Source of the DNA: Bradyrhizobium sediminis
Lineage (GTDB): Bacteria; Pseudomonadota; Alphaproteobacteria; Rhizobiales; Xanthobacteraceae
Direction: 5' to 3'
NCBI RefSeq assembly: GCF_018736085.1
Contig: NZ_CP076134.1
Location: 1,064,501-1,128,500 of the forward strand
DNA length: 64,000 nt
The notes under the pieces are model-generated. The model ran no database searches. It saw only the letters and a list, made by a program, of their open reading frames with translations, and was not told the DNA's origin. Made by a program: the position numbers and the translations under genes. Below, piece by piece: positions 1-64,000 of the stretch (position 1 is the stretch's first letter; every line of letters begins with the position of its first letter).

Positions 1-1
1 G

Positions 2-412
2 CCCGAGCGGATCGAACTGCTCGAAACGGGCATGGAGGGGCAGCCGATCGAACTGGTTGGCTTCGTACTGTCCCGCGCCTGCAAACCCCACGCCGGGGCC
101 TTGCTGGATTTCTGGCAGGCCGACGATAAAGGCCGGTATGACAATTCCGGTTTCCGCCTGCGCGGCCATCAATTCACCGACGCGGAAGGGCGCTATCGAT
201 TGCGCAGCGTCGTGCCCGGCGCCTATGCCGGCCGTACGCGTCATATCCATGTCAAGGTGCAGCCGCGCGGCGGCCGCATGCTGACCACCCAGCTCTATTT
301 CCCCGGTGAGTTACAGAACCGTTCCGATGGCCTCTTTCGCCGCGAGTTGCTGGTACGCACGGCCAAGAACGCGGGATGGCTCGCCGGCCGGTTCGACTTC
401 GTGCTCGATTAG
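2..412 (+). CDS. Intradiol ring-cleavage dioxygenase, 3' part
   Basis: The reading frame is open at the left edge, so this is the C-terminal part of a longer gene; the ATG at 32 is probably internal. The motifs fit the protocatechuate/catechol dioxygenase fold, a beta-sandwich with Fe(III) bound by two Tyr and two His. I see FWQADDKGRYDNSG, a beta-rich core, then PGAYAGRTRHIHVKV, which would supply one Tyr and the two His ligands, and LYFPGE. Enzymes of this family open catechol-type rings with O2. The substrate cannot be told from this part. Many family members outside beta-ketoadipate clusters are secreted or uncharacterised, and no aromatic-pathway gene follows here. Confidence 0.8.
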   Translation, partial: PERIELLETGMEGQPIELVGFVLSRACKPHAGALLDFWQADDKGRYDNSGFRLRGHQFTDAEGRYRLRSVVPGAYAGRTRHIHVKVQPRGGRMLTTQLYFPGELQNRSDGLFRRELLVRTAKNAGWLAGRFDFVLD

Positions 413-770
413 GCGCTTCGGGTCAGCGTTTCCGGCGCCGATGAGCCGATCAATTGCCTGGGTTCGCCGTCCGCCCGAGCGTGTCGGGACCGGCCGCCGG
501 TACCGCGCACGGTTTTCGGGCGATGGCGCTGAAGCGTCCGAAACTGTTTCCGTTCTTCGCAGTGCACCGCCTCAATACCCCTTCGGGCGTCGGATATATC
601 GACGGCATCATCGGCAATCCCGCGGGTTCTCCGACCGCGACGCTGCCAGGTATTTTCGCGAGAGGCTTGGGCGAACGTAAAACGTTTGTTGAACAGGCCA
701 GCAAAGCATGTTATACAATTGTATAACGAACTCGGCGGTAGCTGTGCCAACTTCAAAGAACAGGTTTCCA
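413..770. other. Intergenic region before the toxin-antitoxin pair
   Basis: This stretch of 358 bases has overlapping ORFs in several frames, but none has a recognisable domain or a ribosome binding site. The only clear structure is the palindrome at 710-727 near its right end, described separately. Confidence 0.5.
710..727. promoter_or_regulatory. Perfect 18-bp palindrome, candidate antitoxin operator
   Basis: The sequence GTTATACAATTGTATAAC is its own reverse complement. It lies 43 bases upstream of the AbrB-type antitoxin start and is much more AT-rich than its surroundings. AbrB/MazE-type antitoxins usually repress their own operon by binding such palindromes, so this is the likely autoregulatory site, possibly overlapping the -10 region. 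Binding is inferred. Confidence 0.6.
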
Positions 771-995
771 ATGAAGATCGAAATCAAGAAGATCGGCAAT
801 TCCGACGGCCTTCTCTTGCCCCGCGAGTTGATGCAACGGCTTGACCTCAAGCGAGGCCAGGAACTGCACATCACCGAGCTCGCTGGAGGGGGATTTCAGG
901 CGATGCCCTACGATCCCGACTTCGAGAAGACCATGGAAATCGCCGACCAGATTATGGACAAGTACAAGGACACGCTCGCGGCGCTTGCAAAATGA
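771..995 (+). CDS. AbrB/MazE/SpoVT-type antitoxin
   Basis: A 74-residue protein with an N-terminal swapped-hairpin AbrB DNA-binding domain (KIEIKKIGNSDGLLLPREL, then LDLKRGQEL) and a short acidic helical tail (from about residue 48) likely to wrap the toxin. It is followed after 13 bases by a Fic/Doc toxin gene, the usual antitoxin-first order. An upstream in-frame start at 708 would run through the palindrome at 710-727, so the ATG at 771 is preferred. Expected role: neutralise Doc and repress the operon. Confidence 0.85.
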   Translation: MKIEIKKIGNSDGLLLPRELMQRLDLKRGQELHITELAGGGFQAMPYDPDFEKTMEIADQIMDKYKDTLAALAK

Positions 996-1008
996 CCGGG
1001 AGCGCCAG

Positions 1009-1413
1009 GTGAGCGAGCCGAAAGAGCCGCTTTGGGTCAGCTACGAGCAGGCCATCGCGATCCATAGCCGGCAGTTGCGTCGCTTCGGTGGAGCCCCCGG
1101 CCTGCGCGACGAAGGCATGCTTCGATCGGCCCTTGAACGTCCGATCAACAAATGGCGTTACGAACAATCGGACATGGCCGAACTTGCCGCTGCCTATGCA
1201 TTTGGGCTGGCGAAAAACCACGCCTTTGTCGACGGCAACAAACGCATCGCTTTCATGGCCATGATGGTTTTCTTGCTCAAGAACGGCGTCCCCTTTGACC
1301 CTCAACCGGCGCACGCCACAGCCATCATCCTCTCCCTCGCCGCCGGCGAGGTCAGCGAGGAAAGCCTGACCCGCTGGATCAGGGACAATTGGCCGGCGGA
1401 GCCTGCCAAATAG
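1009..1413 (+). CDS. doc: Doc-type Fic-fold toxin (death-on-curing family)
   Basis: A 134-residue protein starting at GTG, with GGGAG six bases upstream. It carries the Fic signature HAFVDGNKR (about residues 72-80), the Doc form in which Lys replaces the second Gly of canonical Fic. Characterised Doc enzymes phosphorylate EF-Tu and stop translation. The N-terminal part has the usual features of the family (I-HSRQLRRFGG, GLRDEGMLRSALERP). The gene follows the AbrB-type antitoxin and is probably co-transcribed and translationally linked. All expected catalytic motif residues are present, so it looks active. The partner is of AbrB type rather than Phd. Confidence 0.88.
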   Translation: MSEPKEPLWVSYEQAIAIHSRQLRRFGGAPGLRDEGMLRSALERPINKWRYEQSDMAELAAAYAFGLAKNHAFVDGNKRIAFMAMMVFLLKNGVPFDPQPAHATAIILSLAAGEVSEESLTRWIRDNWPAEPAK

Positions 1414-1509
1414 GGCCGCCGGACGTGCACAAGCCGCCCGCCGCCGTTGCCCTCCCGGGTGGTTTGCGGTAATTGCCACGCCAGAGCCGAAACCTGACTG
1501 GGGATACCG

Positions 1510-1662
1510 ATGGCAGAGCATAACGAAGTGGCCTACACGACCGCCGACGGCAACGATTATCCGGCCCATGAGCAGACCTATGAAGGTTTCATCATGCTGG
1601 TGAAGTACGGCACCGCTGCCGTCATTCTCATCGTGGCCATGATGGCGATTTTCCTGACCTGA
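1510..1662 (+). CDS. aa3-type cytochrome c oxidase subunit IV
   Basis: A 50-residue protein: a polar N-terminus (MAEHNEVAYTTADGNDYPAH), the family-typical EQTYEGFIMLVKYGT, then one transmembrane helix ending AMMAIFLT. This matches the small alphaproteobacterial aa3 oxidase subunit IV (PF07835 type), which packs against the catalytic subunits but is not essential for activity. It stands alone just upstream of the transhydrogenase genes, away from ctaCDE, an arrangement I recall from Bradyrhizobium genomes. It is too short for most ORF filters; start and stop were read directly. Confidence 0.85.
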   Translation: MAEHNEVAYTTADGNDYPAHEQTYEGFIMLVKYGTAAVILIVAMMAIFLT

Positions 1663-1794
1663 TCGCTGCCCGATCGCCGCCACCCGGCGATCGGAAAGAC
1701 TGCCCGCCTTCCGGTCTCAAAACCGGGTATCCATCCTTGCGCAATAAGCGCTAGTTTGCTTGCGCAGCGTGCTGCTCGCGCCGCCGGAGGCCCC

Positions 1795-2925
1795 ATGAAG
1801 ATTGCCGTCGCCAAGGAAATCGATGCAGCCGAGCCGCGGGTCGCCGCTTCGCCGGACACGGTGAAAAAATATAGGGCGCTGGGCGTCGATGTCGCGGTCG
1901 AGCCGGGGGCGGGCATCAAGTCCGGCCTGCCGGATTCCGAATTCACCGCGGCCGGCGCCGCCGTCAGCGCCGACGCGCTTGTCGACGCCGACATCATCAT
2001 CAAGGTGAAGCGGCCCGAAGCTTCCGAACTGGCCAGGTACAAGCGCGGTGCGCTGGTCATCGCCATCATGGATCCTTACGGCAACGACGCCGCGCTGAAA
2101 GCGATGGCGGACGCCGGCATCTCGGCGTTCGCGATGGAACTGATGCCGCGCATCACCCGCGCCCAGGTGATGGACGTGCTGTCGAGCCAGGCCAATCTCG
2201 CCGGCTACCGTGCCGTGATCGAGGCGGCGGAAGCTTTCGGCCGCGCCTTTCCGATGATGATGACCGCGGCCGGCACCATCCCGGCGGCCAAGGTGTTCGT
2301 GATGGGCGTCGGCGTTGCCGGCCTGCAGGCGATCGCGACCGCGCGGCGGCTAGGCGCCGTCGTCACCGCGACCGACGTGCGGCCCGCCACCAAGGAGCAG
2401 GTCGAAAGTCTCGGCGCCAAATTCCTCGCGGTCGAGGATGAGGAGTTCAAGAACGCCCAGACCGCCGGCGGCTATGCCAAGGAAATGTCGAAAGAGTATC
2501 AGGCCAAGCAGGCCGCGCTGACCGCCGAGCACGTCAAGAAGCAGGACATCGTCATCACCACGGCGCTGATCCCGGGCCGCCCGGCGCCGAAGCTCGTCAG
2601 CGCGGAGATGGTGAAGTCGATGAAGCCCGGCTCGGTGCTGGTCGATCTCGCCGTCGAACGCGGCGGCAATGTCGAGGGCGCCAAGGCCGGCGAAGTGGTC
2701 GATACCGACGGCGTCAAGATCGTCGGCTACACCAATGTCGCCGGCCGCGTCGCCGCGTCGGCCTCGAGCCTCTATGCGCGCAATCTGTTTTCGTTCATCG
2801 AGACCCTTGTCGACAAGGCCAGCAAGTCGCTCGCGGTGAACTGGGACGACGAACTGGTGAAGGCGACCGCGCTGACCAAGGACGGCGCCGTTATCCATCC
2901 GAACTTCCAGCCGAAGAGCGCGTGA
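1795..2925 (+). CDS. pntAA: NAD(P) transhydrogenase subunit alpha part 1
   Basis: A 376-residue protein, the soluble NAD(H)-binding domain I of proton-translocating transhydrogenase, which uses the proton-motive force to make NADPH from NADH. The start is the ATG at 1795 behind GGAGG at 1786-1790; the longer frame from 1756 has no such site. The N-terminal AlaDh/PNT domain begins MKIAVAKEIDAAEPRVAASP, and the Rossmann motif GVGVAGLQAIATARRLGA is near residue 170. The alpha chain is split, as in Rhodospirillum-type enzymes, with the membrane part encoded by the next gene. pntB follows, giving a full three-gene set. Confidence 0.95.
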   Translation: MKIAVAKEIDAAEPRVAASPDTVKKYRALGVDVAVEPGAGIKSGLPDSEFTAAGAAVSADALVDADIIIKVKRPEASELARYKRGALVIAIMDPYGNDAALKAMADAGISAFAMELMPRITRAQVMDVLSSQANLAGYRAVIEAAEAFGRAFPMMMTAAGTIPAAKVFVMGVGVAGLQAIATARRLGAVVTATDVRPATKEQVESLGAKFLAVEDEEFKNAQTAGGYAKEMSKEYQAKQAALTAEHVKKQDIVITTALIPGRPAPKLVSAEMVKSMKPGSVLVDLAVERGGNVEGAKAGEVVDTDGVKIVGYTNVAGRVAASASSLYARNLFSFIETLVDKASKSLAVNWDDELVKATALTKDGAVIHPNFQPKSA

Positions 2926-2952
2926 ATGAGACTGCGTGATCAGCAATCGTTT

Positions 2953-3051
2953 CGTCATTCCGGGGCGCCTCGAAGAGGCGAACCCGGAATCTCGACCGCA
3001 AGACAATCTCTAGATTCCGGGTTCACGCCTGCGGCGTGCCCCGGAATGACG
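2953..3051. repeat. Intergenic inverted repeat (REP-like) between pntAA and pntAB
   Basis: The outer arms CGTCATTCCGGGGC (2953-2966) and GCCCCGGAATGACG (3038-3051) pair perfectly. An inner pair, AACCCGGAATCT (2981-2992) with AGATTCCGGGTT (3012-3023), also matches. This is the layout of the dispersed palindromic repeats of Bradyrhizobium-type genomes. It would form a long hairpin in the pntAA-pntAB mRNA and could affect stability or differential expression. Confidence 0.85.
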
Positions 3052-3070
3052 AGCTAACAGGAGAGCCGCC

Positions 3071-3388
3071 ATGGATCATATCGCGCAGGCCGTCGACCCC
3101 TTCGTGTTCCGGCTGTCGATTTTCGTGCTCGCCGTGTTCGTCGGCTATTTCGTGGTGTGGTCGGTGACCCCCGCGCTGCATACGCCGCTGATGTCGGTGA
3201 CCAATGCGATCTCCTCGGTGATCGTGGTCGGCGCGCTGCTCGCGGTCGGCGTTCCCATGATCTCAAGCGGCAGCGGCTGGGCGCGCGGGTTTGGCTTCGT
3301 CGCGCTGGTCTTCGCCTGTGTGAATATCTTCGGCGGCTTCCTTGTCACCCAGCGCATGCTGGCGATGTACAAGAAGAAGGCAAAGTGA
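3071..3388 (+). CDS. pntAB: NAD(P) transhydrogenase subunit alpha part 2
   Basis: A 105-residue membrane protein with three hydrophobic segments (FVFRLSIFVLAVFVGYFVVW; SSVIVVGALLAVGVP; GFGFVALVFACVNIFGGFLV), a conserved HTPLMSVTNAIS loop and a basic end (LAMYKKKAK). It is the membrane part of the split alpha chain and forms the proton channel with PntB. AGGAGAG lies about six bases before the start. It lies between pntAA and pntB in the same direction. Confidence 0.93.
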   Translation: MDHIAQAVDPFVFRLSIFVLAVFVGYFVVWSVTPALHTPLMSVTNAISSVIVVGALLAVGVPMISSGSGWARGFGFVALVFACVNIFGGFLVTQRMLAMYKKKAK

Positions 3389-3431
3389 GCGGCGTGCACC
3401 TCGGGGTGACGAAGACAATGGGGGACCTGAG

Positions 3432-4829
3432 ATGAACGCCAATCTGGCTGCAGTACTGTATCTCGTGGCGGGTGTGCTGTTCATCCTGTCACTGCGGGGG
3501 CTGTCCAGTCCCGCCTCATCCCGCCAGGGCAATTTCTTCGGCATGATCGGCATGGCGATCGCGGTCGCGACCACGCTCGCGAGCCATCCGCCGGCGGACG
3601 GTCTTGCCTGGGTGCTGGTGATCCTGGGCGTCGCCATCGGCGGCGGCGTCGGCGCCGTGATCGCGCGCCGGGTGCCGATGACGTCGATGCCGGAGCTGGT
3701 CGCGGCGTTTCACTCGCTGGTCGGCATGGCGGCGGTGCTGGTCGCGGCCGGCGCGTTCTATGCGCCCGAAGCCTTCGACATCGGCAAGCCCGGCCATATC
3801 CACGGCGCCAGCCTGGTCGAAATGTCACTCGGCGTCGCCATCGGCGCGCTGACTTTCACCGGCTCGGTGATTGCGTTCCTGAAACTGTCGGGCCGCATGA
3901 GCGGCGCGCCGATCATCCTCCCCGCGCGTCACCTCATCAATATCGCGCTCGGCGTGGCGCTGGTGGTGTTCATCGTCCGCCTCGTGATGTTCGGCAGCGC
4001 AGTCGACTTCTGGGTCATCACCATCATCGCGCTGGTGCTCGGCGCGCTCCTGATCATTCCGATCGGCGGCGCCGACATGCCGGTCGTGATCTCGATGCTG
4101 AACTCCTATTCCGGCTGGGCCGCCGCCGGCATCGGCTTCACGCTCGGCAATTCGGCGCTGATCATTACCGGTGCGCTGGTCGGCTCGTCGGGCGCGATCC
4201 TGTCCTACATCATGTGCCATGCGATGAACCGCTCCTTCATCTCGGTCATCCTCGGCGGGTTCGGCGGCGAGACCGCGGCGGCGGGCGGCGGCACCGGCGA
4301 AGTGCGCCCGGTGAAACTGGGCTCGGCTGACGATGCGGCCTTCATCATGAAGAACGCGCAGAAGGTCATCATCGTGCCCGGCTACGGCATGGCGGTGGCG
4401 CAGGCGCAGCATGCGCTGCGCGAGATGGCGGACAACCTCAAGAAGGAGGGCGTCGAGGTCAAATACGCGATTCATCCGGTTGCCGGCCGCATGCCCGGTC
4501 ACATGAACGTGCTGCTGGCCGAAGCCAACGTGCCCTATGATGAGGTGTTCGAACTCGAGGACATCAATTCCGAATTCGCCCAGGCCGACGTCGCCTTCGT
4601 GATCGGCGCCAACGACGTCACCAATCCGGCGGCCGAGGAAGACAAGACCTCGCCGATCTACGGCATGCCGGTTCTGCAGGTCTGGAAGGCCGGCACCGTG
4701 ATGTTCATCAAGCGCTCGCTGGCCTCGGGCTATGCCGGCATCGATAATCCGCTGTTCTACCGCGACAACACCATGATGCTGCTCGGCGACGCCAAGAAGA
4801 TGACCGAGAACATCGTCAAGGGGATGTAA
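3432..4829 (+). CDS. pntB: NAD(P) transhydrogenase subunit beta
   Basis: A 465-residue protein. The N-terminal half is polytopic (domain II), with the conserved MTSMPELVAAFHSLVGMAA and AAAGIGFTLGN segments. The C-terminal half is the NADP(H)-binding domain III, with VIIVPGYGMAVAQAQHALREM, HPVAGRMPGHMNVLLAEA and GANDVTNPAA. The length is normal for PntB. The start is the ATG at 3432, where homology begins; the frame extends upstream to 3342 over pntAB. It ends the pnt operon and with PntAA/PntAB regenerates NADPH at the cytoplasmic membrane. Confidence 0.95.
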   Translation: MNANLAAVLYLVAGVLFILSLRGLSSPASSRQGNFFGMIGMAIAVATTLASHPPADGLAWVLVILGVAIGGGVGAVIARRVPMTSMPELVAAFHSLVGMAAVLVAAGAFYAPEAFDIGKPGHIHGASLVEMSLGVAIGALTFTGSVIAFLKLSGRMSGAPIILPARHLINIALGVALVVFIVRLVMFGSAVDFWVITIIALVLGALLIIPIGGADMPVVISMLNSYSGWAAAGIGFTLGNSALIITGALVGSSGAILSYIMCHAMNRSFISVILGGFGGETAAAGGGTGEVRPVKLGSADDAAFIMKNAQKVIIVPGYGMAVAQAQHALREMADNLKKEGVEVKYAIHPVAGRMPGHMNVLLAEANVPYDEVFELEDINSEFAQADVAFVIGANDVTNPAAEEDKTSPIYGMPVLQVWKAGTVMFIKRSLASGYAGIDNPLFYRDNTMMLLGDAKKMTENIVKGM

Positions 4830-4848
4830 GCTCAAGCAGCGAGAGCGC

Positions 4849-5655
4849 ATGACCGTCCTGAAATGGCTCCTGATTGTCGTTTCGGTCGGCTATGTCGGCG
4901 GCCTCGCTGCCCTGTTCCTGCTGCAGCGATCGTTCCTGTTTCCGATCCCGCAGGCCGTGCGCACGACGCCGGCCGCCGCAGGCTTTCCGCAAGCCGAAGA
5001 ACATGTGCTGACCACCGATGACGGCGAGAAGGTCATCCTTTGGCATGTTCCGGCCAGACCGGGACATCCGGTCGTGCTCTATTTCCACGGCAACGGCGAT
5101 TTTCTCGCCGGGTTCTTCGGCCGCTTTCTCGACCTTTTCGCTGACGGGACCGGCATCGTCGCGCTGTCCTTTCGCGGCTATGCCGGCTCGAGCGGACATC
5201 CGAGCGAGCAGGGGCTGCTAAGGGATGCCGCGGCGGCCTATGCCTTCACCACGGCGCGATACAGTGCTGACAGAATAGTCGCCTGGGGCTTTTCGCTCGG
5301 CAGTGGCGTTGCGGTGGCGCTGGCTGCAGAACAGCCGGTCGGAAAACTGATCCTGGAGGCGCCCTACACCTCGACCGTGGATGTCGCGGCTTCGCTGCTT
5401 CCGATCTTCCCAATGCGTCTGATGATACGGGATCCGTTCCGCTCCGACCAGCGCATTGCGCGGGTAACGGCCCCTCTCCTGATCATGCATGGCGCCCGCG
5501 ACTTCACGATCCCGATAGCCTTCGGCGAGCGCCTGTTTGCACTCGCCCATGAACCAAAGCGGTTCATCCGGTTCCCCGAAGGCGGCCACAACGATCTCGA
5601 CAGCTTTGGCGCGCTTGAAACGGCGCGACAATTCATTGGTGGTTCAAAGATCTGA
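4849..5655 (+). CDS. Membrane-anchored alpha/beta hydrolase
   Basis: A 268-residue protein with an N-terminal hydrophobic anchor (WLLIVVSVGYVGGLAALFLL) and a single alpha/beta-hydrolase domain of the Bem46/ABHD13-17 type. The oxyanion strand is YFHGNGDFLAGFF, the nucleophile elbow GFSLGSG, the acid HGARDFTIP and the catalytic His GGHNDL, so the Ser-Asp-His triad is complete. The domain probably faces the periplasm or membrane surface. The substrate is unknown. It begins 19 bases after pntB on the same strand and may be read through from the pnt operon. Confidence 0.8.
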   Translation: MTVLKWLLIVVSVGYVGGLAALFLLQRSFLFPIPQAVRTTPAAAGFPQAEEHVLTTDDGEKVILWHVPARPGHPVVLYFHGNGDFLAGFFGRFLDLFADGTGIVALSFRGYAGSSGHPSEQGLLRDAAAAYAFTTARYSADRIVAWGFSLGSGVAVALAAEQPVGKLILEAPYTSTVDVAASLLPIFPMRLMIRDPFRSDQRIARVTAPLLIMHGARDFTIPIAFGERLFALAHEPKRFIRFPEGGHNDLDSFGALETARQFIGGSKI

Positions 5656-5698
5656 CGACAGTGGCTGCCGAATGCTCAAACTCTATGGATGCGATGCA

Positions 5699-7120
5699 AT
5701 GAAAGCGCGGGGCCTGACGCTCGCCACTTCGGTACTCGTTATCCTGCCTCAGGACGTGCTCGCAGCCACGCTCGACGGCGCGGCCATGAAGTTGCCATTC
5801 GCGCTGCCCTTCGCCGGCCTGCTACTGTCGATTGCGCTCGGGCCGCTGCTGTTTCCGAAACTGTGGCACGCCCACTATGGAAAGATCGCCGCGGCGTGGT
5901 CTGCTGCGGCGCTGACGTCGATCGCGTGGCTGGCCGGCGGCTCGGTGATGCTGGCCGCGTTTGTCCACGCCATGCTGGGCGAATATCTGAGCTTCATCGT
6001 GCTGCTGTTCGCCCTCTATACCGTCGCAGGCGGCATTCTCGTCAGCGGCGATATCAGGGGCACGCCATGGAATAATGCAGCCATTCTCGCGCTCGGCACC
6101 GCGATGGCCAGCATCGTCGGCACCACCGGCGCTGCCATGATCCTGATCCGGCCGTTGATCCGCGCCAATGTCTCGCGCCGATACAACGTTCATGTCATGA
6201 TCTTTTTCATCATTCTCGTCGCCAACGTCGGCGGCGCATTGAGCCCGTTGGGCGATCCGCCGCTCTTCATCGGCTTTCTGAACGGCGTTGATTTCTTCTG
6301 GACCACCAGGAATCTCTGGATCCAGACCGCCATCGTCGCCGGGCTGCTGCTGGCGATGTTCGTCGCGTTCGACCTTTGGCGCTTTCGAAGTGAGCCGATC
6401 GACGGCCGGATCGAACCCGCAGACCCGGTTCGCATTCGCGGCCTCGTCAACGTCGTGCTGATAGCCGCCATCATCGGCTGCATCCTGCTGTCGGCCAACT
6501 GGCGCCCGGGCGTTGCGGTCGAAATTCTCGGCACCAGACTGGAGTTGCAGAATCTGATGCGCGACGGGCTGCTGGTCGCGATCGCATTGCTTTCGTTGTG
6601 GTGGACGCAGGACGAGCATCGTGAGGCGAATGGGTTCACCTGGGAGCCGATCAGGGAAGTGGCCAAACTGTTCGCAGGCATCTTCACGGCCATTATTCCG
6701 GTGCTGGCCATGCTCGATGCCGGCCGGAACGGCGCCTTCGCGTGGCTTCTCACCGCGGTGACGGACCGCGGCGGTACCCCGCATGAGGTTGCCTATTTCT
6801 GGTACACAGGAGTGATGTCGGCGTTCCTCGACAACGCACCTACCTATCTGTTGTTTTTCAAGCTTGCCGGCGGCGATGCGCGCGAACTGATGGGCGAGCT
6901 TACAGGAACGCTGGCGGCGATTTCCATGGGCGCCGTCTATATGGGCGCGCTGACCTATATCGGAAACGCACCAAACTTCATGGTCGCGGCCATCGCGGCC
7001 GAACGCGGGATCAGGATGCCGAGTTTCTTCGGCTATCTGCTGCGGGCCGGGGCAATCCTGGTACCTCTGTTTCTGCTGTTGACCTTCCTGCCGGTCGCGC
7101 CTGTTCTCAAGCTGCATTGA
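5699..7120 (+). CDS. Sodium:proton antiporter, NhaD/ArsB-like ion transporter family
   Basis: A protein of about 473 residues with roughly 11-12 hydrophobic helices and the re-entrant motifs of the ion-transporter superfamily: GTTGAAMILIRPLIRAN, NVGGALSPLGDPPLFIGFL, SAFLDNAPTYLLFF and GNAPNFMVAAIA. These resemble the sodium:proton antiporters annotated across Rhizobiales, rather than arsenite transporters. It would exchange Na+ for H+ across the inner membrane. The start is uncertain: ATG at 5699 gives a signal-like N-terminus, ATG at 5672 adds nine residues, and neither has a strong Shine-Dalgarno. Confidence 0.8.
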   Translation: MKARGLTLATSVLVILPQDVLAATLDGAAMKLPFALPFAGLLLSIALGPLLFPKLWHAHYGKIAAAWSAAALTSIAWLAGGSVMLAAFVHAMLGEYLSFIVLLFALYTVAGGILVSGDIRGTPWNNAAILALGTAMASIVGTTGAAMILIRPLIRANVSRRYNVHVMIFFIILVANVGGALSPLGDPPLFIGFLNGVDFFWTTRNLWIQTAIVAGLLLAMFVAFDLWRFRSEPIDGRIEPADPVRIRGLVNVVLIAAIIGCILLSANWRPGVAVEILGTRLELQNLMRDGLLVAIALLSLWWTQDEHREANGFTWEPIREVAKLFAGIFTAIIPVLAMLDAGRNGAFAWLLTAVTDRGGTPHEVAYFWYTGVMSAFLDNAPTYLLFFKLAGGDARELMGELTGTLAAISMGAVYMGALTYIGNAPNFMVAAIAAERGIRMPSFFGYLLRAGAILVPLFLLLTFLPVAPVLKLH

Positions 7121-7172
7121 GTGCGGTATGGATGCCTGAAAGTTTGTCCGCCGCGACCTGGAGAATCCAACG

Positions 7173-7457
7173 ATGATCAGCGCCAAATCGGACGTTCAGG
7201 TCGATACCCCGGAGGTCCGCGTCACCGAGTGGCGGCTGGCCCCGGGCAGCGCCACCGGCCATCACACCCATGGGATGGATTATGTCATCGTTCCCGTGAC
7301 CTCGGGCGAAATGACCATCGTGGCGCCCAACGGCGACCGCTCCAAGGCGCACCTCGCGGTAGGCAAATCCTATTTCCGCAAAGCCGGCGTCGAGCACGAC
7401 GTGCTCAACGAGACTTCAAGCGAAATCGTGTTCCTGGAAGTCGAGCTGAAGCCCTAA
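7173..7457 (+). CDS. Small single-domain cupin
   Basis: A 94-residue one-domain cupin. Motif 1 is seen as GSATGHHTHGMDYVIVPVTSGE, with two His and a possible metal-binding set, and motif 2 as KAGVEHDVLNET. Cupins of this size often bind a metal or small carboxylates; the substrate cannot be told. It follows the antiporter by 52 bases on the same strand. The hairpin-prone GC-rich sequence after its stop (7460-7477, CCTCGCC/GGCGAGG) has no U-run. Confidence 0.75.
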   Translation: MISAKSDVQVDTPEVRVTEWRLAPGSATGHHTHGMDYVIVPVTSGEMTIVAPNGDRSKAHLAVGKSYFRKAGVEHDVLNETSSEIVFLEVELKP

Positions 7458-7647
7458 GTCCTCGCCTTGGGGCGAGGAGACTGGCGGGCATGGCACCGAC
7501 CTGAGCCGCCTCGCGCGGCGGCTGGCTGACGCGGCCGTGAACGGATTGTTACGCGGGATCAGCCAATTGCCACCGATCTGTCGCAGTTGATCCCTTAATG
7601 CGCCTCAAAGTTCCCGCATCAAAACCGGTGCGGGGAGAGTTGCCGGC

Positions 7648-8565
7648 ATGCTGAAGAAGTATCTGACGAAGTTTGCGGTGGACATTCTGCCGTCGGTGGC
7701 TGCGACCGTCATCGGGGCTTACATCGTCAATCATTTCATCGTGGCCAAGCCAAGCGCGGACACCCCGGCGGCCGTGGTTTCGACTGCAGTCCCCGAGGTT
7801 GCGAAGGCGGACGCCAAGGCATCTGCTACGACATCCGCCGCTACGACATCCGCCAAGGCATCTCCCAAGGCGCCCGAGGCATCCTCCGATCTCGCCAACG
7901 TCCGGGGGCCGGGCGTGACGGCGAAGGGGATTTCCGAAAAGGCCATCCTCGAAAAGACCGCCGCCGAAAAGCCTGCCGAAAACATCGTCGAAAAGCCGAT
8001 GGAGACCGCCGCCATCCCGGTCGAACCGCGGCGGCATCAGCCCGCGCCGCGTGAAAAAACCGTCGCGAAGTCCGTTCCCGCGCCGGCCCCGGCTGTTGCG
8101 CCGGTGGTGTCGGCGCCTGCTACGCCGCCGCCGGCTGATGCCGCGAGCGCTGCCGACGAGCGCCGCGACGCCAACGATCTGGCGCGCGCCGCGATCGATC
8201 GCCTGCGCGGCAGCAACGAAGCTTCGCCGCGGGTCCAGGAAGCCGCGCGTGCACCGGAAGCCGTCCGCATCCCGGATGCGCCACGCGTTGCGCCCGCGGT
8301 CCGGCCGCTGCCGCCGCCGATCATGGTTTCCGCGCCGCCCCCCAATGAGGCGCTCGATGCGCAGGCGGGCTCATCGCCGAGGCCGCCATATGGGGCCACG
8401 CGAAGCGATGATCCGGGCCGCCCGACGCCGCCGGCCGAGATCCCCTCGCGGCCGCTCGATCTGCGGGCCGAAGCCGCAGAGCCGGCGGTCCGGGAACGCA
8501 CCACGGTTGCCGAGGACGTGCTGTCGGCGGCCAAATCGGTGTTCCACGCGGTATTGCCGAAATAG
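7648..8565 (+). CDS. Ala/Pro-rich protein with one N-terminal membrane anchor
   Basis: A 305-residue protein of unknown function. Residues 10-35 form one transmembrane helix (LPSVAATVIGAYIVNHFIVA). The rest is low-complexity and likely disordered: Ala/Lys-rich repeats (SATTSAATTSAKASPKAP), then EKAILEKTAAEKPAENIVEKP, then long Pro/Ala/Arg stretches. It ends in a possible amphipathic helix (DVLSAAKSVFHAVLP). The composition suggests a periplasmic or cytoplasmic tether. No domain is recognised. GGGGAGAG (7631-7638) supports this start. Confidence 0.65.
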   Translation: MLKKYLTKFAVDILPSVAATVIGAYIVNHFIVAKPSADTPAAVVSTAVPEVAKADAKASATTSAATTSAKASPKAPEASSDLANVRGPGVTAKGISEKAILEKTAAEKPAENIVEKPMETAAIPVEPRRHQPAPREKTVAKSVPAPAPAVAPVVSAPATPPPADAASAADERRDANDLARAAIDRLRGSNEASPRVQEAARAPEAVRIPDAPRVAPAVRPLPPPIMVSAPPPNEALDAQAGSSPRPPYGATRSDDPGRPTPPAEIPSRPLDLRAEAAEPAVRERTTVAEDVLSAAKSVFHAVLPK

Positions 8566-8584
8566 TCCCCGGCCGTTGGCCGAT

Positions 8585-9214
8585 CTAGCCGCCGAGGCGC
8601 GCCAGGCCGTTTCGCGCGGCTTCGTCCTTGGGACGGATGGCCAGCGCCCGGGCATAGGAGGCCTTGGCCTTGTCCCTGTCGCCGAGGCGCTCATAGGCCA
8701 GTCCCCGCGTGGTCCAGGCCTGCGCGTTCTGCGGGTCGGCCTGCACGGCCTCGTCGAGGTCGGCCGCGGCTTCCTTGAACCTTTCCATGGCGATGTAACT
8801 GATCGCGCGGCCGAGCAATGGTTCCGCCCGCTGCGGGGTCAGCCCGTTGGCCGAGGTGAAATCGTCGATCGCCAGTTGATGCTGCCGCTGCCGCTGGTAG
8901 AGCAGGCCACGGTTGTACAGAGCTTCCGCATGGTGAGGATCGATCGCGATCGCCTTGTCGAACTCAGCCAGTGCCTCTTCGGTTTTTCCGGATTTTGCCA
9001 GCGCCTGCGCCCGCGCCGTGGCAGCCTGCGCGTCGCCGGTGCCGGTCTCCGCCGGGGCCGCCTTCGCAGGCGTCTCCTTCTCCGGCGCCGATGACCACAA
9101 ACTCAGATCGAAGGAGCATCCACAAAGGGTAATGGCGAGCATCGCGATCAGCGCCGATGTGCGGCCGCCGGAACGCACAATTTCGGAAGATACAAAAGGC
9201 GGCGGAATGACCAT
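8585..9214 (-). CDS. TPR-repeat lipoprotein
   Basis: A 209-residue protein with an N-terminal lipoprotein signal (LIAMLAITLCGC, lipobox Cys near residue 33) and at least four tetratricopeptide units from about residue 65: AEALYNRGLLYQRQRQH, AEPLLGRAISYIAMERFKEA, AQAWTTRGLAYERLGDRDKA and a C-terminal ALAIRPKDEAARNGLARL. It is probably outer-membrane or periplasmic and used for protein contacts, like NlpI- or PilF-type lipoproteins; no partner is encoded nearby. It converges on the Ala/Pro-rich gene, leaving only 19 bases between the stops. The start may be internal, since the first 20 residues are not signal-like. Confidence 0.8.
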   Translation of the reverse strand: MVIPPPFVSSEIVRSGGRTSALIAMLAITLCGCSFDLSLWSSAPEKETPAKAAPAETGTGDAQAATARAQALAKSGKTEEALAEFDKAIAIDPHHAEALYNRGLLYQRQRQHQLAIDDFTSANGLTPQRAEPLLGRAISYIAMERFKEAAADLDEAVQADPQNAQAWTTRGLAYERLGDRDKAKASYARALAIRPKDEAARNGLARLGG

Positions 9215-9280
9215 TTTTGCAGAATACTCGCGCGGCTAGTGCAGCATTGGTAGCCCGCCGCGCCGGAAAATGCATTGACC

Positions 9281-9315
9281 AAAAACAACAACGCGGACCC
9301 AAGGGCCCGCGTTGT
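9281..9315 (-). terminator. Rho-independent terminator of rpsU
   Basis: A GC-rich hairpin with arms at 9288-9296 and 9307-9315 (ACAACGCGG/CCGCGTTGT), plus CCC/GGG pairing inside the loop. Read on the minus strand it is followed by a U-run (TGTTTTTGG). It lies 26 bases after the rpsU stop. Confidence 0.85.
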
Positions 9316-9341
9316 CGGATTCGATTCGGTGGTTTTTCGTC

Positions 9342-9641
9342 TCAGCGCGGTCCGCGCGGACCGGCGCCCGGGCCGCCACGGCCACCGCCACGCTCTGCGC
9401 CGGGACCGGCGCCGAACACCGGCTTCGGCTTCATCGGCAGCAGGCCTTCGCGCTGCAGCTTCTTGCGGGCCAGCTTGCGTGCGCGGCGCACGGCTTCGGC
9501 CTTTTCACGGGCCTTCTTCTCGGAGGGCTTTTCGTAATGGCCGCGGAGCTTCATCTCGCGGAAAATGCCCTCGCGCTGCATCTTCTTCTTCAGCGCCTTG
9601 AGGGCTTGATCGACATTGTTATCGCGAACGAGAACCTGCAC
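9342..9641 (-). CDS. rpsU: 30S ribosomal protein S21
   Basis: A 99-residue S21 protein of the small ribosomal subunit, involved in initiation. The S21 core is [31 protein letters not shown], then [27 protein letters not shown]. It has a Gly/Pro/Arg-rich tail ([18 protein letters not shown]) longer than the enterobacterial protein, as is usual in Bradyrhizobium relatives. It has its own terminator downstream. A purine-rich stretch (AAAGAGGATGCC in gene sense) precedes the start. Confidence 0.95.
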
Positions 9642-9815
9642 GCGGCATCCTCTTTCAATTGGTCGGATTTGAATTCTGGTAAAGCGAAAGGCTGGCGAAA
9701 GGCCAAGCCCTTAACCCTGAGCGCGCGGATGTATCAGACAAAGCCGGCAATGTCCACCGGCGAGAGCCCAAATGAGCCGGTTTCACGGGGCCAAATCAGC
9801 CTTTTTTGATCCCGA

Positions 9816-10925
9816 TCAGCCGGTTTTGGGCGGTACGGCGCCGACCTGCGTCACATGCCCCATCTTGCGGCCCGGCCTCGCCGGGCCCTTGCCGTAGAGA
9901 TGCACGGTCGCGCCGGGCACGGTCAGCCACCGCTCGTAGTCGTTGACATCGTCGCCGATCAGGTTGGTCATGGTGACCGGGCCGTGGCGGACCGGCTTGC
10001 CGAGCGGCCAGCCGGCGATGGCGCGGATATGCTGCTCGAATTGCGAGATCGACGCGCCGTCGAGCGTCCAGTGCCCGGAATTGTGCACCCGCGGTGCAAT
10101 CTCGTTGACCAGAATCTGCGGCCCGCCCGCTCCCTGCACCACGAACATCTCGACCCCCAGCACGCCGACATAGTCGAGCGCGCTGGCGATCTTCTCGGCG
10201 ATGCCGCGCGCTTCTGCCGCCAGCTCTTCCGGGATATCGGCCGGCGCGCGCGAGATCTTCAGGATGTGATCGCGATGTTCGTTTTCGGTGACGTCGTAGC
10301 ATTCGACCGTACCATCGGCGGAACGCGCGGCGATCACGGAGATCTCGCGATCGAACGGAATGAAGGCTTCGAGGATCGCGGATTTGGTGCCGAGGTCCTG
10401 CCAGACCTGGACGATATCGTCGCCCTCGCGGATGATGGCCTGACCCTTGCCGTCATAGCCGAAGCGGCGGGTCTTGATGACGGCGGGAAGCTTGATGCGC
10501 GCGATGGCAGCGCGCAGGGTTTCGATCGAGGAGACATCGGCGTAGTCGGCCGTGCCGATGCCGAGCTTCTTCACGAAGTCCTTCTCGATCAGCCGGTCCT
10601 GCGTGGTTTCCAGGATCTTCTGCGCCGGCAAAACCGGACGCCGCGCCGCCAGCACCATCGCGGTCGCGGCCGGCACGTTCTCGAATTCGTAGGTGATGAC
10701 GTCGACGTCGCCTGCGAACAGTTCCAGCGCCTCGACATCGGCATATTCGGCGCAGGTCGCGTTCAGCACCACGTCGAATGCCGGCGAATCCGGGTCCGGC
10801 GAAAACACCTGGCAGCGCAGCCCGAGCCGCGCCGCCGCCATGGCCAGCATCCGGCCCAATTGTCCGCCGCCGAGAATTCCGATGGTGTCGCCGGGTTTCA
10901 GCTTCACCCGATGTGAGGCCGTCAC
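9816..10925 (-). CDS. purK: 5-(carboxyamino)imidazole ribonucleotide synthase
   Basis: A 369-residue ATP-grasp enzyme that carboxylates AIR to N5-CAIR with ATP and bicarbonate in purine synthesis. Visible features are the N-terminal Rossmann-like [19 protein letters not shown], the ATP-grasp segment [11 protein letters not shown], and the catalytic/metal loop [14 protein letters not shown]. The length is normal. It starts at GTG (10925) and overlaps the purE stop by four bases, so the two are translationally coupled. Confidence 0.95.
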
Positions 10926-11410
10926 GCAGAACCCTCCGGGCGCGCGGCCACCGCCTCGGCCTGCGCCTTGCGCCAGGCCGCCAGTCTTGCCGCCAGCGCC
11001 GGGTCGTTCAGCGCGAGCACGCTGGCCGCGAGCAGCGCGGCGTTGATGGCGCCGGCCTTGCCGATCGCCAGCGTCCCGACCGGAACGCCCGCGGGCATCT
11101 GGACGATGGAATAGAGCGAATCGACTCCGGACAACGCCTTGGATTCGATGGGAACGCCGAACACCGGCAATTCCGTCAGCGACGCGGCCATGCCCGGCAG
11201 GTGGGCCGCGCCTCCGGCGCCGGCGATGATGATCCTGAAACCGGCAGCCTTGGCGCCCCTGGCAAAGGCGAACAGCCGGTCCGGGGTGCGGTGCGCCGAG
11301 ATAATCTGCTTGTCGCAGGCCACCTCGAGGGCTGTGAGCGTTTCGGCGGCATGGCGCATGGTTTCCCAGTCGGACTGGCTTCCCATGATAATGGCGACGG
11401 GGGCGGTCAT
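10922..11410 (-). CDS. purE: N5-CAIR mutase
   Basis: A 162-residue class I PurE that converts N5-CAIR to CAIR. Motifs: [12 protein letters not shown] (CO2/substrate loop), [10 protein letters not shown] with the catalytic His, [11 protein letters not shown] and PVFGVP. The frame extends further upstream, but homology begins at the ATG at 11410 ([14 protein letters not shown]). It is the first gene of the purEK pair and would be transcribed leftwards from the region 11411-11540. Confidence 0.95.
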
Positions 11411-11541
11411 GAGGTCAATTCTTTTCGGGAATCCAAAAACATAGGCCGGATTATAGGGTCGGCCCGAGGTCTGGCCAAGGCGTGGCAAGGGGTCCGGAAT
11501 GGACTATCCTGTCTTGGTGAATTCCGGCAAGCCTTCTTAAA

Positions 11542-11586
11542 GCATGATCCCGAGAAGTGGATACCGGTTTTCGGAAAAGATCATGC
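11542..11586. repeat. Dispersed palindromic element (GCATGATC arms)
   Basis: Arms GCATGATC (11542-11549) and GATCATGC (11579-11586) surround a core containing TGGATACCGGTTTT. The core (AAACCGGTATCCA in the other direction) recurs inside the element at 18411-18535, so both belong to one dispersed family, which I recall as common in Bradyrhizobium intergenic DNA. Confidence 0.7.
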
Positions 11587-11646
11587 GCAAGACAACAAAC
11601 CAGGGGGTCCGATCCAGCGAAACTGGATCAGATCCCGAGGATGCCC

Positions 11647-12342
11647 ATGAAAAAGAAAACCAGGGCGACGGCAGCGGGCCCGGCGAAACGCGGCAAAGGC
11701 AGCTTGGCGGGACGCAAGGCCGCCCCAAAGCGCACCAGGGCGGCGAAGGTACCAGCATCGCTGCCCCGGCTTTCGGCCGCGCCCGACGATGCCAGACTGA
11801 CGATCCGCCGGCTCCGGGCCCAGCTCGCCAAGGCCCTGGCGCGAATCGAGGAACTGCAGGCTTCCGCCGATATCGACTTCCTGCTGGATATTCCCAACCG
11901 GCGAGGCTTCGAGCGCGAGCTCCATCGCTCGATCGCCTATATCAAACGCTATCATGCCAGCGGCGCGCTGATCGTGCTCGACGTCGATCGCCTGAAGCCG
12001 ATCAATGACGCCTTCGGGCACGCTGCGGGCGATCAGGTGTTGAAGGCTGTGGTGTCGGCTTTGTTGAGCCAGGTGCGATCGTCCGACGTGATCGGGCGGC
12101 TGGGCGGCGACGAGTTCGCGCTGTTGCTGTGGAACCTGAGCGAGACCGATGCGAAGGCCAAGGCAGCCGCACTGGAGCAGGCCGTCGACCGGCTCAGCTT
12201 CACCTTTCGCGGTCGCACCATCACGGCCGGCGCGTCGGCAGGCGTCGCCATTCTCGGGCCGCATGCGGAAGCCGGCCGGGCGCTGGAAGAAGCCGACAGC
12301 GCGATGTATGTGCGCAAGGCACAGCGGCGGCACGAAACGTGA
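11647..12342 (+). CDS. GGDEF diguanylate cyclase, soluble
   Basis: A 231-residue protein with a Lys/Arg-rich, probably disordered N-terminus (about residues 1-50), a short coiled segment (LRAQLAKALARIEELQ) and one GGDEF domain: DIPNRRGFERELHR, LDVDRLKPINDAFGHAAGD and the intact signature RLGGDEF (residues 151-157). It should make c-di-GMP from two GTP. No membrane or sensor domain is present. The start is ATG 11647 behind GAGG at 11637-11640. A small stem-loop (GATCCAG 11611-11617 with CTGGATC 11623-11629) lies in the leader just before the ribosome site. Confidence 0.85.
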   Translation: MKKKTRATAAGPAKRGKGSLAGRKAAPKRTRAAKVPASLPRLSAAPDDARLTIRRLRAQLAKALARIEELQASADIDFLLDIPNRRGFERELHRSIAYIKRYHASGALIVLDVDRLKPINDAFGHAAGDQVLKAVVSALLSQVRSSDVIGRLGGDEFALLLWNLSETDAKAKAAALEQAVDRLSFTFRGRTITAGASAGVAILGPHAEAGRALEEADSAMYVRKAQRRHET

Positions 12343-12419
12343 TGCGATAAGCTGCGGCGAACCCTGATTTTGCGCGTATTGCTATCGCCAAACCGGTTCC
12401 GGCTATTGCGGAATACGCG

Positions 12420-12671
12420 CTACAGCCCGCTCAGATCGTCCGGCACGCTGCCGAATTTCCGGATCAATTGAGCGTCGCCGAATTCGCCGATCATGGGATC
12501 GCCGGTGCGGCTGAACGCGACCGCGCCGATCGAGCCCGCGACCCGCGACAAGGCTTCCGCGCGTCGCAACGCGCCCGACGAACTCTGGCATTCTTCCGCC
12601 GCACCCGCGACCGGCGAACCGGTGTCGTCCTGCAGGAAGGGCATCGCAACGTAATAGGTGACATCGGCCAT
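12420..12671 (-). CDS. Conserved-looking small protein, unknown function
   Basis: An 83-residue protein (MADVTYYVAMPFLQDD start). It has no transmembrane segment and no recognised domain. It seems to be a small sensor- or storage-like protein: SSGALRRAEALSRVAGSIGAVAFSRTGDP resembles the helical region of proteins that report on stress or metabolism, but this is only an impression. It lies 28 bases after the next small gene on the same strand and is probably co-transcribed with it. Confidence 0.55.
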   Translation of the reverse strand: MADVTYYVAMPFLQDDTGSPVAGAAEECQSSSGALRRAEALSRVAGSIGAVAFSRTGDPMIGEFGDAQLIRKFGSVPDDLSGL

Positions 12672-12699
12672 CGGAGTCGCTCCGGCTTTGGTTGATCGC

Positions 12700-12900
12700 T
12701 CAGGCGGCGTCGCTGTTGGTGCGCGGCGCGCAGCCGCACGCGACCGCCGCCTGCAGTTCCTGCAATTCCGTTTCCAGGTATTCGTTCGCCATGATCAGCG
12801 CCTTGATCGTGCTGCGCAGGTTTCCGTCGCACATGGCTATCGCCTGGTCGCAGGCCTGTTCGTAACGATCGATGTCGGGCAGGGCAGCGGATTCGGACAT
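12700..12900 (-). CDS. Small acidic helical protein, unknown function
   Basis: A 66-residue protein, acidic and predicted helical (DRYEQACDQAIAMCDGNLRSTIKALIMANEYLETELQELQ split over two helices), ending in a Cys pair (ACGCAP). No domain is recognised. It stands upstream of the 83-residue gene in the same direction and divergent from the response regulator; the two small genes look like one unit of unknown role. Confidence 0.6.
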   Translation of the reverse strand: MSESAALPDIDRYEQACDQAIAMCDGNLRSTIKALIMANEYLETELQELQAAVACGCAPRTNSDAA

Positions 12901-13116
12901 GGCGAAATTCCCGGGCTGATTGAGGGGCAGTGGAATGTTCCTATTTTGTTCCTATCGAGTCAAGCTGCTCCTGAGGGGGCGGTTGCCGGTTTTCCACTGC
13001 GCCCTGCCCAGGACAGGGCGAGCCCGGCACCCCCAGCGGTGGCGCGGTTCGGAGGTCCGGGACGGGAACGAAAACAATATCCAGCGCTTAATGCCTATTC
13101 GTAAGGAGTGGGACGT

Positions 13117-13497
13117 ATGGGCCTAGCCGAAATCAGAACACGCGTGGTGCTGATCGTCGAGGACGAGTTTCTGCTGAGAATGGACGCGACCGACATGGTC
13201 AGGGCAGCCGGGTTCGAAGTTCTCGAAGCCGCCAATGCCGACCAGGCCATCGAAATTCTCGAAACCCGCCCGGACATCACGGTCGTGTTTACCGACATCC
13301 AGATGCCCGGCTCGATGGACGGGTTGAAACTCGCTCGCGCGGTCAGGGGCCGCTGGCCGCCGATCAAGATCGTCGCCACCTCCGGCCACCACCATGTCGG
13401 GGAAAGCGATCTGCCCGAAGGCGGCCGGTTCCTGCCCAAGCCCTACAGCCCGAACCAGGTGACGGGCCTGCTGCGGGAGTTGATGGGCGGCGGGTGA
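13117..13497 (+). CDS. Single-domain response regulator
   Basis: A 126-residue stand-alone receiver domain. The acidic pocket is VEDE near residue 15, the phospho-acceptor Asp is in VVFTDIQMPGSMDG, the switch Thr/Ser is in IVATSGH and the conserved Lys in FLPKPYSP. There is no output domain, so it works by protein contact or as a phosphate sink. AAGGAG (13103-13108) eight bases before the ATG fixes this start over an earlier GTG. No kinase gene is adjacent. Confidence 0.88.
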   Translation: MGLAEIRTRVVLIVEDEFLLRMDATDMVRAAGFEVLEAANADQAIEILETRPDITVVFTDIQMPGSMDGLKLARAVRGRWPPIKIVATSGHHHVGESDLPEGGRFLPKPYSPNQVTGLLRELMGGG

Positions 13498-13566
13498 ATT
13501 TGAACGCCGTCGTTTCCGGCGAACGGCGCGTGTTCCGGAATACGTCGCGTTTTCCGGAATGACGGC

Positions 13567-13773
13567 CTACGCGATGATATCGGGCGTGATCTGGTCTTCG
13601 ATGAACGCGATGCGGTCGCGCAGCTGCAGCTTGCGCTTCTTCAACCGCTGCAGCCGCAACAAATCCGGCGCGGGCGACTGATGCAGCGCGTCGATCGCCG
13701 CGTCGAGGTCGCGGTGTTCCTGCTGCAGCCGTGCGAGTTCGGTTTCGAGCTCGCGCTCATCTTCGTCGGTCAT
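13567..13773 (-). CDS. DUF465 (YdcH-like) protein
   Basis: A 68-residue all-helical protein: EDERELETELARLQQEHRDL, a PAPD turn, then LQRLKKRKLQLRDRIAFIED. The helix-turn-helix pair with the LKKRKLQLRDRI segment is the DUF465/YdcH signature. The function of the family is unknown. It is divergent from a second DUF465 gene at 14010. Confidence 0.8.
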   Translation of the reverse strand: MTDEDERELETELARLQQEHRDLDAAIDALHQSPAPDLLRLQRLKKRKLQLRDRIAFIEDQITPDIIA

Positions 13774-14009
13774 GGTGTACGTTAACTGAAAAACGCGATG
13801 AGGTTGCGAAAGGTTAGGGAAGCCGCTGGGAGAATATCCTCCTTGCCGGGCCCTCGCGCAAGCGGGCGCGGTTCCCTACTCACGATTGGTTACACATGGC
13901 TGCGAAATATGAGCGCAGGATTTTGATTTCCATCGACAGCTTCCCCGGCTCGTGTACACTTCCTTGTCCGGATCGAATCTGAGGTCTCATTCAACCGAGG
14001 AGGTTTCGT

Positions 14010-14195
14010 ATGGCAATTCAGGCGCATCTCGTTGAACTTGAACGGAAACACAAAGTTCTTGAAAACGAATTGCATGAAGCTCTCGTACACCTTTCAACGG
14101 ACGACCTGCGAATTGTCGAACTGAAGCGCCGGAAATTGATGGTCAAGGACGCGATCGAGCGGTTGAGGCATACCGCGGGCGAAACGCTGCACTAG
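14010..14195 (+). CDS. DUF465 (YdcH-like) protein, second copy
   Basis: A 61-residue helical protein with the same layout as its neighbour: HLVELERKHKVLENELHEAL, a short turn (STDD), then IVELKRRKLMVKDAIERLRH. GAGGAGGT lies just before the ATG. The 236 bases between the two divergent DUF465 genes are relatively AT-rich and probably hold both promoters. The function is unknown. Confidence 0.82.
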   Translation: MAIQAHLVELERKHKVLENELHEALVHLSTDDLRIVELKRRKLMVKDAIERLRHTAGETLH

Positions 14196-14320
14196 CATCG
14201 CCGCCGCAGTCTCGGAATATCCCACCATTTATCTCAGGATGAGCGCGATAGCGCTCACCCCGGAGTTCTTCGGGAGCAGGTTGCTTTCGCGCGACATCGC
14301 CGAAGCCGCGCGGCAAGAGC

Positions 14321-15424
14321 TCATACCCCTGCCAGTTCACCGACATGGTCCGCGATCGCCAGCGATGATGTCAGCCCCGGCGACTCGATCCCGAACAGAT
14401 TGATCAGCCCGGCGACGCCGTGATCCTGCGGGCCCTGGATCAGGAAATCCTGCGACGCCACCGCCGGCGGCACGATCTTCGGCCGGATTCCGGAATAGCT
14501 CGGCATCAGCGCGCCGTCCGGCAGCGTCGGCCAATACCGCCGGATCGCCGGGTAAAATCGTTCGGCCCGCGCCGGATCGACGGCGTAGTCGATAGCATCG
14601 ACCCATTCCACGTCGGGACCGAACCGGGCCTGGCCGGCCATGTCGAGGGTGAGATGGACGCCGAGCCCGCCGGGCTCGGGCACTGGATAGATCAACCGCG
14701 AAAACGGCGCCCGCGCGCTGCAGCTGAAATAGTTTCCCTTGGCGAGATAGGCCGGCGGTATCAGGCCGATCGGCATGCCGTCAATGCTGCGCGCGACCGG
14801 GGAAGCGCCGAGCCCCGCGGCATTGACCAGCAGCCCGCATTCGAGACCGATCGGCGCGTCGCCGCCAGCGTCGAGTTCTATTCCACCCGCCGTCGCCCTG
14901 GCGCGCAGCAGCGGGGTGTGGAACGCGAACGCCGCGCCGGCATCCTCGGCGTCGCCGCGCAATGCCAGCATGTAGGCGTGGCTGTCGATGATGCCGGTGG
15001 AAGGCGAGAGCAGGGCGGCGTCGCAGTTCAGCGCCGGCTCCAAAGCGCGCGCGGCATCGCCCGAGAGGATTTGCATATCGGAGACGCCGTTGGCCTCGGC
15101 ATGCGCCCGGATCGACTGCAGCTTTTCAGTCTCCTTCGGCGTGGTTGCGACGATCAGCTTGCCGCAATTGCGATGGGGAACGCCGTGCTCCCGGCAATAT
15201 TCATAGAGCGCCCGCCGGCCGCTGACGCACATCCGCGCCATCAGGCTGCCGGCCGGATAGTAGATGCCGGCGTGGATCACCTCGCTGTTGCGCGAGGAGG
15301 TGACGGTGCCGATGCCTTCGGCGGCCTCCAGCACGATCACCTCGCGGCCCGCCTGCGCCAGCCGCCGCGCGACGGCGAGGCCGATGACCCCCGCCCCGAT
15401 TACAACGCACTCAACCTTGTCCAT
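14321..15424 (-). CDS. FAD-dependent oxidoreductase, L-2-hydroxyglutarate oxidase-like
   Basis: A 367-residue DAO-family flavoprotein. FAD site: [17 protein letters not shown] at the N-terminus and [29 protein letters not shown], the family motif in LhgO-type enzymes. The C-terminus has SYSGIRPKI and [18 protein letters not shown]. It would oxidise a 2-hydroxy acid and pass electrons to O2 or the quinone pool. The start is ATG 15424; the upstream extension lacks homology. It stands alone and divergent from the PAS-GGDEF-EAL gene. Confidence 0.85.
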
Positions 15425-15716
15425 TCGAAAATCTGATCCGCAAGTAGCCGGCCCGTCGACCCCGTGTGCGCCCTTGTGGACGGCCGCGCGTCCGGGATCA
15501 ATCGCACCAGCCAATCATCGCCCGGTTGAGGGAATGTTCACAGGGAACCCGTTTAGTATCGGAATGCTTGCCCGGCCACGCCCCGTTAGTGAACGATTAA
15601 TCATGTCAGGGCATTTGCCGTAATTTAAGTCACATTTTTGGGTTGTAAGGGTAGGCGTTTACCCGATCCAAACCCGTCAGGTTAGACACTCCGCCGCAGA
15701 AATCCGCGGGTGACTG

Positions 15717-18410
15717 ATGGCTGACAAGAATTGGCAGGCAGGCGGCAAGATTCTGATTCCTGCGCGGGCCGTCGTTTGCGCAGCCGTCGCCGTTGTGCCG
15801 TCCGCATCCGCCTGGGCCGCATCCGGTGACTTTGCGCCGCCGAGCTACGTCGGCTCCGCCGATCCCAACATGATCTGGGAACTGCTGATCGGCGGCGTAG
15901 TCATCGCGTCTTTCCTTGGCGCGATCGCGCTGTGGGTGCATTCGGCGCTGCGCAAGGTCAAGCGAGCGCAGTTGCGCAGAAATGCCTTCGTCAGCTCCGC
16001 CCTCAACAACCTCAGCCAGGGTGTGATGATGACGAATGCGCAGAACCGCGTCGTATTCTGCAACGATCGCTTTCTCGAGATCTATGGGCTGACGCGTGCC
16101 GATATCCGAAAGGACATGACCGGGCGGGACTTGATCGAACTGAGGCGGCAGCGCGGGCAGATCAGCGTCAGCTTCGAGGAATTTGTCAGGCAGGCTCGCC
16201 AGCCGGATGGCCATGTCGCTGAACTGCCCAACGGACGGGCGGTCATCGCCAAACTGTTTCAGCTGCCGAACGGAGGGACGGTCGGAACCCACGAGGATTG
16301 CAGCGAGCAACGCAAGCTTTCGCGGCAGCTTGCTTCGACCAAGCAGTTCCTGGAATCGGTGCTCGACAATGTCCCGGTCTGCGTCGCCGCCAAGAATATC
16401 GACGACGGCCGCTACATCTTCGCCAACCGCGCGTTCGAACGGTTCTCGCGCTTTTCCCGCGACCACATCATCGGCAAGCGCGCCGATGAGATTTTCCGCC
16501 CCGAGACGACGGCAAGCATACAGGCGGCGGACCAGGCGGCGCTCAACTCGCCCGAAGGGCAGTTTCGCAGCGAATTCGCGGTCGAGCGCGGCTCGGAGAA
16601 GCGCACCCTCTCGAGCGTCCGCGTGGTCGCGCGCGACGACAAGAACCGCCCTGAATTCCTGATCGCGTTGTTCGACGACGTCACCGACCGCCGGTCGCTT
16701 TCCAAGGAGCTCGAGAACACCAAGAAATTCCTCGAACTGGTGGTCGACAACATTCCGGTGTCGCTGATCGTCGAGCGTGTCAGCGACGGGCGATATCTGC
16801 TGGCCAATCGCAGCGCCGAGACCATCCTCAACCGGCGGCGCGAGGACGCCACCGGATTGACGGCAGCCGATATCTTCAATCCGAGAGAAGCCAAGCTGAT
16901 CATCGCGCGCGACGAGGCTGCGATCAGGAAGCGCGGCCTGCTCACCGAGGAACATCCGATTTCCACCAAGGACGGGCTGCGGCTGTTCCTGACCCGCCGC
17001 ATGACGGTGCTCGACGATTCCGGCGAGCCGCAATACCTGATCAAGACCCATGAGGACGTCACCGACCGCCGCCAGACCGAGTCGCGGATGGCGCATATGG
17101 CGTATCATGACGGCCTGACCGACCTGCCGAACCGCGCCGCCTTCCTGCAGGCGCTGGCGCAGATGATCGAGGCCTGCGCAGGCACCGATGAGGAATTCGC
17201 GGTGCTGTCGGTCGACCTCGACGGCCTCAAGGAAATCAACGACGTGTTCGGCCATGCGGTCGGCGACAAGCTCTTGGTCGAAGTGGCGCGCCGGATCCAG
17301 GACTCGGCGCGCGGCGGGGTCGTCGCCCGGCTGTCCGGCGACGAGTTCGGAATGATCATCGACGGCAAGCAGCCGGTCGCCGGGATGCTGCTGGCCGAAC
17401 AGCTTGCCGAAGCGCTGTCCAGCGAATTCCTGATCGACGGCAAATCGGTCCGCACCGGCTGCACCACCGGCATCTCGATCTTCCCGCATAACGGGGCGGA
17501 CGCCGCTTCCCTGCTTGCCAATGCCGGTGCGGCGCTGTTCCGCGCCAAGGCGAAATCGCGCGGCTCGATCAGCATCTATGAGCCCGAGATGGACCAGCAG
17601 ATCCGCGATCGCCGGGTGCTGCACCAGGATCTGTCTGTCGCGATCAGGAACGGCGAACTCTCGCTGCATTATCAGCCGCAGGCAATGGCGCACCAGACCG
17701 TCGCCGGCAGCAAGGTGACCGGCTTCGAGGCGCTGGCGCGCTGGATGCATCCGGTGCGCGGCTTCGTTTCGCCGGGCGACTTCATCCCGCTCGCGGAAGA
17801 AAGCGGGCTGATCGTCGAGATGGGCGAATGGATCCTGCGCGAGGCGTGCCGCGAGGCTGCCTCCTGGCCGATGCCGCTGCAGATCGCGGTCAACCTGTCG
17901 CCGGCGCAGTTCATGCATGGCGACGTGGTCGGCCTCGTGCACTCGATCCTGCTCGAAACCGGTCTCGCGCCGGGCCGGCTCGAACTGGAAATCACCGAGG
18001 GCGTGCTCATCGAGGATTTCGATCGCGGCCTGGCGCTGTTGCGGCGGCTGAAGGCGCTCGGCGTGCGGATTTCGATGGACGACTTCGGCAGCGGCTATTC
18101 CTCGCTGAGCTATCTGCAGGCGTTTCCGTTCGACAAGATCAAGATCGACCGCGATTTCGTCATCAATCTCGGGCGAAATCCGCAATCGGCCTCGATCGTG
18201 CGCGCCGTGATCGGTCTCGGCCACGGCCTCGAAATGTCGATTGTCGCCGAAGGCGTGGAAACCCAGGAACAGCTCGCTTTCCTCGCCGATTCGGGCTGCG
18301 ACGCGGTGCAGGGCTATTTCCTGGGCAGGCCCGCGCCGATCGGCCAGTATGGGGCGCTGGTCGGCCGCAATCCTGGCGATACGATGGAGCCCGCGCGCAA
18401 GGCCGGCTAG
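15717..18410 (+). CDS. PAS-GGDEF-EAL c-di-GMP signalling protein
   Basis: An 897-residue protein. An N-terminal signal-like segment is followed by one transmembrane helix near residues 53-75, then three PAS domains (about 90-205, 215-330, 335-450), a GGDEF domain with SGDEF at about 540-544, and an EAL domain with FEAL at about 670-673 and DDFGSGYSS at about 788. Both catalytic signatures look competent (SGDEF is a usual active variant), so it may be bifunctional; the EAL metal and Lys motifs (ITEG, KIKIDRDFV, VAEGVET) are intact. It probably senses redox, oxygen or a ligand through PAS. A dispersed repeat follows its stop. Confidence 0.92.
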   Translation: MADKNWQAGGKILIPARAVVCAAVAVVPSASAWAASGDFAPPSYVGSADPNMIWELLIGGVVIASFLGAIALWVHSALRKVKRAQLRRNAFVSSALNNLSQGVMMTNAQNRVVFCNDRFLEIYGLTRADIRKDMTGRDLIELRRQRGQISVSFEEFVRQARQPDGHVAELPNGRAVIAKLFQLPNGGTVGTHEDCSEQRKLSRQLASTKQFLESVLDNVPVCVAAKNIDDGRYIFANRAFERFSRFSRDHIIGKRADEIFRPETTASIQAADQAALNSPEGQFRSEFAVERGSEKRTLSSVRVVARDDKNRPEFLIALFDDVTDRRSLSKELENTKKFLELVVDNIPVSLIVERVSDGRYLLANRSAETILNRRREDATGLTAADIFNPREAKLIIARDEAAIRKRGLLTEEHPISTKDGLRLFLTRRMTVLDDSGEPQYLIKTHEDVTDRRQTESRMAHMAYHDGLTDLPNRAAFLQALAQMIEACAGTDEEFAVLSVDLDGLKEINDVFGHAVGDKLLVEVARRIQDSARGGVVARLSGDEFGMIIDGKQPVAGMLLAEQLAEALSSEFLIDGKSVRTGCTTGISIFPHNGADAASLLANAGAALFRAKAKSRGSISIYEPEMDQQIRDRRVLHQDLSVAIRNGELSLHYQPQAMAHQTVAGSKVTGFEALARWMHPVRGFVSPGDFIPLAEESGLIVEMGEWILREACREAASWPMPLQIAVNLSPAQFMHGDVVGLVHSILLETGLAPGRLELEITEGVLIEDFDRGLALLRRLKALGVRISMDDFGSGYSSLSYLQAFPFDKIKIDRDFVINLGRNPQSASIVRAVIGLGHGLEMSIVAEGVETQEQLAFLADSGCDAVQGYFLGRPAPIGQYGALVGRNPGDTMEPARKAG

Positions 18411-18535
18411 AGCTTCTGTTCCGATTGAATCGGAACCGAGGCGCGATCTTGTCGTTGACGCATTTTCTTTATGCAAACCGGTATCCATCCCGCATCAAGT
18501 GCGGGACAGGCTCCGCCTGAAAACGCTATAGCTTG
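18411..18535. repeat. Dispersed intergenic element before glpD
   Basis: It holds a palindrome TTCCGATTGAATCGGAA (18419-18435), the core AAACCGGTATCCA shared with the 11542-11586 element, and a stem CCCGCA/TGCGGG (18489-18505). It fills the whole gap between the GGDEF-EAL gene and glpD, so it must contain or adjoin the glpD promoter. Confidence 0.7.
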
Positions 18536-18538
18536 CGC

Positions 18539-20008
18539 ATGGCGGACTACGATCTTGCTGTCATCGGCGGGGGTTTGAACGGCGTCAGCATCGCGCGCGA
18601 CGCCGCCGGACGCGGCTTGCGGGTGATCCTGCTGGAGCAGGGCGACCTTGGTGCCGGCGCATCCCAAGCCTCGCCGCGGCTGATCCATGGCGATCTGTCG
18701 GTGCTGGAGCGCCGGGCGTTCTTTCGCGTGCGGGCGGCGCTGAAGGAGCGCGACACTTGGCTGCGGACCGCACCGCATCTGGTGCGCCCGACCCGCTTCG
18801 TGATCCCCGCCCATTCCGACGGGCGTCAGCCCTGGGTGCTGCGGGCGTGGCTCTTGCTCTACGACCGCCTTGCCTCGCGCCCGCGCCTGCCGGCGTCGGC
18901 GACGATCGATATCACCCACCATCCGTACGGCAACGCGCTGCAGCGGCCGATCGGCACCGCGTTCGAATATTCCGACTGTATGGTCGACGATTCCCGGCTG
19001 GTGGTCCTCAACGCCGTCGATGCCGCGGAGCGCGGCGCCGTGATCCGCACCGGCGCGCGCTGCGTCCGCGCCGACCGGCTCGATATCTGGCGGCTGGCGG
19101 TGATCGATCGCGGCCACCGCCAGGTGATCACGGCGCGCGCCCTGGTCAACGCATCGGGCGCCTGGACCGCATCAGTGGCGGAAACCGTGTTGCGCATGCC
19201 GCCGCCTCGCGTCGGCACGGTCCAGATCAGCCAGATCGTGGTCAGGCGGTTGTTCGATACCGACAATGTCTATGTTTTCCAGAACAGCGACCGGCGGCTG
19301 ATCTTCGCAAGCCCCTATGAACGCGATTTCACGCTGATCGGCACCGTCGGCCACGCCTTCACGGGTGACCCGGCGATCGTGTCGATGGCCGCGAGCGATG
19401 TCGCCTATCTCTGCGACGCCGCCAACCGCTATTTCCGCGAGCGGCTCGAACTGGTCGATGTGATCAGGACCCTGTCCGGCGCCAACCTGGTGGCGGGCCC
19501 GGGGCGCGATGGCGCGATGCTGTTCGGCCGCCCGCGCGGCAAGGCGCCGCTGGTGACGATCTTCGGCGGCGACGTCACGACCTCGCGGCTGCGCGCGGAG
19601 CGAGCGGTCTCAAAGCTCACGCCGTTCTATCCGATGTCGCCGCGATGGACCGCGAAGACCCCGCTGCCGGGCGGCGACTCTGCCTGGGAGCGGTTCGACG
19701 CCGAGGTCGATGCGGCCGTGGAGCGCTGGCGGTTTCTGTCCGAGCCGCAGGCCCGGCGCCTGGTCGCCGCCTATGGCTCGCGCCTCAACATGGTCCTCGG
19801 CGACGCCAGGGAGCGGGTCGATCTCGGTCCGGCCTTCGGGCCGGAACTGACGGCGGCCGAGGTGCGCTATCTCATGGCCAAGGAATGGGCGCGCTTCCCG
19901 GATGACATTCTGTGGCGGCGCTCGAAACTCGGCCTCACCATGCCGTCGGCGGATCGCGACGCGCTGGCGGCGTTCATGGCCGCCAAGGGATCGTGCAAGG
20001 CATCGTGA
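18539..20008 (+). CDS. glpD: Glycerol-3-phosphate dehydrogenase, FAD-dependent
   Basis: A 489-residue GlpD, which oxidises sn-glycerol 3-phosphate to dihydroxyacetone phosphate and feeds electrons to the quinone pool at the inner membrane. Motifs: AVIGGGLNGVSIARDAAGRG (FAD), LLEQGDLGAGASQASPRLIHG, SDCMVDDSRLVVLNAVDA, LVNASGAW, and a C-terminal DAO_C-type domain (YLMAKEWARFPDDILWRRSKLGL). ATG 18539 is taken over a TTG six bases upstream; no clear Shine-Dalgarno is seen. Its 3' end lies nine bases from a truncated gene stub on the other strand. Confidence 0.92.
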   Translation: MADYDLAVIGGGLNGVSIARDAAGRGLRVILLEQGDLGAGASQASPRLIHGDLSVLERRAFFRVRAALKERDTWLRTAPHLVRPTRFVIPAHSDGRQPWVLRAWLLLYDRLASRPRLPASATIDITHHPYGNALQRPIGTAFEYSDCMVDDSRLVVLNAVDAAERGAVIRTGARCVRADRLDIWRLAVIDRGHRQVITARALVNASGAWTASVAETVLRMPPPRVGTVQISQIVVRRLFDTDNVYVFQNSDRRLIFASPYERDFTLIGTVGHAFTGDPAIVSMAASDVAYLCDAANRYFRERLELVDVIRTLSGANLVAGPGRDGAMLFGRPRGKAPLVTIFGGDVTTSRLRAERAVSKLTPFYPMSPRWTAKTPLPGGDSAWERFDAEVDAAVERWRFLSEPQARRLVAAYGSRLNMVLGDARERVDLGPAFGPELTAAEVRYLMAKEWARFPDDILWRRSKLGLTMPSADRDALAAFMAAKGSCKAS

Positions 20009-20016
20009 ATTCCGCT

Positions 20017-20121
20017 GGCGCCGTTCCAGGCTGCAAGCATGCAATCGACGCCATTACGATAAAATGCCGCAGCGCGGTCGGACCCGGTCGTCAGCGGGAG
20101 GTCATAGCTGTCCCGGTTCAT
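20017..20121 (-). pseudogene. 5' stub of a TPR-38-like gene
   Basis: Thirty-five codons read MNRDSYDLPLTTGSDRAA, then AFYRNGVDCMLAAWNGA. This closely resembles the start of tetratricopeptide-repeat protein 38 family members (LPLTT-SD-A...Y-GVD-ML-AW-GA), from memory of the family. The similarity stops at WNGA, eight bases beyond the glpD stop, after which the frame runs into glpD antisense sequence. The rest of the gene is missing, so this is a deletion remnant at the left edge of the sulfur cluster. Confidence 0.6.
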
Positions 20122-20183
20122 TTCCACTCCACCGAAGGCTGGAATGTACTGCAGCACGAGACCGGCTGACTGTGAACCCCCGA

Positions 20184-20209
20184 TGAGTCGACGCGAGCGG
20201 TAGCGGTTG
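20184..20209. repeat. Degenerate direct repeat, left border of sulfur cluster
   Basis: This 26-base stretch matches 28303-28328 at 22 of 26 positions in the same orientation (shared TGAGTCGACGC, GCGG, AGC, GTTG). The two copies bracket the sulfur gene cluster. Confidence 0.45.
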
Positions 20210-20257
20210 CCAAGAGCCGGTTGAGACGTGCCCTCATTCAAGTTGCCGCCTCTGTTC

Positions 20258-20683
20258 TCAAGGCTTGTAGGCGGCGTCCCTTTTCCATCCGTCGAAACCG
20301 GTTTGCAGTACGAGGACATTGTCGCGTCCCGCAACGCGCAGCGCGAATGCGGCCTGGGCGGAGAGGCTGCCGGTGTTGCAGAACAGAATGACTTTCTTGT
20401 CTTTTGGTATCTCACTGATGCGGCTGAGCACCTCGCGCCATTCGATATTGCGCGCGCCCGGGATCGAGCCTGCGGCGAATTGCGCCGCATCTCGCGTGTC
20501 GATGAACACAACGCTATCGAAAATTTCCTTCGAAAGCTGCTGCGGCACAATGATGCCCGCCTCATAGGGAGCGAACTCCATGTAATCCTGCATGGCCTTG
20601 ACGGCCGGGCTCTCGGCAAGAGCCGGACTGAACAGAAGTGTCGCGCCCAGCAGGGCTGCCGACAGGCGGCTTGCGAAGGTCAT
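20258..20683 (-). CDS. Periplasmic rhodanese-domain protein
   Basis: A 141-residue protein with a Sec signal peptide (SRLSAALLGATLLFSPALAE) and one rhodanese domain: VVFIDTRDAAQFAAGSIPGA, the active-site Cys loop LFCNTGSLSA, and GFDGW near the end. It would carry or transfer sulfane sulfur in the periplasm. AAGGAG in gene sense precedes the ATG at 20683, which is preferred over a start seven codons upstream. It is the leftmost member of the sulfur cluster and lies downstream of the ArsR-rhodanese gene on the same strand. Confidence 0.85.
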   Translation of the reverse strand: MTFASRLSAALLGATLLFSPALAESPAVKAMQDYMEFAPYEAGIIVPQQLSKEIFDSVVFIDTRDAAQFAAGSIPGARNIEWREVLSRISEIPKDKKVILFCNTGSLSAQAAFALRVAGRDNVLVLQTGFDGWKRDAAYKP

Positions 20684-20772
20684 AACACTCGCTCCTTGTT
20701 CCAATAATCCTGGTTCACGCCATCGTTTTCGCGCGGTGTGGCGTCAACGGCACCTGTTCAGTGTCGCCTTGT

Positions 20773-21441
20773 TCAGGCCACAGCTTCGATCGGCAAGCCC
20801 GCGGCCTTCCATTCGGGATAACCATCCTCAAGCCGACGGACGAGATAGCCTCGTGCGCGCAGCGCCGCGACCGCCTCGAACGAGAGAACGCAATAAGGAC
20901 CGCGGCAATAGGCAATGACCTCGCGGTTCGCCGGAAGCTCACTCAACTTCTGTTCCAGCTTGCCAAGCGGGATATTCAACGCGCCGGGAAGATGCCCAAG
21001 CGCAAACTCGTCCTCGGGACGTACGTCGAGGACGGTGACAAGGCCATCGCGCAGCCGGGAGACCAAATCCTCTCTCGACACAGCCTCCAGCGCGTCGCGA
21101 GCACGGAAGTAGTCGGTCATGATGCGACTGACCTCGGCCACGTTGCGCTCGCCGACACGCCCGAGCGCCCGCATCAGGTCCACCACCTCATGGTCGCCGG
21201 CGAGCCGGTACAGCACGTGCTTGCCGCGACGCTCGGTATCGACGAGGCGCGCGCGCCGAAGGATCTGCAGGTGCCGCGAGGTGTTGGCGAAGCTCAGATT
21301 GGCCCGCGCGGAAAGCTCTTCAACGCTGCGCATGCCCTGGGCGATGTGCTCCAGCAGCTCCAGCCGGTGAGGGTGGCCGAGCGCCTGCGCCACTTCCGCC
21401 AAGCCGGTAAGGATCGCTTGTTTAGGTCCAACGCTTGACAC
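20773..21441 (-). CDS. ArsR-family regulator fused to a rhodanese domain
   Basis: A 222-residue fusion. Residues 1-100 form an ArsR winged helix (LGHPHRLELLEHIAQGMRSVEELS, NLSFANTSRHLQILRRARLV). Residues 120-220 form a rhodanese domain (VTVLDVRPEDEFALGHLPGA) with the active-site loop CRGPYC, which has two Cys. Such fusions are thought to sense reactive sulfur through the rhodanese Cys and control the divergent sulfur genes. The wing has none of the CxC metal ligands of ArsR proper. It is divergent from the MBL-fold gene, with a candidate operator between them. Confidence 0.88.
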   Translation of the reverse strand: MSSVGPKQAILTGLAEVAQALGHPHRLELLEHIAQGMRSVEELSARANLSFANTSRHLQILRRARLVDTERRGKHVLYRLAGDHEVVDLMRALGRVGERNVAEVSRIMTDYFRARDALEAVSREDLVSRLRDGLVTVLDVRPEDEFALGHLPGALNIPLGKLEQKLSELPANREVIAYCRGPYCVLSFEAVAALRARGYLVRRLEDGYPEWKAAGLPIEAVA

Positions 21442-21458
21442 GGCTTCCCCTCAGTGAA

Positions 21459-21482
21459 ACATTCACCAGAATGATTGAATGT
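21459..21482. promoter_or_regulatory. Candidate operator of the ArsR-rhodanese regulator
   Basis: ACATTCA (21459-21465) and TGAATGT (21476-21482) form an inverted repeat with a 10-base spacer, and a third GAAT lies inside. BigR/SqrR-type regulators are known to bind ATTC...GAAT palindromes. It sits in the 72-base gap between the divergent regulator and MBL-fold genes, so it could control both. Confidence 0.6.
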
Positions 21483-21513
21483 ATTTACCCCGGGGAATTC
21501 AGGAGCGCAAGCC

Positions 21514-22254
21514 ATGATCGTCCGTCAATTCCTGCACCATGAGCCCGTCGGCATCTCCTATCTGTTCGGCTGCGGCGGACGCGCGGCCGGTGCGGTCGTC
21601 GATCCCGTCGGCGAGATCGAGCCTTATCTGCGTGCCGCAGAGACCGCCGGCATGCGTATCCACTTCGTCATCGACACCCACGTTCATGCCGACCATCTCT
21701 CGGTGGGGCGGCAGCTCGCCGAGGCGGCCGGCGCGGAATATGTGCTCGGCGCGCGCGCGGAAGTCTCGTTTCCGTTCAGGGCGGCGCGCGACGGAGAGGA
21801 GCTTCCGCTCGGCAACGTCATCGCGAAAGTGTTGCACACCCCGGGCCACACCCCGGAACACATCTGTATTCTCGTGAGCGATCGCACCCGGGCCGACGAG
21901 CCCTGGTTCGTGCTGACCGGACACACTTTGATGGTCGGCGACCTCGGCCGCACGGAGCTCGCCGTCAGCGCCGAGCAGGGCGCAAAGGACCTGTTCCACA
22001 GCGTGGGACGGCTGAAGGCGCTGCCGGACTACGTTGAGGTTCTGCCCGGCGCCTATGCCGGCTCGGTGTGTGGCCGGCGCCTGAGCGGCAAGCCCTGGTC
22101 GACCATCGGCTTCGAGCGACGCTACAACGAGGCGTTCAGGATCGGAGAGCAGGCCGAGTTCATCCGCTTCATGCTCGCCGAGATTCCGCCGGCCCCGCCA
22201 GAGGCGGCCGCACTGAGGGCTGCGAACTCCGGCGCGACGGCTGTGGCAGCCTGA
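21514..22254 (+). CDS. MBL-fold persulfide dioxygenase-like protein
   Basis: A 246-residue metallo-beta-lactamase-fold protein with THVHADHLS (HxHxDH), TPGHTPEHICI and TGHTLMVGDLGRTEL, the metal-binding pattern of ETHE1/Blh persulfide dioxygenases, which oxidise glutathione persulfide to sulfite with O2. The start is ATG 21514 behind AGGAG. It is first in the rightward sulfur operon. A hydrolase role cannot be excluded, but the rhodanese partners favour the sulfur function. Confidence 0.85.
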   Translation: MIVRQFLHHEPVGISYLFGCGGRAAGAVVDPVGEIEPYLRAAETAGMRIHFVIDTHVHADHLSVGRQLAEAAGAEYVLGARAEVSFPFRAARDGEELPLGNVIAKVLHTPGHTPEHICILVSDRTRADEPWFVLTGHTLMVGDLGRTELAVSAEQGAKDLFHSVGRLKALPDYVEVLPGAYAGSVCGRRLSGKPWSTIGFERRYNEAFRIGEQAEFIRFMLAEIPPAPPEAAALRAANSGATAVAA

Positions 22255-22257
22255 CCG

Positions 22258-23559
22258 ATGAGCGAATCGCCATCGATTTCACAGTCGACGGGCTCGCGTG
22301 TCAGGCTCGGGCTCAAGGATAACTGGCGGCAGTTCGCGCTGCTCATCCTGATCAATGCCTTTGTCGGCGGCATGGTCGGGATCGAGCGAACGGTTGTGCC
22401 GCTGATCGGATCGGAAGAGTTCGGCATTGCCTCGACGACGATCGTGGTTTCCTTCATCGTCAGCTTCGGCGTCGTCAAGGCCCTTGCCAATCTCGTCTCC
22501 GGGCAGCTCGCCGATAACTGGGGCCGCAAGCGTGTCCTCGTCCTCGGCTGGCTGGTCGGGCTGCCCGTCCCCTTCATGATCGTATGGGCCCCGAGTTGGG
22601 GATGGATCATTGCGGCCAATGCGCTGCTCGGCATCAATCAGGGGCTTGCCTGGTCGATGACGGTGATCATGAAAGTCGATCTGGTCGGGCCGAAGTCGCG
22701 CGGTCTTGCGGTCGGCCTCAACGAGTTCGCCGGCTATCTCGCCGTAGGTGTCACGGCATTCCTCACCGGCTATCTCGCCTCTCGATACGGCCTTCGGCCG
22801 GTGCCGATCTATCTCGGTATCGGCTATGCGGTCCTGGGGGCCTTGCTGTCGATCGCGCTGGTTCGCGACACGCGTGAACACGTCCGGCTCGAAGCCGCCG
22901 GGTCTTCAAAGCCACCAACTTCGATGAGCTTTCGTGAAATCTTCGTCCTCACCTCGTTCCGGGACCGCAATCTCTTCGCCGCGTCGCAGGCCGGTCTCGT
23001 CAATAACCTCAACGACGGCATGAGCTGGGGCATCTTCCCGCTGTTCTTTGCCTCCTTCGGCCTCGGCGTCGAGCGCATCGGCATTCTGAAGGCGATCTAT
23101 CCCGCGACATGGGGAATCCTGCAGGTCGCCACCGGTCCCTTGAGTGATCGCTGGGGCCGCAAGGGCCTGATCGCCGCCGGCATGTGGATCCAGTCAGCCG
23201 GCCTGTTCCTCACCGCTGCGACGCGCCAGTACCAATGGTGGCTGGTCGGCAGCCTTCTGCTCGGACTCGGAACGGCGATGGTCTACCCGAGCCTGATTGC
23301 GGCCGTCTCCGATGCCTCGCATCCGACGTGGCGGGCGCGCTCGCTCAGCGTCTACCGCTTTTGGCGCGACCTCGGTTATGCCATCGGCGCGCTCTCGGCG
23401 GGTATCATCGCCGACATTTTCGGGATGGCGTGGGCGATCGGGTCGATCGCCGCGCTGACTTTTCTTTCCGGTGTCGTCGTGGCCGTGCTCATGTGTGAGC
23501 GTGCGAGCCCCTCTCTTGATCTTGCGCAAGATCCAAAACCACTCGGCCAATTAAAATAA
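22258..23559 (+). CDS. MFS transporter in the sulfur cluster
   Basis: A 433-residue, about 12-helix major facilitator protein. Loop 2-3 motif: GQLADNWGRKRVLVLG; the second-half copy is GPLSDRWGRKGLIAAG. The gene begins three bases after the MBL-fold gene, so the two are tightly coupled. The substrate is unknown; export of a sulfur oxyanion such as sulfite or uptake of a sulfur compound are both possible, by context only. Confidence 0.85.
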   Translation: MSESPSISQSTGSRVRLGLKDNWRQFALLILINAFVGGMVGIERTVVPLIGSEEFGIASTTIVVSFIVSFGVVKALANLVSGQLADNWGRKRVLVLGWLVGLPVPFMIVWAPSWGWIIAANALLGINQGLAWSMTVIMKVDLVGPKSRGLAVGLNEFAGYLAVGVTAFLTGYLASRYGLRPVPIYLGIGYAVLGALLSIALVRDTREHVRLEAAGSSKPPTSMSFREIFVLTSFRDRNLFAASQAGLVNNLNDGMSWGIFPLFFASFGLGVERIGILKAIYPATWGILQVATGPLSDRWGRKGLIAAGMWIQSAGLFLTAATRQYQWWLVGSLLLGLGTAMVYPSLIAAVSDASHPTWRARSLSVYRFWRDLGYAIGALSAGIIADIFGMAWAIGSIAALTFLSGVVVAVLMCERASPSLDLAQDPKPLGQLK

Positions 23560-23586
23560 TGTTAGTTGCAAAGATGGAGGCAACCA

Positions 23587-23952
23587 ATGCCAAAAGCTTT
23601 GATCAAGATCGTCGCCCCAGCGGGGGCCGCTCTCGCGCTTTTATCCAGCGCGGCATGGGCGCAGACGCCCTCGGACGCCGACAGATACGCCTATGGGCCG
23701 CATATGATGTGGTGGGGCGGAGGAGGGTACGCCATGATACTCGGTCCGCTGTTCATGATCCTTGTACTTACGGCGTTGATCGCTGCCGTAGTCCTGCTCG
23801 CACGCTGGGCCGGTGGGCCATGGCAGGGAACAATCCCGCCGCATTACATGCCGCCGGGTCGCACCGCCCTCGACATTCTCAAGGAGCGCTTTGCGCGAGG
23901 CGAGATCGATAAGGACGAGTTCGAGCAGCGGCGGCGCGTGCTCGGCGATTGA
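23587..23952 (+). CDS. SHOCT-domain membrane protein
   Basis: A 121-residue protein with a signal-like N-terminus (IVAPAGAALALLSSAAWAQ), a Tyr/His/Met/Trp-rich stretch (YGPHMMWWGGGGY), one transmembrane helix (LFMILVLTALIAAVVLLARW) and a C-terminal SHOCT motif (LDILKERFARGEIDKDEFEQRRRVL). SHOCT motifs are short oligomerisation modules. The start is ATG 23587 behind GGAGG. The His/Met-rich stretch might bind metal; the role in the sulfur cluster is unknown. Confidence 0.8.
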   Translation: MPKALIKIVAPAGAALALLSSAAWAQTPSDADRYAYGPHMMWWGGGGYAMILGPLFMILVLTALIAAVVLLARWAGGPWQGTIPPHYMPPGRTALDILKERFARGEIDKDEFEQRRRVLGD

Positions 23953-24026
23953 GCTGTCCGCATTGGACGATTGGTAGATGCGGAAACCGCATGCCGACCG
24001 AGCTTGCTCGATAGAGAGAAGGAAGG

Positions 24027-24386
24027 ATGCCTGTGCAGATCCTGTTCATCCTGAATGACCCGCCCTACGGTACCGAACGTGTCTACAATGGCCTGCGGCT
24101 GGCGCAGGCGCTGCTCAAGAGCGATCCGCAGGCGAGTGTGACCGTGTTCCTCATGGCAGACGCGGTCATTGCCGGCAAGGCGGGCCAGAAGACGCCGGAC
24201 GGCTACTACAATGTCGAACGAATGCTGAAGCGCTTGCTCGCCGGCAGCGGCAAGGTGCTTCTGTGCGGCACCTGCATGGACGCGCGCGGCCTCGAAGAAT
24301 CTGCCGTCGTGCCGGGCGCGCGCCGGAGCACCATGGACGAACTCGCGGCGGCAACCTTAGAGGCCGATAAGGTGCTGGTCTTCTAA
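24027..24386 (+). CDS. DsrE-family sulfur relay protein
   Basis: A 119-residue DsrE/DsrF-like protein: QILFILNDPPYGTERVYNGLRLA at the N-terminus and a conserved LLCGTCMDARG, giving a CxxC on the loop where DsrE proteins carry sulfane sulfur. GAGAAGGAAGG lies directly before the ATG. It probably accepts sulfur from a rhodanese or from the YeeE/YedE importer encoded next and hands it on in the cytoplasm. Confidence 0.87.
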   Translation: MPVQILFILNDPPYGTERVYNGLRLAQALLKSDPQASVTVFLMADAVIAGKAGQKTPDGYYNVERMLKRLLAGSGKVLLCGTCMDARGLEESAVVPGARRSTMDELAAATLEADKVLVF

Positions 24387-24448
24387 CAGCACGTTGTCTC
24401 AACCTCGAAAGAGCGTTTGCACGCTCATCGACATTCAAGGAACAAGGC

Positions 24449-25558
24449 ATGGGTCAGTGGGAACCAACGCAGCTTGCCACGCTTGGCGGTCTGGCGATCG
24501 GCATGCTGTTTGGAGGTGTCGCTCAAGCCACAGCGTTTTGTAGTAGCGGGGCTATCCTTGATTTCGTGCGATCAGGCGACGGCAATCGCCTGCGTGCCTG
24601 GCTGTTGGCGATGGCGGCGGCGATCTTTTCCGCTCAGTTGTTGCTGGGCTTCGATGTCCTGGATGTGCGCAAGGCGGTCTACCTGACCGCCCCCTTGAAC
24701 CTCGCCGGCCCCGTGCTGGGCGGTCTCATGTTCGGAATTGGCATGATGCTGGCGCAAGGTTGCGCCGCGCGGAATCTCGTTCGTCTCGGCGGCGGCAACC
24801 TGCGGGCTCTCGTGGTCGTTCTTGTCTTCTCCATCTCCGCCTATGCTGCCATGCGCGGGATTCTTGGGCCAGGCCGTATCGAACTGGAACGCCTCACGCG
24901 CGTCAATCCCGGCGCTGCCGGCGTGCCGGAACTCCTTGCCGGAGTTTTGGGGGTGGCGGCTGAACAGGCGCGCTGGATCGTCGCCCTTGGCACTGCGGGC
25001 GCCCTCGCGGTGTTCTGCTTCGCAAGCTCGGCCTTTCGTTCTTCGCCGCGCAATATAATCACTGGTCTGGCGATCGGTTTGCTTGTGATCGCGGGCTGGT
25101 ATCTCACCGGCGTCCTGGCGCAGGACGAGTTCAACCCGACGCCGCCTTCGAGCCTGACCTTCGTCGCTCCGCTTGCCGACAGCCTGCAATACGTCATGCT
25201 CTTCACCGGGATGAGCGCCAATTTCGGGATAGCGGTGGTGGGCGGCGTCATCCTTGGGGCCTTCCTGATGGCGCTGGCTCGCCGCCGCTTTCGGATCGAG
25301 GGATTTGGCGACCAGCGGGACTTCATTCGTCAGTTAGCCGGAGCCGTACTGATGGGTACGGGCGGTGTGTTCGCCATGGGCTGCACGGTCGGCCAGGGAT
25401 TGACGGGGCTCTCGACATTATCGCTCGGCTCAGTTCTCGCGGCACTTTCAATCGGCGCGGGCGGTTTTCTGGGAGCCCGGTTGTTCGAGGCGCCTACCGA
25501 CGTAGCTAATGAACGTCGCACAGCTTCCGCGGCAACGAGCAGGGTCAGGGCGACATGA
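24449..25558 (+). CDS. YeeE/YedE (TsuA-like) sulfur transporter
   Basis: A 369-residue polytopic protein with duplicated halves. Conserved cysteines lie in AFCSSGA (about residue 31), AQGCAARNLVRLGGG (about 110) and AMGCTVGQGL (about 310), the three-Cys relay known in thiosulfate transporters of this family. It would move thiosulfate or a sulfane-sulfur anion across the inner membrane. Its stop overlaps the next start by ATGA, linking import to cysteine desulfurase production. Confidence 0.87.
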   Translation: MGQWEPTQLATLGGLAIGMLFGGVAQATAFCSSGAILDFVRSGDGNRLRAWLLAMAAAIFSAQLLLGFDVLDVRKAVYLTAPLNLAGPVLGGLMFGIGMMLAQGCAARNLVRLGGGNLRALVVVLVFSISAYAAMRGILGPGRIELERLTRVNPGAAGVPELLAGVLGVAAEQARWIVALGTAGALAVFCFASSAFRSSPRNIITGLAIGLLVIAGWYLTGVLAQDEFNPTPPSSLTFVAPLADSLQYVMLFTGMSANFGIAVVGGVILGAFLMALARRRFRIEGFGDQRDFIRQLAGAVLMGTGGVFAMGCTVGQGLTGLSTLSLGSVLAALSIGAGGFLGARLFEAPTDVANERRTASAATSRVRAT

Positions 25559-26688
25559 CCGCGCAACGCATCTATCTCGACTACAACGCCAGCACGCCGA
25601 TCGATCCGGCAGTCTCCGCTGCAATGATGCCGTTTCTGGCGGATCATTTCGGTAACCCGTCGAGCGGGCATTGGGCCGCCGCGCCAGCGAAAGCCGCGCT
25701 TGAAAGGGCGCGTGGGCAAATTGCGGCCGTGCTTGGCTGTGAGGATGATGAAGTCGTCTTCACCAGCGGCGGCAGCGAGGCCAACAACCTTGCGCTCAAA
25801 GGCGTGTTTTTTGCACGGCGCAGCGGTGGCGATCACATCATCACTACCAGGATCGAACACCCGGCGATCATCGAACCGTGCCGCTTTCTTGAACGCCTGG
25901 GCGCGCGGATAACCCGTCTGCCGGTAGATGGATTCGGGCGCGTCGATCCCAATGACCTGCGCCGGGCCATCACGCCGCACACCATCCTCGTCAGCATCAT
26001 GCACGCCAACAACGAGGTGGGCACCATCCAGCCGATTGAGGAGTGCGCGCGCATCGCCCGCGATCATGGCATCCTGTTTCATACCGACGCCGCCCAATCG
26101 GTCGGCAAGATTGCAACAGACGTGAACGGGCTCGGCGTCGACCTGCTCTCGATCGCCGGGCACAAGCTATACGCCCCCAAGGGTGTCGGCGCCCTGTTCG
26201 TTCGCCGTGGCGTCCAACTCGAGCCGCTCATTCACGGGGCCGGACACGAGAGCGGGCGGCGCGCCGGGACCGAGAGCGCGTTGCTGGCGGTCGGTCTCGG
26301 CAAGGCTTGCGAGCTGGCGTGCGATCTCTCGCCGATGGATCGGGTGCGCGCCTTGCGCGACCACTTCTGGCGTGAACTGCAGTCGCGGTTCGGCAATGGC
26401 ATCGCTCTCAACGGACATCCGACGCATCGCCTGCCGAACACGCTCAATGTTTCCTTCATCGGCCGCGCCGGCGGCGAGATACTGGAACGGCTGGACGGCG
26501 TCGCCGCCTCGACGGGCTCGGCGTGCCATTCGGGGCACATCGAACTGTCGCCCGTCCTTGCGGCGATGTGCGTCGCGCCCGAAGTGGGCATGGGGGCCAT
26601 CCGCTTCAGCCTCGGGCGCGGAACGACCCGCGAGGAAATCGACGCGGTTGCCGAACGCCTGAGTGGCGCCCTCGCAGTTGTTTCATGA
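25555..26688 (+). CDS. Cysteine desulfurase family protein
   Basis: A 377-residue class V aminotransferase of the NifS/IscS group: YLDYNASTPIDP, FTSGGSEANNLALKG, NNEVGTIQP, HTDAAQSVGKI and the PLP-binding Lys in SIAGHKLYAPKG. The active-site Cys is in TGSACHSGHIELSP. It should remove sulfur from cysteine as an enzyme persulfide, although in this operon it could act on a modified or imported sulfur compound. Start and stop overlap its neighbours by ATGA. No IscU or IscA lies nearby, so it is probably not a general Fe-S system. Confidence 0.9.
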   Translation: MTAQRIYLDYNASTPIDPAVSAAMMPFLADHFGNPSSGHWAAAPAKAALERARGQIAAVLGCEDDEVVFTSGGSEANNLALKGVFFARRSGGDHIITTRIEHPAIIEPCRFLERLGARITRLPVDGFGRVDPNDLRRAITPHTILVSIMHANNEVGTIQPIEECARIARDHGILFHTDAAQSVGKIATDVNGLGVDLLSIAGHKLYAPKGVGALFVRRGVQLEPLIHGAGHESGRRAGTESALLAVGLGKACELACDLSPMDRVRALRDHFWRELQSRFGNGIALNGHPTHRLPNTLNVSFIGRAGGEILERLDGVAASTGSACHSGHIELSPVLAAMCVAPEVGMGAIRFSLGRGTTREEIDAVAERLSGALAVVS

Positions 26689-27410
26689 CCCGTGGCGCGG
26701 AACGCGGCATGGGCGGTGCACAACCGGCCGAAGAGCTGACAGCGTCGTATGTCCGGTGGCGATCGAGCCGTCTCGGCCGGATCACCGACGCCCTTGAGCG
26801 GCAACTGCTCGCGAGACTTCTCGGCAAGGTCGATGGCAAGAAGCTGCTCGACGTCGGGTGCGGCGATGGCGCAATGGCATTCGAACTGGCGCGGCAGGGC
26901 GCAAGCGTAACCGCGCTCGATGCCGATCCGTCCATGATTGCAGCCGCCCGCCTTCGCGCGGAAAGCGAAGCCACCCGCGCTCAGTTCGTGGAAGGCAACG
27001 CCGAGAGCCTGCCCTTCGATGACGCGACTTTCGATATCGTGGTGGCGGTGACCGTGCTTTGCTTCGTTCGAGACGCCGAGCGCGCGGTGAAGGAAATCGC
27101 CCGCGTTCTCAAGCCCGGAGGACGGCTTGTCATCGGCGAACTCGGACGCTGGAGCCTTTGGGCCACGCAACGGCGCATCCGCGGCTGGCTCGGACATCCG
27201 GTCTGGGGTGCAGTGAAGTTCCGGACGGCGGCGGACCTGCGAAGCCTCGCGGAGGCGGCGGGGTTGCGTGTCGTTGCGATACACGGAGCCGTGCATTATC
27301 CGCCGTGCGGCCTCGCAGCACGGCTCCTTGCCCCGGTTGATCCATGGCTTGGGCGGAAGACGACATTCGGAGCCGCATTCCTGGCCATGTCTGCGGTCAG
27401 GCAGCGATGA
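26685..27410 (+). CDS. Class I SAM-dependent methyltransferase in the sulfur operon
   Basis: A 241-residue methyltransferase. SAM motif I is LLDVGCGDGAMAFEL near residue 55, the acidic loop is TALDADPSMI, then GNAESLPFDDATFDIVVA and VLKPGGRLVIGELG. The UbiE/type-11 fold is clear; the acceptor is unknown. ATGA overlap with the desulfurase gene sets the start, though ATG 26709 is possible. Its stop overlaps the next gene in the same way. By context it could methylate a thiol or a thiolated nucleoside (inference). Confidence 0.85.
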   Translation: MTRGAERGMGGAQPAEELTASYVRWRSSRLGRITDALERQLLARLLGKVDGKKLLDVGCGDGAMAFELARQGASVTALDADPSMIAAARLRAESEATRAQFVEGNAESLPFDDATFDIVVAVTVLCFVRDAERAVKEIARVLKPGGRLVIGELGRWSLWATQRRIRGWLGHPVWGAVKFRTAADLRSLAEAAGLRVVAIHGAVHYPPCGLAARLLAPVDPWLGRKTTFGAAFLAMSAVRQR

Positions 27411-28243
27411 ATTTGCGGCGGATACGGAGAACCACTTTGGAAAAGACGGAAACGCCGCCAATCCTCGCGAACAAGCATTACGGTACCGCCTCCGCCTTCA
27501 AACCCGAGAACCTGTTGCGCGAAGCACGGCGCCAAAAAGGGCTTCCGACGGGCTCCGTACCGGAGATCTGCATTCTCGATCCCGATGGCGACATGGTTCG
27601 ATATCTGCGCGCCGCAGGCCTGGCTGACCGTCACCCCGATTGGGCGTGCTACCACACCGATCTCCATGTCTTCCGCAAGGGCGGGCATGAATATGGCATC
27701 GTCGGCGGCGTTGTCGGAGCCTCGTTTGCGGTCCTGGTCGCAGAAGAGTTGTTCGCATCGGGCTGCCGGTTTCTTGTAAGCATGACCTCCTCAGGTCAAA
27801 TCTTGCCCGTGCAGGCACCGCCGTATTTCATTGTCATCGAACGTGCGCTTCGCGACGAAGGGACCAGTTACCATTACCTGCCCCCTTCCGATTACAGCGA
27901 AGCGGCCCCTGATCTGACGCGGATGGCAAGGAAAGCGCTGATGACGGCGGGCATTCCAATTCAGTCCGGCGCGACATGGACCACCGATGCTCCATTCCGG
28001 GAAACCGAGCAGGCGATCGACGCGGCAAGGAACGCCGGCATTCTTGCCGTGGAAATGGAGGCGGCGGCGCTCTATGCGTTTGCGAGGGCCCGCGATTGCG
28101 CGGTGCTTTGCCTGGCGCACGTGACCAACCAGATGGGTCGGATCGAGGGAGACTTTGAAAAAGGCGTTGCGGATGGAGCCGAGGAATCGCTCGAGGTAAT
28201 CGCCTCGGCCGCGGCGGGCTGGCGGACGGAGGTGCGGTCATGA
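27407..28243 (+). CDS. Nucleoside phosphorylase / nucleosidase family protein
   Basis: A 278-residue PNP/UDP-family protein. Seen are GIVGGVVGASFAVLVAEEL, FLVSMTSSGQI, the substrate-ribose motif VEMEAAALYAFA (EME), and TNQMG. The family cleaves the glycosidic bond of nucleosides, either by phosphorolysis or hydrolysis. Its substrate is not set by motif; methylthioadenosine, S-adenosylhomocysteine or uridine are candidates. It is coupled to the methyltransferase (ATGA), consistent with recycling a SAM-derived product. Its stop in turn overlaps the start of a broken methyltransferase stub. Confidence 0.82.
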   Translation: MNLRRIRRTTLEKTETPPILANKHYGTASAFKPENLLREARRQKGLPTGSVPEICILDPDGDMVRYLRAAGLADRHPDWACYHTDLHVFRKGGHEYGIVGGVVGASFAVLVAEELFASGCRFLVSMTSSGQILPVQAPPYFIVIERALRDEGTSYHYLPPSDYSEAAPDLTRMARKALMTAGIPIQSGATWTTDAPFRETEQAIDAARNAGILAVEMEAAALYAFARARDCAVLCLAHVTNQMGRIEGDFEKGVADGAEESLEVIASAAAGWRTEVRS

Positions 28244-28305
28244 ATCTCCATGAGCGCTGCATCCTGCCACCCATTCGTGCAGGCGGGTGTGTCAGGCCTT
28301 CTTGA
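28240..28305 (+). pseudogene. 5' stub of a METTL7-like methyltransferase gene
   Basis: Twenty-two codons start MNLHERCILPPI, compared with MNFYERWILPPI at 30504: nine of 12 residues and 30 of 36 bases agree. After this the similarity ends and a TGA follows. The ATG overlaps the phosphorylase stop by four bases, as a functional downstream gene would. So a methyltransferase of the 30504 type probably once ended the sulfur operon and was cut off here. Confidence 0.6.
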
Positions 28306-28328
28306 GTCGACGCAGGCGGCAGCCGTTG
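28303..28328. repeat. Degenerate direct repeat, right border of sulfur cluster
   Basis: It matches 20184-20209 at 22 of 26 positions in direct orientation. It begins exactly at the end of the methyltransferase stub. Confidence 0.45.
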
Positions 28329-28405
28329 TTAGAAGATGATTGATGTCTGTCGCAGCGGGCGCGGCCTGTTGTCGGGATGAGTGGTGATGCGTTCGAGCCT
28401 GCCCA

Positions 28406-29497
28406 ATGCTTGAGATCGACGGCTTCTTCCGACCAGCCGCCGCCACATTGGCGCTGCTGACCGCGTTCCTGCTGCTGCGTGACGCAAGGTCCGATTTGCG
28501 GGCGCGCTTGGGCGCGCTGTTTGCAATCGGGACCGCCGCCTATATGTATTGCTCGGGCGCTCTTGGGGGCTGGGGTGTCGGCTCGTTGCTGCTGCCGCTA
28601 TGCATCGGCAACAACGTGTTTTTCTGGTGGTTCGCGCTGGCGCTGCTCGATGACGACTTTCGCCTCGAGGCGGTCCATGCCGGCGTCCTGATAGCCGTGC
28701 TGGCCCTGGGTTTCGCCCGTTTCGGATCCCGCCTTCTTGAATACGCCGCCCTTGGGCAAGCGCTCGCTATCGTCCATAACCTCATCATTCTGACCCTCGG
28801 CGCTCACGTATTGCTGCTGGCCTGGCGCGGCTATGACAACGACCTCTCGGAGAGCCGGAGGCGGTTCAGGCTGCTTTTTCTGATCGGTGGAAGTCTGGCG
28901 GCTGTGGGGATTGCGGTCGCCGAGGTCGCCCTTGCCGGGCGGCCTCCAGTGGCCTGGATGCTGGCGCTGCAATCCGCATTTGTTACGATCCTCGCGGCGG
29001 CGGCGGCGGCATGGTTGCTCGGCGCGTCCGCATCGCGCCTGGCGTTTCAAAGCATCACGGCTGCCGGGCAGGCCGAACCCGTTCCGGTTCCGGATCGCCA
29101 GAGGCTGATCGATGAAACCCTTGCCGCGGCCCTGGAGCGTGCCATCAATATCGACAAGCTGTATCTCGAACAGGGTTTGACGATCGCCGCGCTGGCCAGG
29201 AGATTGGGGGTGCCGGAGCATCGTCTGCGCAAACACATCAACGAGGCGCTCGGCCACAGCAATTTCAACGCTTACGTGAACCGGCATCGCATTGCCGCCG
29301 CCAAGGCCGCCTTGCGCGACCCCCAGCTGGCGCATTTGCCGGTGCTCACCATCGCGCTCGACTCCGGCTTTGCCTCGCTGCCTCCCTTCAATCGCGCCTT
29401 CCGTGCCGAAACCGGTCAGTCCGCAACGGCCTACCGAAGCACCGCGCTGGCGGAGGCACGCGGCGTCAATGGGCGGGTCGAATCTGAAAAAAGCTAG
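28406..29497 (+). CDS. Membrane-bound AraC-family regulator
   Basis: A 363-residue protein. The N-terminal about 215 residues hold some seven hydrophobic helices, e.g. ATLALLTAFLLL, GVLIAVLALGFARFG and AFVTILAAAAAAWLL. The C-terminal about 100 residues are an AraC/XylS DNA-binding domain (LTIAALARRLGVPEHRLRKHINEALGH, FNAYVNRHRIAAAKAAL, IALDSGFASLPPFNRAFRAETG). This layout, membrane sensor and cytoplasmic HTH in one chain, is seen in several proteobacterial regulators. It probably controls the desaturase and methyltransferase genes that follow. No clear Shine-Dalgarno was seen. Confidence 0.85.
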   Translation: MLEIDGFFRPAAATLALLTAFLLLRDARSDLRARLGALFAIGTAAYMYCSGALGGWGVGSLLLPLCIGNNVFFWWFALALLDDDFRLEAVHAGVLIAVLALGFARFGSRLLEYAALGQALAIVHNLIILTLGAHVLLLAWRGYDNDLSESRRRFRLLFLIGGSLAAVGIAVAEVALAGRPPVAWMLALQSAFVTILAAAAAAWLLGASASRLAFQSITAAGQAEPVPVPDRQRLIDETLAAALERAINIDKLYLEQGLTIAALARRLGVPEHRLRKHINEALGHSNFNAYVNRHRIAAAKAALRDPQLAHLPVLTIALDSGFASLPPFNRAFRAETGQSATAYRSTALAEARGVNGRVESEKS

Positions 29498-29610
29498 CCG
29501 ATTTCGAAATCGACCGCATTTGGCCAGAAATCGAGCGGACGGGCCGGGGTTTGGCGGCTAGTTCCGGCGGCGGTTCTCGTGGAGGACCAACGCAAGGAGA
29601 GTTCCGCGCC

Positions 29611-30507
29611 ATGACGCAATTGACATCGATCCTCGATGAATTCCGCCAAATCTGGCCCTATATTTTTGCCGGCGACCTCGCCCGCTATCTGATCGGCGCC
29701 GGCTCCGTATTCCTTCTCATCTGGGTGCTCTTCCGGTCGCGACTGGCAGCCCGGAAGATCCGGAAAAATACCCCACCGGCCGGTCAAATCTGGCGGGAGA
29801 TCGGTCATTCGCTGGTGACGGTCTGCATCTTCGCGACTGTCGGGACATCGATCGGGATCGGAGCGATGCATGGCGTATTTCAGGTCTACACCGACGTTTC
29901 CCTTTATGGCTGGCCTTATCTCGCTGGAAGCGTCGTTGCCATGATCGTGGTGCAGGATGCCTATTTCTACTGGGTGCATCGGCTGATGCACCGCGTGCCG
30001 CTGCTGTGGAAAGTGCATGCCACTCACCATCGCTCGCACAATCCAACCCCGTGGACGGCCTACGCGTTCGATCCGGGCGAAGCCCTGATCCACGCGCTGT
30101 TCATGCCGATGTTCGTCGCGATCGTTCCGATGCACGTCGGCGGCCTGTTCGCATTCACGGCCCACATGATGCTGCGCAATGCCGTCGGTCATTGCGGCTA
30201 CGAGCTGTTTCCGAAGGGTTGGGCGGATCGTCCGATACTGGGTCTCGTGACCATGGTCACCCACCACGACATGCACCACGAGCACGCGCCGCGGAATTTC
30301 GGGCTGTATTTTACGTGGTGGGATCGGCTGATGGGAACCGAGCATCCGGAATACCGGGCGCGCACCAAATTGATGACGCCGGACAATGGGATGCTTGATA
30401 GCCTCAAAGGCGCCTACGCGTCACAGGTCGGAGCGGAAAGTCCAGCCGGGGAATCGCTTGAGGCCATCGCCCTGGTGGGCTGGAGAGCGAATGAGGAACG
30501 TCGATGA
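29611..30507 (+). CDS. Sterol desaturase / fatty acid hydroxylase family membrane protein
   Basis: A 298-residue membrane di-iron enzyme. The His boxes are HRLMH, HATHHRSHN and HHDMHHEH, in the order typical of sterol desaturases, alkylglycerol monooxygenase-like proteins and carotenoid hydroxylases. Several hydrophobic helices lie before and between them. It would hydroxylate or desaturate a lipid in the inner membrane. AAGGAGAG precedes the ATG at 29611. It overlaps the methyltransferase gene by ATGA, so the two act together. Confidence 0.85.
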   Translation: MTQLTSILDEFRQIWPYIFAGDLARYLIGAGSVFLLIWVLFRSRLAARKIRKNTPPAGQIWREIGHSLVTVCIFATVGTSIGIGAMHGVFQVYTDVSLYGWPYLAGSVVAMIVVQDAYFYWVHRLMHRVPLLWKVHATHHRSHNPTPWTAYAFDPGEALIHALFMPMFVAIVPMHVGGLFAFTAHMMLRNAVGHCGYELFPKGWADRPILGLVTMVTHHDMHHEHAPRNFGLYFTWWDRLMGTEHPEYRARTKLMTPDNGMLDSLKGAYASQVGAESPAGESLEAIALVGWRANEERR

Positions 30508-31154
30508 ATTTCTATGAGCGCTGGATATTGCCGCCCATTCTCGATCTGGTGATGCGACAGAAGCACCTCACGAAATATCGCCGCGAGGTGATCGCCGCCG
30601 CCCGCGGGCGCGTGCTCGAAATCGGCGTCGGCTCCGGATTGAATCTGCCGCTCTATGGCAAGCAGGTGGAGCTGGTCTACGGGCTCGATCCTTCGGCCAG
30701 ACTGCTGGCCATCGCGCGCCGGCGTGCCGCCGCATCGGCGGTGCCCGTTGACCTCCTGCTGGGCTCGGCGACCGCGATCCCGCTTGCGGATGACAGCATC
30801 GATACCGTTGTGATGACGTGGACGCTTTGCTCGATCCCGGATCCGTTGGCTGCGTTGCGCGAGATGCGCAGGGTACTCAAGCCCGATGGCACTCTCTGCT
30901 TTGTCGAGCACGGACTGTCGCCCGAGCCGGGCATCGAACTCTGGCAGCACCGGATCACGCCGGCCTGGCGCCGCATGGCAGGCGGTTGCCATCTGGATCG
31001 CAAGATCGACGAACTCGTCCGTGTCGCCGGCTTCGATCTGACCAGCCTGCAGGCGGAATACGCGCCAGGGCCCCGCACCATGTCCTACATGTATGAAGGG
31101 TGCGCGTGCCGCAGTCATTCCGGCGGCATCGGCTCGCCCGTATCAGCCGATTGA
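30504..31154 (+). CDS. METTL7-like class I methyltransferase
   Basis: A 216-residue protein. SAM motif I is VLEIGVGSGLNLPLY; later come YGLDPSARLLAIARRR, LLGSATAIPLADDSIDTVV, LCSIPDPLAALREMRRVLKPDG and FVEHGLSPEPG. The C--IP-P--AL-E--RVLKP and FVEHG motifs are those of METTL7/TMT1-type proteins, whose human members methylate thiols including hydrogen sulfide; lipid methyltransferases are also similar. The N-terminus MNFYERWILPPI is shared with the stub at 28240. It is coupled to the desaturase gene by ATGA. Confidence 0.8.
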   Translation: MNFYERWILPPILDLVMRQKHLTKYRREVIAAARGRVLEIGVGSGLNLPLYGKQVELVYGLDPSARLLAIARRRAAASAVPVDLLLGSATAIPLADDSIDTVVMTWTLCSIPDPLAALREMRRVLKPDGTLCFVEHGLSPEPGIELWQHRITPAWRRMAGGCHLDRKIDELVRVAGFDLTSLQAEYAPGPRTMSYMYEGCACRSHSGGIGSPVSAD

Positions 31155-31292
31155 GGAGGACCCCCGTTACCTGCCGAAGCTTGCCGGAGACGCGATCAAC
31201 GCCCCGATAATGTTGTGGCCGCGCCCCGGGTACCGGTTGAGCCGATGCCGATCCGCCGCTAGCGTGCGGTGGCGACCGGGCTGGCGGGGAAC

Positions 31293-32468
31293 ATGGCTGA
31301 GGACCTACCGAACATCGGCGCCGGCGAGGCGGTATCGAAAGCCGCGCCGCAGGCGGACGAACCTGACCTGCCGCTGCTGCGCATCGACGCGGTGGTGAAG
31401 AAGTTCGGCGGCTTCCGCGCGGTGGACCGGGTCTCGCTCGACATCAGGGCCGGCGAGTTTTTCGCGCTGCTCGGCCCGTCAGGCTGCGGCAAGACCACGC
31501 TGCTGCGGATGATCGCCGGTTTCGAGACGCCGGACGAGGGCCGGATCCTGCTCGACGGCATGGACATCGCGCAGGTTCTGCCGCATCAGCGGCCGGTCAA
31601 CATGATGTTCCAGAACTACGCGCTGTTTCCGCATCTTTCCGTGCGCGACAATATCGCGTTCGGACTGAAGCGCGCCGGCATGCCGCGCGCCGTGATCGAC
31701 GCCCGCGTGGCCGAGATGGTGGCGCTGGTCAAGCTCGAGGGGCTCGAGAAGCGCAAGCCCGACCAGCTTTCCGGCGGCCAGAAGCAGCGCGTGGCGCTGG
31801 CGCGCTCGCTGGCGCGCCGCCCGCAGATCCTGCTGCTCGACGAGCCCCTGGCCGCGCTCGACAGGAAGCTGCGCGAGAGCACTCAGCTCGAATTGATGGA
31901 GCTGCAGCGGCGGCTTGGCATGACCTTCATCATCGTCACCCACGACCAGGAAGAGGCGATGACGGTGGCGAGCCGGATCGGCGTGATGGATCACGGCCGG
32001 CTCGAACAGGTGGCGGCGCCGCGCGAACTTTACGAGGCTCCCAACTCGCGCTGGATTGCCGAGTTCGTCGGCGACGTCAATCTGTTCGAGGGGCAGGTGG
32101 CGTCGAGCGAGGGAAATCGCCTGGCGATCTGGACGCGGGACGCCGGAACGATCACGGTCGCCGGGCCGCGCCGGCCGGTCACGAAAACCAATGTCAGCGT
32201 TGCGATCCGCCCCGAGAAGGTGAAGCTGTCGCGCCGCGGTCCGGTGCCGGATGCGGACCATGCCCATGCCATCAACCGGCTGGAAGGCATCGTGACCGAT
32301 GTCGGTTATCTCGGCGGCTTCACCACCTACAAGGTCAGACTCGACACCGGCGCGGTGCTGCGTTCGTCGATGGCGAACACGGCGCGGATCGATATCGACG
32401 CCTACAGCCCGAGCCAGCGCGTGGTGGCGTGGTTCACGCCCGACGATTGCGTGGTGCTTGAGCAATGA
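31293..32468 (+). CDS. ABC transporter ATP-binding protein, polyamine (Pot) type
   Basis: A 391-residue ATPase: Walker A GPSGCGKTT, Q-loop MMFQNYALFPHL, signature LSGGQKQRVALARSLA, Walker B ILLLDEPLAALD, and a C-terminal TOBE-type domain (VAIRPEKVKLS; GIVTDVGYLGGFTTYKV). The PotA/PotG family imports putrescine or spermidine. It has an N-terminal extension of about 25 residues. The ATG at 31293 follows GCGGGGA. It starts a three-gene operon with the two permeases; no periplasmic binding protein gene is present in this window. Confidence 0.88.
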   Translation: MAEDLPNIGAGEAVSKAAPQADEPDLPLLRIDAVVKKFGGFRAVDRVSLDIRAGEFFALLGPSGCGKTTLLRMIAGFETPDEGRILLDGMDIAQVLPHQRPVNMMFQNYALFPHLSVRDNIAFGLKRAGMPRAVIDARVAEMVALVKLEGLEKRKPDQLSGGQKQRVALARSLARRPQILLLDEPLAALDRKLRESTQLELMELQRRLGMTFIIVTHDQEEAMTVASRIGVMDHGRLEQVAAPRELYEAPNSRWIAEFVGDVNLFEGQVASSEGNRLAIWTRDAGTITVAGPRRPVTKTNVSVAIRPEKVKLSRRGPVPDADHAHAINRLEGIVTDVGYLGGFTTYKVRLDTGAVLRSSMANTARIDIDAYSPSQRVVAWFTPDDCVVLEQ

Positions 32469-33379
32469 GCGCCCGCCGCATCTTCGCCCGCCCGGCGCGC
32501 CTGGCCGCGATCGCGCCGTATTTGTGGATGGCCTTGTTCTTCCTGGTGCCGTTCGGCTTCGTGCTGAAGATCGGCCTGTCGCAGACCGCGGTGGCGCAGC
32601 CGCCCTATCTGCCGGTGTTCGATTTGACGCAAGGCGCAGCCGCGCTGAAGGCGGCCGCCGCCCAACTGTCGCTGGATAATTTCCGCCTCTTGGTCTCCGA
32701 CAATCTCTACATCCTGTCCTATCTGCGCAGCCTGATCGTTGCCGCGGTCTCGACGGCGATCCTGCTCGGAATCGGCTACCCCATCGCCTACGGCATGGCG
32801 CGGCTGCCGCGGCACTGGCAATCGATCGCGATGATGCTGGTGATCGTGCCGTTCTGGACCTCGTTCCTGATCCGGATCTACGCCTGGATCAACATCCTGC
32901 AGCACGACGGCCTGCTCAACAAAATCCTGCTGGCGCTGCATCTGGTCTCAGCACCGGTGGTGTGGCTGTCGACCGACAGCGCGATGTATCTCGGCATCGT
33001 CTATTCCTATCTGCCGTTCATGATCCTGCCGCTCTATGCGACGCTGGCCAGGATGGACCCGGCGCTGCTGGAGGCGGCGAGCGATCTCGGCGCCTCGCCA
33101 CGCAGCACGTTCTGGCTGGTGACGTTCCCGCTGTCGCTGCCGGGCGTCGGCGCCGGCGCGCTGCTCTGCTTCATTCCGATCGTCGGGGAGTTCGTGATCC
33201 CGGACCTGCTGGCGGGCTCCAATGCAATGATGATCGGCCAGACCCTGTGGCTGGAATTCTTCACCAACAAGGACTGGCCGGTGGCCTCCGCCGCCGCGGT
33301 GGTGCTGCTGGTGCTGCTGGTGGCGCCGCTCGCGCTCTACGACCGGATGCAGCGGCGCCAGCTCGAGGGCGTCAGCTGA
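32465..33379 (+). CDS. ABC transporter permease, PotB/PotH type
   Basis: A 304-residue permease with about six helices: the first helix MALFFLVPFGFVLKI, a long periplasmic loop, then SLIVAAVSTAILLGIGYPIAYGMAR. The ABC-contact loop is LEAASDLGASPRSTFWLVTFPLSLPG. It pairs with the following permease. It overlaps the ATPase gene by ATGA. Confidence 0.87.
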   Translation: MSARRIFARPARLAAIAPYLWMALFFLVPFGFVLKIGLSQTAVAQPPYLPVFDLTQGAAALKAAAAQLSLDNFRLLVSDNLYILSYLRSLIVAAVSTAILLGIGYPIAYGMARLPRHWQSIAMMLVIVPFWTSFLIRIYAWINILQHDGLLNKILLALHLVSAPVVWLSTDSAMYLGIVYSYLPFMILPLYATLARMDPALLEAASDLGASPRSTFWLVTFPLSLPGVGAGALLCFIPIVGEFVIPDLLAGSNAMMIGQTLWLEFFTNKDWPVASAAAVVLLVLLVAPLALYDRMQRRQLEGVS

Positions 33380-34194
33380 TGGCCCGTCCGCTCAACCGGA
33401 TATCGCCGTTCAACGTCGTCTCGCTCGCGCTCGGCCTTGCGTTCCTCTACCTGCCGATCGTCATCCTCGTGATCTATTCGTTCAATGCGTCGCGGCTGGT
33501 CACGGTGTGGGGCGGCTGGTCGCTGCGCTGGTACCGCGAATTCCTGCATGACCGCGCCATGCTGGATGCGGCCTGGATGAGTCTTAAGGTGGCGGCGGTC
33601 TCGGCCACATCAGCGACGCTGCTCGGCACGCTCGCCGCGGTGGCGCTGTCGCGCGGCGAGCGCTTCAAGGGCCGTACGCTGTTTTCCGGCATGCTCTATG
33701 CGCCGCTGGTGATGCCCGAAGTCATCACCGGGCTTTCGCTGCTGCTGCTGTTCGTCGCGGTCGGCGCCGAGCGCGGGTTCTGGACGGTGACGATCGCGCA
33801 TACCACGCTGACGATGTGCTTCGTTGCGGTGGTGGTGCAGTCGCGGCTGGCGCCGCTCGACCGCAGCCTGGAAGAGGCGGCGATGGATCTCGGCTGCAAT
33901 CCGGTGCAGGCGTTCCTCCGCGTCACGCTGCCGCTGATCTTCCCCGCCATCGCCGCCGGCTGGATGCTGGCGTTCACGCTGTCGCTGGACGACGTGGTGA
34001 TCGCGAGCTTCACCACCGGCCCCGGTTCGGCGACGCTGCCGATCCGGATCTATTCGGAGGTGCGGCTCGGGGTGAAGCCCGAGATCAACGCCATCTGCAC
34101 GCTGGTGCTCGCCTTGATCGCGGTGGTTATCATTGTGGCTTCGTTCGCCTCGAAGCTCACGAGCGCGCGGGGCGAGAGCGCCGCGCCGCTGTAA
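33379..34194 (+). CDS. ABC transporter permease, PotC/PotI type
   Basis: A 271-residue permease with six helices, the family N-terminal LYLPIVILVIYSFNASRL, and the ATPase-contact loop LEEAAMDLGCNPVQAFLRVTLPLI. TLSLDDVVIASFTTGPGSATLPIRIYSEVR near the end is typical of PotC. Its ATG overlaps the previous TGA (TGATG). With the two preceding genes it makes a polyamine-type importer without a binding protein. Confidence 0.87.
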   Translation: MARPLNRISPFNVVSLALGLAFLYLPIVILVIYSFNASRLVTVWGGWSLRWYREFLHDRAMLDAAWMSLKVAAVSATSATLLGTLAAVALSRGERFKGRTLFSGMLYAPLVMPEVITGLSLLLLFVAVGAERGFWTVTIAHTTLTMCFVAVVVQSRLAPLDRSLEEAAMDLGCNPVQAFLRVTLPLIFPAIAAGWMLAFTLSLDDVVIASFTTGPGSATLPIRIYSEVRLGVKPEINAICTLVLALIAVVIIVASFASKLTSARGESAAPL

Positions 34195-34526
34195 GGCGAG
34201 CAGTTGCGCGGAGCCCCCATCGATGCCGCGGATTGAGGTCGTCATCACCGGGCTCGACCCGGTGATCCCCTTCTTCGAGACAACTTGTTACGAAGAATGA
34301 TGGATGCCCGGATCAAGTCCGGGCATGACGAACTCTCTTCAGGGAGACAACGCAGTCTCATCTCGATTCAGTTTTCAAACAGCCAGGAGTTCGTCATTGC
34401 GAGCGTTAGCGAAGCAAACCAGCTTGCTGCACAAGGAAAGAAGCTGGATTGCTTCGTCGCTGCGTTCCTCGCAATGACGGCGGTATATGTGTGGTGGGTT
34501 TCGCCGCAAAAGCGGTTAAGGCAAAC
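34195..34526. repeat. Intergenic region built from two dispersed palindromic repeats
   Basis: In 332 bases no gene was found. Two repeat units are seen: one around 34229-34330 (including GCCCGGATCAAGTCCGGGC at 34305-34323, which gives spurious RIKSGHD-type ORFs), and one at 34392-34479 with arms CGTCATTGCGAG (34392-34403) and CTCGCAATGACG (34468-34479). Both are of types widespread in Rhizobiales intergenic DNA. They lie between the convergent potC-like and asmA-like genes and may help termination. Confidence 0.75.
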
Positions 34527-36494
34527 CTAGTTCGCCTTCGGCGCTTCGGCCGGTGCGCTGGCGGCGGGCGCCGGCGCAGCCGCTTCCGGCGCCGCGGCCG
34601 GCTTCGTGCCGCCGCCGGTGAAGCGCTCCAGCACCGAGCGCACGGCGTCGCGGGTCTTGCGATCCTTGACGGCGTCGAGCAGCGGGGCCGCGCCCGGCGA
34701 GCGCCGGATCAGGCTTTCCGGATCCGGAAAGATCAGGGGATCGTCCCATGGCCCCTGCACCACGAACGGCAATTCGAAGCTCGAGGCGGCATTCGGCGCC
34801 GAGACCAGACTGGCGATGCCCTTCATGTCGTATTCGCGCGCCGGCACCGAAGCGGTGCCGGTCAGGGTCAGGCGCGCCGCCGGGCCTTCGACGCGGATAT
34901 CCTCGGCAGTGGCGATCCCGTCGCTGAATTTCACCGCGATGGTCAGCTTGTCGTAGGGCGTCGAGCCGGAGCGGAAATTGCCGGCGCCGGACAGCGGCCG
35001 GCGCTCCAGCCGCTTCAACAGTTGCTCGGCATTGAAGCCGGCGATGGCGCCGTCGTGGCCGGTGAGGGTGGCGGTGCCGTCGAGCGATTGGGCGAGGCCG
35101 AACGGGCTCGCGCCCGAGGCCACCAGCGAGACGTTGAGGTTGCCGCGGCCGGATAGTTTGGTGACGCCGAACAATTCGGATGCACAGGCCTGCAGATCGA
35201 CGTCGATGAACTGGAACTGGGCCTTGACGTCGGCGACGGCGTCGGAGCGAGAGATTCCGAACGAGCCCCTGGCGATGCCGCCATACATCTGCGCCTCGCC
35301 GACGGAGAGCGCCAGCGCGCCGCTGCGCAGGTTGGCGCCGAACGCTGTACGGCCGAGTTTCGACGACCCGACCGTCACCTTGGCGGCCGACAGGCGCATG
35401 TCGAGATCGGTGGTGTTGAGCGCGTTCAGATCGAACAACTGCCGGTTCCAGTCGCGCGCGCCGCTGGCGAGCAGGCGGAAGGTGGAGATGTAGGGGGTGA
35501 AGTCGAGGTTGCCCGCGGCCAGCGTCGCCTGCAGCGTCTGACGGCCGGTGTTGGCGTAGGTCATCACGCCCTCGGCGACATTGCCGTCGAGTTCGACATT
35601 GACGTTGGTCAGCGCGATCGACGAGCCGACGAGGTTGGCGCGCGCCTTCAGCGCGAAGCGGCCGAACCCGCCGGTGCCCGGCGGCGGCTGGCCCGCCCAG
35701 CGCAGCGCGTTGCGCAAGCTGGGGCTGTCGACAGTCATCGTGCCTTCCATCATCATGCTGGTGCGGTTGGCGACGGTGCCGTCGAAGGCGAGTTTCAGCG
35801 GCGCGCTGGCAAGCCGCGCCTTCAGCCCGGAGCGGTCGCCCGAGAGTGCGGCGACGAAGTCGCTGATGCTGACCGAGCCGTCGACCCGTTCGCCGCGCCA
35901 GTCGAATTGCCCGGTCGCCGCGAACGAACGCGAGATCGACGGCCACGCCAGCGAAAGGTCGATATCCCCGAGCTTCTCCGACACGCGATTGGCGGCGTCC
36001 TCATAGGCGAGCACGCCGTCCTGGATCCGGATCTCCGAGAACGACACCTGGTTCTCGGCGCCCGGCTTCATGGTCCGCGCGATGGTGTCGATGAACGGGG
36101 TCCAGTTGCTCTCGCCATTGGCGTCGCGGACCACGCTGATGTGGGGACGCAGCATCATGACGTCCGATATCTCGAACCGCCGCAGCAACAGCGGCAGGAG
36201 GCGCAGGTTGGCGGTCAGCACATCGACTGATAGCGCGGGGTCGGAGGTCGCCCCGCCCTTCAGCCCGACGTCGTGAAACGAGACATAGCTTCCCGGAAAC
36301 ACCGAAACCTCGATCGGGCCCTTGACGACCAGGTCGAGGCCGGTCACGGCGCGGATTTGCGCCTCGACCGCCTGGCGCAGGGCGTCGCGGTTGAGCAACC
36401 AGGACGTCGCGATCAGGCCGATCAGCGCCACGCCGAAAAAGGCCGCAACCGGCATCCCGAGGCGCTTCATTCCTTGGGCCATCGTCAATGACAT
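34527..36494 (-). CDS. AsmA-family envelope protein
   Basis: A 655-residue protein with one N-terminal transmembrane helix (GMPVAAFFGVALIGLIATSWLL) and a long periplasmic beta-rich body: the AsmA N-terminal motif LVVKGPIEVSVFPGSYVSFHDVGL, repeated beta strands, and the C-terminal AsmA_2-type part (LNVSLVASGASPFGLAQSLDGTATL, DIRVEGPAARLTLTGTA). It ends in an Ala/Pro-rich tail. AsmA-like proteins are thought to move phospholipids between membranes. A 16-bp tandem repeat precedes the gene. Confidence 0.88.
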   Translation of the reverse strand: MSLTMAQGMKRLGMPVAAFFGVALIGLIATSWLLNRDALRQAVEAQIRAVTGLDLVVKGPIEVSVFPGSYVSFHDVGLKGGATSDPALSVDVLTANLRLLPLLLRRFEISDVMMLRPHISVVRDANGESNWTPFIDTIARTMKPGAENQVSFSEIRIQDGVLAYEDAANRVSEKLGDIDLSLAWPSISRSFAATGQFDWRGERVDGSVSISDFVAALSGDRSGLKARLASAPLKLAFDGTVANRTSMMMEGTMTVDSPSLRNALRWAGQPPPGTGGFGRFALKARANLVGSSIALTNVNVELDGNVAEGVMTYANTGRQTLQATLAAGNLDFTPYISTFRLLASGARDWNRQLFDLNALNTTDLDMRLSAAKVTVGSSKLGRTAFGANLRSGALALSVGEAQMYGGIARGSFGISRSDAVADVKAQFQFIDVDLQACASELFGVTKLSGRGNLNVSLVASGASPFGLAQSLDGTATLTGHDGAIAGFNAEQLLKRLERRPLSGAGNFRSGSTPYDKLTIAVKFSDGIATAEDIRVEGPAARLTLTGTASVPAREYDMKGIASLVSAPNAASSFELPFVVQGPWDDPLIFPDPESLIRRSPGAAPLLDAVKDRKTRDAVRSVLERFTGGGTKPAAAPEAAAPAPAASAPAEAPKAN

Positions 36495-36503
36495 ATCCAG
36501 GTC

Positions 36504-36566
36504 TGGTTAAACCCAAGTCGGTTAAGCTGAAGTCCGGTCAAGCTGAAGTCTGGCTAAGCTGAGGCC
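36504..36566. repeat. 16-bp tandem repeat upstream of asmA-like gene
   Basis: Three clear units lie at 36519-36534, 36535-36550 and 36551-36566 (YGGYYAAGCTGARGYC), preceded by a weaker unit at 36504-36518. It starts ten bases before the asmA-like start codon on its 5' side, in the leader or promoter. Confidence 0.8.
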
Positions 36567-36921
36567 GGGTTGATGCGGCCGGGCCGCTGTTGGATGGAGT
36601 CGGGCGGCGAGCCAACCCTCACAACTTGATAGGTTTTCTTGACGCTTTCAAGGCCGGCTTCGTTCCCTCTCCCGCTTGCGGGGGAGGGTGCCGAGCATTA
36701 GCGAGGCGGGTGGGGGCTCTCTCCGCGAGTCCCATTGCGGAGAGAGCCCCCACCCCGCCCTCCCCCGCAAGCGGGAGAGGGGGCGCACTTCCGATGCCGT
36801 TATAGAGCAATCTAATCTCCGGCCCGGCGCAAACGCCCCGTCATTGACGCACTGCGAAGATTTCGCCTAATAATCCCGGCTCATGCGGGCCGCAAGCCTC
36901 CCTCCCATCAGGTCGTATTTC
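36567..36921. repeat. Intergenic region with a 117-bp inverted repeat (36665-36781)
   Basis: The outer arms at 36665-36688 and 36758-36781 are perfect reverse complements (CCCTCTCCCGCTTGCGGGGG start), and an inner pair, GGGGGCTCTCTCCGC/GCGGAGAGAGCCCCC, closes further. Such Bradyrhizobium-type elements are common between genes. Apart from this I see nothing except the coA-transferase promoter region from about 36790. Confidence 0.75.
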
Positions 36922-37641
36922 ATGAACAAGGTCTATCCTGACGCCAAATCGGCACTCGACGGCATCTTAAGGGACGGCATGATGATCATGTCCGGCGGTT
37001 TCGGCCTGTGCGGCATCGCCGAGGCCTTGTCGGATGCGATCCGCGACTCCGGCGTCAAGAACCTGACCGTGGTTTCCAACAATGCCGGCGTCGACGGTAT
37101 CGGGTTGAGCCGGCTGCTCGAGACCCGGCAGATCAAGAAGATGATCTCGTCCTATGTCGGCGAGAACAAGCTGTTCGCCCAGCAGTTCCTCGCCGGCGAA
37201 CTGGAACTCGAATTCGCGCCGCAGGGCACGCTGGCCGAGCGCATCCGCGCCGGCGGCGCCGGCATTCCGGCCTTCTACACCAAGACCGGTGTCGGCACCC
37301 TGATCGCCGAAGGCAAGGAAGTGAAGGAATTCGACGGCGAGAAATACATCATGGAGCGCGGGCTGTTCGGTGACCTCGCCATCGTCCACGCCTGGAAGGG
37401 CGATACCGCCGGCAATCTGGTCTACCGCAAGACCGCGCGCAATTTTAATCCGATGATGGCGACCGCCGCGAAAATCACCGTGGCCGAGGTCGAGCACCTG
37501 GTGCCCGCCGGCCAGATCGATCCCGATCACATTCATACGCCCGGCATCTTCGTGAAGCGCATCATTGAAGTCGGAAACGGCCTGAAACGCATCGAGCAAC
37601 GCACCACGCGCAAGCGTGAGGCGGCTGCCGCCGCAACCTGA
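36922..37641 (+). CDS. scoA: 3-oxoacid CoA-transferase subunit A
   Basis: A 239-residue CoA-transferase alpha subunit. It starts [20 protein letters not shown] and has [13 protein letters not shown] (CoA-binding GGFG motif), [26 protein letters not shown], and [26 protein letters not shown]. The SCOT-type enzyme moves CoA from succinyl-CoA to acetoacetate or a similar acid. ATG 36922 matches the family start; a longer frame adds 13 residues. It is followed 11 bases later by the B subunit. Substrate specificity (acetoacetate against 3-oxoadipate) is not decided. Confidence 0.9.
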
Positions 37642-37652
37642 GAGGAAGTCTG

Positions 37653-38303
37653 ATGGCCTGGACCCGCGAACAAATGGCTGCCCGCGCCGCGAAGGAATTG
37701 CGCGACGGCTTTTACGTGAACCTCGGCATCGGCATTCCGACGCTGGTTTCGAACTTCATCCCCGCCGGCGTCGACGTCTGCCTGCAGAGCGAGAACGGCA
37801 TGCTCGGGATGGGGCCGTTCCCTTTCGAGGGCGAGGAAGACCCCGACCTGATCAATGCCGGCAAGCAGACCGTCACCGAACTGCCGGACACCAGCTATTT
37901 CTCGTCGGCCGATTCCTTCGCCATGGTGCGCGGCGGACATATCGACCTGTCGATCCTCGGCGCGATGCAGGTGGCCCAGAACGGCGATCTCGCCAACTGG
38001 ATGATCCCCGGCAAGATGGTCAAGGGCATGGGCGGCGCGATGGACCTCGTCGCCGGCGTCAAGCGCGTCGTGGTGGTCATGGAGCACTCCGCCAAGGACG
38101 GCCCGAAACTGCTGAAGCAGTGCAACCTGCCGCTGACCGGCGAGCGGGTGGTCGACATGGTGGTGACGGATCTCGCGGTCTTCACCATCGACAAGCACGG
38201 CAAGGACGGCATGGCGCTGATCGAACTCGCCGACGGCGTCACGCTCGACGAGGTCAAGGCCAAGACCGAAGCCGATTTCCGGGTCGCGCTGAAGAACGCG
38301 TGA
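37653..38303 (+). CDS. scoB: 3-oxoacid CoA-transferase subunit B
   Basis: A 216-residue beta subunit with the catalytic Glu in [13 protein letters not shown], and [47 protein letters not shown] and [10 protein letters not shown]. The length is normal. It forms a heterodimer or heterotetramer with the A subunit and would work in ketone-body use, probably also in polyhydroxybutyrate breakdown. Confidence 0.9.
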
Positions 38304-38322
38304 GGGCCGGCGCATAATTATC

Positions 38323-38499
38323 GTCGTCCCTGCTTACGCCGGGACCCATACGCCGCGGCGGTTGTCATTCGAAAGGTCTCTAACGCCAACATTCTTGTCG
38401 ATAGGCCGCGGCGTATGGGTCCCGGATCGGCGCTCGCGGAGCCTGTCATCGGGCCGGCCGAAGGCCGGACCCGTTGGCTCGCTTGTCCGGGACGACGGG
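38323..38499. repeat. Dispersed intergenic inverted repeat
   Basis: The arms GGGACCCATACGCCGCGGC (38341-38359) and GCCGCGGCGTATGGGTCCC (38405-38423) are perfect 19-base reverse complements; outer arms (CGTCGTCCC near 38323 and GGGACGACG near 38491) also pair. It fills the gap between the convergent scoB and iron-permease genes. Confidence 0.75.
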
Positions 38500-38518
38500 T
38501 TTCTGTCTTGATCGAAAC

Positions 38519-40165
38519 CTACGCCGGCCCGCTCGGCACGTCCGAAAACCGGGTCAGCCACGCCACCGGGCCGATGCTGGCGGCGACGATCAGCAAGGCC
38601 GCGAGCGCGCCGTCTTCAAAGCTGCCGCGGCTGGCGAACTGGTAGATCGAGGTCGCCAGCGTGTCGACGTTGAGCGGCCGCAGCAGCAGCGTCGCCGGCA
38701 ATTCCTTCAGGCAATCCACGAACACGATGATGACGGCGCCCAGCATCGCCGGCCGCAGCAGCGGCAAATGGATCAGCCGCATGGTGGTCGCCTGGCCGGC
38801 GCCGGCGGCGCGCGCACTGTCGTCATAGTCGCGCGGAATCCGTTCGTAGCCGGCCTTGATCAGTCCGGTCGGCACCGCCAGGAACCGGATCACATAGGCG
38901 ATCACCACGGCGGCACCCGAGCCGACCAGGATCAATCCCGGCAGCGAACGTCCCAGCCATCCGGCAATCGCATTCAGCCCGTTGTCGATGGCCAGCACCG
39001 GCGTCAGCAGGCCGAGCGCCAGCACCAGTCCGGGCAGGGCGTAGCCGGTCTGCGAGATGTTCATCGCGACCAGCCGCAGCAAATTCGGCCGCCAGCGCCA
39101 TGCCAGAATGGTGGCAAATCCGAGCGCGAGCGCCACCAGCGTGGCAAGGGTGGCGAACGCGACCGAATTGAAGGCGTCGCGCCCCAGCGACAGGTCGAAA
39201 TTCGCCAGTAGCCCGCGCCTGAAACTCTGCTGCAGCAGGAACAGCACCGGCACGACGAACCCGAGCAGCACCGGCAACAGGCAGGCGGCGAAGGCCGACC
39301 AGCCCCTGATGCCGACGAGCCGGGTTCGCGGCGTCAGCCGCGGGCTTTCGGCGGAAAATTCCGTCTCGACATTGCGGCGGCCGTAACGCTCGATCGCGAT
39401 CAGGCCGGCCACGATCGCCAGCATGAAGCAGGAAAGCTGCGCCGCGCCGGCGAGGCTGCCGCGATTGAGCCAGGTCGTGAAGATCGACACCGTGAGCGTG
39501 CGGACGCCGAGATATTCGGTGGCGCCGATGTCGTTCAGGGTTTCCAGCGAGACCAGCGCCAGGCCGACCGCCAGCGCCGGCCGCGCCATCGGCAGCGAGA
39601 CGCGCCAGAACACGTTCCAGCGGCTCGCTCCCAGCGTCCGCGCCGCCTCGCCGAATTCGGCGCTCTGGAACTGGAACATGGTCCGCGCCGACAGATAGAC
39701 GTAAGGGTAGAGCACGAGGGCGATGACGACGATCGCGCCCGGCATCGAGCGCAGGTTGGGAAGCACCGCCACCACGTCGCGCAGCGGAAACCACACCGCG
39801 AGCGTGCGGTGGACCAGGCCGAGCGGCTCGAACAGGTCGGCGTAGACATAAGCGGCCATATAGGTCGGGATCGCCAGCGGCAGCGGCATCAGCCACAATA
39901 GCAGCGCGCGGCCGCGAAAATCATGCAGCGAGATCAGCCAGGCGGTGCCGGCGCCGATCGACAGCGCCAGGGCCCCGACGCCGCCGAGCAGCAGCGCGGT
40001 ATCGATCATGGCCAGCGGCAACACATAGGCGGTGAGCTCCCGCCACACGTCGGGCGCGGGATGCATCGCGAGCGCGAAGATGGAGATGACGGGAGCAGCA
40101 ACCAGGATCGCGGTCATCACCGCGATAGCTGCTGCGATCCGTCCGGCGTGCGTGGAATGGTTCAC
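38519..40165 (-). CDS. Fe(III) ABC transporter permease (two fused permease domains)
   Basis: A 548-residue AfuB/FbpB-type permease: two permease domains of about six helices each. The ATPase-contact loops are FGEAARTLGASRWNVFWRVSLP and YDDSARAAGAGQATTMRLIHLPLL. It brings Fe(III) from the binding protein encoded just upstream across the inner membrane. The start is uncertain: GTG 40165 is chosen because the first helix follows soon (GRIAAAIAVMTAILVAAP), TTG 40222 would add 19 residues. Neither has a good Shine-Dalgarno. The ATPase subunit is not in this window. Confidence 0.85.
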   Translation of the reverse strand: MNHSTHAGRIAAAIAVMTAILVAAPVISIFALAMHPAPDVWRELTAYVLPLAMIDTALLLGGVGALALSIGAGTAWLISLHDFRGRALLLWLMPLPLAIPTYMAAYVYADLFEPLGLVHRTLAVWFPLRDVVAVLPNLRSMPGAIVVIALVLYPYVYLSARTMFQFQSAEFGEAARTLGASRWNVFWRVSLPMARPALAVGLALVSLETLNDIGATEYLGVRTLTVSIFTTWLNRGSLAGAAQLSCFMLAIVAGLIAIERYGRRNVETEFSAESPRLTPRTRLVGIRGWSAFAACLLPVLLGFVVPVLFLLQQSFRRGLLANFDLSLGRDAFNSVAFATLATLVALALGFATILAWRWRPNLLRLVAMNISQTGYALPGLVLALGLLTPVLAIDNGLNAIAGWLGRSLPGLILVGSGAAVVIAYVIRFLAVPTGLIKAGYERIPRDYDDSARAAGAGQATTMRLIHLPLLRPAMLGAVIIVFVDCLKELPATLLLRPLNVDTLATSIYQFASRGSFEDGALAALLIVAASIGPVAWLTRFSDVPSGPA

Positions 40166-40255
40166 GTCAGTCCGCGCCGGCTTGAAGTCAACAATGCGTA
40201 CGGCTTGCCGTTGCTCCCGCAAGCGGGGTGGAAGGCAGGCAGGACGCTGGGAAGA

Positions 40256-41284
40256 TCAATTATCAAAGCCAACCTTGTCCACCAGCGTCGCTGCCGCTTT
40301 GCGGTTGGCGGCGATCTTCGATATCGGCAGCGAATCCGCGTTCAGCTTGCCATAGCCCGCAATCGTCGGATTGATCGCGACGCCGGCGCGGATCGGATAT
40401 TCGTAGTTGGAGTCGGCGTAGATCTTCTGAGCCTTCTCGCCGATGAGCCATTCGATCAGCTTCACGCCGTTGGCCCGGTTGGGCGCGTGCTTCGCCAGCA
40501 GCACGCCGGAAAGATTGACGTGGGTGCCGCCGCCCTGGAAGGTCGGCAGGATCACGCGGGTGGCTTCTGCCCACGGCTTCTTTTCGGGATCGTTGTTCAT
40601 CATCAGCGCCCAATAATAGGTGTTGCCGATGCCGATGTCACATTTTCCGGCGGCGACGTCGCGCGCGGCCTCGCGGTCGCCGCCCGAGGGCCTTTGCGCG
40701 AGATTGGCCTTGAGGCCACGCAGCCATTCCTCCGCCTTGGCCTCGCCGTAGCGCGCGGCATAGGCCGCGAACAGGCCGTTATTGTAGATGTGCTGGCCGG
40801 AGCGAATGCAGATCTTGCCCTTCCATTTGGGATCGGCGAGTTCCTCATAGGTGATGGCGTCCTGCTTGACGCGATCCTTCGAGGCATAGATCACGCGGGC
40901 GCGCATGGAAATGCCGGCCCAGTGTCCGTCCGGGTCGCGATATTGCGCCGGCACGATCTTGTCGATCGCCTCCGACTTGATCGGCTGCGTCACGCCAGCC
41001 GCCACGGCTTCGTCGATGCGGCCGATGTCGACCGTCAGCAGCACGTCGGCCGGGCTGTTGGTGCCCTCGGCCTTGATGCGCTGCTCGAGTCCCGAACTGG
41101 CCGAGACGACGTTGACCTTGATGCCAGTATCCGCGGTGAAGGCATTGAACAGCGGCTGGACCAGCTTGGTTTCGCGATAGGTATAGACGTTGACTTCGCC
41201 GTTCTCGGCCGATGCCGTCGTGATGGCGGGTGAGGCCAAACCAAGCAAGGCTGCGGTTGCGGCGAAGACGCGAAACTTCATCAT
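40256..41284 (-). CDS. Fe(III) ABC transporter substrate-binding protein
   Basis: A 342-residue periplasmic protein of the FbpA/AfuA/FutA group. The signal peptide is FAATAALLGLASPAITTASA, then VNVYTYRETKLVQPLF, SGLEQRIKAEG, DVLLTVDIGRI, and the Tyr-rich iron site region IGNTYYWALMM. It binds Fe(III) and passes it to the permease encoded next. The ATG at 41284 (MMKF) has GGAG at a good distance. Two iron-control-like boxes lie 90-130 bases upstream. Confidence 0.88.
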   Translation of the reverse strand: MMKFRVFAATAALLGLASPAITTASAENGEVNVYTYRETKLVQPLFNAFTADTGIKVNVVSASSGLEQRIKAEGTNSPADVLLTVDIGRIDEAVAAGVTQPIKSEAIDKIVPAQYRDPDGHWAGISMRARVIYASKDRVKQDAITYEELADPKWKGKICIRSGQHIYNNGLFAAYAARYGEAKAEEWLRGLKANLAQRPSGGDREAARDVAAGKCDIGIGNTYYWALMMNNDPEKKPWAEATRVILPTFQGGGTHVNLSGVLLAKHAPNRANGVKLIEWLIGEKAQKIYADSNYEYPIRAGVAINPTIAGYGKLNADSLPISKIAANRKAAATLVDKVGFDN

Positions 41285-41374
41285 GAAAGCTGCTCCGGCA
41301 GAGGTGGCGATAATGCGTCTCAGTAGCGCAGCAGGTACCACGAACGCAGTGACGCGATGTCGCGAAAGGCTTCT

Positions 41375-41414
41375 TTTAGAGAGATTCCATGCTGTGATTT
41401 AGAAAGATTCCAGA
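41375..41414 (-). promoter_or_regulatory. Two tandem ICE-like (Irr) boxes upstream of the Fe(III) transporter
   Basis: The motifs TTTAGAG-AGA-TTCCATG (41375-41391) and TTTAGAA-AGA-TTCCAGA (41398-41414) resemble the rhizobial iron control element TTTAGAA-N3-TTCTAAA bound by Irr. The left halves match at six and seven of seven bases; the right halves are weaker (four and five of seven). They are 23 bases apart, about two helical turns. They lie 5' of the iron-binding protein gene, a fitting place for iron control. Confidence 0.55.
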
Positions 41415-41457
41415 ATGCGAAGCTTGCGATGCGTGACCGGCCGTGCCGGCCGCGATG

Positions 41458-42348
41458 CTACGACCGCGCGACCGACAGCGCCCTGCCGAGGCCCGATGAA
41501 ACGCTGCTGATCCAGGACTTGCGCTCGCGCACCAGCCGGAAGCCGAGATTGCTCGGGGGCACGCCGACCGCGCAGCCGCCGGCGCGGGCGTCGCGGATGA
41601 AATCCGTGACATAAGTGCGATGCTGGCCTTCGGCGACGCGGACGCCGCAATTCGAATTCTTCGAGGTCGCGCGACCTTCGTCGTCCAGCCTGGTGCGGAC
41701 GAAGCAGGTGCTGGTCCATTCCCAGACATTGCCTGCGGTGTCGTAGAGGCCGTTCTCATTGGCGCCGAAATGGCCGAACGGCTGCGGCTCGCTGCCGGCG
41801 CCATATTCGCGGTTCGACTCGCGTTCGTAACGGGCGATCCAGCGCTTCGAAGGATCGTTGTCGTCAACCGGCAGGCTGTCGTCCTTGTAGCGGCTGCCGG
41901 CCGCATAGGCCCATTCCTCATCGGTCGGCAGCCGGTAGTGCTCACCGGTCTTGCGCGACAGCCAGGACGCGTAGGCGTCGGCGTCGTGCCAGCTGATCTG
42001 CACGGCCGGCCGGTCGGTGAGCGGTTTGACGCCCGGGCTCAACGGACGGCAACCGGCGTCATCGACACAGCGCTGATAATCGGCGGCGGAAACCTGATGC
42101 TTCATGATGGACAGCGGCCGGGTGAAGCGCACCGATGCCAGCGGCGCCTCGATCTGTTTCGATGCGCGGGTAAAATCGCCGGCCACCCGATAGGAAATCG
42201 TGCCGGGCTGCAACTCGACGAACGCCGGCGGGTCGCGAGGGGTTGTCTCGGATGAACCGGTCTCGTTGAACAACGGCGCCACCGCCAGCGGACCGGCGAG
42301 GCCGGCGGCACAGACCAGGGCCAGCTTGAGTTTGAATGCGATCAGCAT
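41458..42348 (-). CDS. nirV: NirV-type formylglycine-generating-enzyme-fold protein
   Basis: A 296-residue protein with a signal-like N-terminus (FKLKLALVCAAGLAGPLAVAP) and an SUMF1/FGE fold: SIMKHQVSAADYQRCVDDAG, PAVQISWHDADAYASWLS, YRLPTDEEWAYAAG, NENGLYDTAGNVWEWTSTCF, and NLGFRLVR at the end. NirV proteins of this kind lie directly beside nirK in many denitrifiers; their role is unproven, possibly copper-site maturation. Its order downstream of nirK on the same strand supports this name. A hairpin lies in the 74-base gap between them. Confidence 0.85.
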   Translation of the reverse strand: MLIAFKLKLALVCAAGLAGPLAVAPLFNETGSSETTPRDPPAFVELQPGTISYRVAGDFTRASKQIEAPLASVRFTRPLSIMKHQVSAADYQRCVDDAGCRPLSPGVKPLTDRPAVQISWHDADAYASWLSRKTGEHYRLPTDEEWAYAAGSRYKDDSLPVDDNDPSKRWIARYERESNREYGAGSEPQPFGHFGANENGLYDTAGNVWEWTSTCFVRTRLDDEGRATSKNSNCGVRVAEGQHRTYVTDFIRDARAGGCAVGVPPSNLGFRLVRERKSWISSVSSGLGRALSVARS

Positions 42349-42371
42349 GGCCGTCTCGCTTCGGTGGGGAG

Positions 42372-42394
42372 GGTGCCGGCTTCGAGCCGGCACC
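42372..42394 (-). promoter_or_regulatory. Hairpin between nirK and nirV
   Basis: A perfect 9-base stem (GGTGCCGGC 42372-42380 with GCCGGCACC 42386-42394) has a five-base loop TTCGA. No U-run follows on the minus strand, so it may be an mRNA stabiliser or a weak attenuator lowering nirV relative to nirK. Confidence 0.6.
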
Positions 42395-42422
42395 GCTGCT
42401 TCGTGAGCCTTAGTTGGTCTTC

Positions 42423-43517
42423 TTAGTTGGTCTGGGGGGCCGGAATTTCCGCCGGCGCCTTGACCTGGGTCATCAGGTCGTCGTTCCATTTGCCTTCGAC
42501 CTTGAAGTGCGCGGTGGCGCCGAGCTCGACGGCCTCGATCAGGTTATGCGTGACATAGGCGTAGATGCCGGGCTGCAGGAACTTGTACATTGCAGCTCCC
42601 GCAGAACCGCCGCGGATGAACCAGGTCTCGAGCCCCGTCTCCGGCGCGTTGGAGAATTTGCCGGTCTCCCAGACATAGTCGCCATGGCCGCCGATCAGAT
42701 GCGGACGGCTGTCGCGATTGGCCTGCGAGTGCACGATCAGCACGTTCTCGCCGACATTGGCGGTCAGCGCGTTCTTGCCGGTCAGGGCGCCTGCCTTGCC
42801 GTTGAACACGACATGGGTCGGCGTCAGCTTGCGCATCACCTCGACGGTGTCGTTGTAGGATTCGCCGGCGGATTCGTAGGACTTGAACTTGCCGTTCTCG
42901 TCGCGCGGCACATACATGTCCTGCTCGCCGATGTAATAGACCTTGTCATACTTCAGCGCGCGGCCCTTGCCGTCGGTGAGGCCTTCGCGCGGCAGCACCA
43001 TCACCGCGCCGTTCATGCCGGAGACGACGTGCCAGGGGATCATCGGGCCGCCCGGCGCGCAGTGATAGACGAAGGTGCCGGTGCGCGTCGCCTTCCAGCG
43101 CAGCACCACCTGTTCGCCGGGATTGACCAGCGTCAGCTCGGCGCCGCCGAGCGCGCCGGTCGCGGAATGGAAGTCGACATTGTGCGGCATCTGGTTGGTT
43201 TCGGGATTGACCAGCGTGACTTCGACGTAATCGCCCTCATGCACCACCATCAGCGGTCCCGGCATCGAGCCGTTGAAGGTCATGGCCTGGAACGTGGTGC
43301 CCTTGTCGTCGATCACCACTTTCTTCTCTTCGATCGTGAGGGTGAACTCCATGATCTTGGGGCCCTGCCTGGTGGCCTGCTCGTGCGCATGCACGAAGGG
43401 CGGCGCGACCAGCTCGACCTTCTGCCGCGGCAGTTTGAGTTCGTCGGAAAGCGTTGGCGTCGCCAGCATGAGGACTGCGGCGGCTGCACTGAACATGGCG
43501 GCTCTGCGGGTCAACAT
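42423..43517 (-). CDS. nirK: Copper-containing nitrite reductase
   Basis: A 364-residue NirK, reducing nitrite to NO in the periplasm. The signal ([22 protein letters not shown]) has a twin-Arg look. Copper ligands are all visible: MPHNVDFH (type 1 His; Asp and type 2 His), [19 protein letters not shown] (type 2 His, type 1 Cys, His, Met), IGGHGDYVW (catalytic His) and YVTHNLIEA (type 2 His). The pattern [11 protein letters not shown] fits class I NirK. It starts the nirKV operon. An NnrR-type box lies 69 bases before the start. Confidence 0.96.
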
Positions 43518-43585
43518 CGGATCGTTCCTTCATCTGGATGTTTCTTTCTACCGACGCCAATCTAGGCCTTCAGGAACAAGGCTGT

Positions 43586-43599
43586 TTGCGCTGCAACAA
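43586..43599. promoter_or_regulatory. NnrR/FixK-type box upstream of nirK
   Basis: TTGCGCTGCAACAA is a 14-base Crp/Fnr-type site with TTG and CAA ends. It agrees at 12 of 14 positions with the site between nnrR and nnrS (48497-48510). The position, about 69 bases before the nirK start, fits an activator site. Confidence 0.7.
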
Positions 43600-43767
43600 C
43601 GTTCGATGAATTCGCGGAGACGATACGGAACAGTACGTAGGTCACCGCTCGAGAATCGGCGACGCGACGTTAACCGTGTCGGTCGCGGAGATCGTGATGC
43701 CGAGGTCGAGCGACAGCGGCGCGGTCGGCGAAACGATGACGCCGCTCCTGCAAATTCCAAAGCGCTG

Positions 43768-44346
43768 TCAGCCGGCGGCCACCGAGCGGATGCAGAAGTC
43801 GAGCATCGCATTCAGCGAAGCGGGGCTTCTTCGGAGACGGCTTCGCAGGGCCGCGCCTTCCCAGCAGTCGACCAAAAGGTCTGCCATCTGCCGCACGTCA
43901 CAGCCGGTGGGGATCTCACCTCTTCGCCGTGCCTCGTCAAGGCAGGTCGCCAGCCGCTCGGCGATTGAGGAGAAGCACCATTCGATCTTGCGCCGGAAAA
44001 CCTCGCTGACGCCAGACAGTTCCTGTCCCAGCCCGCCCATAAGGCAGCCCAGATAGCCATCTTCCTGATACTTCTGCTGTGTCTGCTCGAAAAAGTGCCG
44101 TACGCGCGCGAGTGGAGGTCGCTCGGGGTCTCGGAGACAGGCATCGAGAGCTGCGTGGACCTCTGCGATGTACGCATCGATGACCTGTAGAGCGAAATCC
44201 TCCTTGTCCTTGAAGTGATGGTAGAAGGAGCCCTTGGGGGTCTCCGTCGCCGTGAGCAGGGCTTGAATGCCGAGACTATTGTAGCCTTGCTCAAGCAGCA
44301 TGCGGAGACCCGCGTCGATCAGGCGTTGCTTGGTCGAATGAATCAC
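43768..44346 (-). CDS. TetR-family regulator, NemR-like
   Basis: A 192-residue TetR protein with the HTH near residues 20-50 (GIQALLTATETPKGSFYHHFKDKEDFALQV) and a helical ligand domain containing Cys (CLMGGL, CLDEARRRG, DVRQMADLLVDCWEGAALRSRL). The TETPKGSFYHHF recognition helix is that of NemR/AcrR-type regulators. A 20-base palindrome in the promoter of the upstream cupin gene matches the known NemR operator form, so the protein probably controls that unit by electrophile or chloramine-type signals (inference). It lies 59 bases downstream of the cupin gene on the same strand. Confidence 0.87.
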   Translation of the reverse strand: MIHSTKQRLIDAGLRMLLEQGYNSLGIQALLTATETPKGSFYHHFKDKEDFALQVIDAYIAEVHAALDACLRDPERPPLARVRHFFEQTQQKYQEDGYLGCLMGGLGQELSGVSEVFRRKIEWCFSSIAERLATCLDEARRRGEIPTGCDVRQMADLLVDCWEGAALRSRLRRSPASLNAMLDFCIRSVAAG

Positions 44347-44405
44347 TTCAACATTCTCGACTTGTGCCGTGGAATTCGGACGATCCGCGGCTCAGCCGAG
44401 GAAGT

Positions 44406-44792
44406 CTAGCCCTTCGTCTTTTCAATCATATGATTGATGACGTGGCTATGCTCATGCTGAGGGCTGAACATGACGACCTCCGCATCGGCATCAACCCTCA
44501 CATTGTGCCCGGGTGGCCAATAGAACAGGTCACCGGTGCGGACTGTCTCTTGCGTGCCGGCCGCATCGCTCGTGGTGATCTGACCAAGAAGCACGAAGCC
44601 CCAATGGGGACATTGGCAGAGGTTTCCTTCCAGCCCCTGGAACAGCGGGGTGGTATCCACACCTGCGGATAGGCTGAAGTACTCGCCGCTGATCTTGCCG
44701 TATCCGCTTGCATCACCGAAGTCCGTTCGCTGACGGATAACAGCGCCTGGGATCGTCATCTTGACGTCTACCTGGTCCTTCGCAACCCGCAT
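44406..44792 (-). CDS. Cupin-fold protein in an operon with a TetR regulator
   Basis: A protein of 128 residues. It has a cupin-like beta pattern (LCQCPHWGFVLLGQIT, VRTGDLFYWPPGHNVRV), with CxCPH in place of a usual His-rich motif 1, and ends MFSPQHEHSHVINHMI. The metal ligands would be Cys/His. The start at 44792 (MRVAKDQ) is preferred over 44798 because GGGAG is at a better distance. A perfect palindrome lies 27 bases upstream. The role is unknown; a small-molecule or metal sensor-enzyme is possible. Confidence 0.75.
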   Translation of the reverse strand: MRVAKDQVDVKMTIPGAVIRQRTDFGDASGYGKISGEYFSLSAGVDTTPLFQGLEGNLCQCPHWGFVLLGQITTSDAAGTQETVRTGDLFYWPPGHNVRVDADAEVVMFSPQHEHSHVINHMIEKTKG

Positions 44793-44819
44793 GTGCATTC
44801 TCCCTGGCTCTTTTTCTAC

Positions 44820-44839
44820 ACTAGACCGATCGGTCTAGT
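44820..44839. promoter_or_regulatory. 20-bp perfect palindrome, NemR-type TetR operator
   Basis: ACTAGACCGATCGGTCTAGT is its own reverse complement and contains TAGACC-N4-GGTCTA, the form of the E. coli NemR operator. It sits just before the cupin-tetR unit, so the TetR protein encoded 0.5 kb downstream likely represses its own operon. Confidence 0.75.
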
Positions 44840-44947
44840 ACGATCCTATGCCCTTGACCGGCGCTGTCAAGACAGATCGCTGCCTGATGGCGCGCGCCAA
44901 GGCTGCGTGAGGAGGAGTTTTCCGGAAGCGGCGTTCTCGGCGAGCCG

Positions 44948-45160
44948 CTACAGCAGCTTGATGGCGAGCCAGACGGCCGCCCACACCGCCAGCGACAGAA
45001 ACGCGACCGTCACGATGACGGCCGCCAGGGCCCGCATCGGTGTAAAGGAACCGGGACCAAAGGAAGATTCTCCCGGAACCGGGCCGAAGTCGCCGTTTTG
45101 TGGGATATGGCCGCGTATTCCGAGAACCCAGATCACAGCGTCCAGCACGTACAGGCCCAT
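44948..45160 (-). CDS. Small inner-membrane protein, unknown function
   Basis: A 70-residue protein with a C-terminal transmembrane helix (ALAAVIVTVAFLSLAVWAAVWLAI) and a Gly/Pro/Phe-rich middle (NGDFGPVPGESSFGPGSF). It is divergent from hemN, with a FixK/NnrR-like box in the 230-base gap. This suggests a role under low oxygen, but no family is recognised. Confidence 0.6.
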   Translation of the reverse strand: MGLYVLDAVIWVLGIRGHIPQNGDFGPVPGESSFGPGSFTPMRALAAVIVTVAFLSLAVWAAVWLAIKLL

Positions 45161-45219
45161 AGCGTCGGCTCCGATTTGTCATTTGGTGTGTTAGTATGCT
45201 CCAAACGGCGCTTCACGCT

Positions 45220-45233
45220 TTGCGCAGGCTCAA
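45220..45233. promoter_or_regulatory. FixK/NnrR-like box between small membrane gene and hemN
   Basis: TTGCGCAGGCTCAA has the TTG-N8-CAA form; it differs from FixK2 (TTGA-N6-TCAA) at one defined base and shares TTGCGC with the nirK and nnrS boxes. It is 60 bases before the small membrane gene and 158 before hemN. Confidence 0.5.
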
Positions 45234-45390
45234 ATCAGGGCGGAATCTTCGGATTTGTTCCGGCCGCCCAAATCGGCGCGGGATTTGAGCGAGCGCAACG
45301 TCGCTCCCCCTCCGATCGGCTATTGAGGGCGGCCGGGGGCAGCCAAAGCCCCGATCGGCCACGGTTCAAGCCAATGGAAACAGGTACTAA

Positions 45391-46743
45391 ATGAGGCCAG
45401 ATCTTGCCGCCTGCTACGGCCAGGAGCGATTGCCCCGGTATACCAGCTACCCGACCGCGCCGCATTTCTCGGCCGCCATCGGTCCCGGCAAATACGCCGA
45501 ATGGCTGAAGGCCATTCCGCAGCACGCCACCGCCTCGCTCTATCTGCACGTGCCGTACTGCCGGTCGATGTGCTGGTATTGCGGCTGCAACACCTCGGTG
45601 GTCCGCCGCGACGACCCGATCGCGGTCTATGCCTCCGCCCTCCGCTGCGAAATCGATCTGGTGTCGCGGCAGATCGATCGCCGCATCAAGGTCGACCACA
45701 TCCACTTCGGCGGCGGCACGCCGACCATCATGGCGCCCGAGACCTTCAACGATCTGATGGGATCAATCCGGCAGGCCTTCTTCGTGCTGCCTTCGGCCGA
45801 GATTGCCATCGAGATCGACCCGCGCACGCTTACCGGCGAGATGATCGACGCGCTCGCCTTCGGCGGCGTCAATCGGGCAAGCCTCGGCGTGCAGAGCTTC
45901 GATCCCGTGGTCCAGCGCGCCATCAACCGGGTGCAGAGTTTCGAGGAGACTGCGGCTGCGACCGAAGGCCTGCGGCGGGTTGGCGTCACCGGCGTCAACT
46001 TCGACCTGATCTACGGACTGCCGCACCAGACGGTCGCGTCGTGCCTCGACACCGTGCGCCGCTGCATCGAGCTTCGGCCCGACCGGTTCTCGGTGTTCGG
46101 TTACGCCCATGTCCCGACCTTCAAGACGCATCAGCGCAAGATCGACGATGCGTCTTTGCCCGACAGCCTGGAACGGCACCACCAGTCCGAGGCGATCGCC
46201 GCCGCGCTGAAAGCGGCCGGCTATGTGCAGATCGGGCTCGATCATTTCGCGCTCCCGGATGACGAGATGGCGGTGGCGTTTCGCGAAGGCAGGCTGCGCC
46301 GGAATTTCCAGGGCTACACCACCGATGACAGCAACATCCTGCTCGGCTTCGGCGCCAGCGCCATCGGGCGGCTGCCGCAAGGCTATGTGCAGAACGAAGT
46401 CGGCACCCGCGCCTACGAGAAGGCCATCGCCGACGACCGGCTGGCCACCGTCAAGGGCTATGCCCTGACCGACGATGACCGGCTGCGCGCCGAGATCATC
46501 GAGCGCATCATGTGCGACTTCAGCGTCGATCTCGATCCGATCTGCGCGCGGCACGGGTTTCCGGCGGAAGCGATGCTGCAATCGGCGCCGCGTCTGCAGG
46601 ATCTGATTTCCGACGGGATCGTCGAACTCGACGGTACTTCGCTGGCGGTGACGGACGATTCGCGCTTTTTGGTCCGCAGCGTGGCGGCCGCCTTCGACGC
46701 GCACCTCGACGGATCGAAGCAACTCCATAGCCGGGCGGTGTAG
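45391..46743 (+). CDS. hemN: Oxygen-independent coproporphyrinogen III oxidase
   Basis: A 450-residue radical-SAM enzyme that makes protoporphyrinogen IX without O2. The 4Fe-4S site is YCRSMCWYCGC (CxxxCxxC plus one), then HFGGGTPT and IEIDPRTLT, RASLGVQSF and INFDLIYGLPHQ-type loop (NFDLIYGLPHQT). The HemN_C domain ends the protein. The length is normal. It provides heme when denitrification or microaerobic growth is on. A FixK-like box lies upstream. Confidence 0.95.
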   Translation: MRPDLAACYGQERLPRYTSYPTAPHFSAAIGPGKYAEWLKAIPQHATASLYLHVPYCRSMCWYCGCNTSVVRRDDPIAVYASALRCEIDLVSRQIDRRIKVDHIHFGGGTPTIMAPETFNDLMGSIRQAFFVLPSAEIAIEIDPRTLTGEMIDALAFGGVNRASLGVQSFDPVVQRAINRVQSFEETAAATEGLRRVGVTGVNFDLIYGLPHQTVASCLDTVRRCIELRPDRFSVFGYAHVPTFKTHQRKIDDASLPDSLERHHQSEAIAAALKAAGYVQIGLDHFALPDDEMAVAFREGRLRRNFQGYTTDDSNILLGFGASAIGRLPQGYVQNEVGTRAYEKAIADDRLATVKGYALTDDDRLRAEIIERIMCDFSVDLDPICARHGFPAEAMLQSAPRLQDLISDGIVELDGTSLAVTDDSRFLVRSVAAAFDAHLDGSKQLHSRAV

Positions 46744-46824
46744 ACGCGTGCATCGGTTGGGATGAGAGGCCGGGCCGGTGGCCGGAAGCCGGATGTTTAT
46801 CGCAGTTACTCGCCGGTTTGCCGT

Positions 46825-47556
46825 TCAGGCATTGAGGATGATCATGCCGTCGTGAGGTTGCCATGCCCGCGTCTTGTCCCGCACGGTCTCTGCCAGCATT
46901 TCGTCATAGGAGCGAGGCGCGGCCTTCTTGACTTCCGCTGAACGTGGCGGGGCGCGGGCGATACGCCAGTGAATATCGGTGCGGTTTTGCTGTTCCACGA
47001 AATGCACCGCGAACCCGTCGGGCAGATGCCTGACGACGCGTCCGATGCAGGTTCCCACAGCCAGCGGCGTTCCGATCGCCGGCAGCACACCGGCCGAGAC
47101 GGCGGCGCCGGATACCGACATATCAATGATAATGCAGTTGTGGATGCTGCCATCGACGAAGGTCAGGGCCGAATGCGGCGTCGCCGGGATGATGCGCGCC
47201 TGCTTCCTGACGTCGCGGACGCTGGTATCCTTCTGCTTCTTCTCCAACCAGGCGAGCTGGTTCGCCATCCTCTCGCGCATGGTCTTGTCCATCGAGAGTT
47301 CGAACAGGAATCCCCCAGCCATGGTGTCGCTGATGTGGCCCTCGAGCCTGCCGAAATCGCCGAAGTAGGCCGAGATTTGATCCCCGATCTTGCCGATGAC
47401 GGGGACGTCAACCATCATCCGGAACGGCGAAACGCGGCTGGTCCGGCACGCGAAGGTGCGTGGCTTTCCCTGCGAGTCAAACCAGTTCGAAAGCGTGTAG
47501 CTTCCGCCCACGGCGATCTTGACGGATCGCTGCTTGAGGAACTTCTTGATAGACAC
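46825..47556 (-). CDS. PilZ-domain protein
   Basis: A 243-residue protein with a first, PilZ-like beta part (AVGGSYTLSNWFDSQGKPRTFACRTSRVSPFRMMV; residues 10-50) and a second PilZ-type half (RKQARIIPATPHSALTFVDG, IIIDMSVSGAAVS), containing RKQxR and DxSxxG-type motifs for c-di-GMP. The start is the GTG at 47556, behind AGGGA at six bases; a TTG at 47592 would add 12 residues. It is likely a c-di-GMP effector. A 12-base palindrome, AATCCTAGGATT (47595-47606), lies in the leader. Confidence 0.8.
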   Translation of the reverse strand: MSIKKFLKQRSVKIAVGGSYTLSNWFDSQGKPRTFACRTSRVSPFRMMVDVPVIGKIGDQISAYFGDFGRLEGHISDTMAGGFLFELSMDKTMRERMANQLAWLEKKQKDTSVRDVRKQARIIPATPHSALTFVDGSIHNCIIIDMSVSGAAVSAGVLPAIGTPLAVGTCIGRVVRHLPDGFAVHFVEQQNRTDIHWRIARAPPRSAEVKKAAPRSYDEMLAETVRDKTRAWQPHDGMIILNA

Positions 47557-47702
47557 GTGGAATCCCTGTGGTGACGTACGCAGTTTTACCAAAATAATCC
47601 TAGGATTGAAGATGTGGCAGGGGGCCTCTGCCTGTTGCGGTTATCCGACGCCTTCGGATTTGCCACGCATTCGAGATAAAATTGCTTCAACCACCATCGA
47701 GG

Positions 47703-48425
47703 TCAGGGCCGGACCGGCGATCCGCCTTCGCCGGGATCTTCCTCGGCCAGCACGAACAGCTTGTGGGGCTCGCGCAGCACGATGCGCTGCCGGCCGCTTT
47801 CGATCAGCCCGCGGCTCTCCCAGCCCGAGAGGATGCGGCTGACCGTGTGCAGCGTGGTGCCGGTCATCTGGGCGATGTCCTGGCGGCTGATCGGAAAATC
47901 GATCTCGACGCCGTGCTCGAGCTTGCGGCCGGATTGCTTGGCGAGCCGCAGCAGCGCGTGCGCAACACGTTGTTCGACCTGCTGGGTCGACATCTCGACC
48001 ACGCGGGTATGGGTTTCCTGCAGGCGGTTGCCGATGGTCCGCAAGGTGTTGGTGGCCAGTGCCGGAAACTTCGCCACCAGGCGCGGCCATGTTCCCGACG
48101 GCCAGGCCAGCGCCACGCTGTCGTCAACCGCCGTCGCGGTGGCGGGATAGCGCGTAAGGCCGATCGCCATGGCGACGCCGAAGGTCTCGCCGGGCGCGAC
48201 ATAGCGCACCACGACCTGTTCTCCCCCCGGCGTGGTCTTGCTGGCCCGCACATGGCCATGCAACAGCACGAAAAAGGAATGCGCTTCCTCGCCCTCTTCG
48301 AAGACGGCATTGCCCTTCGGAAATCGCAGCGAGCGAGCCTCGCGAAGAATTTCGGCGAGGTCTTCCGCGCCGAATCCCGCAAACAGCGGCAGATGGGCGA
48401 CCAGCGAAGGATCGACTGTGGCCAT
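47703..48425 (-). CDS. nnrR: Crp/Fnr-family nitrogen oxide regulator
   Basis: A 240-residue Crp/Fnr protein: cNMP-like sensor fold (LPLFAGFGAEDLAEIL, GNAVFEEGEEAHSFFVLLHGHVR, GETFGVAMAIG), a long dimer helix and the HTH ISRQDIAQMTGTTLHTVSRILSGWESRGLI. No N-terminal FNR cysteine cluster is present. HTVSR in the recognition helix differs from FNR's E--SR and fits NnrR-type proteins that respond to NO and switch on nir and nor genes. It is divergent from nnrS, with a matching box between them. The start is ATG 48425. Confidence 0.85.
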   Translation of the reverse strand: MATVDPSLVAHLPLFAGFGAEDLAEILREARSLRFPKGNAVFEEGEEAHSFFVLLHGHVRASKTTPGGEQVVVRYVAPGETFGVAMAIGLTRYPATATAVDDSVALAWPSGTWPRLVAKFPALATNTLRTIGNRLQETHTRVVEMSTQQVEQRVAHALLRLAKQSGRKLEHGVEIDFPISRQDIAQMTGTTLHTVSRILSGWESRGLIESGRQRIVLREPHKLFVLAEEDPGEGGSPVRP

Positions 48426-48496
48426 GGTTCCTCCCGTCGCATCAGCGACTTGGATTGAATCTAGACTGCGATTGCGGCTCCCGATCAAGCCCAAGT

Positions 48497-48510
48497 TTGC
48501 GCTGGCACAA
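48497..48510. promoter_or_regulatory. NnrR box between nnrR and nnrS
   Basis: TTGCGCTGGCACAA is a 14-base site, 72 bases before nnrR and about 100 before nnrS. It agrees at 12 of 14 positions with the nirK box, which points to a shared regulator and autoregulation. Confidence 0.7.
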
Positions 48511-48573
48511 CAACGGCGCGCGGTCTTTCCCCCTAAATGATCCCGAAATCGGCTCGGACGGGTGGAGAAGGTC

Positions 48574-48612
48574 ATGCGCAAGGTGGCGGATCGCAGATGG
48601 GTGCAGTCATGA
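48574..48612 (+). CDS. Possible 12-residue leader peptide before nnrS
   Basis: A 13-codon ORF (MRKVADRRWVQS) has a good Shine-Dalgarno (GGAGAAGG) just before it. Its TGA overlaps the nnrS ATG at 48609, as ATGA. It could couple translation into nnrS. It is too short for homology evidence. Confidence 0.3.
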   Translation: MRKVADRRWVQS

Positions 48613-49808
48613 CGGCGACGGTAGAGTCGCGGCCTCGCGTCTATCAGGGCTGGCCGTTGCTCGCCGGCAGCTTTCGCCCGTTCTTTCTGCTCGGCTCGAT
48701 CCATGCAGGGCTCGCCATTCTGGTCTGGCTGCCGGCGTTCTATGGCGAGCTGACGCTGACCTCGGCGTTTGCGCCGCGCGACTGGCACGTCCATGAAATG
48801 CTTTATGGCTATCTGCCGGCGGTGATCACCGGGTTCCTGTTCACGGCGATACCGAACTGGACCGGACGGCTGCCGATCCAGGGCACGCCGTTGCTGGTGC
48901 TGGTGCTGGTCTGGATCGCGGGACGGCTCGGCGTGACGTTTTCCGCCTACACCGGCTGGCTGGCGGCGCTGCTGGTCGATGCGAGTTTTCTGTTGCTGGT
49001 TGCGGCCGCCGCGACCCGCGAGATCATGGCCGGCCGCAACTGGAAGAATCTCAACGTCGTGATCCTGGTGGTGCTGCTGCTGGCGGGCAACGTCGCGTTT
49101 CACCTCGAGGCGCATTTCCATGGCCTCGCCGAGACCGGCATCCGCATCGGTATCGCGGTGGTGGTGTTGCTGATCTCGCTGATCGGCGGCCGCATCATTC
49201 CGAGTTTTACCCGCAACTGGCTGGTGCGCGAACAGCCCGGCCGGCTTCCGGCGCCGTTCGGCCGCTTCGACATGATCGTGGTCGCCATCAGCGCGCTGAC
49301 GCTCGCAGCCTGGGTCATCGGTGCCACCGGCCATTTCACCGGCGCGGCGCTGGCGTTGGCCGGACTGCTGCATCTGGTGCGGCTGGCCCGCTGGGCGGGG
49401 GATCGCACCTTTCGCGAGCGGCTGCTCCTGATCCTGCATGTCGGCTACGCCTTCGTGCCGTTCGGCTTCCTGCTCAACGCCGCCGCCGCGTTCGATCTGG
49501 TGCCGCCAAGCGCCGGCATCCATGCCTGGATGGCGGGCGCCGCGGGCACCATGACGCTGGCGGTGATGAGCCGCGCCACGCTCGGCCACACCGGCCGGCA
49601 ACTCACCGCATCGCGCACGACGCAGGCGATCTATCTTGCGATCATCGTCGCGGCGCTGGCGCGAATTTGCGCGGTGATCCATCCCGCCCAAAGCGAAGCG
49701 CTGCTGCATCTGGCCGCTTTTGCCTGGGCTGCCGCCTTCCTCGGCTTTGTGATCGCCTATGGTCCGCTATTGGCCGGCGCCGATCCCAGGCGGAAGGCGG
49801 TCGCGTGA
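48609..49808 (+). CDS. nnrS: NnrS family heme- and copper-containing membrane protein
   Basis: A 399-residue protein with about 12 hydrophobic helices. The N-terminal RPRVYQGWPLLAGSFRPFFLLGS is the family signature, and WHVHEMLYGYLPAVITGFLFTAIPNWTGR holds conserved His. NnrS protects against NO stress and is controlled by NnrR in denitrifiers. The start is taken at 48609 because homology begins at MTATVESRPR; ATG 48597 is also possible, and the 48537 frame would begin near the likely transcription start. Confidence 0.9.
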   Translation: MTATVESRPRVYQGWPLLAGSFRPFFLLGSIHAGLAILVWLPAFYGELTLTSAFAPRDWHVHEMLYGYLPAVITGFLFTAIPNWTGRLPIQGTPLLVLVLVWIAGRLGVTFSAYTGWLAALLVDASFLLLVAAAATREIMAGRNWKNLNVVILVVLLLAGNVAFHLEAHFHGLAETGIRIGIAVVVLLISLIGGRIIPSFTRNWLVREQPGRLPAPFGRFDMIVVAISALTLAAWVIGATGHFTGAALALAGLLHLVRLARWAGDRTFRERLLLILHVGYAFVPFGFLLNAAAAFDLVPPSAGIHAWMAGAAGTMTLAVMSRATLGHTGRQLTASRTTQAIYLAIIVAALARICAVIHPAQSEALLHLAAFAWAAAFLGFVIAYGPLLAGADPRRKAVA

Positions 49809-50235
49809 ACTCCGCCGGTCGATGCCGAGAATTTGAGCAGACGGCATGCATTATCCGTCCAGCGCATCGCCGGCGAAGATCACGAGGTCGAAATTCGGCG
49901 CGGCGCTGACCAGCCAGTCGAATTGCGGCAGCGAGTAATGCAGATCGGCCACGACAAGGCAGCGCATTTCGACTTGTTCAAATGCTTAAGGAATAGGTCG
50001 TACCGGAGCGACTGTATTCAAACAGCGAAAGACAGAGCAAAAATTATGCCGTTCCGCGTCCGTTGGACGCGGCAGATTCCCGCACCGCGAAGAAATTGTA
50101 CCGGGCACACCAGCCCTGACTTCTCGCAACGAGCCGATTTCCTCGTCACGTTACGTGAACCACGGACGGACGGATCACGGGGTCGTTAGCCTCGCCAGGC
50201 TGTCAATCCGCGCCATTTCGTGCGATTTTGAAACT
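49809..50235. other. Gap between nnrS and the copper-efflux genes
   Basis: In 427 bases the only gene-like stretch is the 38-residue metallophosphoesterase stub at 49851-49967. The rest, including AT-rich stretches around 50020-50050, probably carries the promoter of the copper module. No box or repeat was recognised. Confidence 0.5.
49851..49967 (-). pseudogene. 5' stub of a metallophosphoesterase gene
   Basis: A 38-residue frame starts MRCLVVADLHYSLPQFDW and contains the metal-ligand motif ADLH and FAGDALDG before a stop. This is the start of a calcineurin-like phosphoesterase (D-x-H ... GD). The proteins of this family are usually over 200 residues, so the rest is lost. I recall such genes near denitrification genes in relatives. 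It probably no longer functions. Confidence 0.65.
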
Positions 50236-50616
50236 ATGAACTGCCATATCGCCATACGCCGGCTGCTCGCGGTCTTGACGATCGCGGGCCTTGTATTGGC
50301 TCCGGTCTCCCGGCCGGTCATGGCGGTTCTGGCTCCCGACGTCTCGATGGAAGCGATGGCGGCCGAGATGTCGCCGCCGGCTATGACCGGCGAGATGGCA
50401 AGCGACATGCCGTGCTGCCCGTCGAAGGCGCCGGTAGACTGCAGCAAATGCCTGTTGATGGCCACCTGCATGACGAAATGCTTCACCGGCATGACGGCCA
50501 CCCTCGTACATCCGTTCCTCGTCGTTTCCGCCAGCATGGCGCTGCAGCGAAACGATTTCCGGCCCGATGGCCTCGGCCACCCGCCTCCCGAACATCCGCC
50601 TCGAATTCTGGTCTGA
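50236..50616 (+). CDS. Cys- and Met-rich exported protein of the copper module
   Basis: A 126-residue protein with a signal-like N-terminus (LLAVLTIAGLVLAPVSRPVMA), a Met-rich stretch (MEAMAAEMSPPAMTGEMASDM) and Cys groups (PCCPSKAPVDCSKC, TCMTKC). Met and Cys sets like this bind Cu(I) or Ag(I). It lies at the front of the FixH-like/CusB/CusA genes, so a periplasmic copper chaperone or sponge is likely by context; no family is recognised. Confidence 0.65.
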   Translation: MNCHIAIRRLLAVLTIAGLVLAPVSRPVMAVLAPDVSMEAMAAEMSPPAMTGEMASDMPCCPSKAPVDCSKCLLMATCMTKCFTGMTATLVHPFLVVSASMALQRNDFRPDGLGHPPPEHPPRILV

Positions 50617-50713
50617 ACGGCGTCACGGCGCCGTTTGTTGCCGCGCGGCTTGAACGCCGCGGGATCGACGCATGCCGCCTGGCGGCAGGACCATGATTTC
50701 AGAGGATTTCGAA

Positions 50714-51121
50714 ATGAACAGGCTCAACAGCTCGCGCTCCGTCCGGGCCGCGCTCGTCGGCTTTGCCGTGATCGGCACCGCCGGTATCGCCCGCGCCGAC
50801 ATCAAGGATTATGAATTCAAGCTGGCCGAGCCGACGGTGACCGCCGGCAAGGACAAGATCGTTACCGTTCAGCTCGTCAACAAGAAGACCGGCAAGCCGG
50901 TGCCCGACGCCGTCATCTTTGCAACCCGTCTCGACATGGCGCCGGACGGCATGGCGGAGATGTCCACCAAGATCGTGCGCGAACCCGGCGGCGAGCCCGG
51001 CAGTTACCGCTTCAAGGCCGCCTTCGGGATGGAAGGAAGGTGGCTGCTCTCGATCGGCGCGAAGGTCCAGGGCGAGACCGGCACGGTCGAAGGCAAGCTC
51101 GTCATCACGGCGCAAAAGTGA
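50714..51121 (+). CDS. FixH/YtkA-like exported protein
   Basis: A 135-residue protein with a signal peptide (AALVGFAVIGTAGIARA) and a beta-sandwich domain: KDYEFKLAEPTVTAGKDKIVTVQLVNKKTGKPVPDAVI (broken here only for length), RLDMAPDGMAEM, PGSYRFKAAFGMEGRWLLSI. The domain resembles YtkA/FixH folds seen beside copper efflux genes. Met residues could bind copper. Its stop overlaps the CusB start as GTGA. GAGG at 50702 supports the start. Confidence 0.78.
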   Translation: MNRLNSSRSVRAALVGFAVIGTAGIARADIKDYEFKLAEPTVTAGKDKIVTVQLVNKKTGKPVPDAVIFATRLDMAPDGMAEMSTKIVREPGGEPGSYRFKAAFGMEGRWLLSIGAKVQGETGTVEGKLVITAQK

Positions 51122-52521
51122 AACGCGCCGTCCTCGCGGGCGTCGCTGTCGCTGCTGTGATAGCGGCAGGCGCCGGACTGATCGGTGTGCGCGGGCACCT
51201 TCATTCGACGGAAACGTCGCTGGTTGCGCCGGCGTCGGCGCAGACGGGCGACGAACCGATCTATTATCAGGATCCGGACGGGCGTCCGCTCTACTCGCTG
51301 ACGCCGAAGAAGTCGCCTGACGGACGCGACTACCGCGCCGTGCCGGCCAGCGCCGATCTGAGCTTCGAGGACGAACCGGCGGCGGCTCCCGCCGCCGCCG
51401 CGTCCGCCGATCGCAAGATCAAATACTACCGCAATCCGATGGGGCTGGCGGATACCTCGCCGGCTCCGAAAAAGGATTCGATGGGGATGGATTACATCCC
51501 CGTCTACGAAGGCGAGGACCGCGACGACGGATCGGTGAAGCTGTCGCCCGGAAAAATCCAGCGCACCGGCGTCAAATCCGAGCCCGCGGCGATGCGGATC
51601 ATCCGCACCGCGATCCGCGCGCCCGGCACCATCCAGCTCGACCAACGCCGCATCTCGGTGATCTCGATGCGATCGGAAAGCTGGGTTCAGAAGATCGCCG
51701 ACGTCACCATCGGCTCCAGGGTCGCCAGGGGCCAGCCGCTGATGGAGATTTACAGCCCACTGATTTCGTCCGCCGCGGCCGAATACGTCGCCACCCTCAA
51801 TTCGAAAACCACCGGCGGCACCGCCGTCTACGGCCGCGGTTCGCGGCAACGGCTGATGAACCTCGACGTTCCCGACGCGGTGATCGTCGCCATGGAAAGG
51901 AGCGGCGCGGTTCCGATCACGATCGACTGGTCGGCGCCGCGCGACGGCATCGTGCTCGAACGCAACGCGATCGAGGGCATGCGCGCGCAGCCCGGCGACG
52001 TGCTGTTCCGGGTCGCGGATACGTCCCTGGTCTGGGCCATGATCGACGTCGCCGAGCGCGATCTCGGCGCGCTGAAGGCAGGTCAGCCCGTCACGATCAG
52101 GGCGCGCGGCCTCGCCGGCCGCGAGTTCGCCGGGAAGATCGACGTGATCTATCCGCAGGTCAATCGCGAAACCCGCACCGTCCGCGTCAGGGCCGAGCTG
52201 GAAAATCCCGATGCGGCGCTGTTGCCGGATATGTATGTCGATGCCGAGATCGACACCGGAACCCCGCAAGCGGTGCTGAGCGTCGCGGAAAGCGCCGTGC
52301 TCGATACCGGCAGCCGGCAGGCGGTGTTCGTCGAGAAAGGCCAGGGTCGGTTCGAACCGCGCGACGTCAAGCTCGGTCCTCGCGGCGGCGGCTATGTCGA
52401 GATCCGCGCGGGCGTTGCCGAAGGCGAACCGGTCGTCGTCTCCGCCAACTTCCTGATCGATGCCGAAAGCAATCTGAAGGCGGCATTGAAGGGCTTCTCG
52501 GACGCGGGAGAAAAGCCATGA
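51118..52521 (+). CDS. cusB: Copper/silver efflux periplasmic adaptor, CusB-type
   Basis: A 467-residue membrane-fusion protein. After an N-terminal anchor come two heavy-metal-binding motifs (YYQDPDGRPLYSLTPKKSPDG near 45-65 and YYRNPMGLADTSPAPKKDSMGMDYIP near 100-125), then the hairpin and barrel domains (IRAPGTIQLDQRRIS; WVQKIADVTIGSRVARGQ; SAPRDGIVLERNAIEG; VNRETRTVRVRAEL). It starts at GTG, overlapping the FixH-like gene, and joins CusA to an outer-membrane factor not seen here. Confidence 0.9.
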   Translation: MKRAVLAGVAVAAVIAAGAGLIGVRGHLHSTETSLVAPASAQTGDEPIYYQDPDGRPLYSLTPKKSPDGRDYRAVPASADLSFEDEPAAAPAAAASADRKIKYYRNPMGLADTSPAPKKDSMGMDYIPVYEGEDRDDGSVKLSPGKIQRTGVKSEPAAMRIIRTAIRAPGTIQLDQRRISVISMRSESWVQKIADVTIGSRVARGQPLMEIYSPLISSAAAEYVATLNSKTTGGTAVYGRGSRQRLMNLDVPDAVIVAMERSGAVPITIDWSAPRDGIVLERNAIEGMRAQPGDVLFRVADTSLVWAMIDVAERDLGALKAGQPVTIRARGLAGREFAGKIDVIYPQVNRETRTVRVRAELENPDAALLPDMYVDAEIDTGTPQAVLSVAESAVLDTGSRQAVFVEKGQGRFEPRDVKLGPRGGGYVEIRAGVAEGEPVVVSANFLIDAESNLKAALKGFSDAGEKP

Positions 52522-55500
52522 TCGTCCGCCTGATCGCCTGGTCCGCGCGCAACCTGCTCTTGGTATTCTTCGGCGCGGGCTTCGCCGCCGCCGCCGGAAT
52601 CTACGCGCTCGCGCATCTGCCGCTCGACGCCATCCCGGATCTCTCCGACACCCAGGTCATCGTCTATACCGAATATCCGGGGCAGGCACCGCAGGTGGTC
52701 GAGGATCAGGTCACCTATCCCCTGACCACCGCCATGCTGACGGTGCCGCGATCGAAAGTGGTGCGGGGGTTTTCGTTCTTCGGCGTGTCGTTCGTTTACG
52801 TGATCTTCGAGGACGGCACCGACATCTATTGGGCCCGCTCGCGGGTGCTGGAATTCCTCAACGGCGCCGCCTCGCGGTTGCCGGCCGGCGTGGCTCCAAC
52901 CATGGGACCGGACGCCACCGGGGTCGGCTGGGTCTATCAATACGCAGTGATGTCGAAGGAACTGAATCTCGCGGACACGCGGACGATCCAGGACTGGAAC
53001 CTGAAATTCGCGCTCGCCAAGGCGGAAGGCGTCGCCGAAATCGCCAGCGTCGGCGGCTTCGTCCGCCAGTACAACGTCATCCTCGATCCGCAGCGGATGC
53101 GCGATCTCGGCATCACCATGCAGAAGATGCGCGAGGCGATCCGCGCCAGCAATGCCGATGTCGGCGGCCGCACCGTCGAACTCTCCGAGTTCGAATATGT
53201 CATCCGCGGCAAGGGCTACCTCAAGGGCATCAACGATCTCGGCAATATCGTGCTGAAGACCAGCAACGGCACGCCGGTTCTGTTGCGCGACGTCGCCCGC
53301 GTCGAACTCGGTCCGGACGAGCGGCGCGGCATTACCGAACTCAATGGTGAGGGGGAAGTCGCCAGCGGCATCGTGCTGCAGCGTTTCGGCGTCAACGCGC
53401 TCGACGTGATCGGGAACGTCAAGAAGCGTTTCAAGGAGATCGCCAGCAGCCTGCCGGCCTCGGCCGAAATCGTCGCGGTCTACGACCGCTCCAACCTGAT
53501 CAATGCGGCGATCGAGACTCTCAAGCACACGCTGATCGAGGAAAGCGTGGTGGTGGCGCTGGTCTGTTTCGTGTTCCTGCTGCATTTCCGCAGCGCGCTG
53601 GTGGCGATCGTCATGCTGCCGGTCGGCATCCTGATGGCGTTCGGCGCGATGAAGTTGCTGGGCCTCGGCTCCAACATCATGAGCCTCGGGGGCATCGCGA
53701 TCGCGATCGGCGCCATGATCGACGCTGCCATCGTGATGATCGAAAACGCCCACAAGCATCTGGAGCGGGCCGAACCGGGGCGCTCGCGGGTCGATGTGCT
53801 GATCGAGGCGGCTTCCGAGGTCGGGCCGGCGTTGTTCTTCAGCCTGCTGATCATCACGGTCTCCTTCATGCCGATCTTCACGCTGGAATCGCAGGAGGGA
53901 CGGCTGTTCAGCCCGCTGGCGTTCACCAAGACCTTTGCCATGGCGGCGGCGGCGTTGTTGTCGGTCACGCTGGTGCCGGCGCTGATGGTGATCTTCGTTC
54001 GCGGGCGGATCGTCCCGGAGCACAAGAATCCGATCAACTGTTTCCTGATCTGGATCTACCGGCCCGTGATCGCCGGCGTGATGCGTGCCAAGATGCTGGT
54101 GATCCTCGTGTCACTGGCCATTCTCGCGGCGACGATCTGGCCGGCGCGGCAATTGGGTAGCGAGTTCATGCCGAGCCTGAACGAAGGCACGCTGCTCTAC
54201 ATGCCCACCACCTTGCCCGGTATTTCCGTCACCAAGGCCGGCGAATTGATGCAGACCCAGGACCGCATCATCCGCTCGTTCCAGGAAGTGGCCTCGGTCT
54301 ACGGCAAGGCCGGCCGCGCCTCCACCGCCACCGATCCGGCACCGTCGGAGATGTTCGAGACCATCGTCAACCTGAAGCCGAAGCAGGAATGGCGGCCGGG
54401 GGTCACGGTCGAGAGCCTGACCGCCGAGATGGACCGCGCCCTGCAGTTCCCCGGCGTCTCCAACGCCTGGACCATGCCGATCAAGGCGCGCATCGACATG
54501 CTGTCGACGGGAATCCGCACCCCGGTCGGGGTCAAGGTGATCGGCACCGACCTGGTCGAGATCGACAGGCTGGCAAAACAGATCGAGCAGGTCCTGAAGA
54601 CCGTGCCCGGAACGTCGTCGGCCTACGCCGAGCGCGGCATCGGCGGCTACTATCTCGACGTGACGCCCGACCGTGCGGCGCTGGCGCGCTACGGCATCAT
54701 GGTTCAGGACGTTCAGGATGTCATCGGCACGGCGCTCGGCGGTCAGACGGTGACCACGACGGTGGAAGGCCGGCAGCGGTTCGGCGTCAACATGCGCTAC
54801 CCGCGGGATCTGCGGGAAAATCCGCAAGCCATCGCCAACGACGTGCTGGTGCCGATGCCGGCCGGCGGCGCGGTGCCGCTCGGCGAGGTCGCGAAAGTCT
54901 CGCCCGCGCGCGGCCCGACCTCGATCCGCACCGAGAACGGCCAATTGGCGACCTACATCTATGTCGACATCCGCGAACGCGATCTCGGCGGCTACGTCGC
55001 CGACGCGCAGGCGGCGGTGAAGGCCAGCATTCAATTTCCGCCCGGTTACTATGTGATGTGGAGCGGACAGTTCGAATATCTCGAACGCGCGGCGGCGCGG
55101 CTGAGGATCGTGGTGCCGGTGACGCTCGCGATCATCTTCCTGCTGCTGTATCTCAACTTCCGCTCGCTCGTCGATACGATGATCGTGATGCTGTCGCTGC
55201 CCTTCGCGCTGGTCGGCGGCATCTGGCTGATGTGGTGGCTTGGCTTCAATCTTTCGGTCGCCGTGGTGGTCGGCTTCATCGCGCTCGCCGGCGTCGCCGC
55301 CGAAACCGGCGTGGTGATGCTGATCTATCTCAACCATGCCCTGGCGGAGACCGAGGCGCGATGCGAGGCGCAAGGCCGCGAACTGACCCGCCGCGATCTC
55401 TATGACGCCATCATGGTCGGTGCGGTGGAACGGGTGCGCCCGAAGATGATGACGGTGGTCGCCATCATGGCGGGCCTGCTGCCGATCATGTGGAGCACCG

Positions 55501-55661
55501 GCACCGGCTCCGAGATCATGCAGCGGATCGCGGTGCCGATGATCGGCGGCATGATCTCGTCGACCCTGCTCACCTTGATCGTGATCCCCGCCATTTACGG
55601 CTTGGTCAAGCAGGCAGGTCTCGACACCGCAAATCAGGCACTGGAACCGGTTGCGACCTGA
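52518..55661 (+). CDS. cusA: Heavy-metal RND efflux pump, CusA-type
   Basis: A 1047-residue RND permease with 12 helices and two large periplasmic loops. The N-terminal ARNLLLVFFGAGFAAAAGIYALAHLPLDAIPDLSDTQVIV is typical (shown in parts); helix 4 holds GGIAIAIGAMIDAAIVMIEN, and a periplasmic MPT-type stretch (EGTLLYMPTTLPGIS). Conserved acidic residues for proton relay are present. It exports Cu(I)/Ag(I) from periplasm or cytoplasm. It overlaps cusB by ATGA. The length is normal. Confidence 0.93.
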   Translation: MIVRLIAWSARNLLLVFFGAGFAAAAGIYALAHLPLDAIPDLSDTQVIVYTEYPGQAPQVVEDQVTYPLTTAMLTVPRSKVVRGFSFFGVSFVYVIFEDGTDIYWARSRVLEFLNGAASRLPAGVAPTMGPDATGVGWVYQYAVMSKELNLADTRTIQDWNLKFALAKAEGVAEIASVGGFVRQYNVILDPQRMRDLGITMQKMREAIRASNADVGGRTVELSEFEYVIRGKGYLKGINDLGNIVLKTSNGTPVLLRDVARVELGPDERRGITELNGEGEVASGIVLQRFGVNALDVIGNVKKRFKEIASSLPASAEIVAVYDRSNLINAAIETLKHTLIEESVVVALVCFVFLLHFRSALVAIVMLPVGILMAFGAMKLLGLGSNIMSLGGIAIAIGAMIDAAIVMIENAHKHLERAEPGRSRVDVLIEAASEVGPALFFSLLIITVSFMPIFTLESQEGRLFSPLAFTKTFAMAAAALLSVTLVPALMVIFVRGRIVPEHKNPINCFLIWIYRPVIAGVMRAKMLVILVSLAILAATIWPARQLGSEFMPSLNEGTLLYMPTTLPGISVTKAGELMQTQDRIIRSFQEVASVYGKAGRASTATDPAPSEMFETIVNLKPKQEWRPGVTVESLTAEMDRALQFPGVSNAWTMPIKARIDMLSTGIRTPVGVKVIGTDLVEIDRLAKQIEQVLKTVPGTSSAYAERGIGGYYLDVTPDRAALARYGIMVQDVQDVIGTALGGQTVTTTVEGRQRFGVNMRYPRDLRENPQAIANDVLVPMPAGGAVPLGEVAKVSPARGPTSIRTENGQLATYIYVDIRERDLGGYVADAQAAVKASIQFPPGYYVMWSGQFEYLERAAARLRIVVPVTLAIIFLLLYLNFRSLVDTMIVMLSLPFALVGGIWLMWWLGFNLSVAVVVGFIALAGVAAETGVVMLIYLNHALAETEARCEAQGRELTRRDLYDAIMVGAVERVRPKMMTVVAIMAGLLPIMWSTGTGSEIMQRIAVPMIGGMISSTLLTLIVIPAIYGLVKQAGLDTANQALEPVAT

Positions 55662-55673
55662 CGCCGGCCGCGC

Positions 55674-58600
55674 TTACGCCCGCGCCATTTCGCGCGAGAA
55701 CACCACTTCGATCAGGGTGCCCGAATGCGCGCCCGGCTTGATGTGGAATTGCGCGCGGTTGGCCTCGACCAGCGCCTTGGTCAGCGACAGGCTGACGCCG
55801 CTGTCGGAGGCCCGATCCGACGGCGCGTGGTTGCGGAACGGCTCCATCGCGGCGGCGACTTCGTTGTCGTTGAGTCCGTGTCCGGTATCGCGGACCCGCA
55901 ACACCACCTCGCCGAAATCCGACAGCGCGGTGGAAACGATGACCTGGCCGCCGGCATTGGCGAGATGGATCGAATTGCCGATCAGGTTCAGCGTGATCTG
56001 GCGCAGCGCACGGGCATCGGCGATGACGGGCGGCAGCGCATGCGCCAGCGATGTGCGGATGATGATGCGCTCGCGATTGGCCTGCGGCTGCATCACCGCG
56101 ACGCAGCTCTCCACCAGCTCGTTGAGGTTCTGGTTGGTGAAAGCGAGATCGAGCTTGCCGGTCTCGATCCTCGAGAGGTCGAGCAGGTCGTTGATGATCG
56201 CGATCACGCGCTCGCCGGAAGCGCGGATGTCCTTCATGTATTCGACGTAGCGCTCGTTGCCGAGGCTGCCGAAGCGTTCGCCGATCATCACCTCGGCAAA
56301 GCCGATGATGGCGTTCAGCGGCGTGCGGACCTCATGGCTGATCCGCGCCAGCATGTCGGCCTTGGCGTTGGCCGCGCGATCGGCCAACCGACGCGCCTGC
56401 TGCAGTTCGCCCTCGCTCTTCCTGGTCTGCGACAGATCGCGAAACACCGCGAAGAAATTCGGGCCCTCGGGCCGGGTCCGGCCCATGGTCATCGACACCG
56501 GGATGATGCCGCCGCCGCGCACCCGCGCCAGTGCATCGCGGCCGTGGTCGAGCAGGCTGGCGAAGCCGGCGCCCTTGATGCTCTCCAGGTAATCCTGCAC
56601 CACGCGCTGGCTTTCCGGCGCGAACAGCTCGGCGAGATTGCGTTGCACGAGGGCTTCGCCGTCATAGCCGAACAGCGCTTCCGCGCTGCGGTTGCACGAA
56701 TTGAGGTTGCCCTCGGCGTCGAACATCACGATGCCTTCGGCGGTGGTATCGAGGATGGCGCCGAGCTCTTCGGCATTGGCGTGACCGACGGCGGAGGGTT
56801 CGCTTGACGCAATGGCGGGCGCGATCGCCGCGGCAACGGCTGCGGCTTCGGTCGGCGCACCCGAGCAGATCAGCGCCAGTGCCGAATCGTCGTCCCACGA
56901 AATCGTATAGAGCCGGGCGTCGGTCGCAGCCATCGGTGCGCGTCCGGATGAATCCTCGCTCGCGGAAATCGTCACCGGCGTGCCGGTATCGGAGGTGCTG
57001 GAGGCGGAGGAGACGCCGGGTTCGACATAGAGCGCGTCGAGGCCGCCGGCCTCTTCGAGCGCGTGCAGGCTGTCGTAGCCGATCCGCTCAAGGAAGGCGC
57101 GGTTGGCATACAGCAGCCGGTCGAGCCGGTAGATCAGGACGCCGACGGGCAGAAGATCGAGCAGCGCCCTGTCGCGCCGGGTCTCGCCGCGCGCGGGCGG
57201 CTCGGGCTGCGTCAGCCATTCCGGCGCTTCGCCGGGTGGCTCGCGCGCTTCGGTTACGGCCGACAGCCCGACGACATCATCGGTCGCGCCGGATGCATCA
57301 GGCGCCGCAGAAGCGCCGTGCTCGCTTTCGAGCCGCGCCGCCAATTGCCGGGCGAGTTCGTTGAAGGCGCTGTTTTCCACCGGGGTCAGGACAGGCGATT
57401 TCGATTCGCTGATCGGGCGAAACGGCAGGACGTTCTTGAGCGTTTCGATTGGCGTTTCCACGGGCGTTTCCAAATCGGTTCGTTGTGAAGTCTCGTCGGC
57501 AATCGGTTCTGGCAATTCGGGCGTGACCGTCGATGCGGCCGGGGGCTGTCCGGACTGGTCCGCGGCGGGCGCATCGTTGGTGCGATCGGGCTCGACGATA
57601 TCGGCCGACAGCGCCCGCGGCGCACCCGGCGCACCGAAGAACTCGTAGCGGCGCAGTGCTGCGAGCCGCGTCAGGCCGTCGAGATCGCGGCACACCCCGA
57701 AGCCGCGATAGCCTGCAAGCTTTCCGCTGTGATCGTAGATCGGCAGTCCCGACAGCTCCACCGGCAACCGGCCGCCGCCATCGACCGGCCAGTCCAGGGT
57801 GATGCCGCTCCAGGTGCTGCCGGCGGCGACCGCCTTGGCGACGCGGCCGTCGGGATCGAGCCCGAACGTCTCGGCGATCTCGCTCCACAGCCGTCCGAAG
57901 CCCGCAGCGGTGCGCGCCCCGATCAGGCGGCTGAATTCGTCCGAGCCGAGCAGGAAGCGGCCGTCGGCATCCATATGCCACATGAAGCGCAGCGGGTGGC
58001 GGCGGGCACCCGGCGTGGGCTCATCCAGCCATGACGGCGCCTTGATCGGCTCCGGCGTGACGACCGGCGCATCCGGCTCGTCGGCAACGGCCTCGACATA
58101 GGGCGAAGGTTCGTGCCCGTGAATTTCGAGATCAGGCGTTGTGGCTTCTGCCGGCGGCTTGGCGTGCGAGGCTTCGACAAAGGGCATGTCGAGCTGCAAC
58201 ACCGACTGCAGGTCGGGCTCGGAGGGCTCGCCGGGAGGTGTGGGTTCGGCGGCAGGCTCTGCTGATGGTCCCGCGAATTCGTCGAGCAATGTGAACTCGG
58301 CCGGGGCTTCGCCCGATATCGCCGGTTGCTCGTAGTCGGGCGTCGGCAGGTCGCCCGGCGGCGCGACCGTCTGCGGCGCGGGTTCGGCAGCTGCTGCTTC
58401 CGCCCGCTCGTCCGGTGGCGATGTGCCGAACTCGCCGATTAGTGCGAATTCGGCCGGGGCTTCGCCTGAAGCCGCCGGCTGCTCGTAGGCAGGTATCGTC
58501 CATTCCGCCGGCGGCGCGATCGGCTGCTGCACTGGTTCGGCCGGCGCAGTCGCAACGGGCTCAGCCGGTGGCGCCATCGCGAACTCGTCGATCAGCGCGA

Positions 58601-59435
58601 ACTCGGCCGGGGCCTCGCCTGAAATCGCCGGTTGTTCGTAGTCGGGCAACGGCACCTCGCCCGGCGGTGCGATCGGCTGCTCGGCGGCGGGCGCGGCCGG
58701 TGCCGCTTCCGGCGTGGCGGCGGGCGCGATCAGCGCCACCAGTCCGATGTCCGCGCCGCTGCCGACGCGCTGCAGCACCATGTGGCCGATGCCGACCGGC
58801 GTCTCGACGCGGCCCTGCTTCAGCGCGTCGCTGCGCGCCTCATCGAGACCGGCCTCGGAGAGATTGCGAAAGCCCAGCAGCGGCCGCGCGGCGTCGCTGG
58901 CGCCGACGAACATGCCGTCGCGTGCGAAGGCGGCGATCGGCGAATCGATGCCTTCGACCAGGCGCTGCAACCGTTCGACCAGCGGCATCGCGCGGCCCAC
59001 CGCCTCGGCGGCCGCAATCAGAATGCCGTGGTTGCCGTCGGCAAATTCGAGCCGCGCGCAGCCGCAGGTCACCAACGCGCCGAGCGGCGCGCCGAAGCCG
59101 CGCAGCCGCTCCAGCCGGGTCGCGCCAGCCGCCGGCAGCCGGCCGGCGAGTTGCGCCACCTGCCGGCGGTGCTGATCCGCCGGACCGAAAAGCTTCCTGG
59201 CCAGGATCGCGCCATTGGCGGCGCCGAACAATCTTGCGCCGACCGGATTGGCCCACAGAATCCGGGTGCCGTCGGTCGACCACAGCCAGGCGGGCAGCGC
59301 GCTCGTCGCATGCACCGCCAGTCGCGGATCGCCGACGCCTCGCAACTGGAATTCCGCGTTGTTCATCGTGGTGACATGACCGGCTGGTTGAGTGGTTGCA
59401 TCGGCGACGGCGTCGGATTTCGGCGGCCAAACCAT
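55674..59435 (-). CDS. Large PAS-domain histidine kinase with internal 51-residue repeats
   Basis: A 1253-residue cytoplasmic protein. Order: an N-terminal PAS-like part (45-150), an unstructured Pro/Ala/Glu-rich region with three 51-residue repeats (264-about 400), PAS (about 480-590), PAS (about 755-805), PAS (about 890-1005), HisKA with His1034 in RISHEVRTPLNAIIGFAEVM, and HATPase (about 1135-1245). The kinase resembles PdhS/PleC-type cell-cycle kinases (inference). N-box NLIGNS is present and G1 is DTGHGL, but G2 reads DSGVSLSL instead of GTGLGLSL. No receiver domain or partner regulator is adjacent. Confidence 0.85.
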   Translation of the reverse strand: MVWPPKSDAVADATTQPAGHVTTMNNAEFQLRGVGDPRLAVHATSALPAWLWSTDGTRILWANPVGARLFGAANGAILARKLFGPADQHRRQVAQLAGRLPAAGATRLERLRGFGAPLGALVTCGCARLEFADGNHGILIAAAEAVGRAMPLVERLQRLVEGIDSPIAAFARDGMFVGASDAARPLLGFRNLSEAGLDEARSDALKQGRVETPVGIGHMVLQRVGSGADIGLVALIAPAATPEAAPAAPAAEQPIAPPGEVPLPDYEQPAISGEAPAEFALIDEFAMAPPAEPVATAPAEPVQQPIAPPAEWTIPAYEQPAASGEAPAEFALIGEFGTSPPDERAEAAAAEPAPQTVAPPGDLPTPDYEQPAISGEAPAEFTLLDEFAGPSAEPAAEPTPPGEPSEPDLQSVLQLDMPFVEASHAKPPAEATTPDLEIHGHEPSPYVEAVADEPDAPVVTPEPIKAPSWLDEPTPGARRHPLRFMWHMDADGRFLLGSDEFSRLIGARTAAGFGRLWSEIAETFGLDPDGRVAKAVAAGSTWSGITLDWPVDGGGRLPVELSGLPIYDHSGKLAGYRGFGVCRDLDGLTRLAALRRYEFFGAPGAPRALSADIVEPDRTNDAPAADQSGQPPAASTVTPELPEPIADETSQRTDLETPVETPIETLKNVLPFRPISESKSPVLTPVENSAFNELARQLAARLESEHGASAAPDASGATDDVVGLSAVTEAREPPGEAPEWLTQPEPPARGETRRDRALLDLLPVGVLIYRLDRLLYANRAFLERIGYDSLHALEEAGGLDALYVEPGVSSASSTSDTGTPVTISASEDSSGRAPMAATDARLYTISWDDDSALALICSGAPTEAAAVAAAIAPAIASSEPSAVGHANAEELGAILDTTAEGIVMFDAEGNLNSCNRSAEALFGYDGEALVQRNLAELFAPESQRVVQDYLESIKGAGFASLLDHGRDALARVRGGGIIPVSMTMGRTRPEGPNFFAVFRDLSQTRKSEGELQQARRLADRAANAKADMLARISHEVRTPLNAIIGFAEVMIGERFGSLGNERYVEYMKDIRASGERVIAIINDLLDLSRIETGKLDLAFTNQNLNELVESCVAVMQPQANRERIIIRTSLAHALPPVIADARALRQITLNLIGNSIHLANAGGQVIVSTALSDFGEVVLRVRDTGHGLNDNEVAAAMEPFRNHAPSDRASDSGVSLSLTKALVEANRAQFHIKPGAHSGTLIEVVFSREMARA
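58236..58646 (-). repeat. 153-bp in-frame tandem repeat in the histidine kinase gene
   Basis: Three copies, each 51 codons, begin PDYEQPAISGEAPAEF (residue 264), PAYEQPAASGEAPAEF (315) and PDYEQPAISGEAPAEF (366); the third is shortened. The spacing of matching DNA (GAACTCGG/GAATTCGG at 58293, 58446, 58599) is exactly 153 bases. Confidence 0.88.
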
Positions 59436-59708
59436 GACAGCCTTAACGAACTCTTAGTATCGCCCGCAGGCGATGGCAGGTCCACGGTCTGGCGGCCGCA
59501 GCCATATCCAAAGCCGCGATAACCTTAATCCGGTGCAACCCTGCGCCCGGCTGCCGCGTTGGACCGTTGCAAACGGCGGTCGAAGGTCCACGATGGCAGG
59601 CGGCGGAGCCCGCGTCATACCGGCGCGCGTATCCGTAGACTAACCTGACGCGGGCGAACGGGGAACCGGGGCCGTGGATGGCCCTGAATACGAAAGCAGG
59701 AGTGGAGC

Positions 59709-60113
59709 ATGAGCGAAGAAGGGCGTGACCGTTTCGAGATTCCCAAGGAAATGCGATCGATGGCCGAGGCGAGCTTTGACCAGGCCCGCAAGGCCTTCGA
59801 GAAGTTCGTCTCCAGCGCGCAAGCGACCGCTGGAACGATCGAGGAGAAGGGGGAGGCGGTTCGGGCCGGCGCCAAGGAAATCAGCGCCAAGGCGATCTCC
59901 TACGCCGAAAAGAACGTTCAGGCGTCGCTGGACTATGCGCAGTCGCTGCTGCACGCCAGGGATCTGACCGAGGTGATGCGGTTGCACAGCGAATATGTGC
60001 AGACGCAGATGCGGTCGCTGGCGGAACAGGCCAGCGAAATGGGCCAAGCCGTGAGCCGTGCGGCGATGGATGCCGGCCGGGCCGCGATGGATGCTGCCAA
60101 GCGGAAAGACTAA
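59709..60113 (+). CDS. Phasin-family protein
   Basis: A 134-residue helical protein: FEIPKEMRSMAEASFDQARKAFEKFV at the start, then a repeated amphipathic pattern (EKNVQASLDYAQSLLHARDLTEVMRLHSEYVQTQMRSLAEQ in sections). Phasin_2-type proteins coat polyhydroxyalkanoate granules. AGGAGTGG lies before the ATG. It stands upstream of a second phasin gene, from which it is separated by 259 bases with its own promoter candidate. Confidence 0.85.
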   Translation: MSEEGRDRFEIPKEMRSMAEASFDQARKAFEKFVSSAQATAGTIEEKGEAVRAGAKEISAKAISYAEKNVQASLDYAQSLLHARDLTEVMRLHSEYVQTQMRSLAEQASEMGQAVSRAAMDAGRAAMDAAKRKD

Positions 60114-60186
60114 GCCATCGCCTGCAGGGGTTGATTTCATGGCTATCCTCAGCCGGAACGTGCGTCCGGCGGGGGCCTGTTATGTG

Positions 60187-60215
60187 GCAATGCAAACTAA
60201 ATTTCGTTGCGTTGC
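60187..60215. promoter_or_regulatory. TGC-rich imperfect inverted repeat, candidate PhaR site
   Basis: GCAATGCAA (60187-60195) and GTTGCGTTGC (60206-60215) form a TGC-rich imperfect inverted repeat upstream of the second phasin gene. PhaR repressors of phasin genes bind TGC-rich sequences. TTGACA-like sequence follows at 60222. Confidence 0.35.
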
Positions 60216-60372
60216 ACAAATTTGACATGATATGAGTGTACTTCAGCGTTGCCCGACAAACGGGCACCCCCGTGAGGTAGCTTGCGTGATCCACGACGTT
60301 TCCGGCCGATGGGCTGCCGGGGCCGTTCGCAGGGGTCACATCGTTTTCACCCGATTGCGAAGGATGCATGAA

Positions 60373-60804
60373 ATGGCCAATTCCGATCCCTTCTCTGCCT
60401 CGATCATCCCGTTCGAGGTCCCCGAGCAGGTCCGCGCGTTCGCCGAGAAGGGCGTTTCGCAGGCCCGCGACAGCTACGCCAAGTTCAAGGATGCCGCCGA
60501 GACCCAAAACAGCGCCATCGAGGCGATGTTCTCCAGCGCCAGCAAGGGCGCCAGCGAATATTCGGCGAAGCTGATGGAAATCATGAAGGCCAACACCTCG
60601 GCGACGCTCGACTTCGCGCAGGAGCTGATCGGCGTGAAATCGCCCACCGAGGCGATGGAGCTGTGGACCTCGCACGCCAGGAAGCAGTTCGAGGCTTTCA
60701 CCGCCAGCACCAAGGAACTCGCCGAGCTCGGCCAGAAGGTTGCGACCGAAACCGTCGAGCCGATCAAGGCCAGCGCGTCGAAGCTGTTCAAGCCGGCCGC
60801 CTGA
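60373..60804 (+). CDS. Phasin-family protein, second copy
   Basis: A 143-residue phasin: IIPFEVPEQVRAFAEKGVSQARDSYAKFKDAAE, then AMFSSASKGASEYSAKLMEIMKANTSATLDFAQELIGVKSPTEAMELWTSHARKQFEAFTAS in successive helices (parts only). It resembles the first phasin in its helical pattern but not in close sequence. The start at 60373 (MANSDPF) has GAAGG some ten bases upstream; ATG 60364 is possible. A strong terminator follows. Confidence 0.88.
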   Translation: MANSDPFSASIIPFEVPEQVRAFAEKGVSQARDSYAKFKDAAETQNSAIEAMFSSASKGASEYSAKLMEIMKANTSATLDFAQELIGVKSPTEAMELWTSHARKQFEAFTASTKELAELGQKVATETVEPIKASASKLFKPAA

Positions 60805-60825
60805 TCGATACGGCCATTGCTTACC

Positions 60826-60856
60826 AAAGCCCGGGCGGCCAGCCCGGGCTTTTTGT
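60826..60856 (+). terminator. Rho-independent terminator of the second phasin gene
   Basis: An 11-base stem (AAAGCCCGGGC 60826-60836 with GCCCGGGCTTT 60842-60852) is followed by TTGTTTTC. It is 21 bases after the phasin stop. Confidence 0.9.
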
Positions 60857-61032
60857 TTTCGCCGGGGATCGCCGAGGGGACCTACGGATTTTCCGCCGGC
60901 GACGCCGGCAGGCGCGAACTTCGGGCGCCTCCGGACCGACCACAACAGGGCATCTGCCGGCCTTGCCAAAGGGCGGCGTTGCACCTAGTTTCCGGCCCAT
61001 TCGGCGCCCCCTTTTTGGGGTGGCCCAAGGAT

Positions 61033-61109
61033 GCAGTTGTAGCTCAGTTGGTTAGAGCGCCTGTCTGTGGAACAGGAGGTCGGTGGTTCGAGCCCACCCA
61101 ACTGTACCA
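61033..61109 (+). tRNA. tRNA-His (GTG anticodon)
   Basis: A 77-base cloverleaf: acceptor GCAGTTG/CAACTGT, D arm with GCTCAGTTGGTTAGAGC, anticodon stem CCTGT/ACAGG with loop CTGTGGA (anticodon GTG), T arm GGTGG-TTCGAGC-CCACC, discriminator A and encoded CCA. There is no extra G before position 1 that could pair with C73, and base 73 is A: the alphaproteobacterial tRNA-His type. Confidence 0.95.
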
Positions 61110-61225
61110 CTCCCAAAATTCCCCTGTGGTTCCAGCATCATATTGATGGACCTGTCCCGTTGGCCCACTCTGGATAGCCGCGGGCCGCGCCAGCGCTGCC
61201 GGGATCGCTGAGGGGAGGCCGCCGG

Positions 61226-61500
61226 ATGGATTTCGAATTTTCGTCACAGCACGAGCAGGTGCGTGAGACCGTCGCCCGGTTCGCTGCCGAGGAAATCGCG
61301 CCGCTGGTCGCGGAGGCTGAGGAGACCGAGGTTCTTCCCCGCGAACTGTTCCGCAAATGGGCCGCGCTCGGACTGCTCGGCGTGCGTAATCCGGAGGCCG
61401 ATGGCGGCTCTGGATTCGACAAGATCAGCGACTGCATCGTCCGCGAGGAGCTGAGCCGGGTTTGCCAGGCATTTGCTTCATCCTGGTCGGCGCACACCCA
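61226..61500 (+). pseudogene. Truncated acyl-CoA dehydrogenase gene (5' part)
   Basis: The first about 92 residues are a normal acyl-CoA dehydrogenase N-terminus (FEFSSQHEQVRETVARFAAEEIAPL, LPRELFRKWAALGLLGVRNPEADGG, CIVREELSRVCQAFASSWSAHTH). A usual protein is about 380 residues. After SAHTH the frame goes into unrelated sequence and stops at 61615. The FAD-domain and catalytic parts are missing, so this is a remnant cut by a rearrangement at about 61500, next to the DUF2703 gene. Confidence 0.8.
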
Positions 61501-61588
61501 CCCGCTGACGAGAGCAATGCGGACATCTCGTTACTACGTCGCGATGTCAGCTAGTGACCCCACAGCGGACATCCCGGACATGCAACAC

Positions 61589-62116
61589 TCAAGCTGTCTG
61601 GCCGATCAATCCTGAGGCGGCGATGAGCGCTGCTTTCATGATAACCGACTCGGGAATGTCCTCGAAGACAGCTCCCTCTACTTCCATCGTCCGACAAGGC
61701 TCGTCGCCGCAAACCGAGCAACACTTACTGCTTCCAACGCTGGCACCTATCCACTCTTCTATTGGTTTATCAGCGATCCAGATGCGGTTTGACTGGGACG
61801 ACTCTTTCCTAAATGAGCTTTCGCTGATTTCCCGAACTTCGAGGATTGGCTCAACGTTTAGGGGCTTGAGTGCCTCTCTCAATTTCACGATAGCGCTTTG
61901 CAGATGTTGGTACGTCGCATCGCAGCGCGGACACGTCCCTCCGGCGCTGACCAGCCGCTGCCAGACGATCGGCAATTGCCTCATGTCAGCCTTTTCACTT
62001 CTTGCTGGCTTGTCGCCGCAGCACTTTTGTACGGTCTCAGTTGCAGTCTCAAGTCTCTGCGGTGCAACTGTCACTTCAACGGCCTTGGTAGACCCGCCAC
62101 AGCATGAACCTGACAT
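61589..62116 (-). CDS. DUF2703-family Cys-rich protein
   Basis: A 175-residue protein with many Cys: SCCGGS at the start, KCCGDK, TCPRCDATYQHLQ, KCCSVCGDEPCRT. The middle and end (ISESSFRKESSQSNRIWIADKPIEEWIGA; VFEDIPESVIMKAALIAASGL, in parts) fit DUF2703, a family often found with arsenic or mercury genes. The base composition is less GC-rich than its neighbours. It lies against a truncated acyl-CoA dehydrogenase gene, so it was probably acquired. An ArsR-like palindrome is upstream. Confidence 0.78.
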   Translation of the reverse strand: MSGSCCGGSTKAVEVTVAPQRLETATETVQKCCGDKPARSEKADMRQLPIVWQRLVSAGGTCPRCDATYQHLQSAIVKLREALKPLNVEPILEVREISESSFRKESSQSNRIWIADKPIEEWIGASVGSSKCCSVCGDEPCRTMEVEGAVFEDIPESVIMKAALIAASGLIGQTA

Positions 62117-62473
62117 GATCCGGGCTCCATTTTCTGAATTTCATATTCATTGATGAATTTATACTCATTGGGCGATGCGCATTGCGCAAAATCAAGAATT
62201 TCTAGCTAGCGGTAATGGCCATTCGTTGCTGCGCTGAGCCATTGCTACAAAGGCAAATCCAGGCGGGAAAATAAGCCAATCTTTTCAAGGATAGGTTGGG
62301 CCGGTTCCCGATTCCCATCCAACAGCAGCAGCGGTTCGACCGGCATCACGCAGGCCTCGCAACGAAGCGACACGGCGTTTTCCACGCCGGGCGCGGAGCT
62401 TGCGTCCGGCCTTTGCTTGCCAATCCCCCGGTGTTCACCCACAATTCGCCAGGTCACTGCTTCGGGGGGATTC
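62117..62473. other. Gap upstream of the DUF2703 gene, low GC
   Basis: This 357-base gap has an AT-rich part (62120-62220) with a candidate operator at 62145-62158 and no supported gene. The right half returns to high GC and leads into the Cys-rich exported protein gene. Confidence 0.5.
62145..62158. promoter_or_regulatory. ArsR-type palindrome upstream of DUF2703 gene
   Basis: ATTCAT-TG-ATGAAT is a near-perfect palindrome about 30 bases before the DUF2703 start. ArsR/SmtB regulators bind such ATTCA-type repeats. No regulator gene is adjacent, so the regulator would be elsewhere. Confidence 0.45.
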
Positions 62474-62800
62474 ATGTCTGCACTCCGGTTCACGAAGTTC
62501 CAGCTTGGTTTGATGCTCGCCACGGTGCTGTCGGTTTCGATGTGGCCGGCCGCGGGCAGGGCCTATACGCCCGAGCAGCAGGAAGCCTGCACCGGCGACG
62601 CGATGCGCCTGTGCGGCGCCTTCGTTCCGGACGTGGACCGCATCACCGTCTGCATGATCCAGAACAAATCGCAGCTCTCGCCCGGCTGCCGGGCGCATTT
62701 CCGGCCCGAGCCGTCGTCCGAGGTCACGTCGGTCAACGCAGGCAAGCCGCTCAACATCAAGCCGGCCACTCAGCGCAAGCCGGTCAGTCGGAGGGATTGA
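62474..62800 (+). CDS. Exported Cys-rich protein, unknown function
   Basis: A 108-residue protein with a signal peptide (FQLGLMLATVLSVSMWPAAGRA) and one short Cys pattern: ACTGDAMRLCGAFVPDVDRI, TVCMIQNKSQLSPGC. The spacing C-x3-DA-x-RLC ... VPD--R---CM-----LSPGC looks like a single Cys-rich repeat unit of the type repeated in Golgi CFR/GLG1 proteins (from memory). The pairs would form two disulfides in the periplasm. I have seen this kind in Bradyrhizobium, function unknown. Confidence 0.7.
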   Translation: MSALRFTKFQLGLMLATVLSVSMWPAAGRAYTPEQQEACTGDAMRLCGAFVPDVDRITVCMIQNKSQLSPGCRAHFRPEPSSEVTSVNAGKPLNIKPATQRKPVSRRD

Positions 62801-62929
62801 AGCCGCTGGCCCCCGATTTCGGGGGCGCGGCCATTATTCCCTTCTGTGCCCTCCCTTGCGGCGCGACAGACTGACACCTTGCGGCGGGGCGGCCAATCCA
62901 CATCTTCCTCAGGTCAGGAGAGAGATGCA

Positions 62930-63241
62930 GTGAGCGATCATCATAAACGGGAGCTGGACCGGCACTTTGCCTGGTTCGAAGGCAAACTGCCGCGGCGGCC
63001 CGCCCAATTCGTCGTTTGGCTGCGCAAGCCATCGTCGCGACTGGTCCGGATTCCGGTGGCCGGCCTGCTGGTGGTCGGCGGAACTCTGAGCTTCTTGCCG
63101 GTGCTCGGACTGTGGATGCTGCCGCTCGGACTCGTTTTGTTCGCGCAGGACGTGCCGGTGCTGCAAAAGCCGACAGCCAAGACACTCGGCTGGGTTGAGC
63201 GCAAATGGATCGAACGTCAGCGCGCAAGAACCCCGCAATGA
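62930..63241 (+). CDS. Small membrane protein, unknown function
   Basis: A 103-residue protein starting at GTG behind AGGAG. The N-terminus is soluble (HHKRELDRHFAWFEGKLPRR), then two hydrophobic stretches (IPVAGLLVVGGTLSFLPVLG, LWMLPLGLVLFAQDVPVL) form a hairpin, and the tail is basic (GWVERKWIERQRARTP). The LPVLGLWMLPLGLVLFAQD part resembles PGPGW-type small membrane proteins. The function is unknown. Confidence 0.7.
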   Translation: MSDHHKRELDRHFAWFEGKLPRRPAQFVVWLRKPSSRLVRIPVAGLLVVGGTLSFLPVLGLWMLPLGLVLFAQDVPVLQKPTAKTLGWVERKWIERQRARTPQ

Positions 63242-63381
63242 CTCTTTTTCAGGCGCCCGACGATTCAATTTTCGACTCTGTTGCAGCGCAGGTGTGACTC
63301 AAAAGCCTACTCCGCTGATTAATCAGGGGCTTCTCCACGCTTGCCGGTAAATTTTTCTTTCGCGAATCAGCGCGCTGATTC
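63240..63381. promoter_or_regulatory. Cluster of GANTC sites and AATCAG palindromes before the ParA gene
   Basis: GANTC sites (CcrM methylation targets) lie at 63240, 63262, 63274, 63296, 63364 and 63377. There are also two palindromes built of the same half-site: CTGATTAATCAG (63315-63326) and GAATCAGCGCGCTGATTC (63364-63381). All are within 180 bases of the ParA-family start. Confidence 0.6.
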
Positions 63382-63417
63382 ATTTTCGCCTCCTGGGGTC
63401 AATCTGGAGGCCAAGGT

Positions 63418-64000
63418 ATGAACGTCATTGTTTTCGCATCGCGTAAAGGTGGCTCGGGAAAAAGTACCCTGGCGGCCCATCTCGCGGCGCATGTCCATAA
63501 GGCAACGAAGCCCTGTTTGCTCGTCGATGCCGATCCGCAGGGGTCGTTGACCCTGTGGCACAAGCTGCGCGGCACCAATGAGCCGCCGATCAAGACCGCC
63601 GTCAATTCCGTCAGCGGGATCGTGGCCGCCGCCAAGCGCGACGGCTTCGAATGGGTGTTCATCGATACGCCGCCGAACCTGTCGGCCGTCGTCGACGATG
63701 CCATCAAGAACGCCACCATGGTGATCATTCCGGCACGTCCGGGGGTATTCGACGTCAACGCCGTGCAGGAAACGATTCAGACCTGCCGTGCCGCGCGCAA
63801 GCCCTATGCGGTCGTGATCAACGGCGCACCTGCGCGCCGCGACGACGCGGAAAGCCCGATCGTCGCCATCGCGCGGGAAGCTCTCGCCAAGTTCCGCGCA
63901 CCGGTGTGGGGCGGTCAGATCACCAACCGCGCCGATCTCCTGATGGCGCTCAGCCATGGCGAAGGCGCGCGGGAGTATTATGCCGAAGGCCGTGCGGCGG
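63418..64000 (+). CDS. ParA-family ATPase, 5' part
   Basis: The frame starts at ATG 63418 behind GGAGG and is open at the right edge (about 194 residues seen). The deviant Walker A is RKGGSGKSTLA with the signature Lys, Walker A' is VDADPQGSLTLW and Walker B VFIDTPPN. The protein resembles orphan ParA/MipZ/PpfA-type ATPases that place chromosomes, division sites or cell-body cargo, since no ParB is visible. The promoter carries six GANTC sites, so cell-cycle control is possible. Confidence 0.85.
   Translation, partial: MNVIVFASRKGGSGKSTLAAHLAAHVHKATKPCLLVDADPQGSLTLWHKLRGTNEPPIKTAVNSVSGIVAAAKRDGFEWVFIDTPPNLSAVVDDAIKNATMVIIPARPGVFDVNAVQETIQTCRAARKPYAVVINGAPARRDDAESPIVAIAREALAKFRAPVWGGQITNRADLLMALSHGEGAREYYAEGRAA

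Follow-up and report, generated by a model that had tools for sequence, protein, structure and literature searches.

The window analysed here is a stretch of 64,000 nucleotides from the soil bacterium Bradyrhizobium sediminis (GCF_018736085.1, NZ_CP076134.1, positions 1,064,501-1,128,500). A ten-gene cluster had been predicted at 20258-28243, and all ten genes were found there, with an outline annotation that proved correct. The features of the locus are listed below; the second methyltransferase gene, the fatty-acid-hydroxylase-family gene and the operator were absent from the original prediction.

20258-20689, minus strand: single-domain rhodanese (PF00581, 65.8 bits)
20776-21438, minus strand: ArsR-rhodanese fusion repressor (HTH_5 and Rhodanese)
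21461-21480: predicted operator ATTCA-N10-TGAAT (20 bp) in the divergent promoter
21514-22254, plus strand: persulfide dioxygenase (PDO)-like protein of the metallo-beta-lactamase fold (PF00753)
22258-23559, plus strand: MFS transporter (PF07690)
23587-23952, plus strand: small SHOCT-domain protein (PF09851, 39.5 bits)
24027-24386, plus strand: DsrE-family protein with CxxC (PF02635)
24449-25558, plus strand: YeeE/TsuA-like transporter, apparently accessory (PF04143)
25555-26688, plus strand: cysteine desulfurase of the IscS/NifS class with GSACHSGH loop (PF00266)
26685-27410, plus strand: methyltransferase MT1, class I SAM-dependent (PF08241)
27407-28243, plus strand: NP, a nucleoside-cleaving enzyme of the NP-I fold (PNP_UDP_1), start perhaps TTG 27437
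29611-30507, plus strand: fatty-acid-hydroxylase-family protein, possibly associated (PF04116)
30504-31154, plus strand: second methyltransferase MT2, part of the module (PF08241)

Three ATGA overlaps of 4 bases each had been reported, and all can be read in the sequence (25555-25558, 26685-26688 and 27407-27410). The third is perhaps not the real start of NP, because TTG 27437 is better supported: it has ggag upstream and homologues begin near it, while ATG 27407 is without a good ribosome-binding site. A search of open-licence PMC papers found no paper on the cluster, on a fusion of methyltransferase and NP (MT-NP) or on the operator, and no published function for the operon, which agrees with its having been called undescribed.

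Regulator, operator and sulfur-handling proteins

In regulons of the BigR/SqrR/SoxR type, as described in passages of PMC9774590 and PMC12423496, an ArsR repressor accompanies genes for persulfide dioxygenase, rhodanese and sulfur transport, and the ArsR domain of SqrR/BigR contains two conserved cysteines that form a sulfur bridge (a passage of PMC9774590). The cluster resembles these regulons in that an ArsR-family repressor is encoded divergently from a PDO-like gene, alongside genes for sulfur transfer and transport; unlike them, it also encodes a desulfurase, two methyltransferases, an MFS transporter of its own and NP. In the window regulator, moreover, a rhodanese domain is fused to a DNA-binding domain that, unlike that of SqrR/BigR, has no cysteine; its cysteines are confined to a C-x4-C motif (CRGPYC) in the rhodanese loop, and its score with the BigR model is below the cut-off (49.7 versus 155). 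Both loop cysteines are present in all 30 ArsR-rhodanese homologues from NP loci, and elsewhere in this alignment the window protein has no cysteine and no column reaches cysteine in half of the sequences.

The exact palindrome ATTCA-N10-TGAAT occurs once in the window, for a chance mean of 0.05. In the loci of relatives (L031-L144, 1.81 Mb) all 18 exact palindromes are found no more than 63 bp from the start of an ArsR-rhodanese gene, with carriers that include members of the Chloroflexota (L069) and Bacteroidota (L112), and a further one was found in Methylocystis (L163:4145). Two more in the B. sediminis genome, one inside an open frame (L158) and one just downstream of an MFS frame (L157), were considered as regulon members and taken as chance, no sulfur link being found there. 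We infer that the inducer is sulfane sulfur: the ArsR-rhodanese protein would occupy the palindrome at 21461-21480 and persulfidation of the loop C-x4-C would free it, so that a single dedicated repressor would release the divergent operons together. SahR, an ArsR-type, SAH-responsive regulator considered for a link to the methyl cycle, was dropped, as the window regulator is a rhodanese fusion; the term rhodanese is absent from the SahR paper (PMC4239095).

Among the sulfur-handling proteins, the single-domain rhodanese has what looks by eye like a signal peptide at its N-terminus, and kin in loci L079 and L088. The PDO-like protein was aligned to 3tp9, 3r2u, 9rhq and 4ysb, and ETHE1 (4chl) was among its matches. 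Persulfide dioxygenases of the ETHE1/PDO family have a 2-His-1-Asp iron site, of which the aligned Asp, the third metal ligand, is replaced by His137 in the window protein; of 20 cluster homologues, 18 also have His in this column and the other 2 have Asp. The protein may work like a persulfide dioxygenase despite His137. The CxxC of DsrE is found in 20 of 21 aligned homologues, the remaining one having a gap. The desulfurase has the conserved GHK motif of the PLP-lysine and the mobile-loop Cys324 (21/22 homologues, a gap in the remaining one), as is characteristic of cysteine desulfurases; it is below the NCBIfam equivalog cut-offs (NifS, 447.9 versus 530.75), and matches cluster homologues at 51-89% versus 45% for its nearest paralogue in the genome. 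In 197 relatives the MFS transporter had 18 matches at E up to 1e-100, all about 2 kb or less from an ArsR-rhodanese gene and 17 of them by NP. G096 has ArsR-rhodanese and MFS genes and no NP match.

The YeeE-like transporter was aligned to 6leo, with which it has Cys motifs in common, and its score with the TsuA model is below the NCBIfam cut-off (102 bits versus 400). Because its relatives are labelled only in the window and in the nearest relative, L045, thiosulfate import falls outside the core, and its predicted part in a joint step with the downstream enzymes is not upheld.

Neighbourhoods of NP in relatives

From 114 loci (L031-L144), L044 (weak NP match) and L072, L092, L134 and L141 (no called NP gene) were left out. 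Together with the window this gave 110 NP loci, which the merging of identical NP proteins reduced to 101; 97 of these had at least four neighbour genes. As a control for enrichment, genes at most 3 positions from NP (n = 552) were compared with those at least 7 away (n = 467) in the 101 loci; some of the family labels are profile matches at E up to 1e-6 only, and the gene caller, whose training drew on these same families, may miss genes. Enrichment near NP was found for DsrE (14/552 versus 0/467), cysteine desulfurase (11/552 versus 0/467), MFS (24/552 versus 3/467), PDO (18/552 versus 2/467), ArsR-rhodanese (18/552 versus 5/467) and methyltransferases (38/552 versus 5/467), in counts of non-independent events, because many Bradyrhizobium loci are closely related. 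The fatty-acid-hydroxylase family recurs weakly (8/552 versus 2/467, p 0.09; within 8 genes of NP in 10/101 loci), and in the same 101 loci no enrichment was seen for the single rhodanese (4/552 versus 4/467), SHOCT (2/552 versus 0/467) or MerA-like genes (3/552 versus 2/467). NP also stands beside ArsR-rhodanese, PDO-like, MFS, DsrE, desulfurase or methyltransferase genes in Acidobacteriota, Chloroflexota and Bacteroidota. The proposed reactive-sulfur gene set is thus supported by the near/far control as an association that recurs more than by chance.

The predicted linkage also holds, with a co-directional desulfurase within 4 genes of NP in 11/101 loci, and a methyltransferase as well in 6 of these. 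None of the five sulfur genes lies within 8 genes of NP in 52/101 loci, about half, so that the full trio of desulfurase, methyltransferase and NP is one variant of a wider association between NP and methyltransferases. SAM-consuming enzymes in general accompany NP: a methyltransferase or radical SAM protein was found in 53/176 three-gene flanks near NP versus 6/91 far from it (Fisher p 3e-6). In 24/97 loci there is no labelled SAM enzyme and no sulfur gene within 6 genes of NP, and the NP tree contains at least 22 changes of sulfur context, of which well-supported branches force only 8.

NP and its methyltransferase partners

NP belongs to the NP-I superfamily by its fold and its ribose-binding Met-Glu pair (Met217-Glu218, kept in 34/34 NP sequences), both of which it has in common with the hexameric PNP DeoD. 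The residues that bind phosphate in DeoD, which we take to be Arg24, Arg43 and Arg87, are altered: Arg87 corresponds to Ser125 in 34/34 sequences, Arg43 by alignment to Asp or Glu in 30/34, and Arg24 to a hydrophobic position, near which Arg65 is Arg in 27/34. In these 34 sequences the region from residue 43 to residue 149 has no invariant Arg, and contains an invariant Asp-rich LDPDGD loop; this loop, an N-terminal LLREARRQ helix and further invariant motifs of its own set NP apart from DeoD, and its score with the deoD model is 42.5 versus a cut-off of 232. The loss of Arg87 and, by alignments, of Arg43 from the phosphate site casts doubt on the phosphorylase activity originally assigned; Arg65 could replace Arg24 if the alignment shifts, which would still allow a phosphate site. 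In databases, members of the NP family are often called uridine phosphorylase or nucleoside phosphorylase, quite possibly in error.

Adenine-specific nucleosidases have Asp at the position of the purine-binding acid Asp204 of Escherichia coli PNP, and in MTA/SAH nucleosidase the catalytic Asp protonates N7, whereas Asn at this position goes with a preference for 6-oxo-like bases or pyrimidines. NP has Asn241 there in 33/34 sequences, the position being set through the alignment with PNP Asp204, and this counts against SAH or 5'-deoxyadenosine as its substrate. By its title, structure entry 4p54 is MTAN-D198N with MTA in the site, and looks like a trapping mutant. NP differs in this residue from MTAN/Pfs, with which, as with HpnG-type enzymes, it shares the fold superfamily; this kinship would explain its pairing with SAM enzymes. 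A fragment of a B. sediminis protein read as HpnG-like aligned to NP over only 27 residues with 1.3% probability, and no homology to HpnG was seen in this comparison.

In Methylocystis rosea, methyltransferase and NP form one protein of 511 aa, encoded on a plasmid in a cluster of this type. Such MT-NP fusions account for 18 (query included) of the 23 proteins of at least 430 aa among the best 120 listed, and fall into two sequence groups, one of alphaproteobacterial type (10) and a second (8) with an Acidimicrobiia record. Directly after the Methylocystis fusion lies a homologue of MT2 (69%), in a cluster with three annotated methyltransferase genes, the fusion among them, and in 5 proteins fused MT1 and MT2 enclose an NP-like stub. 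It is the MT1-NP fusions that argue most strongly for the proposed coupling of methylation and nucleoside cleavage, and the 511-aa protein offers a one-protein handle on the question why these two accompany sulfane-sulfur genes.

Proposed function and alternatives

The reading that we favour, tentatively and at somewhat below even probability, is a module induced by sulfane sulfur that combines sulfane-sulfur disposal and thiol methylation with the clearing, by NP, of a nucleoside tied to methylation. In its favour are the single regulator and operator, the gene linkage, the MT-NP fusions, the general company of SAM-consuming enzymes and the altered phosphate site of NP. Judged from their families, the desulfurase and DsrE would collect sulfane sulfur or carry it, the PDO-like protein would oxidise persulfide and the MFS transporter would export a product. 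MT1, and MT2, would use SAM to methylate a thiol, the putative acceptor; NP, coupled to MT1, would cut the N-glycosidic bond of the nucleoside. The likeliest substrate of NP would be a by-product of SAM, namely SAH in methyltransferase contexts and 5'-deoxyadenosine in the radical-SAM contexts of the family, with hydrolysis, not phosphorolysis, as the putative reaction. Methylation of H2S or alkyl thiols, as by human METTL7B/TMT1B, whose motifs MT2 may resemble, is a possible function of MT2. SAH competitively inhibits the H2S methyltransferase METTL7B (PMC7921093), so that clearance of SAH by NP would make sense. The genome already encodes an SAH hydrolase and a protein read by eye as a probable MTA phosphorylase, which counts against this reading, as do Asn241, the NP loci that lack sulfur genes or both kinds of neighbour, and the changes of sulfur context on the NP tree. 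For the reactive-sulfur module a regulator, an operator and a signature enzyme can now be predicted; NP would represent a new nucleosidase family if it clears SAM by-products, and a new branch of sulfur metabolism if it handles thio-nucleosides.

A thio- or methylthio-nucleoside is a possible substrate of NP, and thio-nucleoside detoxification is the strongest, if unlikely, alternative: reactive sulfur would give rise to thiolated nucleosides (of the 6-thiopurine or 4-/2-thiouridine type), MT1 would S-methylate them, NP would split base from ribose and the MFS transporter would export. Asn241 suits the 6-oxo-like bases or pyrimidines that this requires, the MT-NP fusion would let one molecule visit both sites, and the pairing of DsrE and desulfurase resembles the thiouridine sulfur relay, with a weak TusD score (30.4 versus a cut-off of 89.25). 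However, no tRNA-thiolation or base-activating enzyme is present among the ten cluster genes, and the placement of some NP genes beside radical SAM and glycosyltransferase genes does not fit. We know of no case of sulfide damage to nucleosides in vivo. That a widespread, undescribed MT-NP enzyme performs S-methylation and N-glycosidic cleavage of a sulfur-bearing nucleoside, under a rhodanese-sensing class of ArsR, is likewise held to have little probability; if true, it would give bacteria a new way of detoxifying reactive sulfur, or of excreting it, via nucleosides.

Biosynthesis, in which MT1, NP and MT2 with the desulfurase and DsrE would make a small methylated sulfur-ribosyl or nucleobase metabolite for export by the MFS transporter, is quite improbable; NP would here build or trim the sugar, as the phosphorylase-like step of HpnG probably does after radical-SAM adenosylation. 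The three methyltransferase genes of Methylocystis agree with it, as do NP relatives that adjoin radical SAM proteins and glycosyltransferases, TIGR04282 among the latter (152.4 bits, cut-off 134), but no backbone-forming enzyme was recognised among the ten genes, and promoter and gene set resemble a stress response. Arsenosugar synthesis was rejected for the TIGR04282 context, one of its two radical SAM neighbours scoring 41.7 versus 300 for ArsS and the other showing no ArsS among its best 25. The chance is similarly small that the cluster is a loose island of unrelated sulfur-stress genes in which NP has no specific part. The changes of sulfur context on the NP tree, the 24 loci with neither kind of neighbour and G096 speak for such an island; the MT-NP fusion within the cluster, the operator common to distant lineages and the like gene order in several phyla speak against it. 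Finally, handling of selenium or soft metals, with a selenocysteine-lyase-like desulfurase, YeeE as selenium transporter and methyltransferases yielding volatile methyl selenides, is highly improbable: the desulfurase loop ACHS..SPVL is shared with human selenocysteine lyase (3gzc), His follows the desulfurase Cys in 21/22 sequences (a gap in the remaining one) and MerC-like or MerA-like genes adjoin some NP homologues (L094, L100, L082), but MerA-like genes are, unlike the sulfur genes, not enriched near NP, YeeE scores 45.9 with the YedE selenium model (cut-off 350), and the full-length desulfurase scores 322 bits with IscS/NFS1 versus 230-234 with selenocysteine lyase.

The cluster and its recurrence around NP

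All ten genes of the sulfur cluster (20258..28243) were present where the original prediction had placed them. The genes of the window that are considered here are as follows:

20776..21438 (-), predicted repressor (ArsR-rhodanese)
21514..22254, persulfide-dioxygenase-like gene (PDO)
25555..26688, desulfurase
26685..27410, methyltransferase (MT1)
27407..28243, NP-I-fold nucleoside-cleaving enzyme (NP)
29611..30507, fatty-acid-hydroxylase-family gene
30504..31154, second methyltransferase (MT2)

The genome is a single contig of 5.55 Mb with one copy of NP, and the GC content of the cluster scarcely differs from that of the window (63.5% versus 64.2%). The bacterium probably oxidises thiosulfate, since SoxB scores above the model cut-off. 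SoxB is encoded twice with the same scores (G000:C1:599811-601484 and 661896-663569; L160 and L161), 62 kb apart, which perhaps reflects a duplicated sox region.

Neighbourhoods were compared for 34 loci from relatives and 80 named via an NP scan (the best 80 of 557 confirmed), by gene calling in the fetched loci followed by clustering and family labelling. In the 101 distinct NP loci, genes within 3 of NP (552), as compared to those 7 or more away (467), were enriched in methyltransferases (38 versus 5), MFS proteins (24 versus 3), PDO (18 versus 2), ArsR-rhodanese (18 versus 5), DsrE (14 versus 0) and desulfurase (11 versus 0), and weakly in the fatty-acid-hydroxylase family (8 versus 2, p 0.09). 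No such enrichment was found in these loci for single rhodanese, SHOCT, response regulators, SDR, MerR, MerA or ABC. Genes of the fatty-acid-hydroxylase family are divergent from ArsR-rhodanese in L079, L086, L088, L093 and L127. Within 8 genes of NP, at least one of five sulfur genes was encountered in 49 of the 101 loci, two or more in 30, and none in 52. Of 97 loci, 45 had a SAM-consuming enzyme within 3 genes of NP and 47 had a sulfur gene at that distance; 22 had both and 27 had neither. A desulfurase is co-directional with NP and at most 4 genes away in 11/101 loci, accompanied by a methyltransferase in 6, with 4-base overlaps in several (L070, L079, L096, L091, L139, L045). Among the loci compared, only the window and L045 have a gene labelled as a relative of the window YeeE.

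Searches of 197 relatives gave 23 ArsR-rhodanese matches in 22 genomes (E up to 1e-40), of which 18 are linked to NP; 16 of these adjoin it, and G000 (own genome) and G115 have both inside the cluster. The matches lacking this link are in G096, G121, G136, G162 and G191. All 18 MFS matches (17 genomes, E up to 1e-100) lie within about 2 kb of ArsR-rhodanese, 17 of them with NP. The module is real and recurrent, with a predicted operator and a methyltransferase-NP pairing, and its mechanism we in part infer. A literature search of open-licence PMC papers retrieved no published description of the module, the predicted operator or the pairing.

Methyltransferase-NP coupling and other proteins of the module

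On plasmid pGW6_1 of Methylocystis rosea, the gene order is ArsR, PDO, MFS, SHOCT, DsrE, desulfurase, an MT1-NP fusion (511 aa) and MT2, with ArsR divided from the rest; this ArsR protein shares 59% identity with that of the window over 217 residues. A search with the fusion yielded, among the best 120 of 3230 proteins, 23 of 430 aa or more. MT1 and NP are joined in 18 of these 23, the query counted: ten are near the window proteins (MT 52-72%, NP 55-73%), and eight form a distant group including an Acidimicrobiia record (MT 35-41%, NP 52-55%). Two of the 18 (P0128, P0134) look frameshifted. Gene fusion is good evidence that MT1 and NP act together. The other five of the 23 combine MT1 and MT2 around an NP-like N-terminal stub of variable degradation, which points to MT1-NP-MT2 as an older order and draws the window MT2 into the system. 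In the other arm of its cluster, the Methylocystis plasmid carries a further copy of NP (L163:1138-1845 (-)), frameshifted near its end, and by eye an MT14-type methyltransferase-like stretch just upstream of it.

MT2 may resemble METTL7-type thiol methyltransferases. According to PMC7921093, METTL7B is an H2S methyltransferase that SAH inhibits. The PDO-like protein possibly has a three-His site, as His replaces Asp at the third iron-ligand position in 18/20 cluster homologues. The desulfurase belongs to the IscS/NifS class across its full length; its active-site loop (GSACHSGH..LSPVL) is like that of selenocysteine lyase, whereas the rest is IscS-like. DsrE carries CxxC. The claim of an altered phosphate site in NP is softened by Arg65, which might replace Arg24 of E. 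coli PNP; the odds of the readings are unchanged, because the findings at Arg87 and Asp204 (Ser125 and Asn241 in NP) stand.

Predicted operator and possible sulfur sensing

The gap between ArsR-rhodanese and PDO contains ATTCA-N10-TGAAT (21461-21480), and the window has no other exact copy (chance mean 0.05). The fetched loci, 1.81 Mb in total, hold 18 exact palindromes, every one at most 63 bp from an ArsR-rhodanese start. Outside the window, 18 of 29 ArsR-rhodanese genes have the exact site; a further 6 match nothing stricter than a very loose pattern, and the last 5 match neither. Of the 18 exact-site loci, five belong to other lineages (L069 from Chloroflexota, L112 from Bacteroidota, and L086, L088 and L104), the remainder being from Bradyrhizobium and its kin; the Methylocystis cluster likewise has the exact site. 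No relevance was visible for two more exact copies in the own genome. Sulfur sensing may reasonably be guessed to occur at the C-x4-C of the rhodanese loop, because this motif is present in 30/30 homologues and the ArsR domain of the window regulator lacks cysteine.

Phylogeny and other settings of NP

The closest relatives of the window NP form a supported clade of five, all with sulfur genes of overlapping content. Since this clade takes in one Acidobacteriota and two Proteobacteria MAGs, horizontal transfer is suggested. P0004, a close relative of the window NP, is annotated Bradyrhizobium sp. The sulfur label requires at least 22 changes over the 97 rows of the NP tree, of which well-supported branches force only 8; in a grouped table it changes 23 times versus a shuffled mean of 34.0 (0/500 shuffles as low), a low value that near-copies favour. 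These changes, together with the many homologues outside sulfur clusters, indicate that the sulfur link is recurrent and not universal.

Elsewhere, in Bradyrhizobium and others, NP lies with a radical-SAM/glycosyltransferase set, with a TIGR04282-type gene within 8 genes in 12/101 loci. In other Bradyrhizobium (L046-L051, L071), NP comes first, followed by a TIGR04282 glycosyltransferase, GT87, radical SAM/SPASM and GT2, and the set is divergent from Rv1679/Rv1680/Rv1681-like genes. Further non-sulfur neighbours include a divergent methyltransferase (MT9), MerC-like or MerA-like genes, and TauE/BacA, and some loci have none recognised. A MerC-like gene lies directly 5' of NP in L094 and L100, with MerR and a MerA-like gene just past NP in L094, hinting at a soft-metal link there. 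Finally, a haloarchaeal Halalkalicoccus plasmid (L164:7001-7770) holds an NP-like sequence in two pieces, which adjoins a transposase and carries no gene annotation.
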